In this document: in pieces, positions 1-64,000 of the stretch
Layout of the letters: every line of letters begins with the position of its first letter
Numbering within the stretch: position 1 is the first letter of the stretch
Assembly: GCA_945859605.1 (NCBI GenBank)
Contig: OX243822.1
Span: 3,291,879 to 3,355,878 of the forward strand
Length of the DNA stretch: 64,000 nucleotides
Source: Lumbricus rubellus
Taxonomy: Eukaryota; Annelida; Clitellata; Crassiclitellata; Lumbricidae
Reading direction: 5' to 3'
The notes under the pieces: model-generated
Told to the model about the DNA's origin: nothing
Databases searched by the model: none
Seen by the model: only the letters and a program-made list of their open reading frames with translations
Program-made: the position numbers and the translations under genes

Positions 1-1217
1 GCGATTCTCTTATAATTATAATACACGGGGGCAGCCTACTATTATAATATTGATAATATAATTCTTGCCGTCAAACGCACTGAAAGACCCGTCAATTTAA
101 TACACGTAGCAATATTTAATAATACGCAGCGATACGCAGCCTAACATTTGGACGCACGCACACGTAGGACTTGTTGACAGAGATCAACAAGTCCACGTAA
201 CCTTGAATTTCCCCCGCGCTTGAATATATCGGAACGAGGCTTCATGTTAATTTCTATAGGCTTTTAACATGGGCACGTGACGTCTGCTCCAGAGCGAGGC
301 CCATGTTAATTTTTCCTATATCTTAATGCTAAGCTGGAAAAACCCCGCTATACTCTTAACATGGCCATGCAATTAAAATCAGACATAGGCTTCCTATCTA
401 CGTGTCCATGTTTCTTTGTTCGGAACTAAATTCAGCGCGAGTTTGGCGTCCCTCGTGGCCAATTGCCGTATTTTTAGTCAGAGTGAAATTGGTCGGCGAA
501 GGGATCGGTCGCATTCAGAAGAGCTCTGGTGTGAGCGTCTTAGTTAATAAAGTTTAGGCTGAAATTCGATTTAGATTGAAATAATTAAAGTGATAGAATA
601 TCGGCAATACGGAGTTTAAAAGGAAAAGCGTGGATAAATATCGCGGAGGAATATTTCTGTTATTAAATCAGTGGATATACCTGGAATAAACTACTTAAAC
701 TCTGAGGAGGAGTTTCATAAGTGTTTTTGGTTGTTCGATGCTTTCCGTTGTTACGAGAAAATCAGTGGATCTATTCGGAATATATCTAACGCCAAAAATA
801 AATCGAAATTACGAAGAAGTCGCGAAATCGCATAAATCTTGGAATCGGAATAAATCGATTGCGTGGATTTTACTTGCGTGTCGGTCACTCAGCCTACCCT
901 CGCCCTTCGCCACGACCTGTCCGACTTTGAGGTATGTCACTGTAGGGTAGACCTAAATTAAGGGAATAATGGGAGCAAATCGCCATTAGCCAATATTATT
1001 ATCATATGTTAACTTTCAACTTCCAAGTTGCGATAAGTAGTAGAGGTTACGTAAAGTAAGAAACATATACGGAAAAGTGTCCGTATTCTTATTCGTTCAT
1101 AGATAATCTTCATAGATAAGAATTGTACGTTCCGGTTCAGTGGTAATAAAATAATAATAACCAAATCTTCTTCGGTAGTTAATAGCGTCTAGTCGTTAAT
1201 CGTAATTACTCGCATTT

Positions 1218-4200
1218 ATGGAGCGCACTTCTAGAGACGAGGACGAGCAGTCGCTCGGGTCCAACCGGTCACGTGTGAGTGCCGTATTGGAATTAATGAT
1301 GGACCGACTAGACAATAAGTTTGCAAGTATGCACGCCCACGTAGGAGAAGTCACTTCACAGGTGGGTGAAATACGCTCCCAAGTAGGAGAGGCGTTGATT
1401 CGCCTAAATAGACTCGAAGAGTCCCCTTCTGCCAACTTCGCTGTAGGGCAGACGGACCCAAACTATGACATGACGATAGTTACGGCCAGACCGGCCGTCG
1501 CGGACAGCCACTCGAGCCCATCCATGGTACCTGAGAGAGCGGACGAACCTAGCGTTAAGAGAAGCCAAAGGCTAAAGGATCAGCCTAGGTTGAATTATCG
1601 AGACTTCGATAGAACTGGAGATCGGTCAGGCGAGACCTGGCAGCCTAATACAACAGTGCGAGACCACTTCCTATCGACGGACTTGGACCCTGACGCCCTA
1701 CAGCGAGGCGACAGTCCCTCGAGGGCGGAGGTACAAGTTACTTCCGGCCTGACGAGGGGGAAAATCGCTACAATTGGTTCCAGAAGTGTCGGGTACAGGT
1801 TAGGGTCTAACCCCTCGATAGGAGTAGGCACCGATAGGATTGAACTGGATGATAGCGTGGCTTCAGATGCCGCTAACCAGAGCAATCACGAGTATTTTCA
1901 AGTTGATGTAGATGAAGAAATAAGGGATGAAAATGTAAATGCCCCGTATGAAAGAAGTAAGATAGATAAACAATATGAAACTCGCAACTTGGAACTTCTA
2001 AATTGGGGGCGAAAAGAAGAAAATTTAAGCCAACCGACCCGAAATACAAACCCATGGGAGGGGGTTGGCCTGTCTAACGGTGGCACCAGCATCCGACCAC
2101 TCACGACGGCTGGTCCTGTCACACGACTACCTGCCACGTCGGCCCTGCGACCAACCAACACATCGGTTGTACGTTCGTTGTCGGAACCACGAGCTTCTCA
2201 TCGCGTGGCTGACCAATACCGGCACGTCGAAGCTGATCAACGGAATGTGGCTAACACACAAGCCATGCGAAGCCGATACGAGGCTACGACAGGTCTTACG
2301 ACGACGAGGCCTGGTACGCCGATCCCCATCTTCGCTCCCAACGGCCACCCATTCCCTCCCGCGCCGAACAGACTCGTGGATTTTCCTCGATCGCACGCAC
2401 TTCCGCACCTCTCCGCGTACGATCCTGTCCTCACCTACGACCACGCCATCGCGTCAACGGTCCAGTGGATACCTGTCGCAGTTTCTACGCCAGGAATGCC
2501 GAAAGAGTGTGCTGGAGGATATGCCGACGATTGGAGGAGAAACAGCGAGGCCATGCGACGAAGAGACGGTCTCGGTGCGCAGATGTTTGGTCACGATAGG
2601 AACGACGCGTATGCCATGCATCAGAACTTACCGCCGCCGATGCTGAGCGACGAATACCGACGCGACTTCTACAACAGATCGAAACCGGTCGACCTGAAAA
2701 CCGAAGAGACCTGGCCAACAACGAAGATGCACGAAAAGCTATCGTTCGTGCCGACGACTTCCGTTGCTACGCAGACGGTGGGTCACGTGGTCGTATCGAC
2801 ACAAGCAGAGACTGGTGAAGCTGGTACAGCGACGGAATGTACGAAGCCGTCGTCTAATACAAAGGACGTTAATGAACCGTCCGTGTCATCGACGAACCGG
2901 CCGAAACCGAACCAATGGATTAAGCTCGAACGTTACAGTGGAAAAACGGAAGTTGAAGCTTTCTTGCAGAAGTTCGTGATCTGCGCGACGAACAATGGTT
3001 GGACTGACGTGGAGCGGTTGAACCACCTGAGGTGCGCTTTGGTTGAACCGGCGGATCAGTTGCTGTGGGAAGCGGGTACACAGACTGTGGAGACTTGGTC
3101 AGATCTGGTGCAACGATTACGGGATAGATACGGAGGCGCCAACCAGGCCGCCTTGTATCAGACGCAGCTGAGTACGAGACGGCAACGGGAAGGAGAAGAA
3201 CTTAGCTCGCTGGTGCAGGACATTCGTCGGCTGATGACTCTCGCGTATCCTGGACCCGTGTCAGCCCATAGTGAGTCAATCGCCATACGTGCGTTTGCGG
3301 ACGCTTTGACCGACAAAAGAATCGCACGGAAGCTACGTGAGAATGATCTCGCCTCGCTGGACAAAGCGTATCAATTAGCCATGAGACTGGACGGTGTCCG
3401 CAAAGCGGATACGGATAACGAGGGATCTAACGAACGACGTTACGGACGGGTCAAGATGGTGAAGGAAGCCGAACGAACAACGGATATCGATCTTCGACAG
3501 ATCAAAAACCAGATGGACAGTATTCAAGCACAGATTAGACGTCAAGAAGAAATCTCGACAAATGTCCAAGCGCAGATAGCCCTGTTCTCTGGTCATCCAA
3601 CGCAGACGCCTTCCAGCTACCCTACGCATGAGCCCGTAGTTTACTTCGGAGGAGAACAACAACAACAAAACACGAGCGGGTATCGAAGAAGACCCGACCC
3701 CCGCTGGAGTAGGAACGGCGTCCGACCTCCTCGACGTTGCTTCGAATGTCAGGCCCTGGACCACCTCGCACGTGACTGCCCATCTCGACAACAGAGGGAG
3801 GCGGAACCACAAGGAGCGACGGGTTATCCAGCGGACCACAGGAACAGCTGCATTCCAGGGACGAACGTCGCATACCTACCGTTGCTGGTGAGAGGAAAGA
3901 GGACGCGTGCGCTGCTCGACTCTGGAAGCTCGGTGTCTCTCGTTCCGGCTTCCGAAGTAGCACTGGAAGAGATACGGCCAACTGACAAGACTGTGAGTGC
4001 TGCTAATGGCACGGCTATTCCGATCATCGGAGAAGCCATCCTGCCGTGTCAGGCCGGCGGGATCATCTTTGCGGAAACATTCTTGGTCTCTCCGCAAGTA
4101 GACGAACTGATCCTAGGAATGAACTGGCTTGACAGATACGAAGTCGAATGGAAGATAAGGGAAGACGTCATCATCTTTGGTGGAAGACGCTTGCCGGTAT

Positions 4201-4751
4201 ACCGAACGTCCACCGCCGCGGTCTGTGGCATGATTATTGAACAATGGAAGCAGGTCGACTTGGTCCGACCACATGCAGAGGGCCAACGCGTGACGGAAGT
4301 ACCAACTACTTCTGCCACGTCGGTTGATGATCAAATCGACGTGACGTCTGGATTGGCTGATCGAATCCGCCTCGCTTGCATTGCTCGGAGGGCCAGGAAA
4401 GAACTGCCGAGTACTTATCTCTGTCACCTGTGTTTCCAGAAAGGTCATAGCATCAAGGACTGTAGGATGGCTCGAACCAAGGATCAAGGATGGACACCGT
4501 ATCAAGGAAAGAAAAGATGCGTTGGGGAATTCAAGTGCATCCGATGCAACCGGAAATGGATGTCCGGCAACAGCTGGGCTAACGTGGGACAAGACTGTCT
4601 CCAGTGCAAGGTGAATGTCTATCCGTACCGACAGCATCCCCTCGGGAAGTTGGTGGACTTGGATCTGAAGGAAAAGAGCAAAGTGCATCCGCAGCATCTT
4701 TGTGGGAGATGCAAGCAATTGGGCTTTTACTGTCGAGACGTTATAAAGTAG
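1218..4751 (+). CDS. Gag-protease polyprotein fused to a ZCCHC24-like zinc-finger domain
   Basis: An intact 1177-aa ORF. Residues about 1-75 include a heptad-rich, coiled-coil-like stretch. About 560-735 is a Retrotrans_gag/capsid-type region (begins NQWIKLERYSG; later LWEAG and RLRDRYGG). A CX2CX4HX4C knuckle lies at 841-854 (CFECQALDHLARDC). A retropepsin-like domain has LLDSGSS with catalytic Asp 901 and an ILGMNWL motif from 965. A second CX2CX4HX4C knuckle is at 1069-1082 (CHLCFQKGHSIKDC). It is followed by TPYQGKKRC, RKWMSGNSWAN and HPQHLCGRCK to the end, a 3CxxC zinc finger. Knuckle plus 3CxxC in this order and spacing is the arrangement of cellular ZCCHC24 (the 3CxxC domain is also found in ZAR1). 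It may help package RNA or bind host RNA; that is inference. No RT, RNase H or integrase follows the stop at 4749-4751. Confidence 0.85.
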   Translation: MERTSRDEDEQSLGSNRSRVSAVLELMMDRLDNKFASMHAHVGEVTSQVGEIRSQVGEALIRLNRLEESPSANFAVGQTDPNYDMTIVTARPAVADSHSSPSMVPERADEPSVKRSQRLKDQPRLNYRDFDRTGDRSGETWQPNTTVRDHFLSTDLDPDALQRGDSPSRAEVQVTSGLTRGKIATIGSRSVGYRLGSNPSIGVGTDRIELDDSVASDAANQSNHEYFQVDVDEEIRDENVNAPYERSKIDKQYETRNLELLNWGRKEENLSQPTRNTNPWEGVGLSNGGTSIRPLTTAGPVTRLPATSALRPTNTSVVRSLSEPRASHRVADQYRHVEADQRNVANTQAMRSRYEATTGLTTTRPGTPIPIFAPNGHPFPPAPNRLVDFPRSHALPHLSAYDPVLTYDHAIASTVQWIPVAVSTPGMPKECAGGYADDWRRNSEAMRRRDGLGAQMFGHDRNDAYAMHQNLPPPMLSDEYRRDFYNRSKPVDLKTEETWPTTKMHEKLSFVPTTSVATQTVGHVVVSTQAETGEAGTATECTKPSSNTKDVNEPSVSSTNRPKPNQWIKLERYSGKTEVEAFLQKFVICATNNGWTDVERLNHLRCALVEPADQLLWEAGTQTVETWSDLVQRLRDRYGGANQAALYQTQLSTRRQREGEELSSLVQDIRRLMTLAYPGPVSAHSESIAIRAFADALTDKRIARKLRENDLASLDKAYQLAMRLDGVRKADTDNEGSNERRYGRVKMVKEAERTTDIDLRQIKNQMDSIQAQIRRQEEISTNVQAQIALFSGHPTQTPSSYPTHEPVVYFGGEQQQQNTSGYRRRPDPRWSRNGVRPPRRCFECQALDHLARDCPSRQQREAEPQGATGYPADHRNSCIPGTNVAYLPLLVRGKRTRALLDSGSSVSLVPASEVALEEIRPTDKTVSAANGTAIPIIGEAILPCQAGGIIFAETFLVSPQVDELILGMNWLDRYEVEWKIREDVIIFGGRRLPVYRTSTAAVCGMIIEQWKQVDLVRPHAEGQRVTEVPTTSATSVDDQIDVTSGLADRIRLACIARRARKELPSTYLCHLCFQKGHSIKDCRMARTKDQGWTPYQGKKRCVGEFKCIRCNRKWMSGNSWANVGQDCLQCKVNVYPYRQHPLGKLVDLDLKEKSKVHPQHLCGRCKQLGFYCRDVIK

Positions 4752-5970
4752 ACGCCCTGCGCTTAAGTTTGGGTTGTAACGGTGTCTAGATAAGAGTTAT
4801 AGCGGTTTTGTTTGATTGTGATGAAGTTGAACTCAAGGAGAAAGGTCTTCTCTATAATTTGCCGTAGATAAGAGGATGAGCAGTAAAGTGATTAAAGTCC
4901 TGCGTTATCTAGCCATATAAGATTAACAGTTGAAGTGCTAAGGCGACTGATTGTTTCATTTAAAATGCATACTGCATAGTTAGTTTCTTTATTATTGCTG
5001 TGTGCTATGATTACAGTTAAAGCAATAAGATGTTGTGGTTTTACTGAAACGAGATAATGACATCTTATTAATGTTTGCGTTGCCTTAAAGATTGCTGTTT
5101 GACTATAGGGTTTCGGTAAAGCTGATTGCGTTAGTTGGAATGCATAACCTTGTAGCCGATAGGTGCTACAATTTATGCTGAGGCTAAGAGACATTGTATG
5201 CGGTATGTATTATTGGTTGCGTAGCCTTAAGGATTGATGTTTGGCTATTGTCTTCCGTAAAGTTGATTGCGTTAGGTAGAATGCATAACTTTACATTCTA
5301 GACGCGTGCTATGATTTATGCTGACGAGATGAAATATCGTGTGCGAGTAATAACGGCATTTCCTGAATATTTGAGCTGCCTTAGTGATCGTTGCTCTGTT
5401 ATTGAATCCTATGATGCTTTGGTTAAAAATCTCATGACATGCATGGATGAACTTTGTAATAGCTGGTGCTATATTGGTCTAATAGAGATTATTGATGAAC
5501 ATTAGTAGATTTTAGCATTGTAGCATAGTATGGCAATAAATAGTAAGCGTCCATTTGTTAAATAGGCTGGTGCACTGCAGTTTGCTGAGGTATAGGACAT
5601 TGGTCTTGAAGTATTACGGTAGACTAGAGGGGTTTTTGTATGGCCTGCTTGTAATGAAGCCTGGGGCACAGCCCGGTAATCTAGTGATTCCTCGTATACT
5701 GTGGGATGACTGTTGAGTCATGGTCTTTAGTGCGTAGACCCGTAGAATTTAGCCATGTGTATACGGTGTGTTAAGACAATGTACTTATGATCAGAACTGT
5801 TTAGATGTTGCTGCCTATATCTGACATTGGATCGCCTTTAATATTGCTTGCTGTTGTTTCGGCATTATCACTATGTGATGCTATGAATAATCAGAATGTG
5901 TTGAAAGATGCCTTTCAAAAGCTCTTCTCCCAGTTGAAGAACTTTTGAAAGAAGAGAGGTTGGTGGGCAT
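4752..5970 (+). other. Non-coding 3' internal region of the retroelement
   Basis: About 1.2 kb with no ORF over 100 codons on either strand and no pol motif. It contains a diverged tandem duplication of about 142 bp: the block from about 5076 (TGCGTTGCCTTAAAGATTG) recurs from about 5218 (TGCGTAGCCTTAAGGATTG), both ending near ATTTATGCTGA. A weaker third trace lies upstream near 5000. It ends in a purine-rich stretch near 5947-5968, just before the proposed LTR start. It could be degenerate former coding sequence or structural RNA needed for packaging; the sequence does not decide. Confidence 0.5.
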
Positions 5971-7793
5971 TGTGACGAATGTCAATTTTAAGGTTTAATT
6001 TCTGATTATTATGCAACTAATGGCGATTCTCTTATAATTATAATACACGGGGGCAGCCTACTATTATAATATTGATAATATAATTCTTGCCGTCAAACGC
6101 ACTGAAAGACCCGTCAATTTAATACACGTAGCAATATTTAATAATACGCAGCGATACGCAGCCTAACATTTGGACGCACGCACACGTAGGACTTGTTGAC
6201 AGAGATCAACAAGTCCACGTAACCTTGAATTTCCCCCGCGCTTGAATATATCGGAACGAGGCTTCATGTTAATTTCTATAGGCTTTTAACATGGGCACGT
6301 GACGTCTGCTCCAGAGCGAGGCCCATGTTAATTTTTCCTATATCTTAATGCTAAGCTGGAAAAACCCCGCTATACTCTTAACATGGCCATGCAATTAAAA
6401 TCAGACATAGGCTTCCTATCTACGTGTCCATGTTTCTTTGTTCGGAACTAAATTCAGCGCGAGTTTGGCGTCCCTCGTGGCCAATTGCCGTATTTTTAGT
6501 CAGAGTGAAATTGGTCGGCGAAGGGATCGGTCGCATTCAGAAGAGCTCTGGTGTGAGCGTCTTAGTTAATAAAGTTTAGGCTGAAATTCGATTTAGATTG
6601 AAATAATTAAAGTGATAGAATATCGGCAATACGGAGTTTAAAAGGAAAAGCGTGGATAAATATCGCGGAGGAATATTTCTGTTATTAAATCAGTGGATAT
6701 ACCTGGAATAAACTACTTAAACTCTGAGGAGGAGTTTCATAAGTGTTTTTGGTTGTTCGATGCTTTCCGTTGTTACGAGAAAATCAGTGGATCTATTCGG
6801 AATATATCTAACGCCAAAAATAAATCGAAATTACGAAGAAGTCGCGAAATCGCATAAATCTTGGAATCGGAATAAATCGATTGCGTGGATTTTACTTGCG
6901 TGTCGGTCACTCAGCCTACCCTCGCCCTTCGCCACGACCTGTCCGACTTTGAGGTATGTCACTGTAGGGTAGACCTAAATTAAGGGAATAATGGGAGCAA
7001 ATCGCCATTAGCCAATATTATTATCATATGTTAACTTTCAACTTCCAAGTTGCGATAAGTAGTAGAGGTTACGTAAAGTAAGAAACATATACGGAAAAGT
7101 GTCCGTATTCTTATTCGTTCATAGATAATCTTCATAGATAAGAATTGTACGTTCCGGTTCAGTGGTAATAAAATAATAATAACCAAATCTTCTTCGGTAG
7201 TTAATAGCGTCTAGTCGTTAATCGTAATTACTCGCATTTATGGAGCGCACTTCTAGAGACGAGGACGAGCAGTCGCTCGGGTCCAACCGGTCACGTGTGA
7301 GTGCCGTATTGGAATTAATGATGGACCGACTAGACAATAAGTTTGCAAGTATGCACGCCCACGTAGGAGAAGTCACTTCACAGGTGGGTGAAATACGCTC
7401 CCAAGTAGGAGAGGCGTTGATTCGCCTAAATAGACTCGAAGAGTCCCCTTCTGCCAACTTCGCTGTAGGGCAGACGGACCCAAACTATGACATGACGATA
7501 GTTACGGCCAGACCGGCCGTCGCGGACAGCCACTCGAGCCCATCCATGGTACCTGAGAGAGCGGACGAACCTAGCGTTAAGAGAAGCCAAAGGCTAAAGG
7601 ATCAGCCTAGGTTGAATTATCGAGACTTCGATAGAACTGGAGATCGGTCAGGCGAGACCTGGCAGCCTAATACAACAGTGCGAGACCACTTCCTATCGAC
7701 GGACTTGGACCCTGACGCCCTACAGCGAGGCGACAGTCCCTCGAGGGCGGAGGTACAAGTTACTTCCGGCCTGACGAGGGGGAAAATCGCTAC

Positions 7794-7794
<1 letters not shown>
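5971..7794 (+). mobile_element. Second, truncated copy of the same LTR retrotransposon
   Basis: Positions 6023-7794 match 1-1772 with no difference I could find by eye, and the proposed LTR start is at 5971. The copy holds the LTR, the leader and the first 185 codons of gag. It stops at ...ATCGCTACA, where copy 1 continues ATTGG and this copy enters (TATG)n. The arrangement LTR-internal-LTR-internal fits a tandem insertion or LTR-mediated recombination. An assembly collapse or misjoin at the microsatellite is also possible. Confidence 0.75.
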
Positions 7795-7824
<30 letters not shown>

Positions 7825-7995
7825 TGTATGTATGTATGTATGTATGTATGTATGTATGTATGTATGTATGTATGTATGTATGTATGTATGTATGTATGTA
7901 TGTATGTATGTATGTATGTATGTATGTATGTATGTATGTATGTATGTATGTATGTATGTATGTATGTATGTATGTATGTATATGCGCAAGCTTAA
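7240..7995 (+). pseudogene. Truncated gag of copy 2, reading into a microsatellite
   Basis: Same start and sequence as the ORF at 1218, identical for the first 185 codons (through KIAT). It then reads through TATG repeats as repeated Met-Tyr-Val-Cys and stops soon after. Capsid, protease and zinc-finger regions are all missing, so it is a broken copy. The repeat-encoded tail has no biological support. Confidence 0.85.
7795..7982. repeat. (TATG)n microsatellite
   Basis: About 47 nearly perfect TATG units abut the breakpoint of the truncated retroelement directly. Apparent ORFs in all three forward frames (MYVC repeats) and on the reverse strand (THIY repeats) are artefacts of the repeat. Confidence 0.97.
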
Positions 7996-9385
7996 AGCTC
8001 TGATGTCACTGACGGCACATTTATTTACATAACATGACTAGCCTAGGGCTCGATATGTAAAATTGCATGTAGGCCTAATGATTATCCTATTATGAATAAT
8101 AGTGTGTGTGCGTGTGTGCGCGTGTGTGTGTGTGTGCGTGTGTGCGCGTGTCTTTCCCAGAGTGTGCGATGTCCTAAGGAAGCCGTCCCTTACGTGATTA
8201 GAGCATAACAAATATTATAGCTGTACTACCCAGCGTATATTTACCAACTTCACAACACGATGTAAAAGCCTGTTTTGGCTTTTTAAAGTCACGTATCATT
8301 GTTGACACGTTTCATTGTTGAGATCGACCCACTGTCAGACAATACCCATTGTTCTTCATTGTTCTCCAAGAAATCTCGCGACAACAATGGGCCTCTGATT
8401 CACTATCATATCCTATAGGGCGCCTACTGGGGTCATTAGGTGCTCTCTATCCTGCTTACGTTTATTATCACTACCACGTAGGCCTAGCCTACTCCTGTTG
8501 TCTATTATAATAGGCTACTGCTATTCTATAACGACTCGTTCACAGTTTGTCTTCAAATTATTATTGCTGACGGATAATAATAATTATCTGCGCAATAATA
8601 TTGCAATATTGCAATCGTAATCGGACAATTCATAAACTCTATTGTCAAAAACTAAGCTCTAAGCACTGATTGGCCCAGTTGCTAGTAGACTATAATAAAT
8701 AAATTATTATCGTTTCGATTTGTAAATGCAGGTCACGTATAATAGCCTTTACTATAATTATAATTATGATTTATTTATTTTAGTTATCGCACACGAGATT
8801 CGTATTACCGTATACATGTACATGTAATCAATATAATATAATATAGGCCTATGCATACAGTTACTGTAGTTACTGTAGTATATTGATTTGCGCGGGATAC
8901 TGTACAGAAATCGGGACGTTTCAGCCGCCTAGGCCTACTGGTTGATTGTTGTTTTGGCAACAATGTGTCATGGCATAAGTGACTACAGTACTGTCATCGT
9001 CATCCTCTTGTCTGTAATAGTAAGGCTTAGGCCTTGCACTAGCTGAGTATTATAATAATATGAGGCAATGATGTAATAACTCTGGTAGTTCGATTCTAAT
9101 AGATTAGTCTACATTGTCACTTTTAAAGGGTGGTTAGTGCCATGTAAAATACAATGCTAGGAAACTATAAATACTTATATCGTCGGAAAACACCATTTAG
9201 AGGTGTCGAAGAAAATGTTCCAATGTATCAAATGTTTTAAGTATTTCACGATGCTAAGCAGTTTATTACGGCCTAGACTACAGGAAGGTCTTTTCTTAAA
9301 ATTAATACTTAGCAGTTAGGCCTATATAGGCCTATTGTCACGCACAGACGATTTTAAATGTAGGTTTACTTCTATAATAAACGTG

Positions 9386-9417
<32 letters not shown>

Positions 9418-9557
9418 TTTGTTGGTTGATTGATTGATTAATTAATTGATTGATTGATTTATTGATTTATTGACTAATTTGCTCGAGATTTGTACCAGAT
9501 TTATTTACTAATTTATAACAGCTCTCATTGCAAGTTTGCAACATTGTAGTTTTAAGA
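7983..9557. other. Intergenic AT-rich sequence
   Basis: No supported gene. It holds a (GT/GC)n run at about 8101-8152 and many TAGGCCTA-type words. Near 9170-9210 there is a weak match to the dispersed module ending in ACACCATTTAGAGGTGT described for 42-62 kb. The largest ORFs are short and not protein-like. Confidence 0.5.
9385..9475. repeat. (TTGA)n tetranucleotide repeat
   Basis: Imperfect TTGA/TTGG units follow an AATAAACGTG stretch. Several LINE- and SINE-like repeats in this window end in TTGA or ATGA units, so this may be the 3' tail of a retroposon whose body I do not recognise. Confidence 0.7.
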
Positions 9558-10018
9558 CAGGGGTGTCAAAGAGCTGGCCCGCGGGCCATTTATGGCCCGC
9601 CGACGATTTTTTTCTGGCCCGCGGAGCCTTCCCTAAAGATTAACCCATATATGCCTAAGTGCGAATTTGCATGTTATGCTGATATGAGTTGTTCTTCATA
9701 CAAGTCTTATTGATATATTAAATCACTCTTGAAAAAATTATTTGAAATGTTGTCAAAATTTAATAAGAAGCGAAAAGTGGACATTGAATCAAGATCTTTT
9801 AGCAATATTTGGACTTTTCTGGGCATTGGCTGACCAAGCTTGTAGTTCCCTCTCAGATCACTACCCAATTTTGCTCAGGAGCTTCCACACCCTGGCCCGC
9901 CACTTGCTAGAAAATGTTCACACTGGCCCGCCAGTTGCTAGAAAATGTTCACACTGGCCCGCCACTTGTTGGAAGATGTTCAAACTGGCCCGCCACTAAA
10001 AAAGGTTTGACACCCCTG
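9558..10018. mobile_element. Non-autonomous hAT element (461 bp)
   Basis: Terminal inverted repeats CAGGGGTGTCAAA and TTTGACACCCCTG are exact 13-bp complements. They are flanked by a perfect 8-bp target duplication TTTTAAGA (9550-9557 and 10019-10026), which is diagnostic of hAT transposition. Near the 3' end a roughly 30-bp unit, CTGGCCCGCCA plus a GAAAATGTTCACA-type segment, is repeated three times. Inverted CTGGCCCGCGGGCC words lie near the 5' end; these could be transposase sites. It has no coding capacity. Confidence 0.93.
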
Positions 10019-10026
10019 TTTTAAGA

Positions 10027-10893
10027 TTAAGGACAATTATATAGGATACGATGAACACATACAGTGTGTGAAAACTAGATATACATATATCGTCAGAAAA
10101 TCACCATTTAAAGGTGTTGAATTTGAAGGTCTCCCAATGTCTCAAATAATTATAATATATTCATTATTTGACATGTAGCCTGTAGGCCTAGGCCTATAAT
10201 TATTCGCTTGATGATAAAAAAATAGGTTGGCAAAGCAAACCGCAGCCTGGTAGGCTACATTGAGACAGACAAAATTTAAAATTACATTTAAATAATAATA
10301 TCAAAGGGAGCAATCAGTTATTGGAATTGAATTGAATCTATGATAGTTAGACTAGACTCATCGATCAGTAGGCCTAACATATTTGAAAAGAACTTTGTTA
10401 AAGTTCCGGTCATCTTTGCTCGGGAATTCAAAATTGTGTATACGGGTCCTGAGACTTGGACGACGGTTGTTATTTGGCGGAAAAAGACCTCGAAAGACGT
10501 GGAACTCGTTCCTGGCCACTGCATGCAGCAGTCGGTTCTCAGCCAAACCGACTCTATACCAATAGTTGCGGCACCTGCATGCAGGGAGGTACCTGATAAC
10601 CCATACGCTGCGTTCTTAGGAGCTGTCTCTCGAGTGTCTGTCGATCAGCGGCTGTAGTAAGGCCCCGCCAGGCTGGAGCGGCGTAGAGCAGTTTATTATT
10701 TTGTAGCCTATGTGACAGCTTAAGATGATGCCATTACAGCGTGGAAATTTTAAGCGGAATCATTACTTTGATTCTGTGTATATTGTAGGTCTAGAATAAT
10801 TATATTGAAACCTTACACCACAAATTGAAAACTAACAAAGGTGGAAAGAGGCACACACCCTCCATACAATTAACCCACCTCTAGGTACTCGGC
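10027..10893. other. Intergenic, no supported gene
   Basis: Contains a short hairpin-module-like match (ACCATTTAAAGGTGTTGAA, near 10101) and scattered AT-rich sequence. An ORF at 10340-10657 (+) lacks recognisable domains and is probably chance. Confidence 0.45.
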
Positions 10894-11186
10894 CACGGGC
10901 GTCCGCAGGAATTTTTCTAGGGGGGCGCAAATTTTTAAATAATTGTCACATGGTCCATAAATTTAATGGGTGACAGTTTGAATTTCCATATTACCACGTG
11001 AGAATCCTATAGCCTACGTTATGCGCCCAAAGAAAGAAATCTAGGTTCAACTTGTAGTACGAATCGATAATCACATTGAAAATCGCGTTGTAACAATCAC
11101 AACCAAATAATCTATAGTGTGCAACTATGCGAAAAATCCAGGGGGGCGCACTTGCGCCCCCTTGCGCCCCGCTGCGGACGCCCATG
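10894..11186. mobile_element. Non-autonomous hAT element (293 bp)
   Basis: Ends CACGGGCGTCCGCAG and CTGCGGACGCCCATG are 15-bp inverted repeats with one difference. They are flanked by a perfect 8-bp duplication TACTCGGC (10886-10893 and 11187-11194). Just inside are inverted G-rich words (GGGGGGCGCA and TGCGCCCCC). No coding capacity. Confidence 0.93.
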
Positions 11187-11194
11187 TACTCGGC

Positions 11195-12304
11195 ACTACG
11201 CATCTGGGCGATTTTCGTATGGTACTCATCAAGAGTCGTCCTCCTAGAAAAAGACACTGTACGTCGACCTTACATTACCTTCAGTAACCTTCTCTTCAAC
11301 GACATTACCGTTATCTTTGAGTCTTTGACCTTCACTGCATGTTTAAGCTACTCGGCATTGTTCCACCAGGCAAGAAGTGTACGTTAGACAACGCTTCGAG
11401 CATACTCGGGTGGGGAAAATTTAAGCACTCTACTAAGTTAATTAAACAATTTAAAACGATTTTTATTTACAAATTTTTACTCTAATTGTTAACGCCGAAC
11501 TTTTATTTGAGTTTGGTAAGAAATTGATGTCAATCGCGTCATTAAATAGTTGCTATCCAACTTCTATTTAGATAACAATTATTTTTCGTCAATCTAGCTC
11601 CAGTTAGGCAAGAACATTTTCATCAATCCAGCTTCGATTTCAGCAGAATGACTGCACTAACCCTAAAACTAACCCTAACCGACACTCACGGCGCCTAACC
11701 TGAGCCCTAACCGACCCTCACGCGCTAAATCCCGCTTCTATTTCGTCAGGAAATATTTTTAATCTAATTTATGAATTTTAAACAGCGAGACGCGTGGCGA
11801 GATACGTAAAACACGTAACTGAAAACAAGAAGTATTTATTATAGGTTGCCATATTGAAATAATTTCGGACTCTAAAGGAGAACATTACCGAATTTATATC
11901 TCTAGGTTCGTGGTTAAGTTTCTTACTTTGACCACACATTACATTTCACACTACTTTTTTTGTTCACGTTACATAGAAATATTCAATTATCGCTCACAGA
12001 ATGCGCACTGTCTTCACGCTCATTGGGCCAGGTGTTCTGTTATGAGTCAGAGGACTTTCAGAAAAAGGAACAACGTTTAGCATTTCGCAAATTTGTATCG
12101 TCACAAAACTTGGCGAAGAGACCATACTAAAAGACGCGGCTGTAGTCGGTCTGCCGTAGTTGTCATTATCATCATTTTGACTTTTAGACATTGGACAACG
12201 GTGACTTTGTTGTTGTTATTATCATTATTGTCATCCAAAAACCGTTTTAGCAAAAAAGAGCAGATTTTTCAACTGCGTAAGTGTTGCTATGCAAGTGTAT
12301 ACTT
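11195..12304. other. Intergenic sequence with a telomere-like repeat fragment
   Basis: No gene seen. Around 11655-11745 there is a CCCTAA-rich stretch (CTAACCCTAACCGACACTCAC and similar). It is the reverse complement of the GTGAGGGTCGGTTAGGG unit tandemly repeated at 25183-25425 and partly present near 58455-58600. Short blocks such as CAATCCAGCTTCGATTTC resemble the interior of the element at 36831-37288. Confidence 0.5.
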
Positions 12305-12807
12305 GAGGGTCCTACCACCGAGAAAGCTGTATGAATCATTAGGCGTAAAAAAAATGTTGTGTTTCCGGTAACAGAGCTAAAAAAATAGGGTCGGTAGGTC
12401 GGAAAATATTTTTATTTTGGTAAAATATTTTTATGCAGTGACTGTCCGAAAAAGTATACCCGCTAGTCTTTTTTGCATGCTGCAACAAAGTACGTGTTCT
12501 AAGCAAGTATAAACTGCCTATTTCGCGACTGTCTGCACCTAAAACTGCTCTAGAAAACAGTCTTATTAATTTCATTTTGTTGACGTCTTTTCTGTTATGT
12601 CAATACAAATGTAAAAAAAAATTATTTTAAAAAAAATTTAAATTTTTTTGGAAAAAAAAATTTTTTTTTATTAAAATTTTTTTTTTTAATAAAATTTTTT
12701 TACAAAAATATTTGGGTCGCGGCCGTAAAAGAGGGTCGGTCGGGTTACCGGAAACACAACATTTTTTTTTTACGCCTTACATCTGCTTTCTCGGTGGTAG
12801 AACCCTC
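12305..12807. mobile_element. Foldback/MITE-like element with long inverted repeats
   Basis: The left arm (about 12305-12374) and right arm (about 12743-12807) are inverted copies. GAGGGTCCTACCACCGAGAA pairs with TTCTCGGTGGTAGAACCCTC, and AGGCGTAAAA...TTCCGGTAAC pairs with GTTACCGGAA...TTTTACGCCT. The arms total about 65-70 bp each, around an AT-rich core of alternating A and T runs. No convincing target duplication is visible outside the arms, so I do not assign a superfamily. The inner 33-bp pair starting AGGCGT may be the true termini. Confidence 0.7.
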
Positions 12808-12887
12808 AACCTGAAATGGTCTTCCTCTGACCCTCCGCTCCTTTTAAGATCTTTCTCTCTCATCTTAAGACTGTTTTATTTCGCCGC

Positions 12888-12965
12888 ACTGAGGTTGGGA
12901 GCACCTCTGAGTAGCCCCCCCTCCCTTGAAGAGGCACTAAATAAATGCATTTAACGAATGAATAA
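12888..12965 (+). repeat. SINE/LINE 3'-tail fragment upstream of GGCT
   Basis: Contains the shared tail GGGAGCACCTCTGAGTAG...TTGAAGAGGCACTAAATAAAT, ending in AATGAATAAATG. The same tail recurs at 13512, 16143, 49147 and 58667 and at the ends of several SINE copies here. Confidence 0.65.
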
Positions 12966-13027
12966 ATGCAATTACATCGTCTTTCTCTGCGTAGTTTTTC
13001 GTGCGAGCGCCATTGAAGAAAGACGAT

Positions 13028-14642
13028 ATGTCGTCATCGTCTCCAGAATCGTTCTTCTACTTTGCATTTGCGAGCAACCTTTTGGAGGAGCGACTTCGCT
13101 TACACAACCCATCCGCTCAGTTCGTTACGATTGCTCGGCTGGAGGAGCACTCGGTCGAGTTCGACTATCGCTCCGGACGGTGGCAGGGGGCGCTCGCGAG
13201 CATAACGAAGTCACCGGGGAACCACGTCTGGGGAGTCATATGGAAGCTGGATGTGAGCAACATACCAGATCTCGACAACCAGGAAGGAGTCAGTGCAGGA
13301 ATTTACGAACCGGTTGAGGTGAGGGGTATGATTGTTTTGTGGGTGTTAACCCTTTAATGCCGGAGGGTATAGGATTTTTCATACCATTTACTACCATCTC
13401 GGCATTAAAGAGTTAAGTACTATTTTTTTTGTCTATTTTTTGTTTGCCTGCACTACTTCCAGTTTGAAAAGGACTTATTGCAGGATAAAATCTTTTTTCT
13501 TTAGTCGTGTCCGGGCTGGGAGCGCCTCTGAGTAGTTTCTTGAAGGGGCGCTGTATAAATTCTAATAATGAGTGAATGAATTCATGAATAACATTTGAAG
13601 ACTTTTGAAAATAAATATTATGTGAAGTTGCCACTGCAGCGGGCAGTGCACTGTGCTGTCCACATAATTATTTAGATAAAAATAATAAGAATATTATTCT
13701 GTATAATAGAACATTGTATTCTGTTGGACTTGCACAGCTTTAATTTAACATTACGTTTTTATCTTAGAGTTAAATTTTTCAGAGTACAGTTACAGAAGTT
13801 ATTAAATTATATTTTTTTAACTTTCTTCATTTTCTGCATGGTCAAATTCAGTCCTTGAGACCCTGAACAATTTGTTGAAGCACACTTAAATTCCAACTCC
13901 AGTCTGGTTAGCAGATTGTACTAAGTGGCCAAGAAGGACAGCTTCAATTGCTTAATTGGAATGTGTCCGAGAGTCAATCAATCAATCAATATTCGTTTAA
14001 TCAACACTTCAGGCAGGCAGAACGCAGCATGTTACATATAACTAACTTTACAAAGGTTTTATGTTATATAAGTTCAGTTTATATATGCAACATAAATAAA
14101 TAGTTTGAGAGTGACTTCTAAAGAGCAGCTCAAGAGGGGGGCCATTCCACACCGCTGGACCAACCACAGAAAAGGCACGGCTTTTCATTCGTGATAGAGG
14201 TACGGGCAAATGGTACTGAGGTTCGAGGTTCAAATCCACCTCGCTGCGTAAGGACCTTGGGCAAGTCTTTCACTCACAATGGCTCAGCGCTTCGGCATGA
14301 AACTCCGATGCAGTGTCTGCTCTGCATTCGGGAGCGCTTCTGAGTAGAGAGAGCTTGAAGGGGCGCTATAACATGTGCACATACAAACTGAGAGTTTTAT
14401 TTTTGTTGCAGGTTGAAGTGCAAACGAAAGACGGTGAGACAGTGCGATGTCGGTCGTACAACCTTCTGAAGCGTGGATACAGAGACAAGCGGCCGTCCCC
14501 ACAATACCTCGACGTGATTCTACGAGGTGCCGTGCAGCACAACCTTCCGGAATATTACGTCGAGAAGTTGAGAGCCATCAAGCATAACGATTACGACGGG
14601 AAGGTGAACGTTGTGGACGAAATATTCGCAACGAAAGAATAG
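13028..14642 (+). CDS. GGCT: Gamma-glutamylcyclotransferase, copy 1 (two exons)
   Basis: Exon 1 is 13028-13318 (97 codons, donor GAG|GTGAGG). Exon 2 is 14412-14642 (76 codons plus TAG, acceptor TTGTTGCAG). The phase-0 junction reads YEPVE|VEVQTKDGE. The 173-aa product resembles human GGCT (188 aa), a cytosolic enzyme that converts gamma-glutamyl amino acids to 5-oxoproline. Visible features are YFAFASNLLEER at 11-22, the GGCT-fold entry motif (human has YGSN, here FASN), HVWGVIWKLD at 66-75, DNQEGV with the expected catalytic Glu at residue 86, CRSY, and PSPQYL in exon 2. The start ATG has a plausible context. The 1.1-kb intron holds a tiny piggyBac-like MITE and SINE fragments. It is paired in tandem with the copy at 23017. 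Confidence 0.9.
13350..13412. mobile_element. Very short piggyBac-like MITE in GGCT intron
   Basis: TTAA flanks both ends (13346-13349 and 13413-13416). The ends are CCCTTTAATGCCGG and, inverted, CTCTTTAATGCCGA. The whole unit is about 71 bp including both TTAAs, so it is almost only terminal repeats. TTAA target duplication is typical of piggyBac. Confidence 0.65.
13512..13575 (+). repeat. SINE 3'-tail fragment
   Basis: GGGAGCGCCTCTGAGTAG...TTGAAGGGGCGCTGTATAAAT ends in AATGAGTGAATGAA, in the GGCT copy 1 intron. Same tail as 12888. Confidence 0.65.
13975..14215 (-). repeat. LINE/SINE-derived repeat in GGCT copy 1 intron
   Basis: Starts with an ATCA repeat and TCGTTTAATCA...GGCAGAACGCAGCATGTTA. 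The same block occurs at 21677-21820, upstream of GGCT copy 2. Near 14130-14215 it contains CGCTGGACCAACCACAGAAA, also found at 51315-51345, so it belongs to the second SINE family (minus orientation). Confidence 0.6.
14213..14392 (+). repeat. SINE family A, head truncated
   Basis: Begins near the B-box-like GGTTCAAATCC, continues through GTAAGGACCTTGGGCAAGTC and GAAACTCCGATGCAGTG, and ends TTGAAGGGGCGCTATAACA plus GTGCACATACAAAC. It lies directly before the GGCT exon 2 acceptor. Confidence 0.8.
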
Positions 14643-14646
14643 CGAC

Positions 14647-14732
14647 TCTGTGGTTTACTACAGTATTTGGTGACGCTGTGGTGTACTACAGTACTTGGTG
14701 ACGCTGTGGTGTACTACAGTACTTGGTGACGT
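14647..14732. repeat. Three-copy tandem repeat after GGCT stop
   Basis: A unit of about 29 bp (GACGCTGTGGTGTACTACAG plus TACTTGGT) is repeated three times in the proximal 3' UTR of GGCT copy 1. The first unit is slightly diverged (GACTCTGTGGTTTACTACAG). Confidence 0.8.
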
Positions 14733-15214
14733 AAAACTAAGTATGTTGCAACGATGGTGTGTTTGTGGTCAACACCAATTTTAAAAGCGGTGTGGCAGAA
14801 GTGGTTTGGGTGAGCATTTGAACTCTGAAGAAGTGTTATTAGAGTAAATACGTGTGTTACCAGGGTTCCCTTGAATGGTAAGCTCTGTGGGAAGTCGAGA
14901 AAATGTTTATTGGCAACTTTTATGGTTTGGTGGTGGTCACTGCCGGTTTTTGGCCCCTTGCTGAAATATATTGCGACACGACTGTGTCAGTTTGACTTGA
15001 TGCAAATTCAGGTGGTGGACTAAATTCGTATGTAGGGGAAATGGGGATGAAGAGGAAAGGGGATGGGGAAAGGTTTGAAGTTATTTGTTTCAAGCGGTGT
15101 GTTGGCGTCGTTTTGCCTTTTGCTGAGAATCATTTTAAATGCAATGTTGATTTTATTTCGACACATTGTTCATCGTTCTCTTTGTGTCATGTAATTTACT
15201 CTGTAATGTAATGT

Positions 15215-15445
15215 ACTGATGTATTAGGTAATTCGTTGATTAATTCCGGAAATTTATATAGCGCCGCTTCAAGAAGCCTACTCAGAGAAAACCATGGCTG
15301 AAGAGAAAGGACTGTAGGATAACGAGCCATGGCTGACTAGAGTTAACCTCTCGAATATTAAATATAATTTATTCATTCTATGGTCTTATATAGTGCCTCT
15401 TCAAGAAACCATCTCAGGAGTGCTCCCAGCCCAGCCACGGCCAAA
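15215..15445. repeat. SINE-tail-like fragments in GGCT 3' flank
   Basis: Minus-orientation tail words are AAATTTATATAGCGCCGCTTC, AGCCTACTCAGAG and CCTCTTCAAGAAACC. The stretch is diverged and broken; no full SINE is present. Confidence 0.5.
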
Positions 15446-15499
15446 GAAAACAGACTCTAAAGTCTGTTTTATGATTACAAGTTTCCAAGAGATGTATCA

Positions 15500-15505
15500 A
15501 ATAAA
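15500..15505 (+). promoter_or_regulatory. Possible polyadenylation signal AATAAA
   Basis: This is the first clear AATAAA after the GGCT copy 1 stop, about 860 bp downstream and beyond repeat-derived sequence. No transcript evidence is available from sequence alone. Confidence 0.25.
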
Positions 15506-15582
15506 GTTTAATGGTGATGATGCAATAAACGCATAATGTGTATAATCTAACATTTGACTCTTTCAGCTGCATGGTTTTTTGT

Positions 15583-15812
15583 AATGTAGGATGAACATTG
15601 TCACTTTGTAATGTAATGTACTACGCAACGTAGTAATGTTAACGTATTCTGCAATCAAAAGACTTTTAAATGTTCCGTGCACAGTAATGCATGATTTTCG
15701 TAATGTAGGATGACCATTGTTCACTTTGTAATGTAATGTACTACGCAACGTATTAATGTTAAGTTAATGTACTCTGCAATCAAACGACTTTTTAAATGTA
15801 TCGTTTTCTGTA
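15583..15812. repeat. Two-copy tandem repeat of about 117 bp
   Basis: TGTAGGATGAACATTGTCAC at 15587 recurs at about 15704. In both copies it is followed by TTTGTAATGTAATGTACTAC, ACGTA and a segment ending TGCAATCAAA.GACTTTT. No coding potential. Confidence 0.75.
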
Positions 15813-16142
15813 ATGCAATGGGGTTCCTAAGTTATAATGTTGTTGCTATGAAGTTTAATGCATAGGGCGTTTTCCAATTATACTAGTCTTTTGTAGTTAG
15901 CTTTTTAGTCAGCAGTAATACTTTACAGCATAATGTTCTGGCTACCTCTTCGCCATTCCCTTCACTCCTCTGCGCAGGGCAGACTTCTTTTCCCCGCGTA
16001 CTTCTACCAGCCAGCGGCGATGTACTTTCTATGTTGCTGGCCCTGTGTTCTGGAATGGACTGCCTCCGTACCTGCTCCTGCTGTCAAGCGTCCCATCTTA
16101 CATATTCTATCACAGTCTTTGAAATTTCCTCTTTAGCCGAGG

Positions 16143-16210
16143 TTGTGTCGGGAGCGCTCCTGAGTAGTAACCTTGAAGTGGCGCTATATAAATTCTTGTG
16201 TTGAATGAAC
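16143..16210 (+). repeat. SINE 3'-tail fragment
   Basis: GTGTCGGGAGCGCTCCTGAG...CTTGAAGTGGCGCTATATAA ends in TTGAATGAACGAAC. Confidence 0.6.
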
Positions 16211-16329
16211 GAACAAAGTATATTTTTATATGTTTATGTGAATCAAGTCTTTGGAAACTGTTTTGATCTGTTCTCTTTGGTGAAATGATCTGCAAAAGCT
16301 TCGCACTTGTGCCTTATTATAGCAGCTTA

Positions 16330-17655
16330 TGCTAGCCATAATTCATTATTCATGGTGCTATTAATTCATTATTCATGATGCTGTTAATTCATTATTCATG
16401 ATGCTGTTAATTCATTATTCATGATGCTGTTAATTCATTATTCATGGTGCTATTAATTCATTGTTCATGATGCTATTAATTCATTATTCATGATGCTATT
16501 AATTCATTATCCATGATGCTATTAATTCATTATTCATGATGCTGTTAATTCATTATTCATGGTGCTATTAATTCATTATTCATGATGCTGTTAATTCGTT
16601 ATTCATGATGCTATTAATTCATTATTCATGATGCTATTAATTCGTTATTCATGGTGCTATTAATTCATTATTCATGGTGCCATTGATTCATTATTCATGG
16701 TGCTATTAATTCATTATTCATGATGCTATTAATTCATTATTCATGATGCTATTAATTCGTTATTCATGATGCTATTAATTCATTATTCATGATGCTGTTA
16801 ATTCATTATTCATGATGCTTTTAATTCATTATTCATGATGCTATTAATTCATTATTCATGGTGCTATTAATTCATTATTCATGGTGCTATTAATTCATTA
16901 TTCATGATGCTATTAATTCATTATTCATGGTGCTATTAATTCATTATTCATGATGCTATTAATTCATTATTCATGATACTAATATTAATTAATTATTCAT
17001 GATGCTGTTAATTCATTATTCATGATGCTGTTAATTAATTATTCATGATGCTATTAATTCATTATTTTTGATGCTATTAATTCATTATTCATGATGCTAT
17101 TAATTCATTATTCATGATGCTATTAATTCATTATTCATGATGCTGTTATTGCATTATTCATGATGCTATTAATTCATTATTCATGATGCTATTAATCCTT
17201 TATTCATGATGCTATTAATCCTTTATTCATGATGCTATTAATTCATTATTCATGATGCTATTAATCCTTTATTCATGATGCTATTAATCCTTTATTCATG
17301 ATGCTATTAATTCATTATTCATGATGCTATTAATTCATTATTCATGATACTAATATTAATTAATTATTCATGATGCTGTTAATTCATTATTCATGATGCT
17401 GTTAATTAATTATTCATGATGCTATTAATTCATTATTTATGATGCTATTAATTCATTATTCATGATGCTATTAATTCATTATTCATGATGCTATTAATTC
17501 ATTATTCATGATGCTGTTATTGCATTATTCATGATGCTATTAATTCATTATTCATGATGCTATTAATCCTTTATTCATGATGCTATTAATCCTTTATTCA
17601 TGATGCTATTAATTCATTATTCATGATGCTATTAATCCTTTATTCATGATGCTTA
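16330..17655. repeat. 23-bp minisatellite with higher-order structure
   Basis: About 57 units of consensus GCTATTAATTCATTATTCAT plus GAT, with few substitutions. A marked variant block (GATACTAATATTAATTAATT) at 16975 recurs at 17346. Neighbouring variants follow in the same order, so a segment of about 371 bp (16 units) was itself duplicated. The array lies between GGCT copy 1 and the SINE at 18045. There are no unique spacers, so it is not CRISPR-like. Confidence 0.95.
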
Positions 17656-17659
17656 CTAC

Positions 17660-18040
17660 TAGTTAATTCGTTTGTAATGAGTTGTCGAACGAGAAATTCT
17701 GCAGAAATGATCCAGTTTGCGTAATTCTGAATGTCTTTTTTTGACCCTTTCGTTGCGTCGTGTGCTGTTTAAGAAATGTTGGACTTTTTCATCTCAAAAG
17801 GTTTCATTCCTTTTCTGTAAAGTTGCAGTAATATTAATTAATATATTCGTTTATTGGTGAGTAAAACCGATAAATACAACGCTATCAGGTACAAAAAGCA
17901 ATTGACCAAATGGAATATTCACCTAAGATTGTCTTTGCCCATAATATCTTTTGAATTTATCGTAGGATGAGTGTAGAAAATTACATAAATGTCATAAAGA
18001 ATGAATAGAGAAATTATAATTATTACCCTATTTTTTTTTA
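17660..18040. other. Intergenic, nothing recognised
   Basis: AT-rich sequence between the minisatellite and the tRNA-derived SINE; no ORF or repeat that I can support. Confidence 0.5.
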
Positions 18041-18044
18041 TTTG

Positions 18045-18340
18045 TGCGACCTGGTGGCGGACCGGTAACGCGTCGGCTCACGGAGCGTGAGGTTGCGGGT
18101 TCGACTCCGGGTAACGACCTTGGGCAAGTTGTTTACGCACACGTGCCTCTGTCACCAAGCAGTATAATTTGGTACCGGCGTAAGCTGGGAAGTAAACAGC
18201 ATGTCCTGCGATACGCTGGCCTCGTGTCCAGGACCTTGGGATTCGTCCATTGCTGGCTCAGGGCCATTGAAAAGGAGATGAGCGCCTCCCTATGTTCCTC
18301 ATGGAACGGGATAGGACTTTACTTTACTTTACTTACTTTT
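18045..18340 (+). repeat. tRNA-derived SINE, family C
   Basis: An A-box-like TGGCGGACCGG (about 18052) and a perfect B box GGTTCGACTCC (about 18098-18108) form a tRNA-like head. It is followed by CGACCTTGGGCAAGTTGTTT, a segment like the post-tRNA part of many SINEs (CORE-SINE/MIR type). The body is about 200 bp and the tail is (ACTTT)n at about 18314-18340. The body differs from SINE family A. Confidence 0.8.
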
Positions 18341-18403
18341 TTTTATTTACTAGGCTGATGAGATGAGATTTTGTCGTCGTTAATAAACATAGGGTGACTT
18401 TAA

Positions 18404-19058
18404 CCCTCGAGTGCCCAAGGGGGGGGGTCCGACCGGACCCCAGGCCTGTTTTTCACGGATAACTTTTTAAAGGCTATGGATGTGCAAAACTGCTTTTAGG
18501 TATTCCTAGACCAACCATTTCTGCATAGAATGGTATATTTTGAGTGAGCATTGTCCTACCCTGTACCCCACAATCACAGCATATACTAAGGGTACCTCAA
18601 GATATACGGCTATTCGTCATGCATGCGTATGGTTACTGATCAATAACTATTATTTCATACCAGGTGGTGCTATTGTGATATAATATATATCATTCGATTG
18701 CAAATTTAGTTGGGATTACGTACAACTAAATATTACAATGATATTCCAATCGCTTCTCAAGATATTAACTTGAACACGGTGGGGTCCGCGCCGGACGTGT
18801 AGGCTTCCTTCGGTGAATAACGCAAGCAAGCATAAAATGTGTATCACGAGATTTTTACACTATTACTTTGCACCAGGTGGTGCTATTGGGCTATAAGATA
18901 CACCAATCGATTGCAAATTCATTTGGGATTACATAGAACCAAATTCTGTTACGATATTCCAATCCCTTCCCAAGAAATTAGCATGAAAACGCTGGGGTCC
19001 GCGCGGACCCCCCCCCTTGGGCCTTCGTGTACCAAAAAATACCTTGGGCACTCAAGTG
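18404..19058. mobile_element. piggyBac-like non-autonomous element (655 bp)
   Basis: TTAA lies at 18400-18403 and 19059-19062. The ends are CCCTCGAGTGCCCAAGG and, inverted, CACTTGAGTGCCCAAGG. Internally there are two diverged copies of a block of about 240 bp (CAGGTGGTGCTATTG..., ATCGATTGCAAATT..., GATATTCCAATC...), each followed by GGGGTCCGCGC-type words. No transposase. Confidence 0.85.
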
Positions 19059-19096
19059 TTAAGTATAAAAAACGTGTGAGATGTAATGTTTATAAG

Positions 19097-19274
19097 CAGT
19101 GCTGACAGTTTTTAAAAAGAAGTCCCTGGACGCTCCTTACCTTTCCAAAATAAGTGCCAGGACGCCCCCTACATTTTCAGGTGTGCAAGCCAAATAAGTG
19201 GCAGGACGGCATAGAGATTTGAAAATAAGTGCCAGGACTCCGTCCATGAGCGTCCTGCCACACTTTAAGCCTTG
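19097..19274. mobile_element. hAT-like MITE related to the element at 30540
   Basis: Starts CAGTGCTGACAG, ends CACACTTTAAGCCTTG, and contains AAATAAGTGCCAGGACGCC and GTGGCAGGACGG words shared with both ends of 30540-32687. The flanks share TATAAG but no exact 8-bp duplication, so one end may have decayed. Confidence 0.65.
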
Positions 19275-20043
19275 TAATTATAAGTTGGTTAAATTGAAAA
19301 GAATGCTCAAGTTGTCTTATTTTTCAGGTTGATTTTGAAACGAATTCTCGAATTCTGTTGTTGTCTAACAAACATCTAGTTTATAGGTAATCGAACATCT
19401 TGAAGTTTACAAAATACCGTACTATTTTTTGTGCTTTTTACAGCGTATGTATTTTATCGGTGTTGTTATGGCATATTTATCTGTTGGCCATATGCTTTGT
19501 GGTGAGCTATTACCATCGCTATTGGCGTTGCAACTTTGATTATTGGAATCCTCACTTAAAAAATTGTTTGCATGTAGAGTTGGCTCAGAGTATATTCAGA
19601 GGATTTTTATTTGAGCCATTTTACTGAGTAACGTTTTTTAAGCCAATCACCTGGTCGTTGAGGTGTTCACCTGTAAATAAAGGCTTTTTGCATAAATAAA
19701 TTTTGTTACAAATCTTATTTTCAACAAGTCGACCGCAATGTGTGGAGTCTTACATTTGGACAAATTAGGTAACTGCGGTTCGCCTGTTCAACACAATCAT
19801 CAATCTGAATCTCCAAATGTGCTTCACCCACAATCTTATTTTTCATGAACCTGTATCTGGATGCGGTGTGACCAGGTCGTAGCCGTGGGGTGATTTGGGG
19901 TGGTTTGAGCCCCCCCCCCCAATTAAAAATATGTGCCATGTTCCCTGCAGTGTTTCCTGCAATGTTTCCTGATGTTCCTCGCCTCTCTTATGCTCCATGT
20001 AATGTTATCTGCTGACTTCTGGTGCCCTCACCATGTTCATATG
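19275..20043. other. Intergenic with diverged repeat
   Basis: No gene. 19640-19770 (AGCCAATC..., AGGCTTTTTGCA, TTTTCAACAAGTCGAC, GTGTGGAGTCT) is a diverged copy of 26110-26290. GTAGCCGTGGGGTGATTTGG near 19880 looks like a hAT MITE end without a partner. Confidence 0.45.
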
Positions 20044-20182
20044 CAGGTTGAGAATTGTTGGGGGGTTTCAACCCCCTAGTCTTTCTTAGAGCCCCATAGT
20101 AAACTCTGTTTTTCACACCCCAATTACAAGTTTATCATAGGCCAACCACACCCCTAGTTATTTTCCAACAATTCTCACACTG
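20044..20182. mobile_element. Short hAT-like MITE (139 bp)
   Basis: Ends CAGGTTGAGAATTGTTGG and CCAACAATTCTCACACTG are inverted repeats. Flanks TTCATATG and TTACTATG match at 6 of 8, consistent with an older hAT insertion. Confidence 0.65.
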
Positions 20183-20204
20183 TTACTATGTTCCATGCTT
20201 CCAA

Positions 20205-20300
20205 CTTGACTATGGTGGGCGAAACTGTTGTGAACGGAACACTTCATATATGGGCCTCATCGTCAGGAAACTGATGGACCAGAAGAAAGAAGAAGAAACT
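20205..20300 (+). repeat. SINE family D fragment with (GAA)n tail
   Basis: GGTGGGCGAAACTGT...GAACACTTCATA...TCTCATCGTC-type sequence ends in CTGATGGACCAGAAGAAAGA. A second copy is at 60705-60832. The end resembles the 3' end of the LINE at 38436-38836. Confidence 0.6.
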
Positions 20301-20912
20301 GATCAATAATCAATGGACAGTGTCACTTAAAAATGCAAACGCTACAGTGAACGATTCAGTAGGCCTACATCGGAAGACGTAGGCGCTGGGCGAATAAATA
20401 GCCTAGAGATTGTTTTCAATGTTCTATGCGCTCTATGACCTAGGATCTAGCTAGCTGTCTTCTATTAGAAATTCAACGAGTCGTACGCACGTGTTGGCCT
20501 AATGTTTAGCGCATAATTTTATGCCGAGACTTCTAGTCATCACGAATTTAATGACCACGCCTTCTTAAACACAGAAACAGCTTGATTATTCTCCTCAGAA
20601 TATACTATGACCTATCTAGTCGTATTGCTGCTTTTTCTCTCTCGCCTAGCTGCCCCCTCTGCCGTCTGCATTGAATTAAAGCTTCTTAAAACCAAATGGG
20701 GGCACGTCCCACGCAATTTTTAATGGGGTCATGGCCGGATTGCCCCCTGGATCCGCATCTGGTCCCATCAGCTTCAGTTGGTGCAATCCGTATAAATAAT
20801 TCAAATAAGGGGTGCGATGCAATCATGCGGACAGAATTTGTTGCTCCGGACGTTCTGCTAGGCTACTGCAGTTTATTTTTGCTCTTTCTCGCAACTGTCG
20901 CAGTTCCTCAGA

Positions 20913-21188
20913 ATGATGCTGGGCTTCTGTAACATCACCCAATCCCTCATCGTTTTGATCGTGTTCATGGTTATGGTATCGTCAAATGCTCGGCTTCAAC
21001 GTAGACCTGTGATTTCAAATTCCACATCTGCAGTTTCGAATGATAAGCCTAGGTCTACTACTGATGCTTCTGCGAACAGCATTATTAAATCGCGATTGTC
21101 TGGCATGTTGGAGGATCAACTTAACCAGATGCTGATGATCGTTTCGACATGGATCAACGATTTCATCAAAGGTAACCTATACATGTAG
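20913..21188 (+). CDS. Possible first exon of a secreted protein (hypothetical)
   Basis: The ORF opens with a hydrophobic segment typical of a signal peptide (MMLGFCNITQSLIVLIVFMV, then MVSSNA). A Ser/Thr-rich stretch follows, then an amphipathic segment ending WINDFIKG at a GTAACC donor-like site (about 21171). I recognise no family and no downstream exon. It could equally be chance; low confidence. Confidence 0.2.
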   Translation: MMLGFCNITQSLIVLIVFMVMVSSNARLQRRPVISNSTSAVSNDKPRSTTDASANSIIKSRLSGMLEDQLNQMLMIVSTWINDFIKGNLYM

Positions 21189-22758
21189 CTGTGTATATGT
21201 TGTACGTGTGATCTGTCTTGATATTATGCAAAATAAGGCATTGGGCGAAAGGAGAGTTAGATCTAATTGCCTCACTGTTATTCTGCAGCGTCATATAAGC
21301 AGTTGCTAAAGAAAGAACATGCTTAGGGAAGTTAGATATTTACTTGATACAGTGGCGTAGCTTGAGCATATGAGCAGTGTGAAGCACACGGGCCCACGAC
21401 CTCCAGAGGCTCACATAGGTTGTTAAGCTTTTAGTCTGTCCTAATTAGTTATTCACATTATTGTGACAGGTGTATAGTGTTTGTGAACACACTTGCATTA
21501 CTCCGTTACTTAAACAAACCAGCCTATTTGCCGCCTCGCGGGGCCATTTTAAATAGGCTGCTCGTAAACATATTTCCGGTGCCAGGCCGGAACCGGAGAG
21601 ACAAAATAGGCCTAATTATTGTGAAATCGTGTGGTGGCGCCTATAGGCTGTAGCATATACTGGCAAAATTACATCATATGTCAATCAATCAATCAATTTT
21701 CGTTTAATCAAAACTTCAGGCTGGCAGAACGCAGCATGTTAGGGGCCTACATACAACTAAAATTACAAAGGTTTTATATATATATATAAGTTCAGTTTAT
21801 ATAAGCAACATAAATAGGCCTAAATATTTTGCATTGAATTAATATTAATTGATCTAGGTTTGCTATGTTAAAAAATGTTTTTGAATAGTACTCTCGAGAT
21901 AAATTTAAATTAGGACAATAATTATCTTTTTCCGGAAAAGAGAAGTCACGAGCCCGAGGACGGAGTTCATGCCCATTGCCCCATGTAGAGGTGAGCAGGT
22001 TTACACGTAACACGCCACAGCTGTCTATAGCCCTATAGCCTGTCTGCAGGATTTTCGCATATGAACTTTTTTTATGAGTTACAGGATTTTCACAAAAAGA
22101 CAAAACCTTTAACATCCCGCCAACCAGAAACGTCACGAAAACTGGAGAAGGAAGATCTGCACCAAAAGGCGTGTCCGTCGGCGGTCAGAAGGTATGATGA
22201 AACGATATGAAAGGGGCCTTCCATAAAGTACGTCACGCTCCAGTGGTAGGGGTGTAAGAAAGTGTGACAGTTTGTGACAGAGGGAGGGGGTCAAGCCATA
22301 TGTGACGTCACACAATTATTTTTTAAAATTTTATTTAAATTTTTTTTATATATTTTTTTATTAGAATTTCGTTTATTCAGCAACCCGGTTGACAGACCAC
22401 AATCAGCTACAGTTAGGCTACTGTAGGCCTAGGCCTACGTGTAGAATAATTATGCAGTTGAAACACTTTACAAGAACTCGGATCACACAATACATCAGTC
22501 TTAACTACTAGTAGAACAGAAGCCTGCAATAATTTGTTTAGATATCGTAATCTCAATAATAATTATGACCTATAGGCCTAATTCAATGTAAGCAGTAGGC
22601 TAAACCTTCACAAACTTCAAAGCGCTCTCGGAACTTTCGGTCAAAGTTCAAATGGCAGCATGCATAGGCTAGCTATTAATTTAACAGAAAATTATTGTTA
22701 GGTAGGCCTAGCCTATTATTTTGAATGCATGAAATTATGATGATGTATGATTCGTTAC
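21189..22758. other. Intergenic with repeat fragments
   Basis: 21677-21820 repeats the block near 13975 (ATCA repeats, GGCAGAACGCAGCATGTTA). CAGTGGCGTAGCTTGAG near 21350 resembles a hAT terminus without a partner. 22205-22320 (GGGCCTTCCATAAAGTACGT...GTGACGTCACAC) is a copy of a dispersed repeat also seen at about 55334 and 55813. No gene supported. Confidence 0.5.
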
Positions 22759-22941
22759 CAGGGACGTAACTAGCGTTGGGCTTGGGGGGGCTCAAGCCCC
22801 CCACCCCAAACGAAGCTTAAGCCCCCCCAAATCAAATCAAACCGTTGTATGTTTTCGGCTAAATACATTACGGCACCATTATAGACTCGTCATGCTCAAG
22901 GCTTAAGCCCCCCCAAATGAAAAATCCTAGTTACGTTCTTG
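22759..22941. mobile_element. Non-autonomous hAT element (183 bp)
   Basis: Ends CAGGGACGTAACTAG and CTAGTTACGTTCTTG are imperfect inverted repeats. They are flanked by a perfect 8-bp duplication TTCGTTAC (22751-22758 and 22942-22949). C-run blocks inside resemble other short hAT MITEs. It sits about 75 bp upstream of GGCT copy 2. Confidence 0.92.
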
Positions 22942-23016
22942 TTCGTTACATGATTGTAATTGCGACGATTTCTCTGCCTATAGTCTGGTGTACGAACGAC
23001 CCCGAAGTCGAAACTA

Positions 23017-24239
23017 TTGTCATCGTCACCGCAAACGTTCTGCTACTTTGCGTTTGCGAGCAATCTTCTGGAGGAACGACTGCGGCTGAAAAACCCATCC
23101 GCACAGTTCGTTACAATAGGTCGACTGGCGGACCACTCTATCCAGTTCGACTACTTCTCAGGCCGGTGGCATGGGGCGATCGCGAGCATAACGAAAGCAC
23201 CCGGGAAGCATGTATGGGGCGTTATATGGAGACTGGACGTCGGGAACATACCGGATCTGGACAAACAGGAAGGAGTTAGTGCGGGAGTTTACGAACCAGT
23301 TGAGGTAGGGGGTATGATTGTTTAATGGTGTTTCTCTGCTTCGCACTTCTTATAATTGCTCTTAAATAATAATAATTATTATTATTACTATTATTACTTT
23401 TTGCCCTGAGGTAGGCTACTTCATTCACCGAGGGACTTAGGAACTATTATTAATTTTAAAGGACTTAATGCAAGATATGGCAATCGTCGGCAGCCATGCA
23501 AGGCGTCCATCACGTCCTACTAATCGATTTACCAACGCCATCTGCCGAATGGAAGGTTGAGTGGACCTATTAATATAATAATTGTTAAAAATTACATTAT
23601 TTTAATACAACATGGAAGATTGAGTAGAACTTTTGGAGGGTAGCGGGAAGCAATTCCACGTCTTTGTGCTCTTTGATCGTGTGATAGTGTTTGCAATGAC
23701 CCTGAACCGTCATCTTCATGTTTGTTTCTTTGTACGTGTGTAAGCCTATGTGCACTTGTTATAGAGCTACTTCAAGCTCACTAGGCCTACTCACAGACTC
23801 TCCCGACAGCAGCGCGGACACTGCATCAGAGTTTCACGCCGAATTAACCGCTGTGCTGAGCAATTGTGAGTGAAGGACATGCCCATTCCCCCCCCCATTC
23901 CCCCCCCCCCCAAGGCCCCCTACGATGCGACTCCGGGTGCAAGGCAACGACGCCACCACTGCACAACCGCGCCCATGATTGTGCGCGCATTTCTGAATCT
24001 TGTTTCAGGTTGACGTGCAAACGAAAGACGGTGAGACGATGCGATGTCGGTCATACAACCTTCTGAAGCGTGGATACACAGACAAGCGACCTTCTCCGCA
24101 ATACTTGTACGTGATGCTACGCGGTGCAAGGCAGCACAACCTTCCGGAATATTACATCAAGAGGCTGAAAGCCGTAAAACATAATGATTTCCGCGGAAAA
24201 GTGGAAGTTATGAACGAAATATTCGCAAAGAAAGTGTAG
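23017..24239 (+). CDS. GGCT: Gamma-glutamylcyclotransferase, copy 2; canonical start replaced by TTG
   Basis: Exon 1 is 23017-23304 (donor GAG|GTAGGG) and exon 2 is 24009-24239 (acceptor TTGTTTCAG). The product is about 172 codons, intact, and closely similar to copy 1 with the same intron position. FAFASNLLEER, HVWGVIWRLD and DKQEGV (catalytic Glu) are kept. The codon aligned to copy 1's ATG is TTG (CTA-TTG-TCA), and no in-frame ATG lies between it and the upstream TAG at 22981. A pyrimidine-rich stretch ending CTATAG at 22983 could be an acceptor, giving an upstream exon with its own start. Otherwise the copy uses a non-AUG start or is a recent pseudogene. The open frame over 172 codons argues against long neglect. 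Confidence 0.8.
23485..23650. repeat. Dispersed repeat (CAGCCATGCAAGG family)
   Basis: GGCAGCCATGCAAGGCGTCC...CATCACGTCCT...CCAACGCCATCTGCCGAA...GGTTGAGTGGAC. Related copies lie at about 34810, 48112 and 54815; the last leads into a GAT repeat tail. Confidence 0.6.
23738..23980 (-). repeat. SINE family A, minus orientation, degraded
   Basis: In GGCT copy 2 intron. Has GTGCACTTGTTATAGAGC, GCGGACACTGCATCAGAGTT, CAATTGTGAGTGAAGGAC, then a C-run insertion, and AACGACGCCACCACTGCACA at the tRNA-like head. Confidence 0.75.
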
Positions 24240-25180
24240 CGACACTGTGGTGTAGCCTACTAGGCCTAAGTCTTTTTGACCGTGGGTCACCGCACATATA
24301 TTAAAAGTCGGGTGACAGCAATGGTTAAAATGGCCTGTAATATAATTATCATTATTTGCCGGGAATAGCCATGTCCGGAGTAGGCTAGGCTATACACCTG
24401 GATTAGCCTACACCTGGTCATAAGTAATGCTTACGCATACTGCCCTTGAACTTATTAAAACTATGTCGCCCGTCAATCAACGCTCCATGTTGGGTCACCG
24501 CGAATGCAGGTCACCGAGTACGGGCAGCGTAAGGCCATCGAGTGCATACTATTGTATACAAGGACACCTCGAGTCAATTATAATATTCTAGCGCAGCAGT
24601 TCAATGTCTTAAATTATTAATTAAGCCAATCCGTATATGTAGCACAGGTCGGTCAGGACAGAACGATGGAGAGGGTCGGGGGAGAGAGCGTGGGACACAA
24701 CGGGATTTGCCGTTGAATGTTCCTGAGCTATTCCTGATCTATTTTTACCTCAACCAATTACACCTACCTGAGGCTATGAATCTGGCGGAAGATCGCGGTC
24801 TCTGGAGGGAATTTGTTGCCGCATCATGCAACGCCCCAGGAGGGCATGCTCCATGATGATGAATAATTACACCATGGGGTCGGACCTGGCGAAGAATACA
24901 GTTTAACCAATAACAGCTGACGAAACAACAACCAATGGACTGCCTCGTTGAAGCCGCTGTCTGAATGACCATCCTTTCCATCCATTATTTATTTTGTTAA
25001 CCGCGCGTGTCAGCAGGGTTCAACGATTTTCGACGAATTGCAATATAAAACGTTCTGGTTTGTTATTAAAATTTATCACAATTGACCACATATGGACGAA
25101 CGCTTTGGACAGGTAATATCGCACTTTAACGTTCTTTATTTGGAGCATGGAGACCTAGGTGTTCGCCTAGGCCCTAGGGT
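24240..25180. other. Intergenic; one arm of an inverted repeat
   Basis: No gene. About 24690-24785 (TGAATGTTCCTGAGC...CTATTTTTACCTCAACCAAT) is inverted relative to about 25580-25660 (ATTGGTTGAGGTAAAAATAG...CCTCAGGAACG). The arms are about 70 bp and 0.8 kb apart, perhaps an old element. No target duplication could be fixed. Confidence 0.45.
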
Positions 25181-25182
25181 AA

Positions 25183-25425
25183 GGTTTTGGCGTCGTGAGG
25201 GTCGGTTAGGGTTAGTGTTAGGGTTAGTGTCGTCATTAGATTCTCAAGGTTTGGCGTCGTGAGGGTCGGTTAGGGTTAGTGTTAGGGCTAGTGTCGTCAT
25301 TAGATTCTTAAGGTTTGGCGTCGTGAGGGTCGGTTAGGGTTAGTGTTAGGGCTAGTGTCGTCATTAGATTCTTAAGGTTTGGCGTCGTGAGGGTCGGTTA
25401 GGGTTAGGTTTAGGGTTTGTTTAGG
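25183..25425. repeat. 64-bp tandem repeat with telomere-like GGTTAGGG words
   Basis: About 3.7 units, each reading GTTTGGCGTCGTGAGGGTCG, GTTAGGGTTAGTGTTAGGG and GTCGTCATTAGATTCT. Related single units are at about 58455-58600 and, in reverse, 11655-11745. It is interstitial and not a chromosome end. Confidence 0.85.
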
Positions 25426-26305
25426 TATTATATACTTTCCAACCATAAACAGATTTCTCCGCTCTGCGATACTCAACTTTTGCCATAGTACATAGGCGTT
25501 ATGAGTACTTACTTACTCTTAAATGCACCTTTCTTTGCTATACCTATTCTTAGCTCTCCAGCGCGTCAATCGATTGCATGAGGTGTGATTGGTTGAGGTA
25601 AAAATAGATCACGAACGACCTCAGGAACGATTAAGACTAAGTCACAACGGGCATTGATCCACGTTGTCCTTCGTGCCTCTTTTTCACGATTCTCTTCAAT
25701 CAGACAAGGTGGTTTAGATGCTCCAAGATGTTAATGGTATGGAGCAGACCTGCTGACCGGACCGGTTGAAGCTGGGCAACTTGGCACGAGACAGACTCAG
25801 ACAGAGAGTGGCATCGGACTCCTACGGGCATTGAGCCTAAGGATATTGATGATGATGATATGTAGCAAACCTATAGGCCTAGAATTAGCCTATATCCATC
25901 GCATGAGCGGCCAACGAGGTAGGGGGCCGTAGGCGTACGGGGCCTAATAGAACCCGTAACCCTCCGGCTTCAAGGCAATTAAAAAGTAGGCCTACGTACA
26001 TGACCTTGTAGGCTAACCCTACTCCACCGCACCACACAAAACAATTAAAGCGCTTGCTTGGAATAGATAAGCCATTCAAATGAGTAAATTATTCTTCGGC
26101 TATTCGTTTTTGTATAGCCAATCGCTTAATCATTAGGCTTATTGTGTTTTTAACAAAGGCTTTTTTGCAGAAATAGGTTAAACTTTGTTACGTAGGCCTA
26201 TTTTCTTTTCAACAAGTCGACAACAATTAGCCTAGGTCTATATTATGTGGATGTGGAGTCTGATAGGATTTTGGACAAATAAATCGGTGCAGTTGGCGTG
26301 TTTGA
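25426..26305. other. Intergenic, no supported gene
   Basis: Contains the second inverted-repeat arm (25580-25660) and a diverged copy (26110-26290) of the block at 19640-19770. Nothing protein-like. Confidence 0.45.
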
Positions 26306-26313
26306 CAATCACC

Positions 26314-26478
26314 CAGTGGTGATGTGGGGGGGGGGGGGGACGCGGGGGAACGCCGTTCCCCCACTTTTTTTCAGGGATAATGGAATATTAATAATTATAC
26401 TACTACAATGTCATGTACTACTACTAATATTATTATAAAGAGCGTTCCCCCACTTCATTTTTTAGGACTACACTACTG
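26314..26478. mobile_element. Non-autonomous hAT element (165 bp)
   Basis: Ends CAGTGGTGATGTGG and CTACACTACTG are imperfect inverted repeats, with a perfect 8-bp duplication CAATCACC (26306-26313 and 26479-26486). Inside, GCGTTCCCCCACTT-type words recur in direct orientation. Confidence 0.88.
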
Positions 26479-27563
26479 CAATCACCCATCTGAAACCCGC
26501 TTGGTTCAAGATTCACATAGGCCTACAACCTTAATAATTAGGCTTTTGTTTATGTAACCCGTATGCTATGACAATCTAGAATAACTAGGCTATTGTCAGT
26601 AGCCTAAACGAATTTAGGCTACTGGTCCTACTATGATCTGTTATACCCAGCCAGAAGATCCACAGCTAGGCCTATGTAGGCCTGCTATATTAAAACATTA
26701 ATTCTATTATAGATCTCGAGCATCTCCAATTAGGCCTATAACTATAATATTATAGACTAAGCTCATAAGATGAACAATTTTTTGAAGATGACGCCTAGGC
26801 CAGTGGTTCCCAAAGTGGTGGTCCGCGGACCGGTGCCGGTCCGCGGAGGTAGCCTACGATTGCCAGTCCGCGGTGTAGGCCTACAGTTAAAATTTTTAAA
26901 AAATGTAAAATGCAAAATGACTTAACTCTGGCCACTTCTTAAGACAAACAATTACTATATTTATGCTGAATCAAAATGAACAATTTAAGAAGTGGGTCCT
27001 TGTTAGCAAACATATGATCTTCACATCTATGCATCAGTATTCTTTTTTAAAGAGTTATTTGACAAAATATTTAGGCTTTTATAGAAGTGCCGAAAAGAAT
27101 CATATTCTGGCCACACGGCGACAATTCAGGCCATGCAGTGCCATCAATCTGGCCGGAGGCCGGAGTATTAGCACTCTATGGCCAGAATTATGTTTCAGCA
27201 AATAACCATGCACATAGGCAAGTAAGCCTCCAGATTGGCTAGAGCCTAGTTCATAGGAAGATTTAAAATTGAAAGCAAAAGTAAAGTTTAATGCAAACAT
27301 CAATGCATGAGACAAATAAATTGCCTTTTTCATAGACTAGTAATAAGAGTTTCATATTGCACGGTTGACTTCACAACTGAATAAAGTTCACATTTTAAAA
27401 ACTCACTAGGGCGTACATAAAGTCCATAAAAAAAACTATTACGAAAAATTCTAGCTTATAAAAATCAGTACATGTTACTTAATACTGCTTTATATTGCAC
27501 AGTTGAGTTTTGAATACACATCTAAGACCTAAATAAAAGATCCAACGAGTGAATGTCTGGTAT

Positions 27564-30125
27564 TCAATCATTTTCACATGAAATGCAGATGAAAGTGTCT
27601 GGTCCTTCTTCTTCCAAACCCTGGCATGCATTGTGATACCATTTTTGACATTCCTGACACTGTGTCCAGGCTACCGTATCTGGATCGTCACAACATCGGA
27701 TGGAGCAGGTGGCACAAGGAGTCATGTCCACTTTCCTATTGTACCTTTCAGAAGTTTTTTCAGTGTTTTTCTTTTTCTGTGATTGACCCACTCGTCTTGG
27801 TTTTGGATGTTTTGTTGTCTTGGGGGCAGAATGCTTTTTCTGCAATTCTTTCTCCTTATTTTTCTCCATGTTTTCCTGAATTCTTTTTGTCCTTGCTTCT
27901 TGCTTAGCCTTTTTCTTTGCATCACGATCAAGCCTCTCCTGTACATCCTTGAGTTTTGCCTCATGAGCTTCCTTGGATGTCAGCAGAAAAAATTTCTGTT
28001 TCTTTGCTCTTTTCTGCTTACGCTCGACTGGTGTTGGATAAGGGAGCACATCAGAATCAGGATCACCAGGGTATGAACTGTTTCCAAAACTATACTTCGG
28101 TGTGCTGCTTTTGATCACAGCTTGATCTGTGTTGATTTCATTTGTCTCGCCTGAACAATGCGGTAATAGTTCTGTCACTGGCAGCTGCTCGACCAACAGC
28201 TCTTTAGTTTGTGCAAGAGGCAGAGGTGCAAGCTGTAAGTCTGCAACAGACGTCCCTGCACTAGACAAGTTTGCATCTGGCTCAATCAACAGATCCAGAT
28301 CCAAAACACTGTTCAAACTTATATCCTGAATATTACTAAAGGATACATCAGGGTCACAAGCCATAGCTGATTCGTCGTTAGCAGATTCTGGTATAGTCTT
28401 GGATAAGTCCTTCAAGCTTTTCCATGTCATGTAAGCTTCATCTTTTTGAAGGTCATAACCCTTGCTGTAGCAGAATGAGAAGCATTCAAGCTGTGCCGAA
28501 GACAAACCGCTCTCATGAATGGCAAGCGCAATATGAGGTGGAACTGCAGAGCAAGCAGCAGACAAGACGTCAGGATCTTCTGACAAGAAGTCTGACATAT
28601 TGACAACAGCATTCAACTGAGGAATGTCACATGTTGTTGATTGCTTGCTTGAAGTAGCTGTAGTGATGGTGTTGATGCTGTTGTCATCTTCAAGAATGCT
28701 TGTTGTATCACTAGGCCCATTATTGTTCTCCTTGTGTGCATTGGTGATTTTGTCGCCGACAATGCTGTTGTCTGAAATGTTGTTTTTCTGGCCATCACTG
28801 TTCTCATTGTGACTGGTAGTATTGTTGACGTTGTCATCAGCCATATTATTTCTTGAGCCATACAGAAGATTGGTTTGATATGCCTGAAGTGGAATAGCAT
28901 CAGGACAAAATGGAAATATTCCACAGGCTCGAAATCCGGATTGAATGTTGGCAGTAGTCACAGACTCCAGCCATGCTTTATTTAATAATCCGCAAAAGTT
29001 TGTCCGTGATACCAGAGTTCCAGGGAAAGAAGACATTAGAGAATCGCATGCTGAACGATAAGCCATCTTGAACGGTCCAAAAACAGTCCGATCACAAGGC
29101 TGCAACCAATTTGAGGTATGTGCTGGTAGCTCAATGATATGAATGCCATTCTGGATAGCAGAATCAATCAGCTCCATAAAATTATGAGAGTCATGGCCAT
29201 CCAGAATTAGCAGCTGAGGTCGTTCTGTTCCAATATTGGGCAGAAAGGAATTGGTGAACCACAGCAAGGCAATGCCTTGCTTTGTCCAACCACTATCCGA
29301 CCAACTCCAAGTTGTTCCTGTAGGAGCTGTTGCTGTATCAAAACTATTCAGAGACCGTCTTGTTTTGCCTTTCACAATCACATGTGGAGGAAGGGTACAT
29401 CCAGCTGCGTTGACACATCCAATAATGGTGATGGTTTCACGATTTCCACTTGTTCTGCTGTGCAGATACTTGGAACCTTTTGCAGCAACTATCCGGCCTG
29501 GCTTATGATCAAGTTGGACTCCGGTCTCATCCATATTCCATATAGCTTCAGGTTTGACATGGAGGTTATTTGCATCCATGATGCTTTGGAGACAAGCAAA
29601 GTATTTCTGAACTTTTGCATGATCCATGCATTGGTGACGTATGGCAGCAGTACCCTCTGGTTGGCGCAATCTCAATCTTTGATGTCTCTGTTTCAGACTA
29701 CGCCACCACCTCAATGATGGTCGCCCATTCTTGAAAGAGAGCTGATGTTTCTTGGCGAAATCACCTGCATATTGAAGAAATTGCTTTCGCCCAAACCCAA
29801 TGCCCATTGATGCGCGATTGCATGCATAGTCGACAACCTTTTGTTCTTGCTCTAACGACATCAATGTTGGATGACCAGGTTTAGCTCCGACTTCAGTTTT
29901 TCCACTAAGGCGAACTTGGAGTGTGCATCTTGGAACTCCAAATGTTTTACATGCTGCACGCTGTGACATTTGTTTGTTTCGAACAGCTTCAATTGCTGAA
30001 ATCATTGCATTTTCGCTCCACATGCAATGCTGTCCTCGCTTGGGTCGCGCGGTCGACGCTTTAGAATTTTGTTCTTTCCCCTTGTTCAACTTCACCTTGG
30101 CCATAATTCTGCATAATACATACAA
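27564..30125 (-). CDS. Pogo-type transposase with psq HTH, DDE domain and C-terminal PHD finger
   Basis: Intact 853-aa ORF; initiation at Met8 (30104, MAKVKLNK) is also likely. A pipsqueak-type helix-turn-helix lies at about 36-78 (MSQRAACKTFGVPRCTLQ). A CENP-B/Tigger-like linker region spans about 90-165. The DDE_1 catalytic core has D199 (WNMDETG), D309 (LLILDGHDSH) and D345 (LQPCDRTVFG). A long acidic, Ser/Asn-rich linker (about 420-700) is followed by a very basic, Lys-rich segment (about 715-800) and a Cys/His cluster at about 804-850 (CATCSIRCC..., CQECQKWYHNAC, CISC) matching a PHD finger. Such a finger could read histone tails and steer insertion; that is inference. It is uninterrupted and keeps the catalytic residues, so it could be recently active or host-adopted. 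Confidence 0.88.
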   Translation of the reverse strand: MYVLCRIMAKVKLNKGKEQNSKASTARPKRGQHCMWSENAMISAIEAVRNKQMSQRAACKTFGVPRCTLQVRLSGKTEVGAKPGHPTLMSLEQEQKVVDYACNRASMGIGFGRKQFLQYAGDFAKKHQLSFKNGRPSLRWWRSLKQRHQRLRLRQPEGTAAIRHQCMDHAKVQKYFACLQSIMDANNLHVKPEAIWNMDETGVQLDHKPGRIVAAKGSKYLHSRTSGNRETITIIGCVNAAGCTLPPHVIVKGKTRRSLNSFDTATAPTGTTWSWSDSGWTKQGIALLWFTNSFLPNIGTERPQLLILDGHDSHNFMELIDSAIQNGIHIIELPAHTSNWLQPCDRTVFGPFKMAYRSACDSLMSSFPGTLVSRTNFCGLLNKAWLESVTTANIQSGFRACGIFPFCPDAIPLQAYQTNLLYGSRNNMADDNVNNTTSHNENSDGQKNNISDNSIVGDKITNAHKENNNGPSDTTSILEDDNSINTITTATSSKQSTTCDIPQLNAVVNMSDFLSEDPDVLSAACSAVPPHIALAIHESGLSSAQLECFSFCYSKGYDLQKDEAYMTWKSLKDLSKTIPESANDESAMACDPDVSFSNIQDISLNSVLDLDLLIEPDANLSSAGTSVADLQLAPLPLAQTKELLVEQLPVTELLPHCSGETNEINTDQAVIKSSTPKYSFGNSSYPGDPDSDVLPYPTPVERKQKRAKKQKFFLLTSKEAHEAKLKDVQERLDRDAKKKAKQEARTKRIQENMEKNKEKELQKKHSAPKTTKHPKPRRVGQSQKKKNTEKTSERYNRKVDMTPCATCSIRCCDDPDTVAWTQCQECQKWYHNACQGLEEEGPDTFICISCEND

Positions 30126-30177
30126 CAGAATTAATTAATACTTTGCATGCCATATACACATGCACATTCCAGCACAA

Positions 30178-30197
30178 CATCATCATCGTCATCCTCA

Positions 30198-30265
<68 letters not shown>

Positions 30266-30296
30266 CCATCACCATCACCATCACCATCACCATCAC

Positions 30297-30331
<35 letters not shown>

Positions 30332-30340
30332 ATCATCATC

Positions 30341-30372
<32 letters not shown>
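30178..30372. repeat. (CAT)n microsatellite
   Basis: About 60 CAT/CAC units just upstream of the transposase start. It generates spurious His-, Ser-, Ile- and Asp-rich ORFs. Confidence 0.95.
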
Positions 30373-30539
30373 GTTTAACATACATTTTCCAAAAAACTTT
30401 GTCGCATAATTATAATTATATACCGCTATGGAATATAGATCATTATCATTATTGTTATTATGCAGTCTAAATGGCATGGGCATTATTTTGCAGGTCGTGG
30501 TCCTTTTGTTCGCCTATTAGTTCTAGAAAGTAGGAAGGC

Positions 30540-32687
30540 CAGTGCTTAAAGTGTAAAAAAAGAAGTGCCTGGACGCTGTATTGTAATTGGTCGTCAGTGG
30601 CGGCGCCGAAGGCGCGAAGTTGCGAGTGCCGAAGGCACGAAGCCCGTCCCGACTAGGGAGTCTGAGGGAGCGTCGTAAGCTCCCCCAGCGGGGTTTGGGG
30701 CGGAGCCCCAGCGACCAGCGCATTTTTGGCTGTGTCGACCTCAAATGGAGCCATTTAAGGCTCTTTTTGCCAGCTATTTGTGAACGATAAAGTCGCGAAA
30801 ACTTCAAAAATAAGTGGTTTTTAAGTGTCGCAAGCTACCAGGATAACAATAAAAATCAAAATGTTAGTGTAAAATAGCAAGGTTGTTGTCTTGACCGTAA
30901 GCTCCCGCAGCGGGGTCTGTTCTTAGAATCTTTTTGCCTGCAGCTAGCCTATTTGTGAACGATAAAGTCGCGAAAACCTCAAAAATAGGTGTTTTTTCAG
31001 TGTCACAAGCTACCAGGATAACAATAAAAATCAAAATGTTATTGTAAAAGATAATGGTTTTGTCTTGACCGTAAGCTCCCGCAGCGGGGTCTGGGGCGGA
31101 GCCCCAGCGACCAGCGCATTTTTGGCTGTACGTGTCGACCTCAAATGAAGCCATTTTTATGCTCTTTTTTGCCAGCTATTTGTGAACGATAAAGTCGCGA
31201 AAACTTCAAAAATAAGTGTTTTTTCAGTATCGCAAGCTACCAGGATAACAATAAAAATGAATATTTTATTGTAAAAGAGAAAGGTTTTTGTCTTGACCGC
31301 AAGCTCCCGCAGAGGGGTCTGGGGCGGAGCCCCAGCGACCAGCGCATTTTTGGCTGTACGTGTCGACCTCAAATGCAGCCATTTTTAGGCTCTTTTTGCC
31401 AGCTATTTGTGATTTGTGAACGATAAAGTCGCGAAAACTTCAAAAATAAGTGTGGTTTTCAGTGTCGCAAGCTACCAGGATAACAATAAAAACGAATATT
31501 TTATTGTAAAAGAGAAAGGTTTTTGTCTTGACCGTAAGGTCCCGCAGCGGGGTCTGGGGCGGAGCCCCAGCGACCAGCGCATTTTTGGCTGTGTCGACCT
31601 CAAATGGAGCCATTTTTAGGCTCTTTTTTGCCAGCTATTTGTGAACGATTAGGTCGCGAAAACCTCAAAAATAGGTGTTTTTTCAGTGTCGCAAGCTACC
31701 AGGATAACAATAAAAATCAAAATGTTATTGTAAAAGATAATGGTTTTGTCTTGACCGTAAGCTCCCGCAGCGGGGTCTGGGGCGGAGCCCCAGCGACCAG
31801 CGCATTTTTGGCTGTACGTGTCGACCTCAAATGAAGCCATTTTTATGCTCTTTTTTGCCAGCTATTTGTGAACGATAAAGTCGCGAAAACTTCAAAAATA
31901 AGTGTTTTTTCAGTATCGCAAGCTACCAGGATAACAATAAAAATGAATATTTTATTGTAAAAGAGAAAGGTTTTTGTCTTGACCGTAAGCTCCCGCAGCG
32001 GGGTCTGGGGCGGATCCCCAGCGACCAGCGCATTTTTGGCTGCGTCGACCTCAAATGAAGCCATTTTTAGGCTCTTTTTTGCCAGCTATTTGTGATTTGT
32101 GAACGATAAAGTCGCGAAAACTTCAAAAATAAGTGTGCTTTTCAGTGTCGCAAGCTACCAGGATAACAATAAAAACGAATATTTTATTGTAAAAGATAAA
32201 GGTTTTTGTCTTGACCGTAAGCTCCCGCAGCGGGGTCTGGGGCAGAGCCCCAGCGACCAGCACATTTTTGGCTGTGTCGACCTCAAATGGAGCCATTTTT
32301 AGGCTCTTTTTTGCCAGCTATTTGTGAACGATTAGGTCGCGAAAACTTTAAAAAAATAAGTGGCTTTTAGTGTCGCAAGCTACCTGGATAACAATAAAAT
32401 CAAAATGTTATTGTATAAAAGAGATTGGTTTTGTCTTGACCGTAAGCTCCCGCAGCGGGGTCTGGGGCGGAGCCCCAGTGACCAGCGCATTTTTGGCTGT
32501 GTCGACCTCAAATGGAGCCATTTTTAGGCAGTCATGGCCGGTCGTCCGTAACTGCATGGACGCCGTCCATGCAGTCATGGACGACCGTCCAGGCAGTGCT
32601 GGCCAAATAAGTGGCAGGACGGCGTCCAGCCTCGAAAATAAGTGCCTGGACGCCGTCCATGACCGTCCTGGCACACTTTAAGCCCTG
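30540..32687. mobile_element. hAT-like element carrying a tandem-repeat array (2148 bp)
   Basis: Starts CAGTGCTTAAAGTGT and ends ACACTTTAAGCCCTG, inverted repeats with one to two differences. The perfect 8-bp duplication is AGGAAGGC (30532-30539 and 32688-32695). Near the ends are AGTGCCTGGACGC and ATAAGTGGCAGGACGGCGTC words; a short relative is at 19097-19274. The interior is mostly the array of about 230-bp units. No transposase. Confidence 0.9.
30672..32528. repeat. About 230-bp tandem repeat array with three-unit higher-order period
   Basis: About eight units of 222-234 bp (one shorter). Each contains GTAAGCTCCCGCAGCGGGGT, CTGGGGCGGAGCCCCAG (a perfect hairpin), GCGCATTTTTGGCTGT, GTCGACCTCAAATG and AAGCTACCAGGATAACAATA. 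Diagnostic variants recur every third unit: GTGATTTGTGAACG at about 31408 and 32091, spacing about 683 bp. Confidence 0.93.
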
Positions 32688-33513
32688 AGGAAGGCCAATG
32701 TTTTTACGGTTACAAAATAGTTCTTTTGAATGTAATTCAGTAAGCGTACTTTAATCTGGCCATGCCGGATTATAACTCTGGCCAAGGCCAGATTGAAGAC
32801 TGAACTGCGGCCAGATATATGACTTTTGGGACCACACCATTAAAGTGACTAAAGCATATAACATAGCTTTTCTTGTATAAAATTTTTGACATATAATATA
32901 TATATGAGAAAGTATCTGTACAAAAAAATTGATACCTGTTCGATACAGCTTTCCAATCGAGAAATATCCTCAGTGAAAAGAGTTTCCAATCCAATATTGC
33001 GAGTCCGACGTTAACGGTAGTCAACCAAACAAAGACGATGTGCTTACGAAATTCCCCCATGAGTCAGAGCTATTTTTAGTAACAAAATAACCTAAACATA
33101 GAGTTCAAAAATAATTTTCCTCATAATATATTACACAGGTATTTCCGTTTGGGAGGCATTTGTGGTTGAAAAGTGGCCAGAAATATGTTTCGGCCAGAAA
33201 TAAGTCATTTTGCCCCTAGGCCTATTAGTTTATTCATATGAAATTGTGAAATTATTGGAATTGTTGTCCAAAATTTATTCAAATTTCTGTCTTAATATTT
33301 AAAAATTTGAAATAAATCAACGCGCCTTATTTTAACTTGCCCGATGGCGAATTCAAAAATTTAGTTTTATTCAAAATTTACTACATCGATGACTGCAGTC
33401 AGCTTATTGGTGTTGATCATCGCCATTAAGGCCTAAGTTAGCGGTCCCCGAGCTTCACCAAAATTTATTGCTGGTCCGCGGCATGTTGAAGTTTGGGAAC
33501 CACTGGCCTATAG

Positions 33514-34087
33514 GCTATAGGCTTCGACTCAAGATGAAAATTTAATATAGAACCATACCTATTAATGGTCCAATTTCAGTTCGTCAATCCACATTCTTGA
33601 AAATTACACTATAGGCCTATTCTTTGTACTGCATGAATGCCTCGAAATGTGCCCTGCTAGCTATTTTTTAAATTAGGCCTAAAGCGCGCAATTAAGAAAT
33701 CTTGAACTTTAGGTCTAACGAGGTAGCCTGATTGTCATAATAATATTATGGTGTTAATATTACATGTACAGTAAAATTATTTTAACAAATCGCGCAATAA
33801 AAATGACTAAAATGCAATTCAAAACTCGTTTTTCTGCATAGCTAGCGAATTCACGATTAATCGCCTTAATAATTAAATAGAGGCGCTAGAGCATTTGTAA
33901 TTGTTTACCAAAGTCATATGGGTCGACATGTGACTTCAATATATAAATTCACGAGTACTCATCTAATAACGGATTTTTTAAACTTTAGGATGCACAATTA
34001 ATTTATCGTCTAATTTTATTCCTAGGCTAATTTTATTTTCCATTTCAACGTTTAATTTGGTCGTAGTTGCGTGGATCGAGATTCGAG
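33514..34087. other. Upstream region of SLC38A9
   Basis: AT-rich, with no repeat end or ORF recognised. The SLC38A9 promoter and 5' UTR should lie here, but I see no convincing TATA box or initiator placement. Confidence 0.35.
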
Positions 34088-37000
34088 ATGAGCCAATCGG
34101 AGTCGGACGATTTCTATGCGGACACAAAGAAGAGGATGGCGACCACTACAGATCCCGAAGGCCATAATAATACGGAGCGAACGAAACTTCTAGGAGTCGT
34201 CTCAAATATCGACGCTGGAAGAGTGCAACATGAAATGTACGTATCATAATTTGGTGGTCATTGGGGGTGAGGTCCGAATCTCCCAAACGAATTTCGCCCG
34301 GATCCCAAAATCGAAATTCATTCAACCTAATGATTTTTAGACAATGAACTGTGTTATCTACAACACAAACTGGACCATCAATAGTATTCACCTATGTGAT
34401 TTAAGTCTGAATAGTTTTGGGGAGTTCGGCCCCTTTCTGCATAACTGCTTTTGTAGTAGAGAGAAGTAGAAGACAAGTGCACACACAAACAAACATAACA
34501 GTGTCTTTGTGTTCTTCGGATGGTAGATGTGTTAAACTTTCATCGTTGTCTTACTTTCCACCAGAATTTTCCTAAAAGAATGCAGGATTATTGAGCGTAC
34601 ATGTGTTTCCATATGAGTGCAATAGTACATGTTGACCTAACCGAAGGACTAAGACCCATATTGTAGATAATAACGTGGATGGCAGCGACAGGGTCAAAGA
34701 TAATGATCGATATAATGATCGCTATAATTATTGCCATTATTATCATTCACGATAAGACATAATTATCTTTAATTTCAAACTGGATGGTCACAAGTTATTA
34801 GAGGGGTAGAATTTAACTGTTGGGGCCAGCCATACACGACATCCATAAACATCTCATATTACCAACACCATCTACTGAATGATGTTTAATACAACATGGT
34901 CTTAAAATGGATAACAAAGGTTATCCTATTAAGGATAAAAACAATGGTTGTTACTATTATTCAGTCCCATACTGAAGGCAGAGACACAGACCCAGTATCC
35001 AGTTTGACACTGTAACAAAGAGAGTATGGGCTTACAATGACTAAGAGGCCCATGGGGCCGATTCATTTTAATTGCTTAATTCCAGGACTTTTTGTGTGCA
35101 GGATATACATGTATACATAAATTTGTGCACTGTAAAAACATTTTTTGCAGTAGAAGGTAAATAATTTTATGTCCATTGTCATCCGATTTGAAATAATTAA
35201 TTTACCACAAAGGATGGAATAGGAGAGAAGGAGTGTGTGCAATTCTAAGAATTTCTTAAAAGAAACCTTCCTAAAGGCAACCTGCCTTTCATTGTCAGAA
35301 TGTTCAGTACCTAAAGTTGTCAGCAGATTCATTTTATTAGCTTCAATATCAATTAGCAGGTGACTGATTCATGCCGACAGGCACTGAGCAGCAACTAATT
35401 AAAAACCTGTGTAATCACTGTGCTCTTTTAACTTGGCACTGCATTCACTAGAGGGTGCTGTGATTAGCCGGCAAATAAGCTCTTTTCCCTGCCATGGCTT
35501 TTGTTGGTGCTGAATTTTTGTGTGAAAATTTGCGTTTAATTGCGTTGCATCTCATTTCAATGCATTTCATTGCATTGCATTTTGTTTAATTGCATCTCAT
35601 TTCATTGCATTGCGTTTGGTTTGTCTCAGTCGATCGCAATCACCGACATCGTCGCAAGATGACGACGACGCAAATGTCCGGTCAGTTTTATTTAATTTTG
35701 GTCTTATTATTAACGATAATAATAATCATTATATTATTAATTGGTTCTATAGTTTTTAAGAAGAAAGGGCCTTGGTTATACATAATAAGGGAGAGACAAA
35801 AGAAGTGGGTGGGACACAGCAGGAGAGGAGATTCACGTCTGAGAATGATCATTGAGGGAAAATAAGGGGAAGCAAACAAAGGGAAGACCACGACAGATGA
35901 TGCCGGACTGGACGATGACAGATGGATATATATGACCCATCTGACCAAAACCAGGCGTAAGTCGGTTTTTACAATATGAGTGTCATATATCTTCTAAAAG
36001 AATGAAGTCTCTTCTTTAAAATGAGACAAATCTTGTTGCTCTACCATGTTCCTGTCCAAAGCTATGAGTAAAAATGTGGTTCGACCGTTCAAATTACAAT
36101 TCTGTGAAAAATGCATTGAAAGTTTTCTATAACTTTGGAATGCAAGATTCTTTAGAACAATATTCAATTTTATTATATTATTTATAATTAAATAAAATTT
36201 GCAATAAATAAACAGATTGCGTAATAGACTAGAGGAAAGTCTGGGCTATTCACTGATGCCTAATTTATTATGTCAGCCACATGCCAAATATGGCTACCAA
36301 TGGCGGGAATGTGGAAAATGGCGGGAAAAATTTATGGAATTATGTGAACAATAAAACCATAAAATTATCAAAGATATCATTAAAAATAATATCTTTTGGA
36401 AAATTTTCAGTTTTAATGTTTATAAAACATATTTATTTATAATTATCTGTCAAAAAAAATTGAAAAAAATCGGTTTTTTACATTTCGGTCATTATCTCAG
36501 AAGCGTGTGTTGCGAATTACGCCTGGTTTTGGTCAGATGGGACATATATGGAAAAGCTTATTAAGAAATACCTATGGCTATAACATCATGAGGAAAATGG
36601 TGACGTATACGACATTTGAGCCAGGCATTGATATGTACTATATAGTTACTGGATAGGTAAAGCTTTGGCTATTAGTCGATGGTGGACGGCGAATCGCACG
36701 TGACTTCCGCTTAGGGCAGCGCATGCTTGTTTATATGCAAAAAACATGTTAAATTCGTCAACTTTAACGGCTACTTTCAAGAAATCTGGTCGGTGGCCGC
36801 AAAATATAGTTAAGTTGATAGTTTTGTATGGTTCCACGACAACTGGTCCACCGACAACTCGTCCAACGACAACTCGTCCACGGACAACTGGTCCACCGAC
36901 AACTCGTCCACCGAAATAGAAGCCGGATTAATTAAAAAACGCTTGAGAAATGTAAGCTGGATGAAGGTTTTTACAGGCGAAATAGAAGCTGGATTGATGA

Positions 37001-40000
37001 AAAACCGGTTAAGAAATGGAAGATGGATCAAGTTTTTTTTATCTGAAATAGAAGCTGGATGCATATTGAGACACATGATGAAAATCGTCAATTCAGCTTC
37101 TATTTAAGCAAGAAAACCATTAGACTTTTTTTCATAAACCCAGCTCCTATATCGTAAATAAAGAACTTTCATCCAGCTTCCATTTCGCAAGCGCTTTCTC
37201 GTTAATCCGGCTTCTATTTCAGTGGACCAGTTGTCGTTGGACGAGTTGTCCGTGGACGAGTTGTCGTTGGACGAGTTGTCGTGACACCGTTTTGTATGTC
37301 ACTCAACTCAAAATCCCCATGCTCGTTTTAAACAATTCTGTCATCATTGCTGAGAAAAAATTTGCGTTTTAATGCGAAGTGTTGTGCCGCCTATCCTTTG
37401 CTATGATTTGCCTCTAGGGATTCTGGGATTTAATATAATAATAGTAATCTTTTCTTTAATGAAACGCCTGCAAAACGCACTGCGCTTTACATTTACAAGT
37501 TATGCAGTAATCTTAATTAAACTTAACTACCAACTGAGCAGACAGCTTTGCAATTACACAGCGCTAATGGCAGCCTACAAATCAAATCCGCCCAACGGGG
37601 GCTCCAACCTGCTACCTCTCGCACTCTTGGCCAGCGTGTTAACCATTACTCTACTGGGCCCCCTCAGAGAATCCTGGGATTTGCCTTATGGAACCCTGGG
37701 ATTTGCCCTTAGCGAGCAATAATCCGAACTTTCGTGGCCAATTAGCTATCCAGTAACTATATAATACATTGAAACGATCCAGGAAAAATTAAACAAAGAT
37801 TTGCCTTCGGGTAAATATTTAGCGTTGACTCAATTAGAAAAGGTGTTTAACGCGGTGGAACACAATCATCATCATCATAATCGAGGACTGAAAACAAGAA
37901 GAAGATAATTTTTTTATTATTATTAATTTACTGAATTAAACTATGAAATTATTGGGTACATCAACAACATTGTAGGCTATTGAAATATTAAATAATAAAA
38001 ATAGTAATTAAAGTATGATTGTAATTATTATTGTAATCAAAGGCAAAAAATCTTCTATTGGCCAAAGACTAGAAATAATAATTGAAGACAAGAATGTATG
38101 ACCGTAGACTTCTAATATTGGTGTCAAACAATAATGTGGCTCTATATAAATTTCAATTTGTATTACATTACAGACGTCCTGTTTCGTATGGATCAATTAA
38201 CGGCATCAATTCAGACAATGCTGTTTCATCTCGCTACCGATATTATCAGAGACTTGATCCGGAGGGAGATTCCAATTTCGTGAGTTGCATTCGTGAAAAA
38301 ATGGCTGAAAAGCAATAATTGGTGAGGTATTGTGTGGTAAGGGACTATTAGAAGGGAGTATCCATGGTGAAGTACTCTGTGATGGATTATTGTTAAAGTA
38401 CTCTATGAGGGGGTTATTGTAGGGTAAAGTAGTCTTCTTCTTCTTCTTTGGTTCTCTGCCGTCAGGCAGGTTCATATGTCCAATGACGCCACGCATATCT
38501 GTTCTGTGCATCCATCTTTAGCCCTCTGTAACCGTCCTTTGTCATCATCCAGTCCAGTAGCATTGTTCTTGGTCTTCCTCTTGTCTTTTTCCCCTCCATT
38601 CTTCCTTCGATGATATCCCGTACTATGGTGTCACTCCTCATGATGTGTCCAATCCAGTTTCTCTGTCGCCTCCGTATTGTCTCCATCATTGATCGTTCCT
38701 CTCCCACCATCTGCAGTATTTCTTCGTTTGTCTTGTGTTCCATCCAGCTGACACGCTTCATTCTTCGCCAAATCCACATTTCGAAAGCCTCCAATCTTCT
38801 TATGTCATCCTTTCTCATTGTCCATGTTTCTGACCCAAAGTAGTCTATGAGGGGGTTATTGTATGGTAGAGTATTCTATGATTGAGTATGGTAAGGTAAT
38901 ATAGGTGGGTGTATGGTGAAATACTCTGTGATGAATATTATTATGGTAATGATCTCTATAAGGGATTATTGTATAGTAAGATACTCTATGAGGGAATATG
39001 AAATTGAGAAATTAAAATATTGAAGCCTTGTAATTATAAAGTATGAACATAAGTTCACATAGTCCATGCGGACATAAAAATTAGCAATAAAAAAACTAAA
39101 CTTTGTCAGTAGGCTATACAATCTAGAGATTATACATAGCAAAAATGAATTAAATTTTTTACTTATATATTTATAGGAACTTAGTATCAAATATTTTTTA
39201 TAAATTTAATTTCTGTTACTATGCCATTTATTTCTGCTGACTGACCAACGACAGTCGTGATATAGATTCGCAGAATCCGTGTAAGTAAGGAGAAATCATT
39301 AGGGATATCAGACGAAAATAAAATTAAGCAAAAATTACCTAACACGTTGGCCGCAAGGGACGTGTATACACGTCCCCCACTGAGTCCTTTAACACAGCAA
39401 ATAAGCAGTCAACGTGTTAAAGCCAATAAATAAATAAATATAAAGATCATGTAGAAACAATTTAAAGGTGGAAAAACTGGAAGAAAAATAAAAAAGAGGA
39501 TTTTTCTGTAAAGAATAAAAATGAAATTTTTTGTGTGCAAAATATGGTATATTTTGATATGTTCTAGCATATACATTATGACAAGTTTGGCACTGCTAAT
39601 TATGATAAGTAAAGGATGAATTAGTATGATTTAGAATCATTTTGTTTAAGCATGGTATGAGAGAGGATGATATGGTAATGTGTCATAAGGTGTGGCAAGA
39701 TGATTAAGAATATGCCAGGATGATTAATGTTAAACTAAGATGATTAATGATGTGTCAAGATGATTAATAGCATAGAATATTCTTAATTTTTTGTCCACTT
39801 ACTAATCGCATTTCCACTGACACAAATTGTTTAAAAAATATACTGGACACTGGAGTCTAGGCCTACTTATTAACGAGCGCCAATTATTGTCATTAAGTTA
39901 TAATCCTGATTGACTTTGAGTTACACCTTGCAAACTCATCGCACTTGCATTTGCGGGGCGCGGTGGTGTAGTGGTGGCGTCGTTGCCTTGGAGCCGCAAG

Positions 40001-40884
40001 GTTCGAGGTTTGAATCCACCCCGCCACGTAAGGACCTTGGGAAAGTCCTTCGCTCAAAATTGCTCAGCGCTTCGGCGTGAAACTCCGATGCAATGTCCGC
40101 TCTGCATTTTTGAGCGCCTCTGAGTAGAGAGAGAGCTTGAATGGGTGCTATGACAAGTGCACATACATACAAACATGTCATACTATTAGACTTCTTAAGT
40201 TTGTTTTTCTCTTAATAAAAGATAATTAACAACAACAATTGAAAATTATTTTGTGTATGTCTGTTTGCAGGTTTTGCCGCCTCAAGCTGTTCCTGATGAA
40301 TGTTACAGCGTCATTCCAATCGTACAAGAGAAAGCAACACAGAGCAGCATTGTCACAATGTATGTTGGACTATGGTATCAATTGAAAAATCAACCAACAA
40401 TCACAGCAGTCAATCAATTATTCAATCACCAGCCAAACTAATTATTCAATCACCAATCAATCAATTATTCAATCATGTTTTAAATTGCTGCATTTTGAGT
40501 TTGATACATTATTTCAAAGGTCTTGCATCAAGTTTCAAAATGGCGCAAAAATTAATTATTGCTCTAGCTTTGTTCTAACTTAAGATATAAGGCAAAAGTT
40601 GATCACATTAAATCAATTAATTAATTAATTAATTAACTTAATAAAAACGAAAAAATGGGTGCTTGAAAAAGAATTGAGATAGCTTTAAAGGTAGTTTTGT
40701 AAACAAGATAAATGAAAAGATTATTTTGAACGTATTAAAAAAATTCTGGTTGATTATATTTATGCGAGTTTCAATATATAGAAATTTATCAAGCAGTCTT
40801 TAAGTTTGTTTATTTGACTGATTGATTGAGGGTTGATTTGACATGCACATTGATTGATTGACTGATTGATTAACTTATTAATTA

Positions 40885-40917
<33 letters not shown>

Positions 40918-41085
40918 CTGATTGATTGATTGACTGATTTATTTTTTTGACATGCTTTGATTGATTGATTTATTAATTCATTCAATGATTGATTGACGGA
41001 TTGATTTATTGACTGATTCATTGATTGATTGACTGACTTATTGATTGATTGATTGATTTACTGATCATTTCACCAGTTAATTGAC

Positions 41086-41117
<32 letters not shown>

Positions 41118-44100
41118 TCTTTAATGTCTCTTGACTCTTCTTCTAGATTTTCCATCTGGAATACAATGATGGGAACGTCGATTCTCAGCATGCCATGGGC
41201 TCTCGAGAAAGTACGCAACACGATTTTTCATTGTTTGCTGTCGTTTCTGAGGCTCGCCATTGTTTCAATTTCTTTTCAGTTTCTTCATCTGTTAAAAAAG
41301 TCATTATTTCTGAACAGTTCTTCTTGTTTGACTTTTCACAAAACGAAATGGATATTTGTGCAGCTAATAATATCTGTTACATTTGCATTTGAGTCTGTTA
41401 CAGAATGGGTTGCAACTTGCTGATAACTTCTGTTATCTTTAATTCCAGCATTAATTTATTTAATTTCTATTCCTGTTCTTTTTCTATTCTGTTGTCATCA
41501 TTTTTGTTCTTGTTGTAGTTCCTCTCTACAATTAAAATTTGTTCCTGTTCTAGTTCCACTTCGTATTTAGAATGCATTTTGGTTCCTATTCTAGACAATT
41601 TATATTGTAATTCTACTTACTAAATTTAATGTTGATATTAAGTTTTACAGGTTTAAAAGTAGTTGAAATTATGTAAACCCGACTTTCAGAATGTAGCATA
41701 ATTATAATCATGATGAAGTGTAGTTAAGACAACAACATTTCTGAAAATTATGGTGTCCATGGGTTATGGAAATTTGTTTAAAATTCCTTTAGACCATTTT
41801 CATAGCAAAGTTGCAATGATAAAATTATGCAAACCAGACTTGTTTAATTTGGTTACAAAATAAACCATTAAAAAAATTTGATTTGAGGGCATTTTCTTTT
41901 CACTAACTGCTTTAGCTGTATTCAATTTCTTTCAGGCTGGGTTAGGACTTGGTCTTTTTCTCATGATTTTCATGGCCGGTCTGGCTCTCTACTCCGCCTA
42001 CCGGGTCATTAGGTCAAAGGATTCGATACGTAAGTAACTTTTAGGGTTTTGCTATTATTATGACTTATTGTTTTCGAATTGATTAATTATTTATATTATT
42101 ACTGTTGTAATCATATTGATCCTTGGCAGGAAACGCGAATGATTAATCACGTGTTCTGTGCAACGCTTATATAGCATTCGTTGAAAACGTTTTAAAGGTG
42201 TGTAACTGTCATCGGCATATTGCGAGCGAAGGACTTGTTTGTTTGTGTGTGCACTTGTTATAGCGCCCCTTCAAGATCTCTCTACTACTCAGAGTCGCTC
42301 CCAAATGCAGAGCGGACACTGCATCGATGTTTCACGCAAAAGCGCTGAGCAATTGCTAGTGAAGAGCTTGCCCACGGTCCCTACGCGGCGACTTGAGGTG
42401 GATTCGAACCTCCAACCCTTCGGCTGCAAGGTGACGAACATACCCACTAGACCACCGCACGTGAGGTAGACAGTTATCGTCTCAGGAGAGAAGGAGGATA
42501 CCCAATCTGTCTCTCCATGATACAAGACGAGCATTTTAACCAATCGGATACCGTGTCCACCACAAAGGATGTATTTATGATTAGCAGCTCAGTGATGGCG
42601 GTTTCAGGGGAATGGTGGGGAAAAGCTGTTGTTTGGTAAGATCAAGACTGGTCCAGTAGTCGTGCGTTTCCTCCCACCCGTATATAAAGCATCGGTTGAT
42701 ACTGCTTTAGAGGTGTCTAAATAATCTAACTATCGAAAAGCAAATTATTATTATTGTGAGTGAAGTGCTTTACTTGTTTCTCAAGTAACAAGTTCCTTCC
42801 ACAGTAAACGTCTCAGACGAGAAGTTCCATTCTTATATAGCATTGGTAACACCATTTTAAAGGTGTCTAACTATCATCGGCAATTGTTGGGAATGCTCTT
42901 CTAGAGACCTACTCATTATATTTATTGATTACTGTTACCGTTAATCAGTTATCTGCTTATCTACGGCACATGACCGAAATAGATTAATCGCGCTTGGCGT
43001 TTCATCCTTATATAGGTTCAGTCGACACCGTTTTGAAGGTGTTTAACTATCATCGGCAAATGTTGTGAGTGCTCTAACGTACTCATTATATTGATGACTG
43101 TTACGTTAATTCAGTTATCTAAGACACTGACCAATATTAATCTATTAATCACGCATGACGTTCGATTATTTTATAGTGTCAGTTGAAACCATTTTGAAGG
43201 TGTTTAACTATCGGCAATTGTTGGGATCGCTCTTCAAGAGACCTACTCATTATATTGATTACTGTTACCGTAGTTAATTCACTTATCTACAACACATTAC
43301 ATAAATTAACTTACAGTTTTGCGAAAAAGTTTTGCATCACCTATATATTTTACGTTTCTTTGCATGATTTCTTCTGTATTAAGATGAATAATGTACATGT
43401 AAGCATGTGGGCGCTAATTATAGGCTTTGCTAATGTTTGGTTCGAGTTCATAAGCATATCTCGGTAAATAATTTACATGGCGAAAGTTGGTCTACAAGCC
43501 TTTCAGACTAATCTCGTATGGCGTTCCATCGTTATATAGCCTTGGTTAACACCGTTCGTAAAGGTGTGTTACTATCATCAGCGTTTTATTTAACCAAAGT
43601 TTAACGTCGTCGTATGGCATCTAAGGCCGTTGACGACAATTTACAGCTTATACAGGACAGTAACAGGGAATTTATGGCGTTCAAAATACACCATATAACG
43701 TTGTCATAACAATATCAATGTTCGTTGCCATAGCTATAACATAATATTAGTTTTCAATGTCATTAGTGTTCATTGCTTGAGAGCAAAGTGGTTAACAGTT
43801 AATAACATCAATAATTCAAGTTATGTTAAAACCTTTGCTTAGGAAATTCATTTATGTACTGCAGTAATTGTCACATGCTTATATGCAAGAAATGTCACAT
43901 AATTTTCTTGATTACCTTATAATAACATATAGCATATATATATATATAAAGGTGTGTAACTATCATCTGCAATTGTGAGTGAAGGACCCTTGTTCAAGGT
44001 CCCTACACAGTAATTTCTAACGTTTTTCTTTGCATTACCAGCTTCAATGTCGGGCGACAATGTTGAATTCTCCGACATTTGTCGCCATTATCTCGGTCGA

Positions 44101-47100
44101 CCTGGTGAATACATCAGCATCTGCTTCTCCGTTATTTCGCTTCTCGGTGCTACGGTTGTCTATTGGATTCTCATGTCAAACTTTCTGTACAACTCCGTTC
44201 TATTCGTCTATCGTAAGTCTCTATCTTGTTTGCTATGGACTGTGACGTTTATGTAGCGCCAGTTGAAGAGGAGAACTCATCAGTGGTTTAGACACCTCTT
44301 TTAATGTTGGATTGAAGTGATTAAAGCACGCAACTGATTTTATGTGGTGGCTATGTTCTGATTATATTTTAGTTTTACCACAAGTTTAAGTATGTCTAAT
44401 GATGATTGAAATTGATGATGGTGATTGTGATGATGATGATGGTGATGGTGATGGTGAGGATGAGGATGAGGATCTTGATAAATGGTGTAAATGGCTAGAT
44501 CCCTCCCACTCATTCATTTGTTCTCTTGCTTGATCACTCACTCGCTCACTCAGTCACTCATTTTTCTCTCTCACTAACTCACTCATTTGCTCTGTCACTC
44601 ACTCACTCACTCACTCATTTGCTCACTCACTCATTTGCTCACTCACTCTTTTGCTCACTCACTCATTTGCTCACTCGCTCATTTACTCTCTCACTCATTT
44701 GCTCTCTCACTCATTTGCTCACTCACTCACTCACTCACTCACTCACTCATTTGCTCTCTCACTCATTTGCTCTCTCACTCTTTTGCTCACTCACTCATTT
44801 GCTCACTCGCTCATTTACTCTCTCACTCATTTTCTCACTCGCTCATTTGCTCTCTCACTCATTTGCTCACTCACTCACTCACTCACTCACTCACTCACTC
44901 ACTCACTCACTCACTCACTCACTCACTCATTTGCTCTCTCACTCATTTGCTCACTCGCTCGCTCTCTCACTCACTCACCCATTCATTCACTTATAGTAAA
45001 TTGACTGATTAATAGTTTGATCACACTAAATAGATCAAAGGCATTGTTATTAATAATTGTCATAATCCACGTTTCTTATTTTAGAGAAAGTCAACAATGA
45101 ATTCAATTCTTCAGCCGTGTCTACCATTAACAACACTCACAGTGATGGTGAAGTTGTCTAAATTCTTTAAATAATTTGTTATATTTTTGAAATCTTTTCT
45201 TTATTTTTTAGCATTTAAATTTCTGATTTATAAGTTTCAGAATTGACGTAGACTAAATTCTTTAAATATTTTTCTATAAATTGTTTTGTTTTATTTTTTT
45301 ATTTTGTTACATTTAAATTTCTGATTTACAAGTTTTAGAATTGAATTTTTAATGATTTGCTGGTTTGATTATTTACTAGATTATTTACAGGTTTAGTAAA
45401 TTCCTGGTTAAAATATAATTATCTGGTTAAATGAATGTTTGTATGAGCAATTGTTATAGCGGCACTTCAAGATTTATTCGGATTTATTCCAATGCTTGAC
45501 GCTTTAATCATGATTACAATTGTCATCCATTATTGGTACTCGTGAGGCAACAAGCTCTTTGCAAGTGAAACTCCGATGCAGTGTCCGCTCTGCATTCGGG
45601 AGCACCTCTGAGAAAATGGAGTGTTTGAAGGGGCGCTATAACAAGTGCACATACAAACAAACAGAACCTAGTCCAAGTCCTTCATTCACAATTGCTGGTG
45701 ATAATTAAACACCTTTAAAATGGTGTCACCTAATGTTATATAAGCGTGGAACAAGATGCGTGATTATTCACACTTTGATAGATGTTCTGTTAATGGGTCT
45801 ATGTATGAATAGTAAGACACGTTGCCTTGTTGCAAACGGTTACCAGCGTTGCCACTTCTTGGATTTTTTCACAAGATCTTGGGTTTTTCGATCCGAACTT
45901 GAAAAATTGGGTTTTTTTCGGAAAGAACTTGGGTTTTTTGCTTTGTTTTGTTTTTTGACAAAAAATCTTGAGTTTTTCAATTCGAACTTGGGAAAATGGG
46001 GTTTTTTTGGAAAGAACTTGGGTTTTTTGCTTGGGTTTTCTGTTTCTGTTTTGGGCAGCGTTCCAAAAACGATGGGGAAAAAACGAAAAAACACGTTTTT
46101 TTTGAGAGATTAAAAAACGGAAAAAAAGTATTTTACAACTATGGATTGATGCTTTATCATTGGATTATGGCACTTAATGATGATAATGACAGTTTCTTCT
46201 TCTTCTCTTTTTCCCGTTTCAGTCTTTTGTCCGCACGGTACGGTGCAACCAAACTCGTCGTTGCATCTTCCGTTTCATACGTCCGATGTCATCCTTCAAC
46301 GGAATCTAGTTTCCGGAACAACAGAGATCTTCTATAAAGTGTGGAATTCTACGAACACCGTTCCGTTCTTTCTCATCGTCATCCTCATTCCGCTCATCAA
46401 CTTCAAGTCGCCGACGTTCTTCACGAAGTTCAACGCACTCGGTACGTTGCGATTCTGTGCGTTCTAAAATGTTCTCAAATGTTCTAAAATGTTCTAAATT
46501 GTTCTCAAATGTTCTAAAATGTTCAAACGTGAATTTTCTTTTGACAGAACATCTGTGCGTTTAAAATGTTCAAACGTGAATGTTCTTTTGACAGAACATC
46601 TGAATTCATTCATTCATTCATTCATTCGGAAGTTTATTTAGCGCTCCTTCAAGAAATAAAACTACTCAGAGGCGCTCTCGACTCGAGTGCACCAAAAAGA
46701 GTAGTTTTAGGTTTGGTAAGGAAGGATCCTGGTAGAATCCCAGGGTGTAGGCGTGTATACGCAGTGCTGATGATGTGAGGATGATAATGGTGATAATGAT
46801 GGTGATGATAATGATGATGATTGTGATTATGATGATGATGATGATTGTGATGATGATGTGGTGGTGGCAGTGACCAACTAAGAAAACTATTATAAGAACA
46901 AGAACATGTTTTCTAGTATTGATAATAATAGCATAACTTGTTAGACTTCTGAGGATTACATATTATGTACCTCTGGGAGAAAACAAAATAATAATAATAC
47001 AAGGCTTTTTAAGACACCTTGAAAACGTGTTTATTCAATTATATATAGATTTCGTAACTTCAAAAGTTTATAACTGTAATGTCATTTATATAACCAGCAT

Positions 47101-47467
47101 GCAATTGCGGTAATTAATTTATATGTCGCATTTACTGTAGCGCCGACCTCCCCCCTACAAGCCATCTCTCAGAGGCGCTCCCGACTACAGCGCGAACACT
47201 CAATCGGAATTTCACGCTGAAGCGCTCGAGCAATTTCGAGTGAAGGACTTGTCCATGGTCCCTACATGGCGGCTTGAGGTGGGTTTGAACCTGGAACCCT
47301 CTGGCTGCATGGCATCGAACATACCCACTACACCACTGCGCCCCACGATACTGATAATGATAGCATAGATCTTAGACTCAGGAATGGGGTATTTTATGTA
47401 CCATTGGGAGAAAAATGATGATGATTATGATGATAGTGATGACGACGACGACGATGATGATGATGAC

Positions 47468-47503
<36 letters not shown>

Positions 47504-50500
47504 AGTATAGTAATAATAATAGTAATAATAGTAATAATAAGCTGTGAAACAACATTATTTGAGAGAAAAGAAGTAGATTAATCTCCAAAAACAGAGTTCT
47601 ATTTCTAGACACCTTGATGACGCGTTTATTCATTGTTATATAAATTTCCTGACTGCAAAACAATTCAAATATGAATTTTAGGTATTATTATGTTGAATGC
47701 AGCGTTGCCACTCCTTGGGTTTTTTCACAAGATCTTGGGTTTTTCGATCCGAACTTGGGAAATGGGGTTTTTCGGAAAGAACTTGGGTTTTTGCTTGTTT
47801 TTTTTCGACCAAAAAATCTTGGGTTTTTCGATCCGAACTTCGGTTTTTCGATCCAACCTTGGGTTTTTCCGGGTAGAACTTGGGTTTTTTGCTTGTTTTT
47901 TTGGGAAAATCAGGAAATTATGGACATTTTTGAAAAATTTGGACCGGATGACTTAAAAAAGGTCATCAAAATTTTCGGGCGGGAAATTGTGGACATTTTC
48001 GAAGATTTAGGCAACTTGGGTTTTCTTGGGTTTTTTGACCCTCCAACTTGGGTTTTTTCATTTTTAGAGTGGCAACGCTGGTTGAATGACCCACTGAGAT
48101 ATTAATTAACTTTGTGGCAGCCATGAAAGGCTCTCATCACGTCTTGCTAGTCATTTTAGCGGCCATATGCCAATTCGAAGGTTGAGTGGACATTTGGGGT
48201 AGCTGTGTTTTGTCCTTTGCTCACAATTGCTCAATGGTTCATCATAGGTAGTTTTGTATTTCATTGCATTGTATTGTATTTGAGAATTTATAAATGCCTT
48301 TAGTTCATCCATTCACTCTATGGACACATGCTGCCTCCTTCCAGAAACATAGTTGGCAGTGCAGGGGCCCAGCCCAGCCGCGGATATTGAAAAGACGCAC
48401 TATATATTGTGTTACTTAGTATATAGGGCGGACCATTCAGAAGCACTCCCAGCGTGTAAGCCACCCCCCTCCCCTCGTGAAAAGAAGCAAGTTTTGATAA
48501 GAGAGAAGGCTGAAGAGAGACTGCCAGTTAAAGCGAACAGAAAGGGAAACCTCATTCCAAGAGAAGGACCAATTGAGAAAAATGATCGACACTGACACAA
48601 TAGTGCTTGATAAGTCCTAATAATAACAGGTAAGATTACAACCCTTATAGCTGTGATTACAGTGGGAGGAGCAGAAGGCAGAGGATAGGAACAATATCGA
48701 TGGAAGTCAATAGGTCGGATTAGATTAGCACCGTAATCTAGTCGGATTAGTGATATGTAAGCATGTGTGGCTTTTACGTTACTCTTGCAACTTTAACATG
48801 ATTTACCATTTTATGTTACATATAAATTTGTCGTAATTGTTACAGGCACCATTTCGGTTCTCTATGTAATGATCTTCATCCTTATCAAAGGAATTCTTTG
48901 GGGCTTTCACATGGATTACGAACTTGGCATTCCAGGTATGTTACAATATTACACTACAAGGCTATAATATTTTTTAATACTGCTGGCACTTTTAACTGGT
49001 CTGGGGTTCTACTATGTATTTATTACAGTGGCAGATGGTCTACCGTGATTTAAACACTGTATGAACAATTAAAAAGAGGTGTCTAAGAGACTGCATTGCT
49101 TTCGCCCGTGTTATTGTCAAAATATATATGTTGTAAATCTAGCTGTGGCTGGACTGGGAGCGCCTCTGAGTCGATATCTAGCCGAGGCGGTATATAAATT
49201 CTCTAAATGAATGTATGAAATCGCCGGGTTATAAACATGTAAGTAAATTTCGTGTGGAGATCGGTAACCTAAATCCCGATGAAATGTAGGCCATCTGTGG
49301 CACAGAAAAATGTATGGCTCTCACTGAACACCTTTTTAAATGCTCGTCAGTTCGTTATATAAGCTCCAGGTGCGCTAAATTTGGCAGATTTGATCAATTA
49401 TTCAACGTGTGGACGGCAGCCGCAAGATGTCACGTGTTATGTATTGAAATGCTAAGAGTGGTATCTCCGCCACTGGTTGTACTCTGCCAGTGCCAGTCCC
49501 AAGTGTGGATAAAAAAGGAGGACGTCGCTAATGGTCTTTGTTACCACACAGTGACGTTAAACTGCTAAGAGTGGACGTCATTTGTTAGCCGTTATTATAA
49601 TAGTGTATCGTTAAACATGAAACTATTATGTACTCCTTCGACACCTTTAAAACGCGATTGCTCGACGCTATATATTCATCTAGCGCGCAACATTTGATTA
49701 GTATTTGGTGTTAACCTATGTGTCGTTATTGGATTATAGTATTTCAACCTCATAATTATTATAATTCTGACAATTTCAAACATCTTTGTCGTAGTAAGAT
49801 GTCGCTGAACTCTGAATTAATATTCATTCATTTATTCATTCATTTCAAGCATTTATATAGCGCCCCTTAAAATGTCCACTCGGAGGCGCTCCCAGTCCAG
49901 CCACGGTGATACAAATGGATATTCAGGAGCATGTAAGACACTGAGCCTTAGGTGACAGGGATATCTCCAACGGGAGACTATTCCAGACAGATGGATCGAA
50001 GACTGAGAAAGCACGGCGCTGACAGGTTGAGGTTCGAACACGAGGGATTGACCTCTCCACGTTTTTTCAATATATTTATTGAAGAACTTTCAGTTATTAA
50101 TGAAGAATTCGTGAATCTGAGCCGCTGTCTGTTGACACTACCACTTGTGCTTTAGATGGTTGGCTAATGTGAGTATAATTAATTAATTATTATACGTATT
50201 GTGACGCTGCGTAGGAATTGACGGATGGCTCTATTGTAAAAACCTTTAAAACGTTGTTAACCGCTGCTTATATATAGGCATGAAGGCCAGAAGAGTTAAG
50301 ATAAATGCTGGATAACCGAGAATTTATAAGGCGCCTCTAGTAGTACTACAGTCATAAGTTCTGTAATATGCCGAACAAATTTCTGTCCAGGGTAACGGCC
50401 TCTGTTGTCATAGACCCTGGTCAAATCGGATCCATCCATCTCTAGTAGTACTATAGCTACTCAGAGGAGCTCTCAACTTGACCCACCCCCTTACCCCCGT

Positions 50501-53500
50501 GAAAATAAATGAAGTCTTCAAGCCATGTAGGGATGATGGTGGCACCCCCCCCCCCCCGACTAAGATTGTGTGTCCCCCCTTTTAGACTTCTTTGTCTTGA
50601 ATTTGTCTTAATCTGTGCCTTTGTCTTTCTTTTTGTCTGTAATATAACAGAGGCGCTGCCGACGTTTCCTGCGCTGACGGGAATCCTGGCTCTTGCCTAC
50701 TTCATACACAACTGCATTGTTTCGATCATGCGCAACCAGCGCAACCCGGAACACAACGTATGTACCAATCTCCTCTGTGTTATTTATTTATTTATTTACT
50801 GAGAATTTGATATATTGCTCCTTCAAGGTTACTACTCAGGGGCGCTCCTAGTGTACGCTTCTACCGGTCATGTAATTATAATTGTAATTGTCCATTTATA
50901 TAGCGCCCCTTCAAGAGAACTCCTCAGAGGCGCTCCCGACCTGACACCAAACCACAATCAAAGAGAATGGTTTATATAGTGCTGTAATGACATGTATGTA
51001 TGACATTGTATGTATGTAAGTGCCCCTTCAAGATTTCTACTTTGTATGGCTCGCACTGAACACCTTTTTAAATGCTCTACGGATGTTTATATAAGCTCGA
51101 GCTACGCTAAATTTGTCAGTTACCATCATATCTTCCTCAGATGTATTCATTCATTCATTCGGACATTTATATAGCGCTCTTTCAAGTAAAAAAAACTACT
51201 CAGAGCTGCTCCCGACTCGAGCGCGCTCAAAACGAACAGTTTTAAGTTTAGTAAGGAACGATCCTGGTAGAGTCCCAGGGTGTAGGCGTAGCTCAAAAGG
51301 AAGGCTATTCCATATACCACCGGACCAACCACAGAAAAGGCTCGATTCTTCATGGTAGCAGTACGAGCAAAAGGACGTTTAAGTATATGTATATCTGTCT
51401 CTATTTGGTCATTTCGTTTAGCTGCTTTAGCATTATAATTATTTACATGTACATTAACTTTGCACCACAATCATGAACACTTTACGTTAGTACTTTTACT
51501 TCTACCATCTACTTTATGTTGTTATACGGATGTTTTGTGTTTTGTGTTTTGTGTAGGGTCGTGATCTGAGCATTGCTTACGTTCTTGTGACCATCACGTA
51601 TGTCTTTGTCGGCGCCTTCTTCTACATCTGCTTTCCACTGCCAAAACACTGCATAGGAGATGTGAGTTTGTTTGTTTGTATGTGCACTTGTTATAGCGCC
51701 CCTTCAAGCTCTCTCTACTCAGAGGCGCTCCCGATGCAGAGCGGACACTGCATCGGAGTTTCACGCCGAAGCGCTGAGCAATTGTAAGTGAAGGACTTGC
51801 CCAAGGTCCTTACGCGGCTTGAGGGTGGATTCGAACCTCGGATCTTCCGGCTCCAAGGCAACGACGCCACCACTAGACCACCGCGCCCCATAGTATGACT
51901 ACTATAATAGACAATCAATCAATCAATCAATTAATCAATCAGTTTATGAGTCACTCAATCAATCATTCAATCAATTGATAAATCAATCAATTAATGAATG
52001 AACCAGTCAATCAAATCAAGTTATTTATCTGTGTGTCTGTCTGTCTTTCTGTCTGTCTACCTGCCTGCCTGCTGCCTGCCTACCTACCTACATGTCTGTC
52101 TGTCTGTCTGCAAATCTATCAATCAATCTACAAGTCTATCCATCTATCTATCCATCCATACGGCCTCCCATCCATCTATCCATCTATCTATCTATCCATC
52201 CATACGGCCTCCCATCCATCTATCCATCTATCTATCTATCCATCCATACGGCCTCCCATCCATCTATCCATCTATCTATCTATCCATCCATACGGCCTCC
52301 CATCCATCTATCTATATATCCATCGTCAACCCACCCATCCCTCCATCCATCTATATCTCTATTTATATCAGTCCGATAGCATTGATATTGATGTTTGTTT
52401 GCTTCCAGAATCTGTTGGATAATTTCGTCAACTCCGATGTGATGGCGTTCACCGCTCGCATCTTCCTCTTCTTCCAGATCGTCACCGTCTTTCCGCTTCT
52501 CATGTTCCTCCTCCGCATCCAGATTCTCAACGTCATCTTCGGTTCCATCTATCCAGGGTTAGTCATTGTCGATGTTTAATTGTTGACGTTTAATTGTTGA
52601 CGTTTCATTGTTGATATTTAATTGTTGACGTTTAATTGTTGATGTTTAATTGTTGACGTTTTATTGTTGACGTTTGATTGTTGACATTTGATTGTTGATG
52701 TTTCATTGTTGACAATTGATTGTTGACGTTTCATTGTTGACGTTTCATTGTTGACGTTTAAATGTTGACGTTTCATTGTTGACGTTTCATTGTTGACGTT
52801 TGATTGTTGACGTTTGATTGTTGGCTTTTCTTTGTTGACGTTTCATTGTTGACGTTTCATTGTTGACGTTTCATTGTTGACGGTTAATTGTTGACGTTTC
52901 GTTGTTGACGTTTCGTTGTTGACGTTTCGTTGTTGACGTTTCGTTGTTGACGTTTCGTTGTTGACGTTTCATTGTTGACGTTTCGTTGTTGACGTTTCGT
53001 TGTTGACGTTTCGTTGTTGACGTTTCGTTGTTGACGTTTCGTTGTTGACGTTTCGTTGTTGACGTTTCATTGTTGACGTTTCATTGTTGACGTTTCGTTG
53101 TTGACGTTTCGTTGTTGACGTTTCGTTGTTGACGTTTGATTGTTGACGTTTAATTGTTGACGTTTACTTGTTGACGTTTCATTGTTGACGTTTTATTGTT
53201 GACGTTTAATTGTTGACGTTTCATTGTTGACGTTTAATTGTTGACGTTTAATTGTTGACGTTTTATTGTTGACGTTTAATTGTTGACGTTTTATTGTTGA
53301 CGTTTAATTGTTGACGTTTCAATGTTGATGTTTAATTGTCGATGTTTATTTGCTGACGTTTCACTGTTGACGTTTAATCAGTGGCATGTAATCGTTTGCA
53401 TGTAAACATATGCTTGTTATTGCTTACAAGTAATTAATTGTTTAGACGAAATATTGGTTACATGTAATTGGTCACACAGTCTTAATTGTAATTGCACTGT

Positions 53501-54660
53501 TATGTAGTCGCTTGCTGGTGTTTTGACACTGCATGATTAAATATTGTTTTTACATTCGCAAAATTCATGTTAGAAATTCAGATTTAAACAAAACATTATG
53601 TCGCATAAAAAATTAACAGATATATTCAGGAATGGGTGGATTGAGAATGATTGATTGAAGGATTGATTGATTAAAGAATTGATTGATTGGTTGAAGATTT
53701 GATTGGTTGAGTTGGTTGAATAAACAGTTTGAATCATTTGAATTATTTTCAGTATTTTTTTCTTTGTCAGGTTGAAGCATGTTCTTGGTTTGAACATCAT
53801 CATCATCATCATCTGCCTCATCTTTGCCACACAACTCCCGAAAATCGGAATCATAATAAGGTCGGATTTGTCTGTCTCTCACTCTCTGTCATTTTCTCTG
53901 CCTGCCTCTGTCTGTCTCTTTATATGTAGCTGTATTTATCTTTCTCTGTTCCTCTCTGTGTGTGTCTGTTTCTCTATGTCTTTCTCCCTCTGTTTATCTC
54001 TTTTCTCCCTTGTCTGTCTCTACCTTTCCCTCTCTCTATACTTTGCTGTTTTGCAAAAGCACGCTTGTAACGTTAACAATAAAACTAATCTTAAATTAGC
54101 GTTAGCGATTTTGTTATGGCGCCATGTAAAAATTGTCGTAAAATTTATTATTATTATTTACCTTTGCTGCACTCCAATTTTTTCAGTAATTAGTCTGTTT
54201 AGGCTAAATAAACAAATAAAAAATAAAATAAATTCTTACGTGAATTTATATCTTATAGGCTACTTGTTTGTATTTATATTTACGACAATTGCTATGGCAA
54301 GCTACTTCTAGAATGCTTTAAACGCATATGGTACTGTTATTATAAATTGTCAGCATAAAATTTGATATTTTATACTTTTTCACCAGAGTGCTGTTTGGCA
54401 GCTAATTGTACTAAAAAATATACCTGCTTGCATACTTACTTGCTTTGTAAATGGTTTTAAAATGTTGGATTTATGTTTTTAGGTTCTCCGGCGCCTTATG
54501 TGGCTTTGTGTACGTCTTCACGTTGCCTTGTCTCGTCTATCTTCTGGCGCTTCGTAAGAATTCCTTATTAACGTGGCCAGTAGCTCTAGTACACTCAGTC
54601 ATCATTGTGCTCGGCCTGCTCAACTTTGTCTCACAGTTCTTCATCATTGCAGTCGTGTAA
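34088..54660 (+). CDS. SLC38A9: SLC38A9, lysosomal sodium-coupled amino-acid transporter/arginine sensor (14 exons)
   Basis: Exons: 34088-34236, 38174-38279, 40271-40359, 41147-41210, 41936-42029, 44042-44212, 45085-45147, 46223-46441, 48846-48935, 50651-50757, 51557-51661, 52409-52557, 53771-53860, 54483-54660 (TAA). All phases agree and sum to 557 codons; human is 561 aa. The cytosolic N-terminus (about 1-110) includes SRYRYYQRL (70-77), aligned to the human Ragulator/Rag-binding segment: Y74 and L77 match human Y71 and L74, but Y71 replaces I68. TM1 has [16 protein letters not shown]125 matches human T133. Later landmarks are [34 protein letters not shown] and LLDNF. N-glycosylation sequons (NSS, NNT, NST) lie in the long loop of exons 7-8. 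By homology it transports amino acids and signals arginine to mTORC1. Donor 13 (GTCGGA) is weak. Confidence 0.95.
34237..35788. other. SLC38A9 intron 1, 5' part
   Basis: No exon candidate. 34805-34885 carries a diverged copy of the CAGCCATGCAAGG repeat family (CCAACACCATCTACTGAAT). 35525-35620 is a TTGCATT-type low-complexity stretch. Confidence 0.5.
35789..35933 (+). repeat. Short LINE ORF fragment
   Basis: In frame it reads [20 protein letters not shown] and RMIIEGK, then [10 protein letters not shown] after a stop. This resembles the C-terminal part of the LINE at 38436-38836 ([15 protein letters not shown]..., [17 protein letters not shown]). It is interrupted by the inverted-repeat element that follows. 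Confidence 0.65.
35934..36543. mobile_element. MITE with about 35-bp inverted repeats (610 bp)
   Basis: Left CCCATCTGACCAAAACCAGG plus CGTAAGTCG and right CGAATTACG plus CCTGGTTTTGGTCAGATGGG are inverted copies. Both ends abut ATATAT, so the target duplication (TA or ATATAT) is ambiguous. It is inserted into a LINE remnant within SLC38A9 intron 1. No coding capacity. Confidence 0.75.
36641..37761. mobile_element. Tc1/mariner-like non-autonomous element
   Basis: TATAGTTACTGGATAG at 36641-36656 is exactly inverted at 37746-37761, and TA flanks both ends. The interior is interrupted by the element at 36831-37288. CTGGGATTT words recur near 37426-37708. Assignment rests on the TA flank and terminal repeats only. 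Confidence 0.6.
36831..37288. mobile_element. MULE-like MITE with repeat-built terminal inverted repeats
   Basis: The 10-bp flanks are identical (GTTTTGTATG at 36821-36830 and 37289-37298). The arms of about 90 bp consist of 15-bp tandem words (CGACAACTCGTCCAC with variants) leading into GAAATAGAAGCCGGATTAA, and are inverted at the other end. A 9-11-bp target duplication and long arms suit Mutator-like elements. It is nested in the element at 36641-37761. Confidence 0.75.
38320..39000. repeat. Diverged tandem repeat of about 35-40 bp
   Basis: Units contain TACTCTATGAGGGGGTTATT and GTAGGGTAAAGTA-type words. The array is split by the LINE at 38436-38836, inserted within one unit. Confidence 0.7.
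38436..38836 (-). mobile_element. 5'-truncated LINE (RTE-like endonuclease-RT C-terminus)
   Basis: On the minus strand it encodes [20 protein letters not shown]...WRHWTYEPA and a stop, the C-terminal region typical of RTE-type/endonuclease-reverse-transcriptase ORFs. A short 3' UTR ends in (GAA)n. The target duplication is AAAGTAGTCT (38426-38435 and 38837-38846). It lies in SLC38A9 intron 2, antisense to the gene. Confidence 0.88.
39343..39416. mobile_element. Tiny piggyBac-like MITE
   Basis: CACGTTGGCCGC and GCAGTCAACGTG are near-inverted ends. Flanks are CTAA (39339-39342, one change from TTAA) and TTAA (39417-39420). The unit is about 80 bp, in SLC38A9 intron 2. Confidence 0.5.
39953..40178 (+). 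repeat. SINE family A, full-length with tRNA-like head
   Basis: Head GGGGCGCGGTGGTGTAGTGG (A-box-like) and GGTTTGAATCC (B box, about 40008). Then GTAAGGACCTTGGGAAAGTC, GCTCAGCGCTTCGGCGTGAA, ACTCCGATGCAATGTCCGCT, GAGCGCCTCTGAGTAGAGAG and the tail GTGCACATACATACAAAC. SLC38A9 intron 2. The tRNA-like head is not a functional tRNA gene. Confidence 0.88.
40831..41116. repeat. (TTGA)n repeat before SLC38A9 exon 4
   Basis: Imperfect TGAT/TGAC units run to about 30 bp upstream of the exon 4 acceptor at 41146. The branch-point region therefore lies at the repeat edge. Confidence 0.9.
42232..42466 (-). repeat. SINE family A, minus orientation
   Basis: From GTGCACTTGTTATAGCGCCC (tail end) through GCGGACACTGCATCGATGTT, GGATTCGAACCTCC (B box, reversed) to CCCACTAGACCACCGCAC (head). 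Adjacent at 42165-42225 is a hairpin module (TTATATAGC...TTTTAAAGGTGTGTAACTGT). Confidence 0.85.
42780..43585. repeat. Diverged tandem array of hairpin/TATA modules
   Basis: Four modules (cores at about 42839, 43018, 43168, 43530) share TTATATAG, then AACACCATTTTAAAGGTGT (a near-palindrome that can fold) and TAACTATCATCGGCAATTGT. The first three continue TACTCATTATATTGATTACTG. Spacing is 150-180 bp for the first three. SLC38A9 intron 5; further single modules occur to 61.7 kb. Confidence 0.8.
43586..44041. other. SLC38A9 intron 5, distal part
   Basis: Mostly unremarkable. A partial module near 43937-43985 (TATATATAAAGGTGTGTAAC) runs into GTGAGTGAAGGACCCTTG, the same junction seen between modules and SINE A sequence elsewhere. 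Confidence 0.5.
44524..44990. repeat. (ACTC)n-based minisatellite
   Basis: About 465 bp of ACTC units with ATTTGCTC variants at regular intervals in SLC38A9 intron 6. It produces long Thr-His-Ser-Leu repeat ORFs in three frames that are not genes. A short GAT/GGT repeat precedes it at 44402-44472. Confidence 0.95.
45562..45770 (+). repeat. SINE A 3' half joined to a hairpin module
   Basis: 45562-45662 is the SINE A 3' half (GTGAAACTCCGATGCAGTGT to GTGCACATACAAACAAAC). 45665-45770 then reads AAGTCCTTCATTCACAATTG, TAATTAAACACCTTTAAAAT, GGTGTCACCTAATGTTATAT and GCGTGATTATTCAC: the hairpin module entered through SINE A's central segment, showing shared parts. Confidence 0.75.
45844..46095. mobile_element. 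Partial hAT-like MITE (relative of 47700)
   Basis: Starts CAGCGTTGCCACTTCTTGG and contains ACAAGATCTTGGGTTTTTCG and several GAACTTGGGTTTTTT repeats. No right terminus is found. It lies about 130 bp before SLC38A9 exon 8. Confidence 0.65.
46600..46862 (-). repeat. SINE family B fragment plus (GAT)n
   Basis: ATTCATTCATTC, TTTATTTAGCGCTCCTTCAA, AGGCGCTCTCGACTCGAG, GATCCTGGTAGAATCCCAGG and TGTAGGCGT match 51143-51375. 46770-46862 is a GAT/GGT repeat. Intron 8 of SLC38A9. Confidence 0.75.
47130..47345 (-). repeat. SINE family A, minus orientation
   Basis: CACTCAATCGGAATTTCACG, GAGTGAAGGACTTGTCCATG, GGGTTTGAACC (reversed B box) and CCCACTACACCACTGCGCCC at the head. The tail end is diverged. Confidence 0.8.
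47413..47535. repeat. (GAT)n/(TAG)n microsatellite
   Basis: GATGAT/GACGAC units followed by TAATAATAG units in SLC38A9 intron 8. Confidence 0.9.
47700..48080. mobile_element. Non-autonomous hAT element (381 bp)
   Basis: Ends CAGCGTTGCCACTC and GAGTGGCAACGCTG are perfect 14-bp inverted repeats. The perfect 8-bp duplication is GTTGAATG (47692-47699 and 48081-48088). The interior is a run of diverged CTTGGGTTTTT/GAACTTGGG units. SLC38A9 intron 8. Confidence 0.93.
48112..48845. other. SLC38A9 intron 8, distal part
   Basis: 48112-48195 is a copy of the GGCAGCCATGAAAGGCTC repeat family. 48290-48600 carries SINE-like words (CCAGCCGCGGATATTGAAAA) and a purine-rich stretch with an ORF (48353-48595) I consider repeat-derived. 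The exon 9 acceptor follows at 48845. Confidence 0.5.
49147..49215 (+). repeat. SINE 3'-tail fragment
   Basis: GGACTGGGAGCGCCTCTGAG...GGCGGTATATAAATTC ends in AATGAATGTATGAA. SLC38A9 intron 9. Confidence 0.65.
49305..49700 (-). repeat. About 390-bp dispersed repeat with two hairpin modules
   Basis: A near-collinear copy of 61305-61690. Shared words include CTGAACACCTTTTTAAATGC, GCGCTAAATTTGGCAGAT, GTCACGTGTT, GCCAGTGCCAGTCCCAAG, TCGCTAATGGTCTTTGTTAC, CGTTAAACATGAAAC and CGACACCTTTAAAACGCG. A hairpin/TATA module stands at each end in the same orientation, about 320 bp apart. Confidence 0.8.
49830..50035 (-). repeat. SINE family B-like copy
   Basis: ATTCATTCATTTCAAGC, ATTTATATAGCGCCCCTTAA, GGAGGCGCTCCCAGTCCAG, then GACACTGAGCC and GGAGACTATTCCAGACAGAT. 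SLC38A9 intron 9. Confidence 0.65.
50190..50305 (-). repeat. Hairpin/TATA module copy
   Basis: TTGTGACGCTGCGTAGGAAT, AAACCTTTAAAACGTTGTTA, GCTTATATATAGGCATGA and AGAGTTAAGAT. The same longer form recurs at 55150-55260 and 55615-55735. Confidence 0.7.
50870..51375 (-). repeat. SINE tail fragments and a SINE family B copy
   Basis: 50890-50945 is a tail fragment (TCCATTTATATAGCGCCCCT). 51050-51115 is a hairpin module (CTGAACACCTTTTTAAATGC). 51143-51375 is SINE B: ATTCATTCATTC, ACATTTATATAGCGCTCTTT, CTCCCGACTCGAGCGCGC, CCTGGTAGAGTCCCAGGGTG and CGGACCAACCACAGAAAAGG. SLC38A9 intron 10. Confidence 0.75.
51664..51892 (-). repeat. SINE family A, full-length, minus orientation
   Basis: GTGCACTTGTTATAGCGCCC, AGGCGCTCCCGATGCAGAGC, GTGAAGGACTTGCCCAAGGT, GGATTCGAACCTCGG (reversed B box) and CACCACTAGACCACCGCGCC. 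It begins right after the exon 11 donor (51662). Confidence 0.88.
52026..52365. repeat. Tetranucleotide and 46-bp repeats before exon 12
   Basis: CTGT/CTGC units, then about four copies of a unit of about 46 bp (ATCTATCCATCTATCTATCT, ATCCATCCATACGGCCTCCC). Ends 43 bp before the exon 12 acceptor. Confidence 0.9.
52566..53375. repeat. 14-bp minisatellite in SLC38A9 intron 12
   Basis: About 57 units of GTTGACGTTTCATT with variants (TAATT, CGTTT, GATTT). The array begins within about 15 bp of the exon 12 donor at 52558, so the start of the intron is repeat. Each unit contains TGACGTTT, a half-CRE-like word; no function is implied. Confidence 0.95.
53870..54030. repeat. CT-rich low-complexity stretch
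   Basis: CTCTGTCTGTCTCT-like sequence just after the exon 13 donor. It gives an Ser/Leu-rich ORF that is an artefact. Confidence 0.7.
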
Positions 54661-56210
54661 CATGGAAGAAATGGATGGAAAACAAGGAAAGATTCTGATG
54701 GAGTATTATTAATAATTTTTGTTTATTTTCAAACTGACACAGCACAGTATGATGACAATCACATGTTTTGAACGGATGGTAAGAAGTGATTTTAGGGGTT
54801 GGATTTAAATCTTGGCAGCCATGCAAGGCTCCCATCACGTCCTGCTGCTCAGTTTACCAACACCATCTGCTGAATAGAAGGCTGAGGGATTCATTCTAAG
54901 AGGGTAGTGGGAAGGATCCCTGCATCCATTCGTTCTTCAGGGCTAGAGTGTTTACCTTATCTCTAAACCCCCATGATGATGATGATGATGATGATGATGA
55001 CGATGATGATGATGATGACGACGACGATGATGATGACGACGATGGTGATGATGACGACGACGATGATGATGACCATGATGATGATGATGATGACGATAAT
55101 GACATTTATTCTATAGAAGGTGTTGAATGTGAGTATAATTAATTATTATAGGCATTGTGACGTTGCGTAAGAATTGATGGATAGCTCTTTATTTTACACA
55201 CCTTTAAAACGTTATTAAAGGCTTTTATATAAAGGCATAGAAGCCCATATTAAGAGTTAAGATGAGTATCAATTCCAATGTTTAAACAATATAGATTCTA
55301 TTTGAACAAGTCCTTCGTCCCACAGTGTGTCTCATTAGAGGGTCATCCATATGTTACGTGTGCAAAAAATCGCGACCCCCTCTCCGTACGCACCACCCGT
55401 ACATTGTGAAAGGTTGAGTAGAACTTTGGGAGAGTACGTGGAAGCGGACCCACTCCATGCGGTCTTCGTAACAGAGTGTTTACTTTTACCCTTGACCTCC
55501 TTCCAATTATGATGATAATGATGATGATGGTGGTGGTGATGATGGTGTGATGACGACGATGATGATGACACATTTATTCTATAGAAGGTGTTGAATGTGA
55601 GTATAAATTATTATTATAGGCATTGTAACGCTGCGTAGGAATTTAAGGATAGCTCTTTTTTACACACCTCGAAAACGGTGTTAAGCGCTTCTTATATAAA
55701 GGCATAGAGACCCATAAAGAGTCAAGATACGTGGTGTCACAAGTCTAATACCAATAATAATTCATGGATTCTCTTTGAACAAGTCCTTCGTCCCACAGTG
55801 TGTCTCATTTGAAGGCCATCCATAAATTACGTAGGCAAAAAATCGCGACCCCCTCTCCTTACGCACCCGTACATTTTGAAAGGTTGAGTATACCTTTTGG
55901 GTGAGTACGTGGAAGCGGACCCACTCCATTCGCTCTTCGTACCAGAGTTTTTACCTTTACCTTCAACCTCCCCCAATTATGATGATAATGGTGATGACGA
56001 CGATGATGATGATGATGATCCCAGTAATATACCGTTTTTTCTGAAAGACAGTTTTGAATATAAGCATTATTTTATAAGTGTGACGCTGCATAAAATTGGG
56101 CTTTCGTTAAACACCTTTTAAAATTATGTGAAACGTTTTATATAAATTAATGGGACATACAATTTTGCGGAATTCGACGCGGAATGGTTTCTATGTTTGT
56201 TTAATACTAT
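54661..56210. other. SLC38A9 3' flank with three GAT-tailed repeat copies
   Basis: Three units: about 54815-55105, 55330-55575 and 55810-56025. Each has GTTGAG/GTGGAAGCGGACCC-type sequence, CTCTTCGTACCAGAGT-like words and CCAATTATGATGATAATG leading into GAT repeats. Each of the last two is preceded by the CATCCATAAATTACGT block seen at 22213. Hairpin modules lie between them at about 55195, 55660 and 56105. No clear AATAAA follows the stop closely. Confidence 0.6.
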
Positions 56211-58450
56211 AATTCATACATGACATGATGATGATGAGTTTGTTAGAATGTTATATGGTGAAACAGCTTATACTGTTATAACCAGACTGGCAAAAGCGCT
56301 GACCTTAAACACCTTTAAAGCGGTGTCAACGGTTGTATTTATATTCGCATGGGACACGTGTTAATGTTTCCAAATATTGAAATAAGAAAATATGGGTTCT
56401 GTCCGGCTCCCCTTTGAGCAAGTCCTTCATCATGGAGTGTTTAAATAATAATTACCCTAAACTCTTTCCAAGTTACTTCAGAAATGTACTTGAAAAATAC
56501 TGATATCTCCTGAGAAATACTGAAGAAAGAGAGACTGCTTTAGAAATGTTTTGTTAGAGACATGTTTTCTTTTGGTACTCTGAAGATATCTGTGTGGAAT
56601 GAAGTAATAACATTCAATTGCTAACAAATGTATAGAGAATGATATCTGCTTTTTATTTATTTCTTACAATTTTTATGGTTGTTTTTTCTGCTGGTATGTT
56701 GAATTCAAATGGTGGAATTGAGATGAGAAAAAGGTGCATAGGTGGGATTATTTGAGATGTATTTTATTATTTTTATCTAGAAAAACATAATTTTACTCTT
56801 GGTTGATCACGATTTTACTGACGTTGCAGATTTATTAGTTCTTTGATTAATTGTTAAACATTAATTTTTGAGAAGTCATTTTTATTGTTCAATTAAATTA
56901 AATTAAATTATAATAATAATAATAATAATAAATAATAATAATAATTATAATTATAATAATAATTATAATAATAAAAATTGTTTACTTATTTCTACGAATT
57001 TCATGATGTCAAACAATGATAAGGTGAAACGTTTTAGTCAACAATTAGGCAATTATTTTGCATATAAATTATAGGGTAAGTGCTGACTGAAAATTTGAAC
57101 ATAGCCACAAAACTAACTATAACTTCATTGCAATGAGCAATTCCCCTAACGCGGCTAAAAGTTTTTTCTAGAATGAAAGTAGTGGCTGATTTGGTGAATA
57201 TGTTTTACAATTTTTCACGTTTACATAACATTGACAAAATAGAATTTTATTGATTAATCGAAGTTACATTTTGGAGTTTAACCGTTTAATTTATTTTAAT
57301 CAGTAAAGCTTCAGAATTTTATTTTAAAAATGTAACTGGATATTTTCATTATTGTGTAATGCGTCAGTGATGCTGTCACAGTTTGAAGACACTCTTGCAT
57401 GTTTATTGTTTGTAAAATAATATTCTAAACTTTTAGAAGATGAGTGTTGACAGTGTTGTAAGTAAATGAGTCAGTCATTTATGTCGGGCCATTGTAAAGA
57501 CAACTCTCTAGTTGATTCTCAGATGGTGATATACTGGACATGCTGTATACTTTAAAAAACTCTTTTTTGTTCATAGGTAACTTTTTAATTGTTGCTCTTA
57601 TTTGTGTGCTTACTTCTCAGACTATACTGTATATTATGAGGATTGTATTGTATTGCATAAAAAACAGTTTAATATTGGATCTGGGACTATTATTACTGAT
57701 GGGATATGAAGCTGATGACAATTGGCCTAAAGCCCTAGATTATGTGTGGCTACATCCGGGACTTTTGCAGGATAATTCTGTCAGTCCCGTTTGCTTTTTT
57801 GCGGAATGAATTAATTAATTTATTTAGAAAACTACCATCTGTGGCATAGTTAGGCTAAAAATTAAATTGAAGGTCAATACAGATTACAGACGTTGTTGTA
57901 TAAATTGCTAAATACTAATAATTAATTAATACTAATTTAGGAAACTACAGGATTTCTTTTTATATGAAAATATGACTCGCTTTTATGAAGTTCTGTTGGT
58001 GATTAGCTTTTGTAAATATTATTTCCTAAAATGATCAGCGTTTCGCTAATTTGTTTTATAATTCTAGTTAGGTTGTTTCTGTCTCTTAGGCTTTCTGTAT
58101 TTTGTATGAAAAATGATGTTCTTCTACTTATGTAAATTTTGCTTTGTCCGTTTCGAGTTTTCTGCAATGTCACTCTATTATGCTCGTTTCTTTCCTGACC
58201 TAATTTACTCAGATGTGGTTTAAGTGTTGATAAAATTTCTTTGACATGTGCTATTGTCAATAATTATACGAGATGTCCATGTTCTTCTTTAGGAGTTTAT
58301 TACAGTGTTCATTCCATGAAAAAAATAATTAAACCTTGTTCTTCAAATCTTAATCACGACTCGTTAATGTAGAAACGAATGGCATCAAGGGTTGTAGTTG
58401 GCTAGGGAGCATGATTGCAATATCAGGGACCGTGAATGTCGTCGGTTGGG
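56211..58450. other. Intergenic AT-rich sequence
   Basis: One hairpin module at about 56295-56350 (CCTTAAACACCTTTAAAGCG). (AAT)n at about 56908-56980. ORFs at 57540-57809 (+) and 58003-58260 (-) lack recognisable domains; I do not call genes. Confidence 0.5.
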
Positions 58451-58454
58451 GGTG

Positions 58455-58740
58455 AGGTTAGGCGTCGTGAGGGTCGTTTGGGAGGATCAGGTTTTGCGGC
58501 GTGAAAGTCGGTTTTGAAGTTGTGCAGTTCTAAAAATTCCTTAAAAACAGCCCTAACTTAGGGCTAGCGTTAGGGTTAGTGTCATCATTAGATACTATCC
58601 AAAGATACTATACCTCGGAATAATTTACCTGCTTTCAACCAGTTGCTTAAGACCTATCTTTTCCCCGTGGCTGGACTGGGAGCGCCTCTGAGTAGGTTTC
58701 TTGAAGGGCACTATAAACGTTGAATGAATAAATGAATATT
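58455..58740. repeat. Telomere-like repeat fragment and SINE tail
   Basis: 58463-58610 carries GGCGTCGTGAGGGTCG and GCGTTAGGGTTAGTGTCATC, as in the 64-bp array at 25183. 58667-58737 is a SINE tail (GACTGGGAGCGCCTCTGAGT...TTGAATGAATAAATGAA). Confidence 0.65.
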
Positions 58741-58788
58741 GCATGTGCTTCGGTCCCCGATACTGCAATTACGCCGGCCATGGTATAA

Positions 58789-59257
58789 TCTATATAAATA
58801 AAAATGAAACTTTCCAATAGTTCGTCATACAATCACGGCGAAAGTTACGCACCGATTGTTTTGAAAATTTACCAAAACCTTCCATTCCAATAGCACAGTG
58901 TCAGAACATTTTTTCTCCGAAAAAAAAACCCAATCGTTTCCACAAAAAGTGAACTTTGCAATCCGTTCGACCACCATTTGCAAATTCAACAAAACAGCAG
59001 GGCTGCCAGATTTCAGACACAGCAGACGAAACATGAATGAGGTCGCGTGCTGTGACGTCATAATCGAGTCGCAAATTAATTTTCGAAAGCGGCCTTTCAT
59101 CCGATGTCAGGAATGGACGGTGTGACGGAGGAAAGGAGCGGAGGAAGCGAGACGAAGAGGGTGGGGAGGGAGCGGAGTGGGAGGTGGAGAGGAGAGGGAC
59201 GTGGATGTGGAGGGAAGGTCTTTTCTGCCACAGCAACGCGTGGCTGGGTACAGCTAG
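58789..59257 (+). mobile_element. Non-autonomous Helitron (469 bp)
   Basis: Begins A|TCTATATAAATAAAAATGAA and ends GGGTACAGCTAG|T, that is, 5' TC and 3' CTAG inserted between A and T. A short hairpin lies just before the end (GCCAC-AGCAACGC-GTGGC, about 59227-59244). There are no terminal inverted repeats or target duplication, as expected for Helitrons. No Rep/helicase coding. Confidence 0.88.
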
Positions 59258-60704
59258 TGTTTAATAAATCTTGAACCTTCAATCTGAATGCAAGCAACGC
59301 TTATAACTAGCCTAATAATTCCTCACATGATCTGAGTGGATTTCATACAATGCTTTATTTATTCAATTTCTACATGTATGTCGCGATTCTTGCCGGGTCT
59401 CACTCTCACCTATGCAAAAAACCAGGTTGCGATTCGACTTAACACAACAGCATTTATAATTATTGTATAAGCGATAAAAAGGTGTTCTTGTGTCACTGGT
59501 CGCTGTGGATGGATGGATGCAGATTTGAGGAGGGCTTATGACAACAGAGGCCGTTAATTGTCCTCGAAAAATATTTGTTTGGCAAAATAGAGGTTACTAG
59601 GGAAACTCTGCATATACTTAATGTAATGTAATGTAGGCCTAATGTAATGACAATTTAAATACATAGACTTCAAAATAATCCATTGCCGCATCATTAGGCT
59701 ACTCGCAACAAATTTGCGCCTTGGCTAAATTAATAAAAAAAAGTCATATATAATTATAGTCGCAGTTCATTAATGTGTGTCTACACGTAAATAAGTTTCC
59801 AAAGCGGATGACTTGACGGCTCAAGTAAAGTTGTAACAATGAATCCGCAACTACAATGAATGAAATGGACGATCCCGGAAATTTGATACATAGTTCGCGA
59901 GGATGCTGGCGAACTATTCATTTTATGATTCAACACCATGACGTAATTAATGCTTATTCTAATTTTGGCGAATGAATAACCTAAGTCTAAAGACTGATTG
60001 AAGACTCTAATAATTATATTTGATAACGTAACATGCAAATTTAAATGCCAAACGTCGAATTACTGTAAAATATGATGTGTACCTAATGAAAATGCGACAT
60101 AACTTAAATTGTCTGAATATGTCAACGCCTTGCAAATGAAGAACTCTGTCAGCCAGCTTAACTTAGCGCTGTCAAATCAAATCAGCTGTTTGAATCATGG
60201 ATGCATAGTTTAATTCAAGAGCTCTATTTTAATACTACCCACACCCTCCATTAGGCCCTATATTATTTCTTGTTTGATTGTTGTTAACACCCACATCCTC
60301 TGTGAAATCCAGGTTACCGCAAACTGCCAGTGACGTCATTGTGAGGGATGTTGAATCTGTCTCATATATGATCACTGCCTTTGCAGCTGAGGAGATGCTC
60401 TCACGAAGTGGAAAAAGTTTTTCGTGTAGTTAAACTAACTTGTCTTTATAAAAAGAAATTCTAATAAAAGTTTGATTTTCGATGCGATGAATACGATTCC
60501 ACGAACCAAGGATCGCATCGTTTTCGATGTCGGACTCTACGCCAACAATCACCGCCGACAGGTACGGAGGAGGCTTGCACCATCCCCTCTCTCTCCCTCC
60601 CATCCTCCATTCCTTTACAGCAAGAGATTTGTATAGCGCTATGAATTGCATTGTATTGTATTGTATTGCAATATCAAGGAAGATCTGATATGCAAAAACA
60701 CAAA
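59258..60704. other. Intergenic, no supported gene
   Basis: AT-rich. A possible SINE tail near 60620-60660 (GATTTGTATAGCGCTATGAA followed by ATTGT units). Short ORFs only. Confidence 0.45.
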
Positions 60705-60898
60705 CTTGACCATGGTGGGCGAAACTGTCAGGGACAGAACACTATGGATACACTTCATAAGGGTCTCATCGTCTGAAAACTGATGGAAGAGCAGAAAGAA
60801 GAAGAAGAAGAAGAAGAAGAAGAAGAAGAAGCATTGCATTGCATTGTATTGTATTGCATTGTATTGTATTGTATTGTATTGTATTGTATTGTTTTGTA
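60705..60898 (+). repeat. SINE family D copy with (GAA)n tail, then (ATTGT)n
   Basis: CTTGACCATGGTGGGCGAAA, CAGAACACTATGG, TCTCATCGTCTGAAAACTGA and (GAA)n to about 60832; pentanucleotide ATTGT repeats to 60898. Matches 20205-20300. The end CTGATGGAAGAGCAGAAAGA resembles the LINE 3' end near 38436. Confidence 0.7.
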
Positions 60899-60994
60899 TC
60901 TATACATTTATATAGTGCCTCTCACGTTTTATCTCAGTTTCTCCCGCAGAATCCTGCCCAAGCCATGCAAACTCCCAAGTCTATCCCAAATACA

Positions 60995-61826
60995 GTAAGT
61001 TGAGAGGTTGGGGATTTAACATCCCGACCAGAGTTATGCTTCCAACGTTTATCTTCGCCATCTATACCCATGATAAGGAATAAACACGTTAGAGAGAGTT
61101 TCCCTCAATACTACAATAATTATAGTGGTCTCTTAAACACTGGTTTTGTTTGGAGGTTTGTGGGATATTTGCATTTATTTGTTTCTGGCAATAGGCATTC
61201 AGAGCAATGAAACGTTGGAAGACGTGTCTATTGGTATTTAGAGACTGGATGGAGAACTAAAATGAGGTGTCTAAATTCGATTAAATCTAGGCTATTTGCG
61301 GCACTGAATATGTATGACTCTTTCTGAACACCTTTTAAAGGCGTTTCAGTTGTTTATATAAGCTTCAGCTGCGCTAAATTTGGCAGATGCCATCACATTT
61401 TTTCCTCAGATGGTCAACGTGTAGTAGACGGTGGCCGCAAGGTGTCACGTGTTTTCTAAGAGTGGTAACTTCGCCACTGGTTGAATTCTGCCAGTGCCAG
61501 TCCCAAGCGTGAATAAAGTAGGAGGTCGTCGCTAATGGTCTTTGTTACCACACAGAGTGACGTTAAACTGCAACTACTACTACTGCTAAGAGTGGACGGC
61601 CTTGTCATCCGTTATAATGTATCGTTAAACATGAAACGATTATGTAATCCGTTCGACACCTTTAAAACGCGATTACTTGATGCTATATATTTATCTAGCA
61701 AAAGAGTTCAAACAGTGGGTGAGATTACGTATTGGTTAATATTCTGCCATGTAAGTTGAGAGGTTGGGGATTTAACATCCCAACCTGAGTTATGCTTCCA
61801 ACTTTTATCTTCGCCCTCTATACCCA
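60995..61826. repeat. Pair of 76-bp direct repeats enclosing a repeat cluster
   Basis: GTAAGTTGAGAGGTTGGGGA, TTTAACATCCC, GAGTTATGCTTCCAAC and TTATCTTCGCC at 60995-61070 recur at 61751-61826 with few changes. The copy of the 390-bp repeat lies between them. Could be ends of a short composite element. Confidence 0.6.
61305..61690 (-). repeat. About 390-bp dispersed repeat, second copy
   Basis: Collinear with 49305-49700 with a small insertion of ACT units. It has hairpin/TATA modules at both ends (CTGAACACCTTTTAAAGGCG, CGACACCTTTAAAACGCG). An inverted fragment of its middle (AGGCTTGGGACTGGCACTGA) lies at about 62018-62045. Confidence 0.75.
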
Positions 61827-62566
61827 GACCCAATGAGTACACTGATCGTACACAGCCAGTGGGAATATTGAGTGGCAAAGGAGCGGACTGTCCACAATCC
61901 GTCGTATTCTGAAAAAATAAAATATGAGTCGCTGACATTTCATATCATTGTCTTATTTTACATGTTTAGCGACACTGCCATATCAAAGATGGTTAATTAG
62001 TGTCACCCTCCTCCTTTATCCAGGCTTGGGACTGGCACTGACAGAGTGTAGCCAGCAGGCAGTGGCGAAGTTGTCTATGATTTTTCTTTACGAGTTTTGC
62101 TTTAAGTTGTGTTCTCAGAACTTTTTTTATCGTCAACTTGTGGATATTTTATTTGTATTAAAAATGCAAATATCACCTATAAAACATAGACATTTTATGA
62201 AGTATTTTGTACCCTGAGTGAAGGCGGGGGTGGTGGTTCTGAGGAGAGCTTAGGGTGAACAGACCCACTGTACCTGATCTAATAATAACTTCTGGCTTTT
62301 CCATTCCAAGGCGTGATTGAAAAGCTGTTTTGCCAGAGTTTGCTACGCCTCTGAGAATGTGACATTATGTAAACAACTGGTGCGCTAAAGTCAAGATCAA
62401 TTCACACAGTATTGTTTGTCACCTTACCCTTAGTCCCCTCTCTTCACCCTTCCCTTAGTCCCTCTCTTCGCCCCCCCCCCACCCCCTAGTCCCCTTCCCC
62501 TGCCAGGTCTCCGGTCCCAAAGGTCTCTGCCAAATTTCCACAAAAGTAAATAAGGCATAATATATG

Positions 62567-62604
<38 letters not shown>

Positions 62605-63060
62605 TGTATATACATATAATTATATATATACATATACAATGCATATATAATTATAATATCTGTAATAATAATAATTTAATATATTAGTTTTATTATATTA
62701 TTTTAGTATACATCATACGATTATTTTGTAAATAGAACTACATAGTTATGTATTTGTGGTTCGTAATTTCTCTTATTTTGCACACACGCACATACGAACT
62801 CACCAAAACTATATGTAATATATACATGTACATGGGTGCGTGTGTATTACGGTGGGTTGTGTGTGTGTTTTCAGCTGTGCATTGAAGTAGATTCTGGTGT
62901 ATTGGTACTGTTACAGTATCCGTTGTCCGCGGTGTAAAGCCCTCTATGTGGGGCAGCTTTCCAAAGTTTCCACTCTCAGCTTCTTGTCTCTCGTTTCCTC
63001 TGCCCTCCCTCCCCTCCATTCCTCTCCCTCACCCAATGTCAGCCTCCATAATCAATCTTT
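61827..63060. other. Intergenic, with (TA)n
   Basis: (TA)n at about 62563-62602. C-rich CCTTAGTCCCCTCTCTTC words near 62430-62500. No recognised gene. Confidence 0.5.
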
Positions 63061-63067
63061 CCGAGTG

Positions 63068-63510
63068 TCAGAGGAGGAAGAAGTTGAGGAGGAGGAGGAG
63101 AAGGAGGACGAGGAGGAAGAGGACGGGGAGGAGAAGGAGGAGAAGAAGGAGAAAGAGGAGAAGGAGGAATTGGAAAAAGAGGGGAAGGAGGAGGAAGAGG
63201 AGCAGGAGCAGGAGAAGGAGGAGGAGGAAGAGGAGAAGGAGGAAGAGAAGGAGGAAAAGGAGGAGGAGGAGTAAGAGGAGAAGGAGGAGAAAGAGGAGAA
63301 AGAGGAGAAGGAGAAGGATGAGGAAAAAGAGGGGAAGGAGGAGGAAGAGGAGGAGGAGGAGAAAGAGGAGAAGAAAAAGGAGGAAGAGGAGGAGGAGAAG
63401 AAGGAGGAAGAAGTGGAGGAGGAAGATGAGGAGAAAGAGGGGAATGAGGAGGAAGAGGAGAAGGAGGAGGAAGAAGAGGAGGAGGAGGACGACGAGAAGG
63501 AGGAGGAGAA
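63068..63510. repeat. Long polypurine (GAG/GAA) tract
   Basis: About 440 bp almost purely A/G on the plus strand (a few C and T). It yields Glu/Lys-, Arg/Lys- and (minus) Ser/Phe-rich ORFs that are artefacts. It could form triplex (H-DNA). Confidence 0.93.
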
Positions 63511-63796
63511 ATCGGAAACCTTATCGCCCGTTTCTGTACATGTGGACCTTGGATAGGAAGGGACGGGTGGAGGGAGGGCGGGATGGAAATAAGGAGGGAG
63601 GAGAGACAAAGAAGGGAGAAGGTGGTGCTATGAAATTTAAGGGACGAATGTGTTGTTGGGCATAGACTTCTAGATTAAGATATAGGAGCCCTTGGCTGCT
63701 TATCAGATGAAAATAAACGATTAAATGGAAGAACCTTTGGAAGAGGTAAGCCGTAAGCTGTGATCGAAATGACACAAGTGACTGCATAAAGTTAGC

Positions 63797-64000
63797 AGAC
63801 AGACAGGCAGACAGACAGGCAGAAAGGAAGAAAGACAGACAGACATAGATAGTCATGTAGAGAGACAGACAGACAGAGATAGTCATATAGAGAGACAGAC
63901 AGACAGAGATAGTCATATAGAGAGACAGATAAACATAGAGTGATAGAAAGAGGCCAAAATGTAGAGACAGACAGACATGCACAGACAGACAGATATACAG
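63797..64000. repeat. (ACAG)n with about 40-bp units, runs off the window
   Basis: ACAGACAGGCAG units, then three copies of ATAGATAGTCATGTAGAGAG/ACAGACAGAC-type units with variants. Confidence 0.88.

What the first reader, a model, noticed from the sequence alone, without database searches (positions are those of the whole stretch)
4420..4751. A host ZCCHC24-like zinc-finger module fused to a retrotransposon Gag-protease
The ORF's last about 110 residues carry a second CCHC knuckle and a 3CxxC zinc finger (CHLCFQKGHSIKDC, TPYQGKKRC, RKWMSGNSWAN, HPQHLCGRCK) in the order and spacing of cellular ZCCHC24. Seen: motifs in one uninterrupted frame with Gag and protease. Known: 3CxxC domains of this group (ZAR1, ZCCHC24) are zinc-binding, and ZAR1 binds maternal mRNA. 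Inferred: the element captured a spliced host gene, perhaps for RNA selection or germline targeting. I know of no described element with this architecture.
Basis: partly seen in the sequence, partly recalled or inferred. Interest (0 to 1): 0.93.

Follow-up and report, generated by a model that had tools for sequence, protein, structure and literature searches.

The report
Retrotransposon Gag fused to host ZCCHC24
A recently mobile animal retrotransposon has lost its own copying enzymes and carries in their place a piece of a spliced host gene for an RNA-binding-type zinc-finger protein, fused to its particle protein and kept largely intact by selection, so it can be used to ask what a stolen host module does for a jumping gene.

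Summary
The 1177-aa ORF (1218-4751, +) is Gag, a CCHC knuckle and an aspartic protease, followed in frame by zf-CCHC_2, Zn_ribbon_3CxxC_2 and ZCCHC24_C in ZCCHC24 order. It is no assembly artefact: the genome holds 11 further full-length matches, 9 of them complete LTR elements with 4-5 bp target duplications and LTR pairs differing by 0-2 substitutions. The module aligns to host ZCCHC24-like genes across three exons with both introns missing: a spliced transcript was captured. In the tree all 12 element modules form one clade, on the side of lineage-specific host paralogs. Pol is gone. A sibling in the same genome with RT and RNase H shares the LTR at 98.6%. Nine zinc ligands of CCHC and 3CxxC are intact in 12 of 12 copies; median omega of the module over 45 pairs is 0.36. 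Best reading: a non-autonomous, helper-dependent Ty3/gypsy-type element using a stolen RNA-binding-type module as a Gag extension. The module's role is inferred; the human ZCCHC24 RNA motif is not enriched in the element.

The parts
1..1772 (+). 5' LTR, lacking its first ~52 nt (the sequence before the window reads N)
   Evidence: 0 differences in 1772 to 6023-7794; upstream N in L031
1218..4751 (+). single ORF, 1177 aa: Gag - CCHC - protease - linker - ZCCHC24-like module
1218..1772 (+). first 185 codons of Gag, encoded inside the LTR
   Evidence: ORF start lies inside the repeat in the window and in 9 complete copies
1775..1793 (+). putative primer binding site TGGTTCCAGAAGTGTCGGG, 2 nt after the LTR and inside the ORF
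   Evidence: same position in the window and 9 copies, with single-base variants in two, and in the sibling; resemblance to tRNA-Leu is recalled, not tested
2898..3377 (+). Gag capsid-type region (residues ~561-720)
   Evidence: homology to the Gag of P0003, a Ty3/gypsy-type polyprotein; Retrotrans_gag weak
3735..3785 (+). Gag CCHC zinc knuckle (residues 840-856)
3885..4136 (+). aspartic protease (residues 890-973, LLDSGSS)
   Evidence: just below the family cut-off
4335..4748 (+). captured host ZCCHC24-like cDNA: part of exon A (to ~4469), exon B (~4470-4634), exon C (~4635-4748), introns absent
4407..4469 (+). zf-CCHC_2 knuckle of the captured module (residues 1064-1084)
   Evidence: ligands kept in 12 of 12 copies
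4512..4640 (+). 3CxxC zinc ribbon (residues 1099-1141)
   Evidence: ligands kept in 12 of 12 copies
4659..4739 (+). ZCCHC24_C motif (residues 1148-1174), intact in the window copy; its first Cys lost in 8 of 12 copies
4752..5970 (+). non-coding 3' internal region, 88% identical to that of the sibling element
   Evidence: no pol match
5971..7794 (+). 3' LTR, 1824 bp, TGTGACG...CGCTACA, inserted into a (TATG)n microsatellite
   Evidence: 98.6% identical to the sibling LTR; ends as in the other copies

Best explanation
This is a young, non-autonomous Ty3/gypsy-type LTR retrotransposon in an unnamed animal. Long ago its pol was replaced by the spliced cDNA of a host ZCCHC24-like gene (shown by sequence). 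It makes one polyprotein: Gag, protease and the CCHC-3CxxC module (inferred from the frame). Particles form with the Gag-Pol of a sibling element that shares its LTRs and Gag start; that sibling supplies RT, RNase H and integrase in trans (inferred; no pol was found in the copies, yet insertions are fresh). The captured module stays attached to, or is cleaved from, Gag next to the nucleocapsid knuckle and acts as an extra RNA-binding surface that stabilises or selects the element's own RNA (inferred from what ZCCHC24 does in human cells). My confidence by step: host capture and mobility ~0.95; mobilisation in trans by the sibling or a close relative ~0.85; RNA-directed role of the module ~0.38.
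For: Domains in one frame. 10 complete copies on 6 chromosome-scale contigs (window plus 9), each ORF 1159-1195 aa from the first ATG. Target duplications in 9 of 9 copies whose two flanks are readable; LTR pairs with 0 substitutions in 8 of 9 (one of these, L041, with a 6-nt gap) and 2 in the ninth (there L034 is listed with 3 bp because its LTR start was set one base early; it is CATG); window pair 0 of 1772. Host exons A, B and C align collinearly with both introns gone. 12 element modules form one clade, support 100/99, and canonical ZCCHC24 splits off at 100/100. P0003 residues 901-1977 give no hit better than E 5.7 in L032-L043 and the window's first 9 kb, while its Gag-protease part hits each of these with E from 3e-99 to 2e-119 (fragment L043: 3e-28). 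A sibling at C2:23,760-23,769 kb has a 2086-aa open frame with RVT_1 and RNase H; LTR 98.6% identical over 1822 columns, first 308 internal nt 99.7%, 3' internal 88% over 1239. Mosaicism: window against L033, dS 0.011 in residues 185-555 but 0.53 in the module, as expected if RNAs are co-packaged and recombine. CCHC and 3CxxC: 9 ligands kept in 12 of 12. Over all 45 pairs of ten ORFs the module has median omega 0.36, maximum 0.66, 23 pairs with p < 0.05 (pairs not independent). Exon-B dS between the window module and host is saturated or at least 1.4: an old, long-kept capture. Human ZCCHC24 binds 3'UTRs and stabilises mRNAs (PMC11624195, abstract and passages read).
Against: UGUWHWWA sites are not enriched in the element's 3' internal region: 1 observed against 1.84 expected in the window, and none of 9 other copies in excess. 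Constraint is moderate and uneven: CCHC-3CxxC median omega 0.31 with p < 0.05 in only 19 of 45 pairs and one pair above 1; C-terminal part median 0.73 and 0 of 45 significant, its first Cys lost in 8 of 12. No expression, translation or particle data. The Gag and protease HMM hits are below their cut-offs. The sibling's integrase core was not read. The fusion was found in this genome only; one search found no other Gag-ZCCHC24 protein (2 hits of 22 candidates, neither with Gag).
Confidence: 0.7

Rival explanations
1. Passive passenger. The capture was an accident that removed pol, as in gag-onc retroviruses; the element spreads because Gag-protease plus LTRs suffice with a helper, and the module contributes nothing.
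For: A pol-deleted Gag-protease relative without a host module seems to exist in the same genome: the one ~1250-aa-class frame inspected (L049) runs from the protease end into a tail that by eye resembles the integrase end of P0003, though Pfam finds nothing in it. The ZCCHC24_C part decays, and the CCHC-3CxxC constraint is significant in only 19 of 45 pairs.
Against: Nine zinc ligands kept in 12 of 12 copies; module median omega 0.36 with no pair at or above 1 over the whole module; capture old, since exon-B dS to host is saturated or at least 1.4. A passenger of that age should have lost ligands and frame.
Confidence: 0.28
2. Host decoy. The module mimics host ZCCHC24-like proteins and competes for their RNA targets or partners, blunting a germline RNA-control or silencing pathway.
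For: The host family is expanded (at least 14 intron-bearing paralogs besides the canonical gene), and the captured copy lies with that expanded group.
Against: Host exon B evolves under strong purifying selection (omega 0.05-0.25 where defined, 10 of 15 host loci compared), with no sign of an arms race in that exon. No evidence that the paralogs act against transposons.
Confidence: 0.2
3. Domesticated host gene: a Gag-ZCCHC24 fusion working for the host and copied by ordinary duplication.
For: Intact ORFs under purifying selection.
Against: 9 of 9 readable copies have LTR pairs and their own target duplications in different flanks, with LTRs (nearly) identical within each pair: they arrived by retrotransposition.
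Confidence: 0.03
4. Assembly or chimera artefact joining a retrotransposon to a host gene.
For: The window copy abuts an N stretch upstream of its 5' LTR.
Against: The module with Gag-protease in front of it occurs in 12 loci on 8 contigs, with module divergence between them.
Confidence: 0.01

Closest known systems
ZCCHC24 (zinc finger CCHC domain-containing 24), with ZAR1 as a more distant 3CxxC relative (the ZAR1 link is recalled; PF13695 hit weak, E 0.03)
   Same: CCHC_2, 3CxxC_2 and ZCCHC24_C in the same order and spacing; 9 core zinc ligands identical; 62-73% identity in the 120 listed hits
   Different: Cellular ZCCHC24-type genes of this genome have introns at the two positions where the element has none; the element's module is fused to Gag-protease and groups with lineage-specific paralogs
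Ty3/gypsy (Metaviridae) LTR retrotransposons such as P0003 and the sibling at C2:23.76 Mb
   Same: Gag-protease homologous (44% to P0003, 78% to the sibling), TG...CA LTRs, 4-5 bp TSD; Gag start inside the LTR and putative PBS in frame as in the sibling
   Different: No RT, RNase H or integrase; a host module instead
gag-onc transducing retroviruses and the non-autonomous ETn / autonomous MusD pair (recalled, no call)
   Same: Replication genes replaced, host cDNA in frame with gag (gag-onc) or shared LTRs with a coding-competent helper (ETn/MusD)
   Different: Multi-copy element of an animal genome; module retained long enough for exon-B dS to host to saturate
TR-GAG elements (plants)
   Same: Terminal repeats with Gag and no pol (name taken from the listing; definition recalled)
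   Different: Protease kept and a host gene added; animal genome
Gene-capturing LTR elements: maize Bs1, rice and sorghum captured genes (PMC7264820 passages read; PMC3726574 abstract read)
   Same: Transduction of host gene sequence
   Different: [quoted passage not shown] here 12 loci in diverged lineages keep the same Gag fusion
Bdelloid rotifer LTR elements with captured ORF3s (PMC5408684, abstract read)
   Same: Animal LTR elements with acquired non-retroviral ORFs (DEDDy exonuclease, GDSL esterase)
   Different: Those add an ORF3 to gag and pol; here pol is replaced and the acquired part is fused to Gag

Membership tests
ZCCHC24 protein family (module only) | zf-CCHC_2, 3CxxC_2 and ZCCHC24_C in order | tested here: met
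   all three above curated cut-off
ZCCHC24 protein family (module only) | zinc ligands of CCHC and 3CxxC intact | tested here: met
   9 of 9 columns in 12 of 12 copies
ZCCHC24 protein family (module only) | ZCCHC24_C cysteines intact | tested here: inconclusive
   intact in the window copy; first Cys lost in 8 of 12, second in 3 of 12, third in 1 of 12
ZCCHC24 protein family (module only) | RNA binding | not testable with these tools
   shown for human ZCCHC24 in PMC11624195; motif not enriched in the element
LTR retrotransposon (Ty3/gypsy) | LTR pair with TG..CA ends | tested here: met
LTR retrotransposon (Ty3/gypsy) | target-site duplication of 4-6 bp | tested here: met
   9 of 9 readable copies, 4 bp in 8 and 5 bp in L037; not readable for the window copy
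LTR retrotransposon (Ty3/gypsy) | Gag and aspartic protease of Ty3/gypsy type | tested here: met
   44-49% identity to P0003 Gag-protease in the 10 complete copies; P0003 has PR-RT-RH-IN. The Pfam Gag and protease hits themselves are below cut-off
LTR retrotransposon (Ty3/gypsy) | own RT, RNase H and integrase (autonomy) | tested here: not met
   no pol hit; so filed as non-autonomous
LTR retrotransposon (Ty3/gypsy) | primer binding site after the 5' LTR | tested here: inconclusive
   conserved TGG-starting stretch 2 nt after the LTR; matching tRNA not identified
Gag-host transduction (gag-onc type) | spliced host sequence in frame with gag, pol lost, RT-bearing relative with shared LTRs | tested here: met
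   dependence on that relative itself not tested

The most novel reading that the evidence does not exclude
The captured ZCCHC24-like module is an acquired RNA-selection (or RNA-protection) domain that makes this Gag-protease element a more successful parasite of its Gag-Pol sibling: it diverts shared particles to its own RNA, which would explain why, as far as found, module-bearing loci outnumber Gag-Pol-type loci of the same LTR family 12 to 2 and why the module has been kept through recombination between lineages.
Probability: 0.31. Interest if true: 0.88.

Novelty: new variant of a known kind. Interest (0 to 1): 0.75.

Why it matters
Host gene capture by LTR elements is known to me mainly as one-off events (gag-onc retroviruses, maize Bs1). 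Here a host RNA-binding-type module has stayed fused to Gag for long enough that synonymous sites to the donor family are saturated or nearly so, across several lineages that have inserted recently. Donor-type genes, captured copies and a sibling encoding RT sit in one genome, with at least one pol-deleted relative that seems to lack the module, so the question of what a stolen host domain does for a retroelement can be tested directly. Capsid domestication by hosts is well studied; this is the reverse traffic, host domain into Gag.

Tried and rejected
Human ZCCHC24 motif UGUWHWWA in the element: no enrichment, so no support for that exact target. AlphaFold2 of the module: mean pLDDT 55.9, pTM 0.39, too poor to search; no fold search was made. 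PDB sequence search with the module: 0 matches at E up to 0.1 (one search was my frame error). Host 3'UTR carried along: no homology beyond the stop codon in the host stretches held. A BLASTP of a module stretch against P0020 and P0021 printed no hit; the query was translated out of frame there, so I rely (73 and 68% identity). Assembly artefact and domesticated gene: rejected by target duplications and independent copies. Host species: not identified; canonical L025 falls outside the 21-row group (82/77) that holds the named sequences, in an open fork, which only hints at a non-bilaterian. Literature: nine searches (5.39 million open papers, no bioRxiv) listed 5 to 15 papers each; in those listings and in the five papers I opened (PMC11624195, PMC5408684, PMC12440569, PMC3726574, PMC7264820; abstracts or passages) I saw no Gag-ZCCHC24 or Gag-3CxxC element. 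One search (ZCCHC24 with retrotransposon) held 5 papers, all listed. Unlisted hits and subscription papers were not seen.

Unanswered for a busy machine: the genome search (same request answered; answered; LTR probe, answered). Never answered: 62 and 63 (internal and 3' region DNA), 64 (GFP family), 87, 91, 94, 95, 98 (end of the 8.8-kb host unit), 89 (tRNA pattern).

Full report
WHAT IS THERE. The ORF at 1218-4751 (+) encodes 1177 residues without interruption. Pfam finds a weak Retrotrans_gag and an aspartic protease, both below their cut-offs, and a CCHC knuckle above it; then zf-CCHC_2, Zn_ribbon_3CxxC_2 and ZCCHC24_C above their cut-offs. Gag-protease is related to full Ty3/gypsy-type polyproteins: 17 hits at E <= 0.001 among 7994 scored candidates; P0003 has RT, RNase H and integrase. 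None of the 17 shows PF17180 in its precomputed domains.

THE ELEMENT AROUND IT. The start of the window repeats at spacing 6022, with 0 differences in 1772 nt. In nine related copies the LTR runs from TGTGACG to CGCTACA, 1716-1947 bp, so the window holds a 5' LTR cut ~52 nt short (upstream reads N), the ORF, a non-coding stretch and a complete 3' LTR, 5971-7794, set in a (TATG)n tract. The ORF starts inside the LTR: 185 codons are LTR-encoded, and the putative primer binding site (1775-1793) lies in the reading frame. The sibling has the same layout, so this is probably ancestral to the family and not part of the capture.

COPIES. A search of the 787-Mb genome with window 4200-4748 gave 64 matches. 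Twelve cover the query at full or nearly full length, the window included; ten of these have open frames of 1169-1213 aa (stop to stop), and L036 and L038 are degraded. Nine of the other eleven are complete: LTR pairs, TSDs of 4 bp (8) or 5 bp (L037), 0 substitutions between LTRs in 8 and 2 in L033 (L041 also has a 6-nt gap). They are therefore recent insertions, although over the query they differ from the window copy by 22-32% in protein sequence. L037 has a shifted frame in its last residues. L022/L043 is a further partial copy.

ORIGIN OF THE MODULE. Of the other loci fetched, 15 are host genes in which the module is split by introns. One, L025, is the canonical gene (96% identity to the Saccoglossus protein in exon B); 14 are ZCCHC24-like paralogs (L029 and L030 are overlapping parts of the L015 and L017 genes); further exon matches were not fetched. 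DNA alignment of the element to these loci runs through part of exon A, exon B and exon C and skips both introns; it starts near window 4335 and stops at the stop codon. The tree of 53 rows (140 columns) puts all 12 element modules in one clade (100/99) and canonical ZCCHC24 behind a 100/100 branch; elements and host paralogs lie on the other side, unresolved among themselves (the bootstrap had not fully settled, and HOST_L023 was left out for lack of exon C). The closest protein, P0020 (73%), resembles host gene L015/L029 most (96, 100 and 72% in exons B, C and A). So one capture, from the paralog group, is the simplest reading. Exon-B dS between the window element and ten host loci is saturated in eight and 1.4-1.9 in two, so the capture is old.

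POL IS REPLACED, AND A CANDIDATE HELPER EXISTS. P0003 residues 901-1977 give no hit better than E 5.7 in L032-L043 and the window's first 9 kb, and none at E <= 1e-3 in the whole window, whereas its Gag-protease half hits strongly up to about residue 890. The Gag-protease search of the own genome (97 of 1666 candidates scored, 108 matches) found a locus at C2:23.765 Mb with 78% identity and a 2086-aa open frame, one at C4:6.293 Mb (73%, 1829 aa, one TAG), and many mostly at 45-47% with frames of ~2100 or ~1250 aa. A 2.1-kb piece of the C2 locus holds the protease end, RVT_1 (E 4.6e-32) and RNase H (E 3.7e-32) in one frame; the end of its ORF is 49% identical over 43 residues to the C-terminal region of P0003; its integrase core was not read. 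Its LTR is 98.6% identical to the window LTR over 1822 columns, the first 308 internal nt 99.7%, the 3' internal region 88%. The C4 locus was not read. One frame of the ~1250-aa class (L049) runs from the protease end into a tail that by eye resembles P0003's integrase end, but Pfam finds no family in it; the others of that class were not read. A 429-nt LTR probe gives 41 matches: 13 pairs (window, 9 complete copies, L038, and the C2 and C4 siblings), 12 unpaired (one is L036) and 3 weak ones. As far as found, module-bearing loci outnumber Gag-Pol-type loci of this LTR family 12 to 2.

SELECTION AND RECOMBINATION. NG86 over ten ORFs: capsid region omega 0.02-0.16 for the listed pairs with dN above 0; module 0.25-0.34 for the window against the other nine. 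Over all 45 pairs: whole module median 0.36, maximum 0.66, 23 pairs p < 0.05; CCHC-3CxxC median 0.31, 19 pairs p < 0.05, 4 pairs without synonymous change, one pair above 1; C-terminal part median 0.73, none significant, 21 pairs without synonymous change. The pairs are not independent. Nine ligands of CCHC and 3CxxC are kept in 12 of 12; the first ZCCHC24_C cysteine is lost in 8 of 12. The window copy is nearly identical to L033 and L037 over much of Gag (dS 0.011-0.015 in residues 185-555) but far from them in the module (dS 0.53-0.69): lineages have recombined, as expected from template switching between co-packaged RNAs.

HOW IT MOST LIKELY WORKS. Shown: capture of a spliced host sequence, absence of pol, recent insertion, constraint on two of the three zinc motifs, a sibling with RT and shared LTRs. 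Inferred: the sibling provides the enzymes; the fused polyprotein joins mixed particles; the module touches RNA. Human ZCCHC24 binds UGUWHWWA in 3'UTRs and stabilises mRNAs (PMC11624195: abstract and passages read). That motif is not enriched in the element (window 3' region 1 against 1.84 expected; 0-1 in 9 other copies), so either the target differs in this lineage or the role is different. ZAR1 and its maternal role are known to me from recall and from the listing.

NOVELTY. Gene transduction by retroelements is known; [quoted passage not shown] A Gag-protease-host fusion that replaces pol, is kept under selection and occurs in many diverged young copies was not seen in the searches listed in Tried and rejected. 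I therefore call it a new variant of a known kind.

Noticed in passing
L013 (C14) and L014 (C18) with flanks L044-L047: Two intron-bearing host ZCCHC24-like paralogs lie in an ~8.8-kb unit, 99.4% identical between chromosomes, with sharp ends inside (TA)n tracts; its only frame over 110 aa is the one with exon A: perhaps a gene carried by a non-autonomous DNA-type or rolling-circle element, or a duplication bounded by microsatellites. Copy number of its ends could not be searched.
   Followed up: partly
host loci L013-L021, L023, L024, L026-L028: Lineage-specific expansion of ZCCHC24-like genes with introns, exon B under purifying selection in the pairs compared.
   Followed up: partly
G000 C2:10101400-10103000 (L049) and other ~1250-aa frames: Gag-protease relatives with shortened frames, some in tandem pairs ~6 kb apart; the one read ends in a tail that by eye resembles an integrase end (no Pfam hit). 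Possibly pol-deleted elements without a host module, a natural comparison.
   Followed up: partly
window 1218-1772 and L050: Gag starts inside the LTR by 185 codons and the putative primer binding site is translated, in element and sibling alike.
   Followed up: partly
window 27564-30125 (-): 853-aa transposase-like ORF (HTH_psq, DDE_1; pogo/Tigger-like by recall) with a weak PHD-type hit at its C-terminal end.
   Followed up: no
P0002 (protein database): A Labeo rohita protein named ZCCHC24 whose domains also include PF13843 (a transposase family, by recall); may be a gene-prediction error.
   Followed up: no
L033 and L037 (C18, ~11.5 kb apart): Two complete module-bearing copies close together, each with its own target duplication; 5 of the 10 complete copies are on C18.
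   Followed up: no
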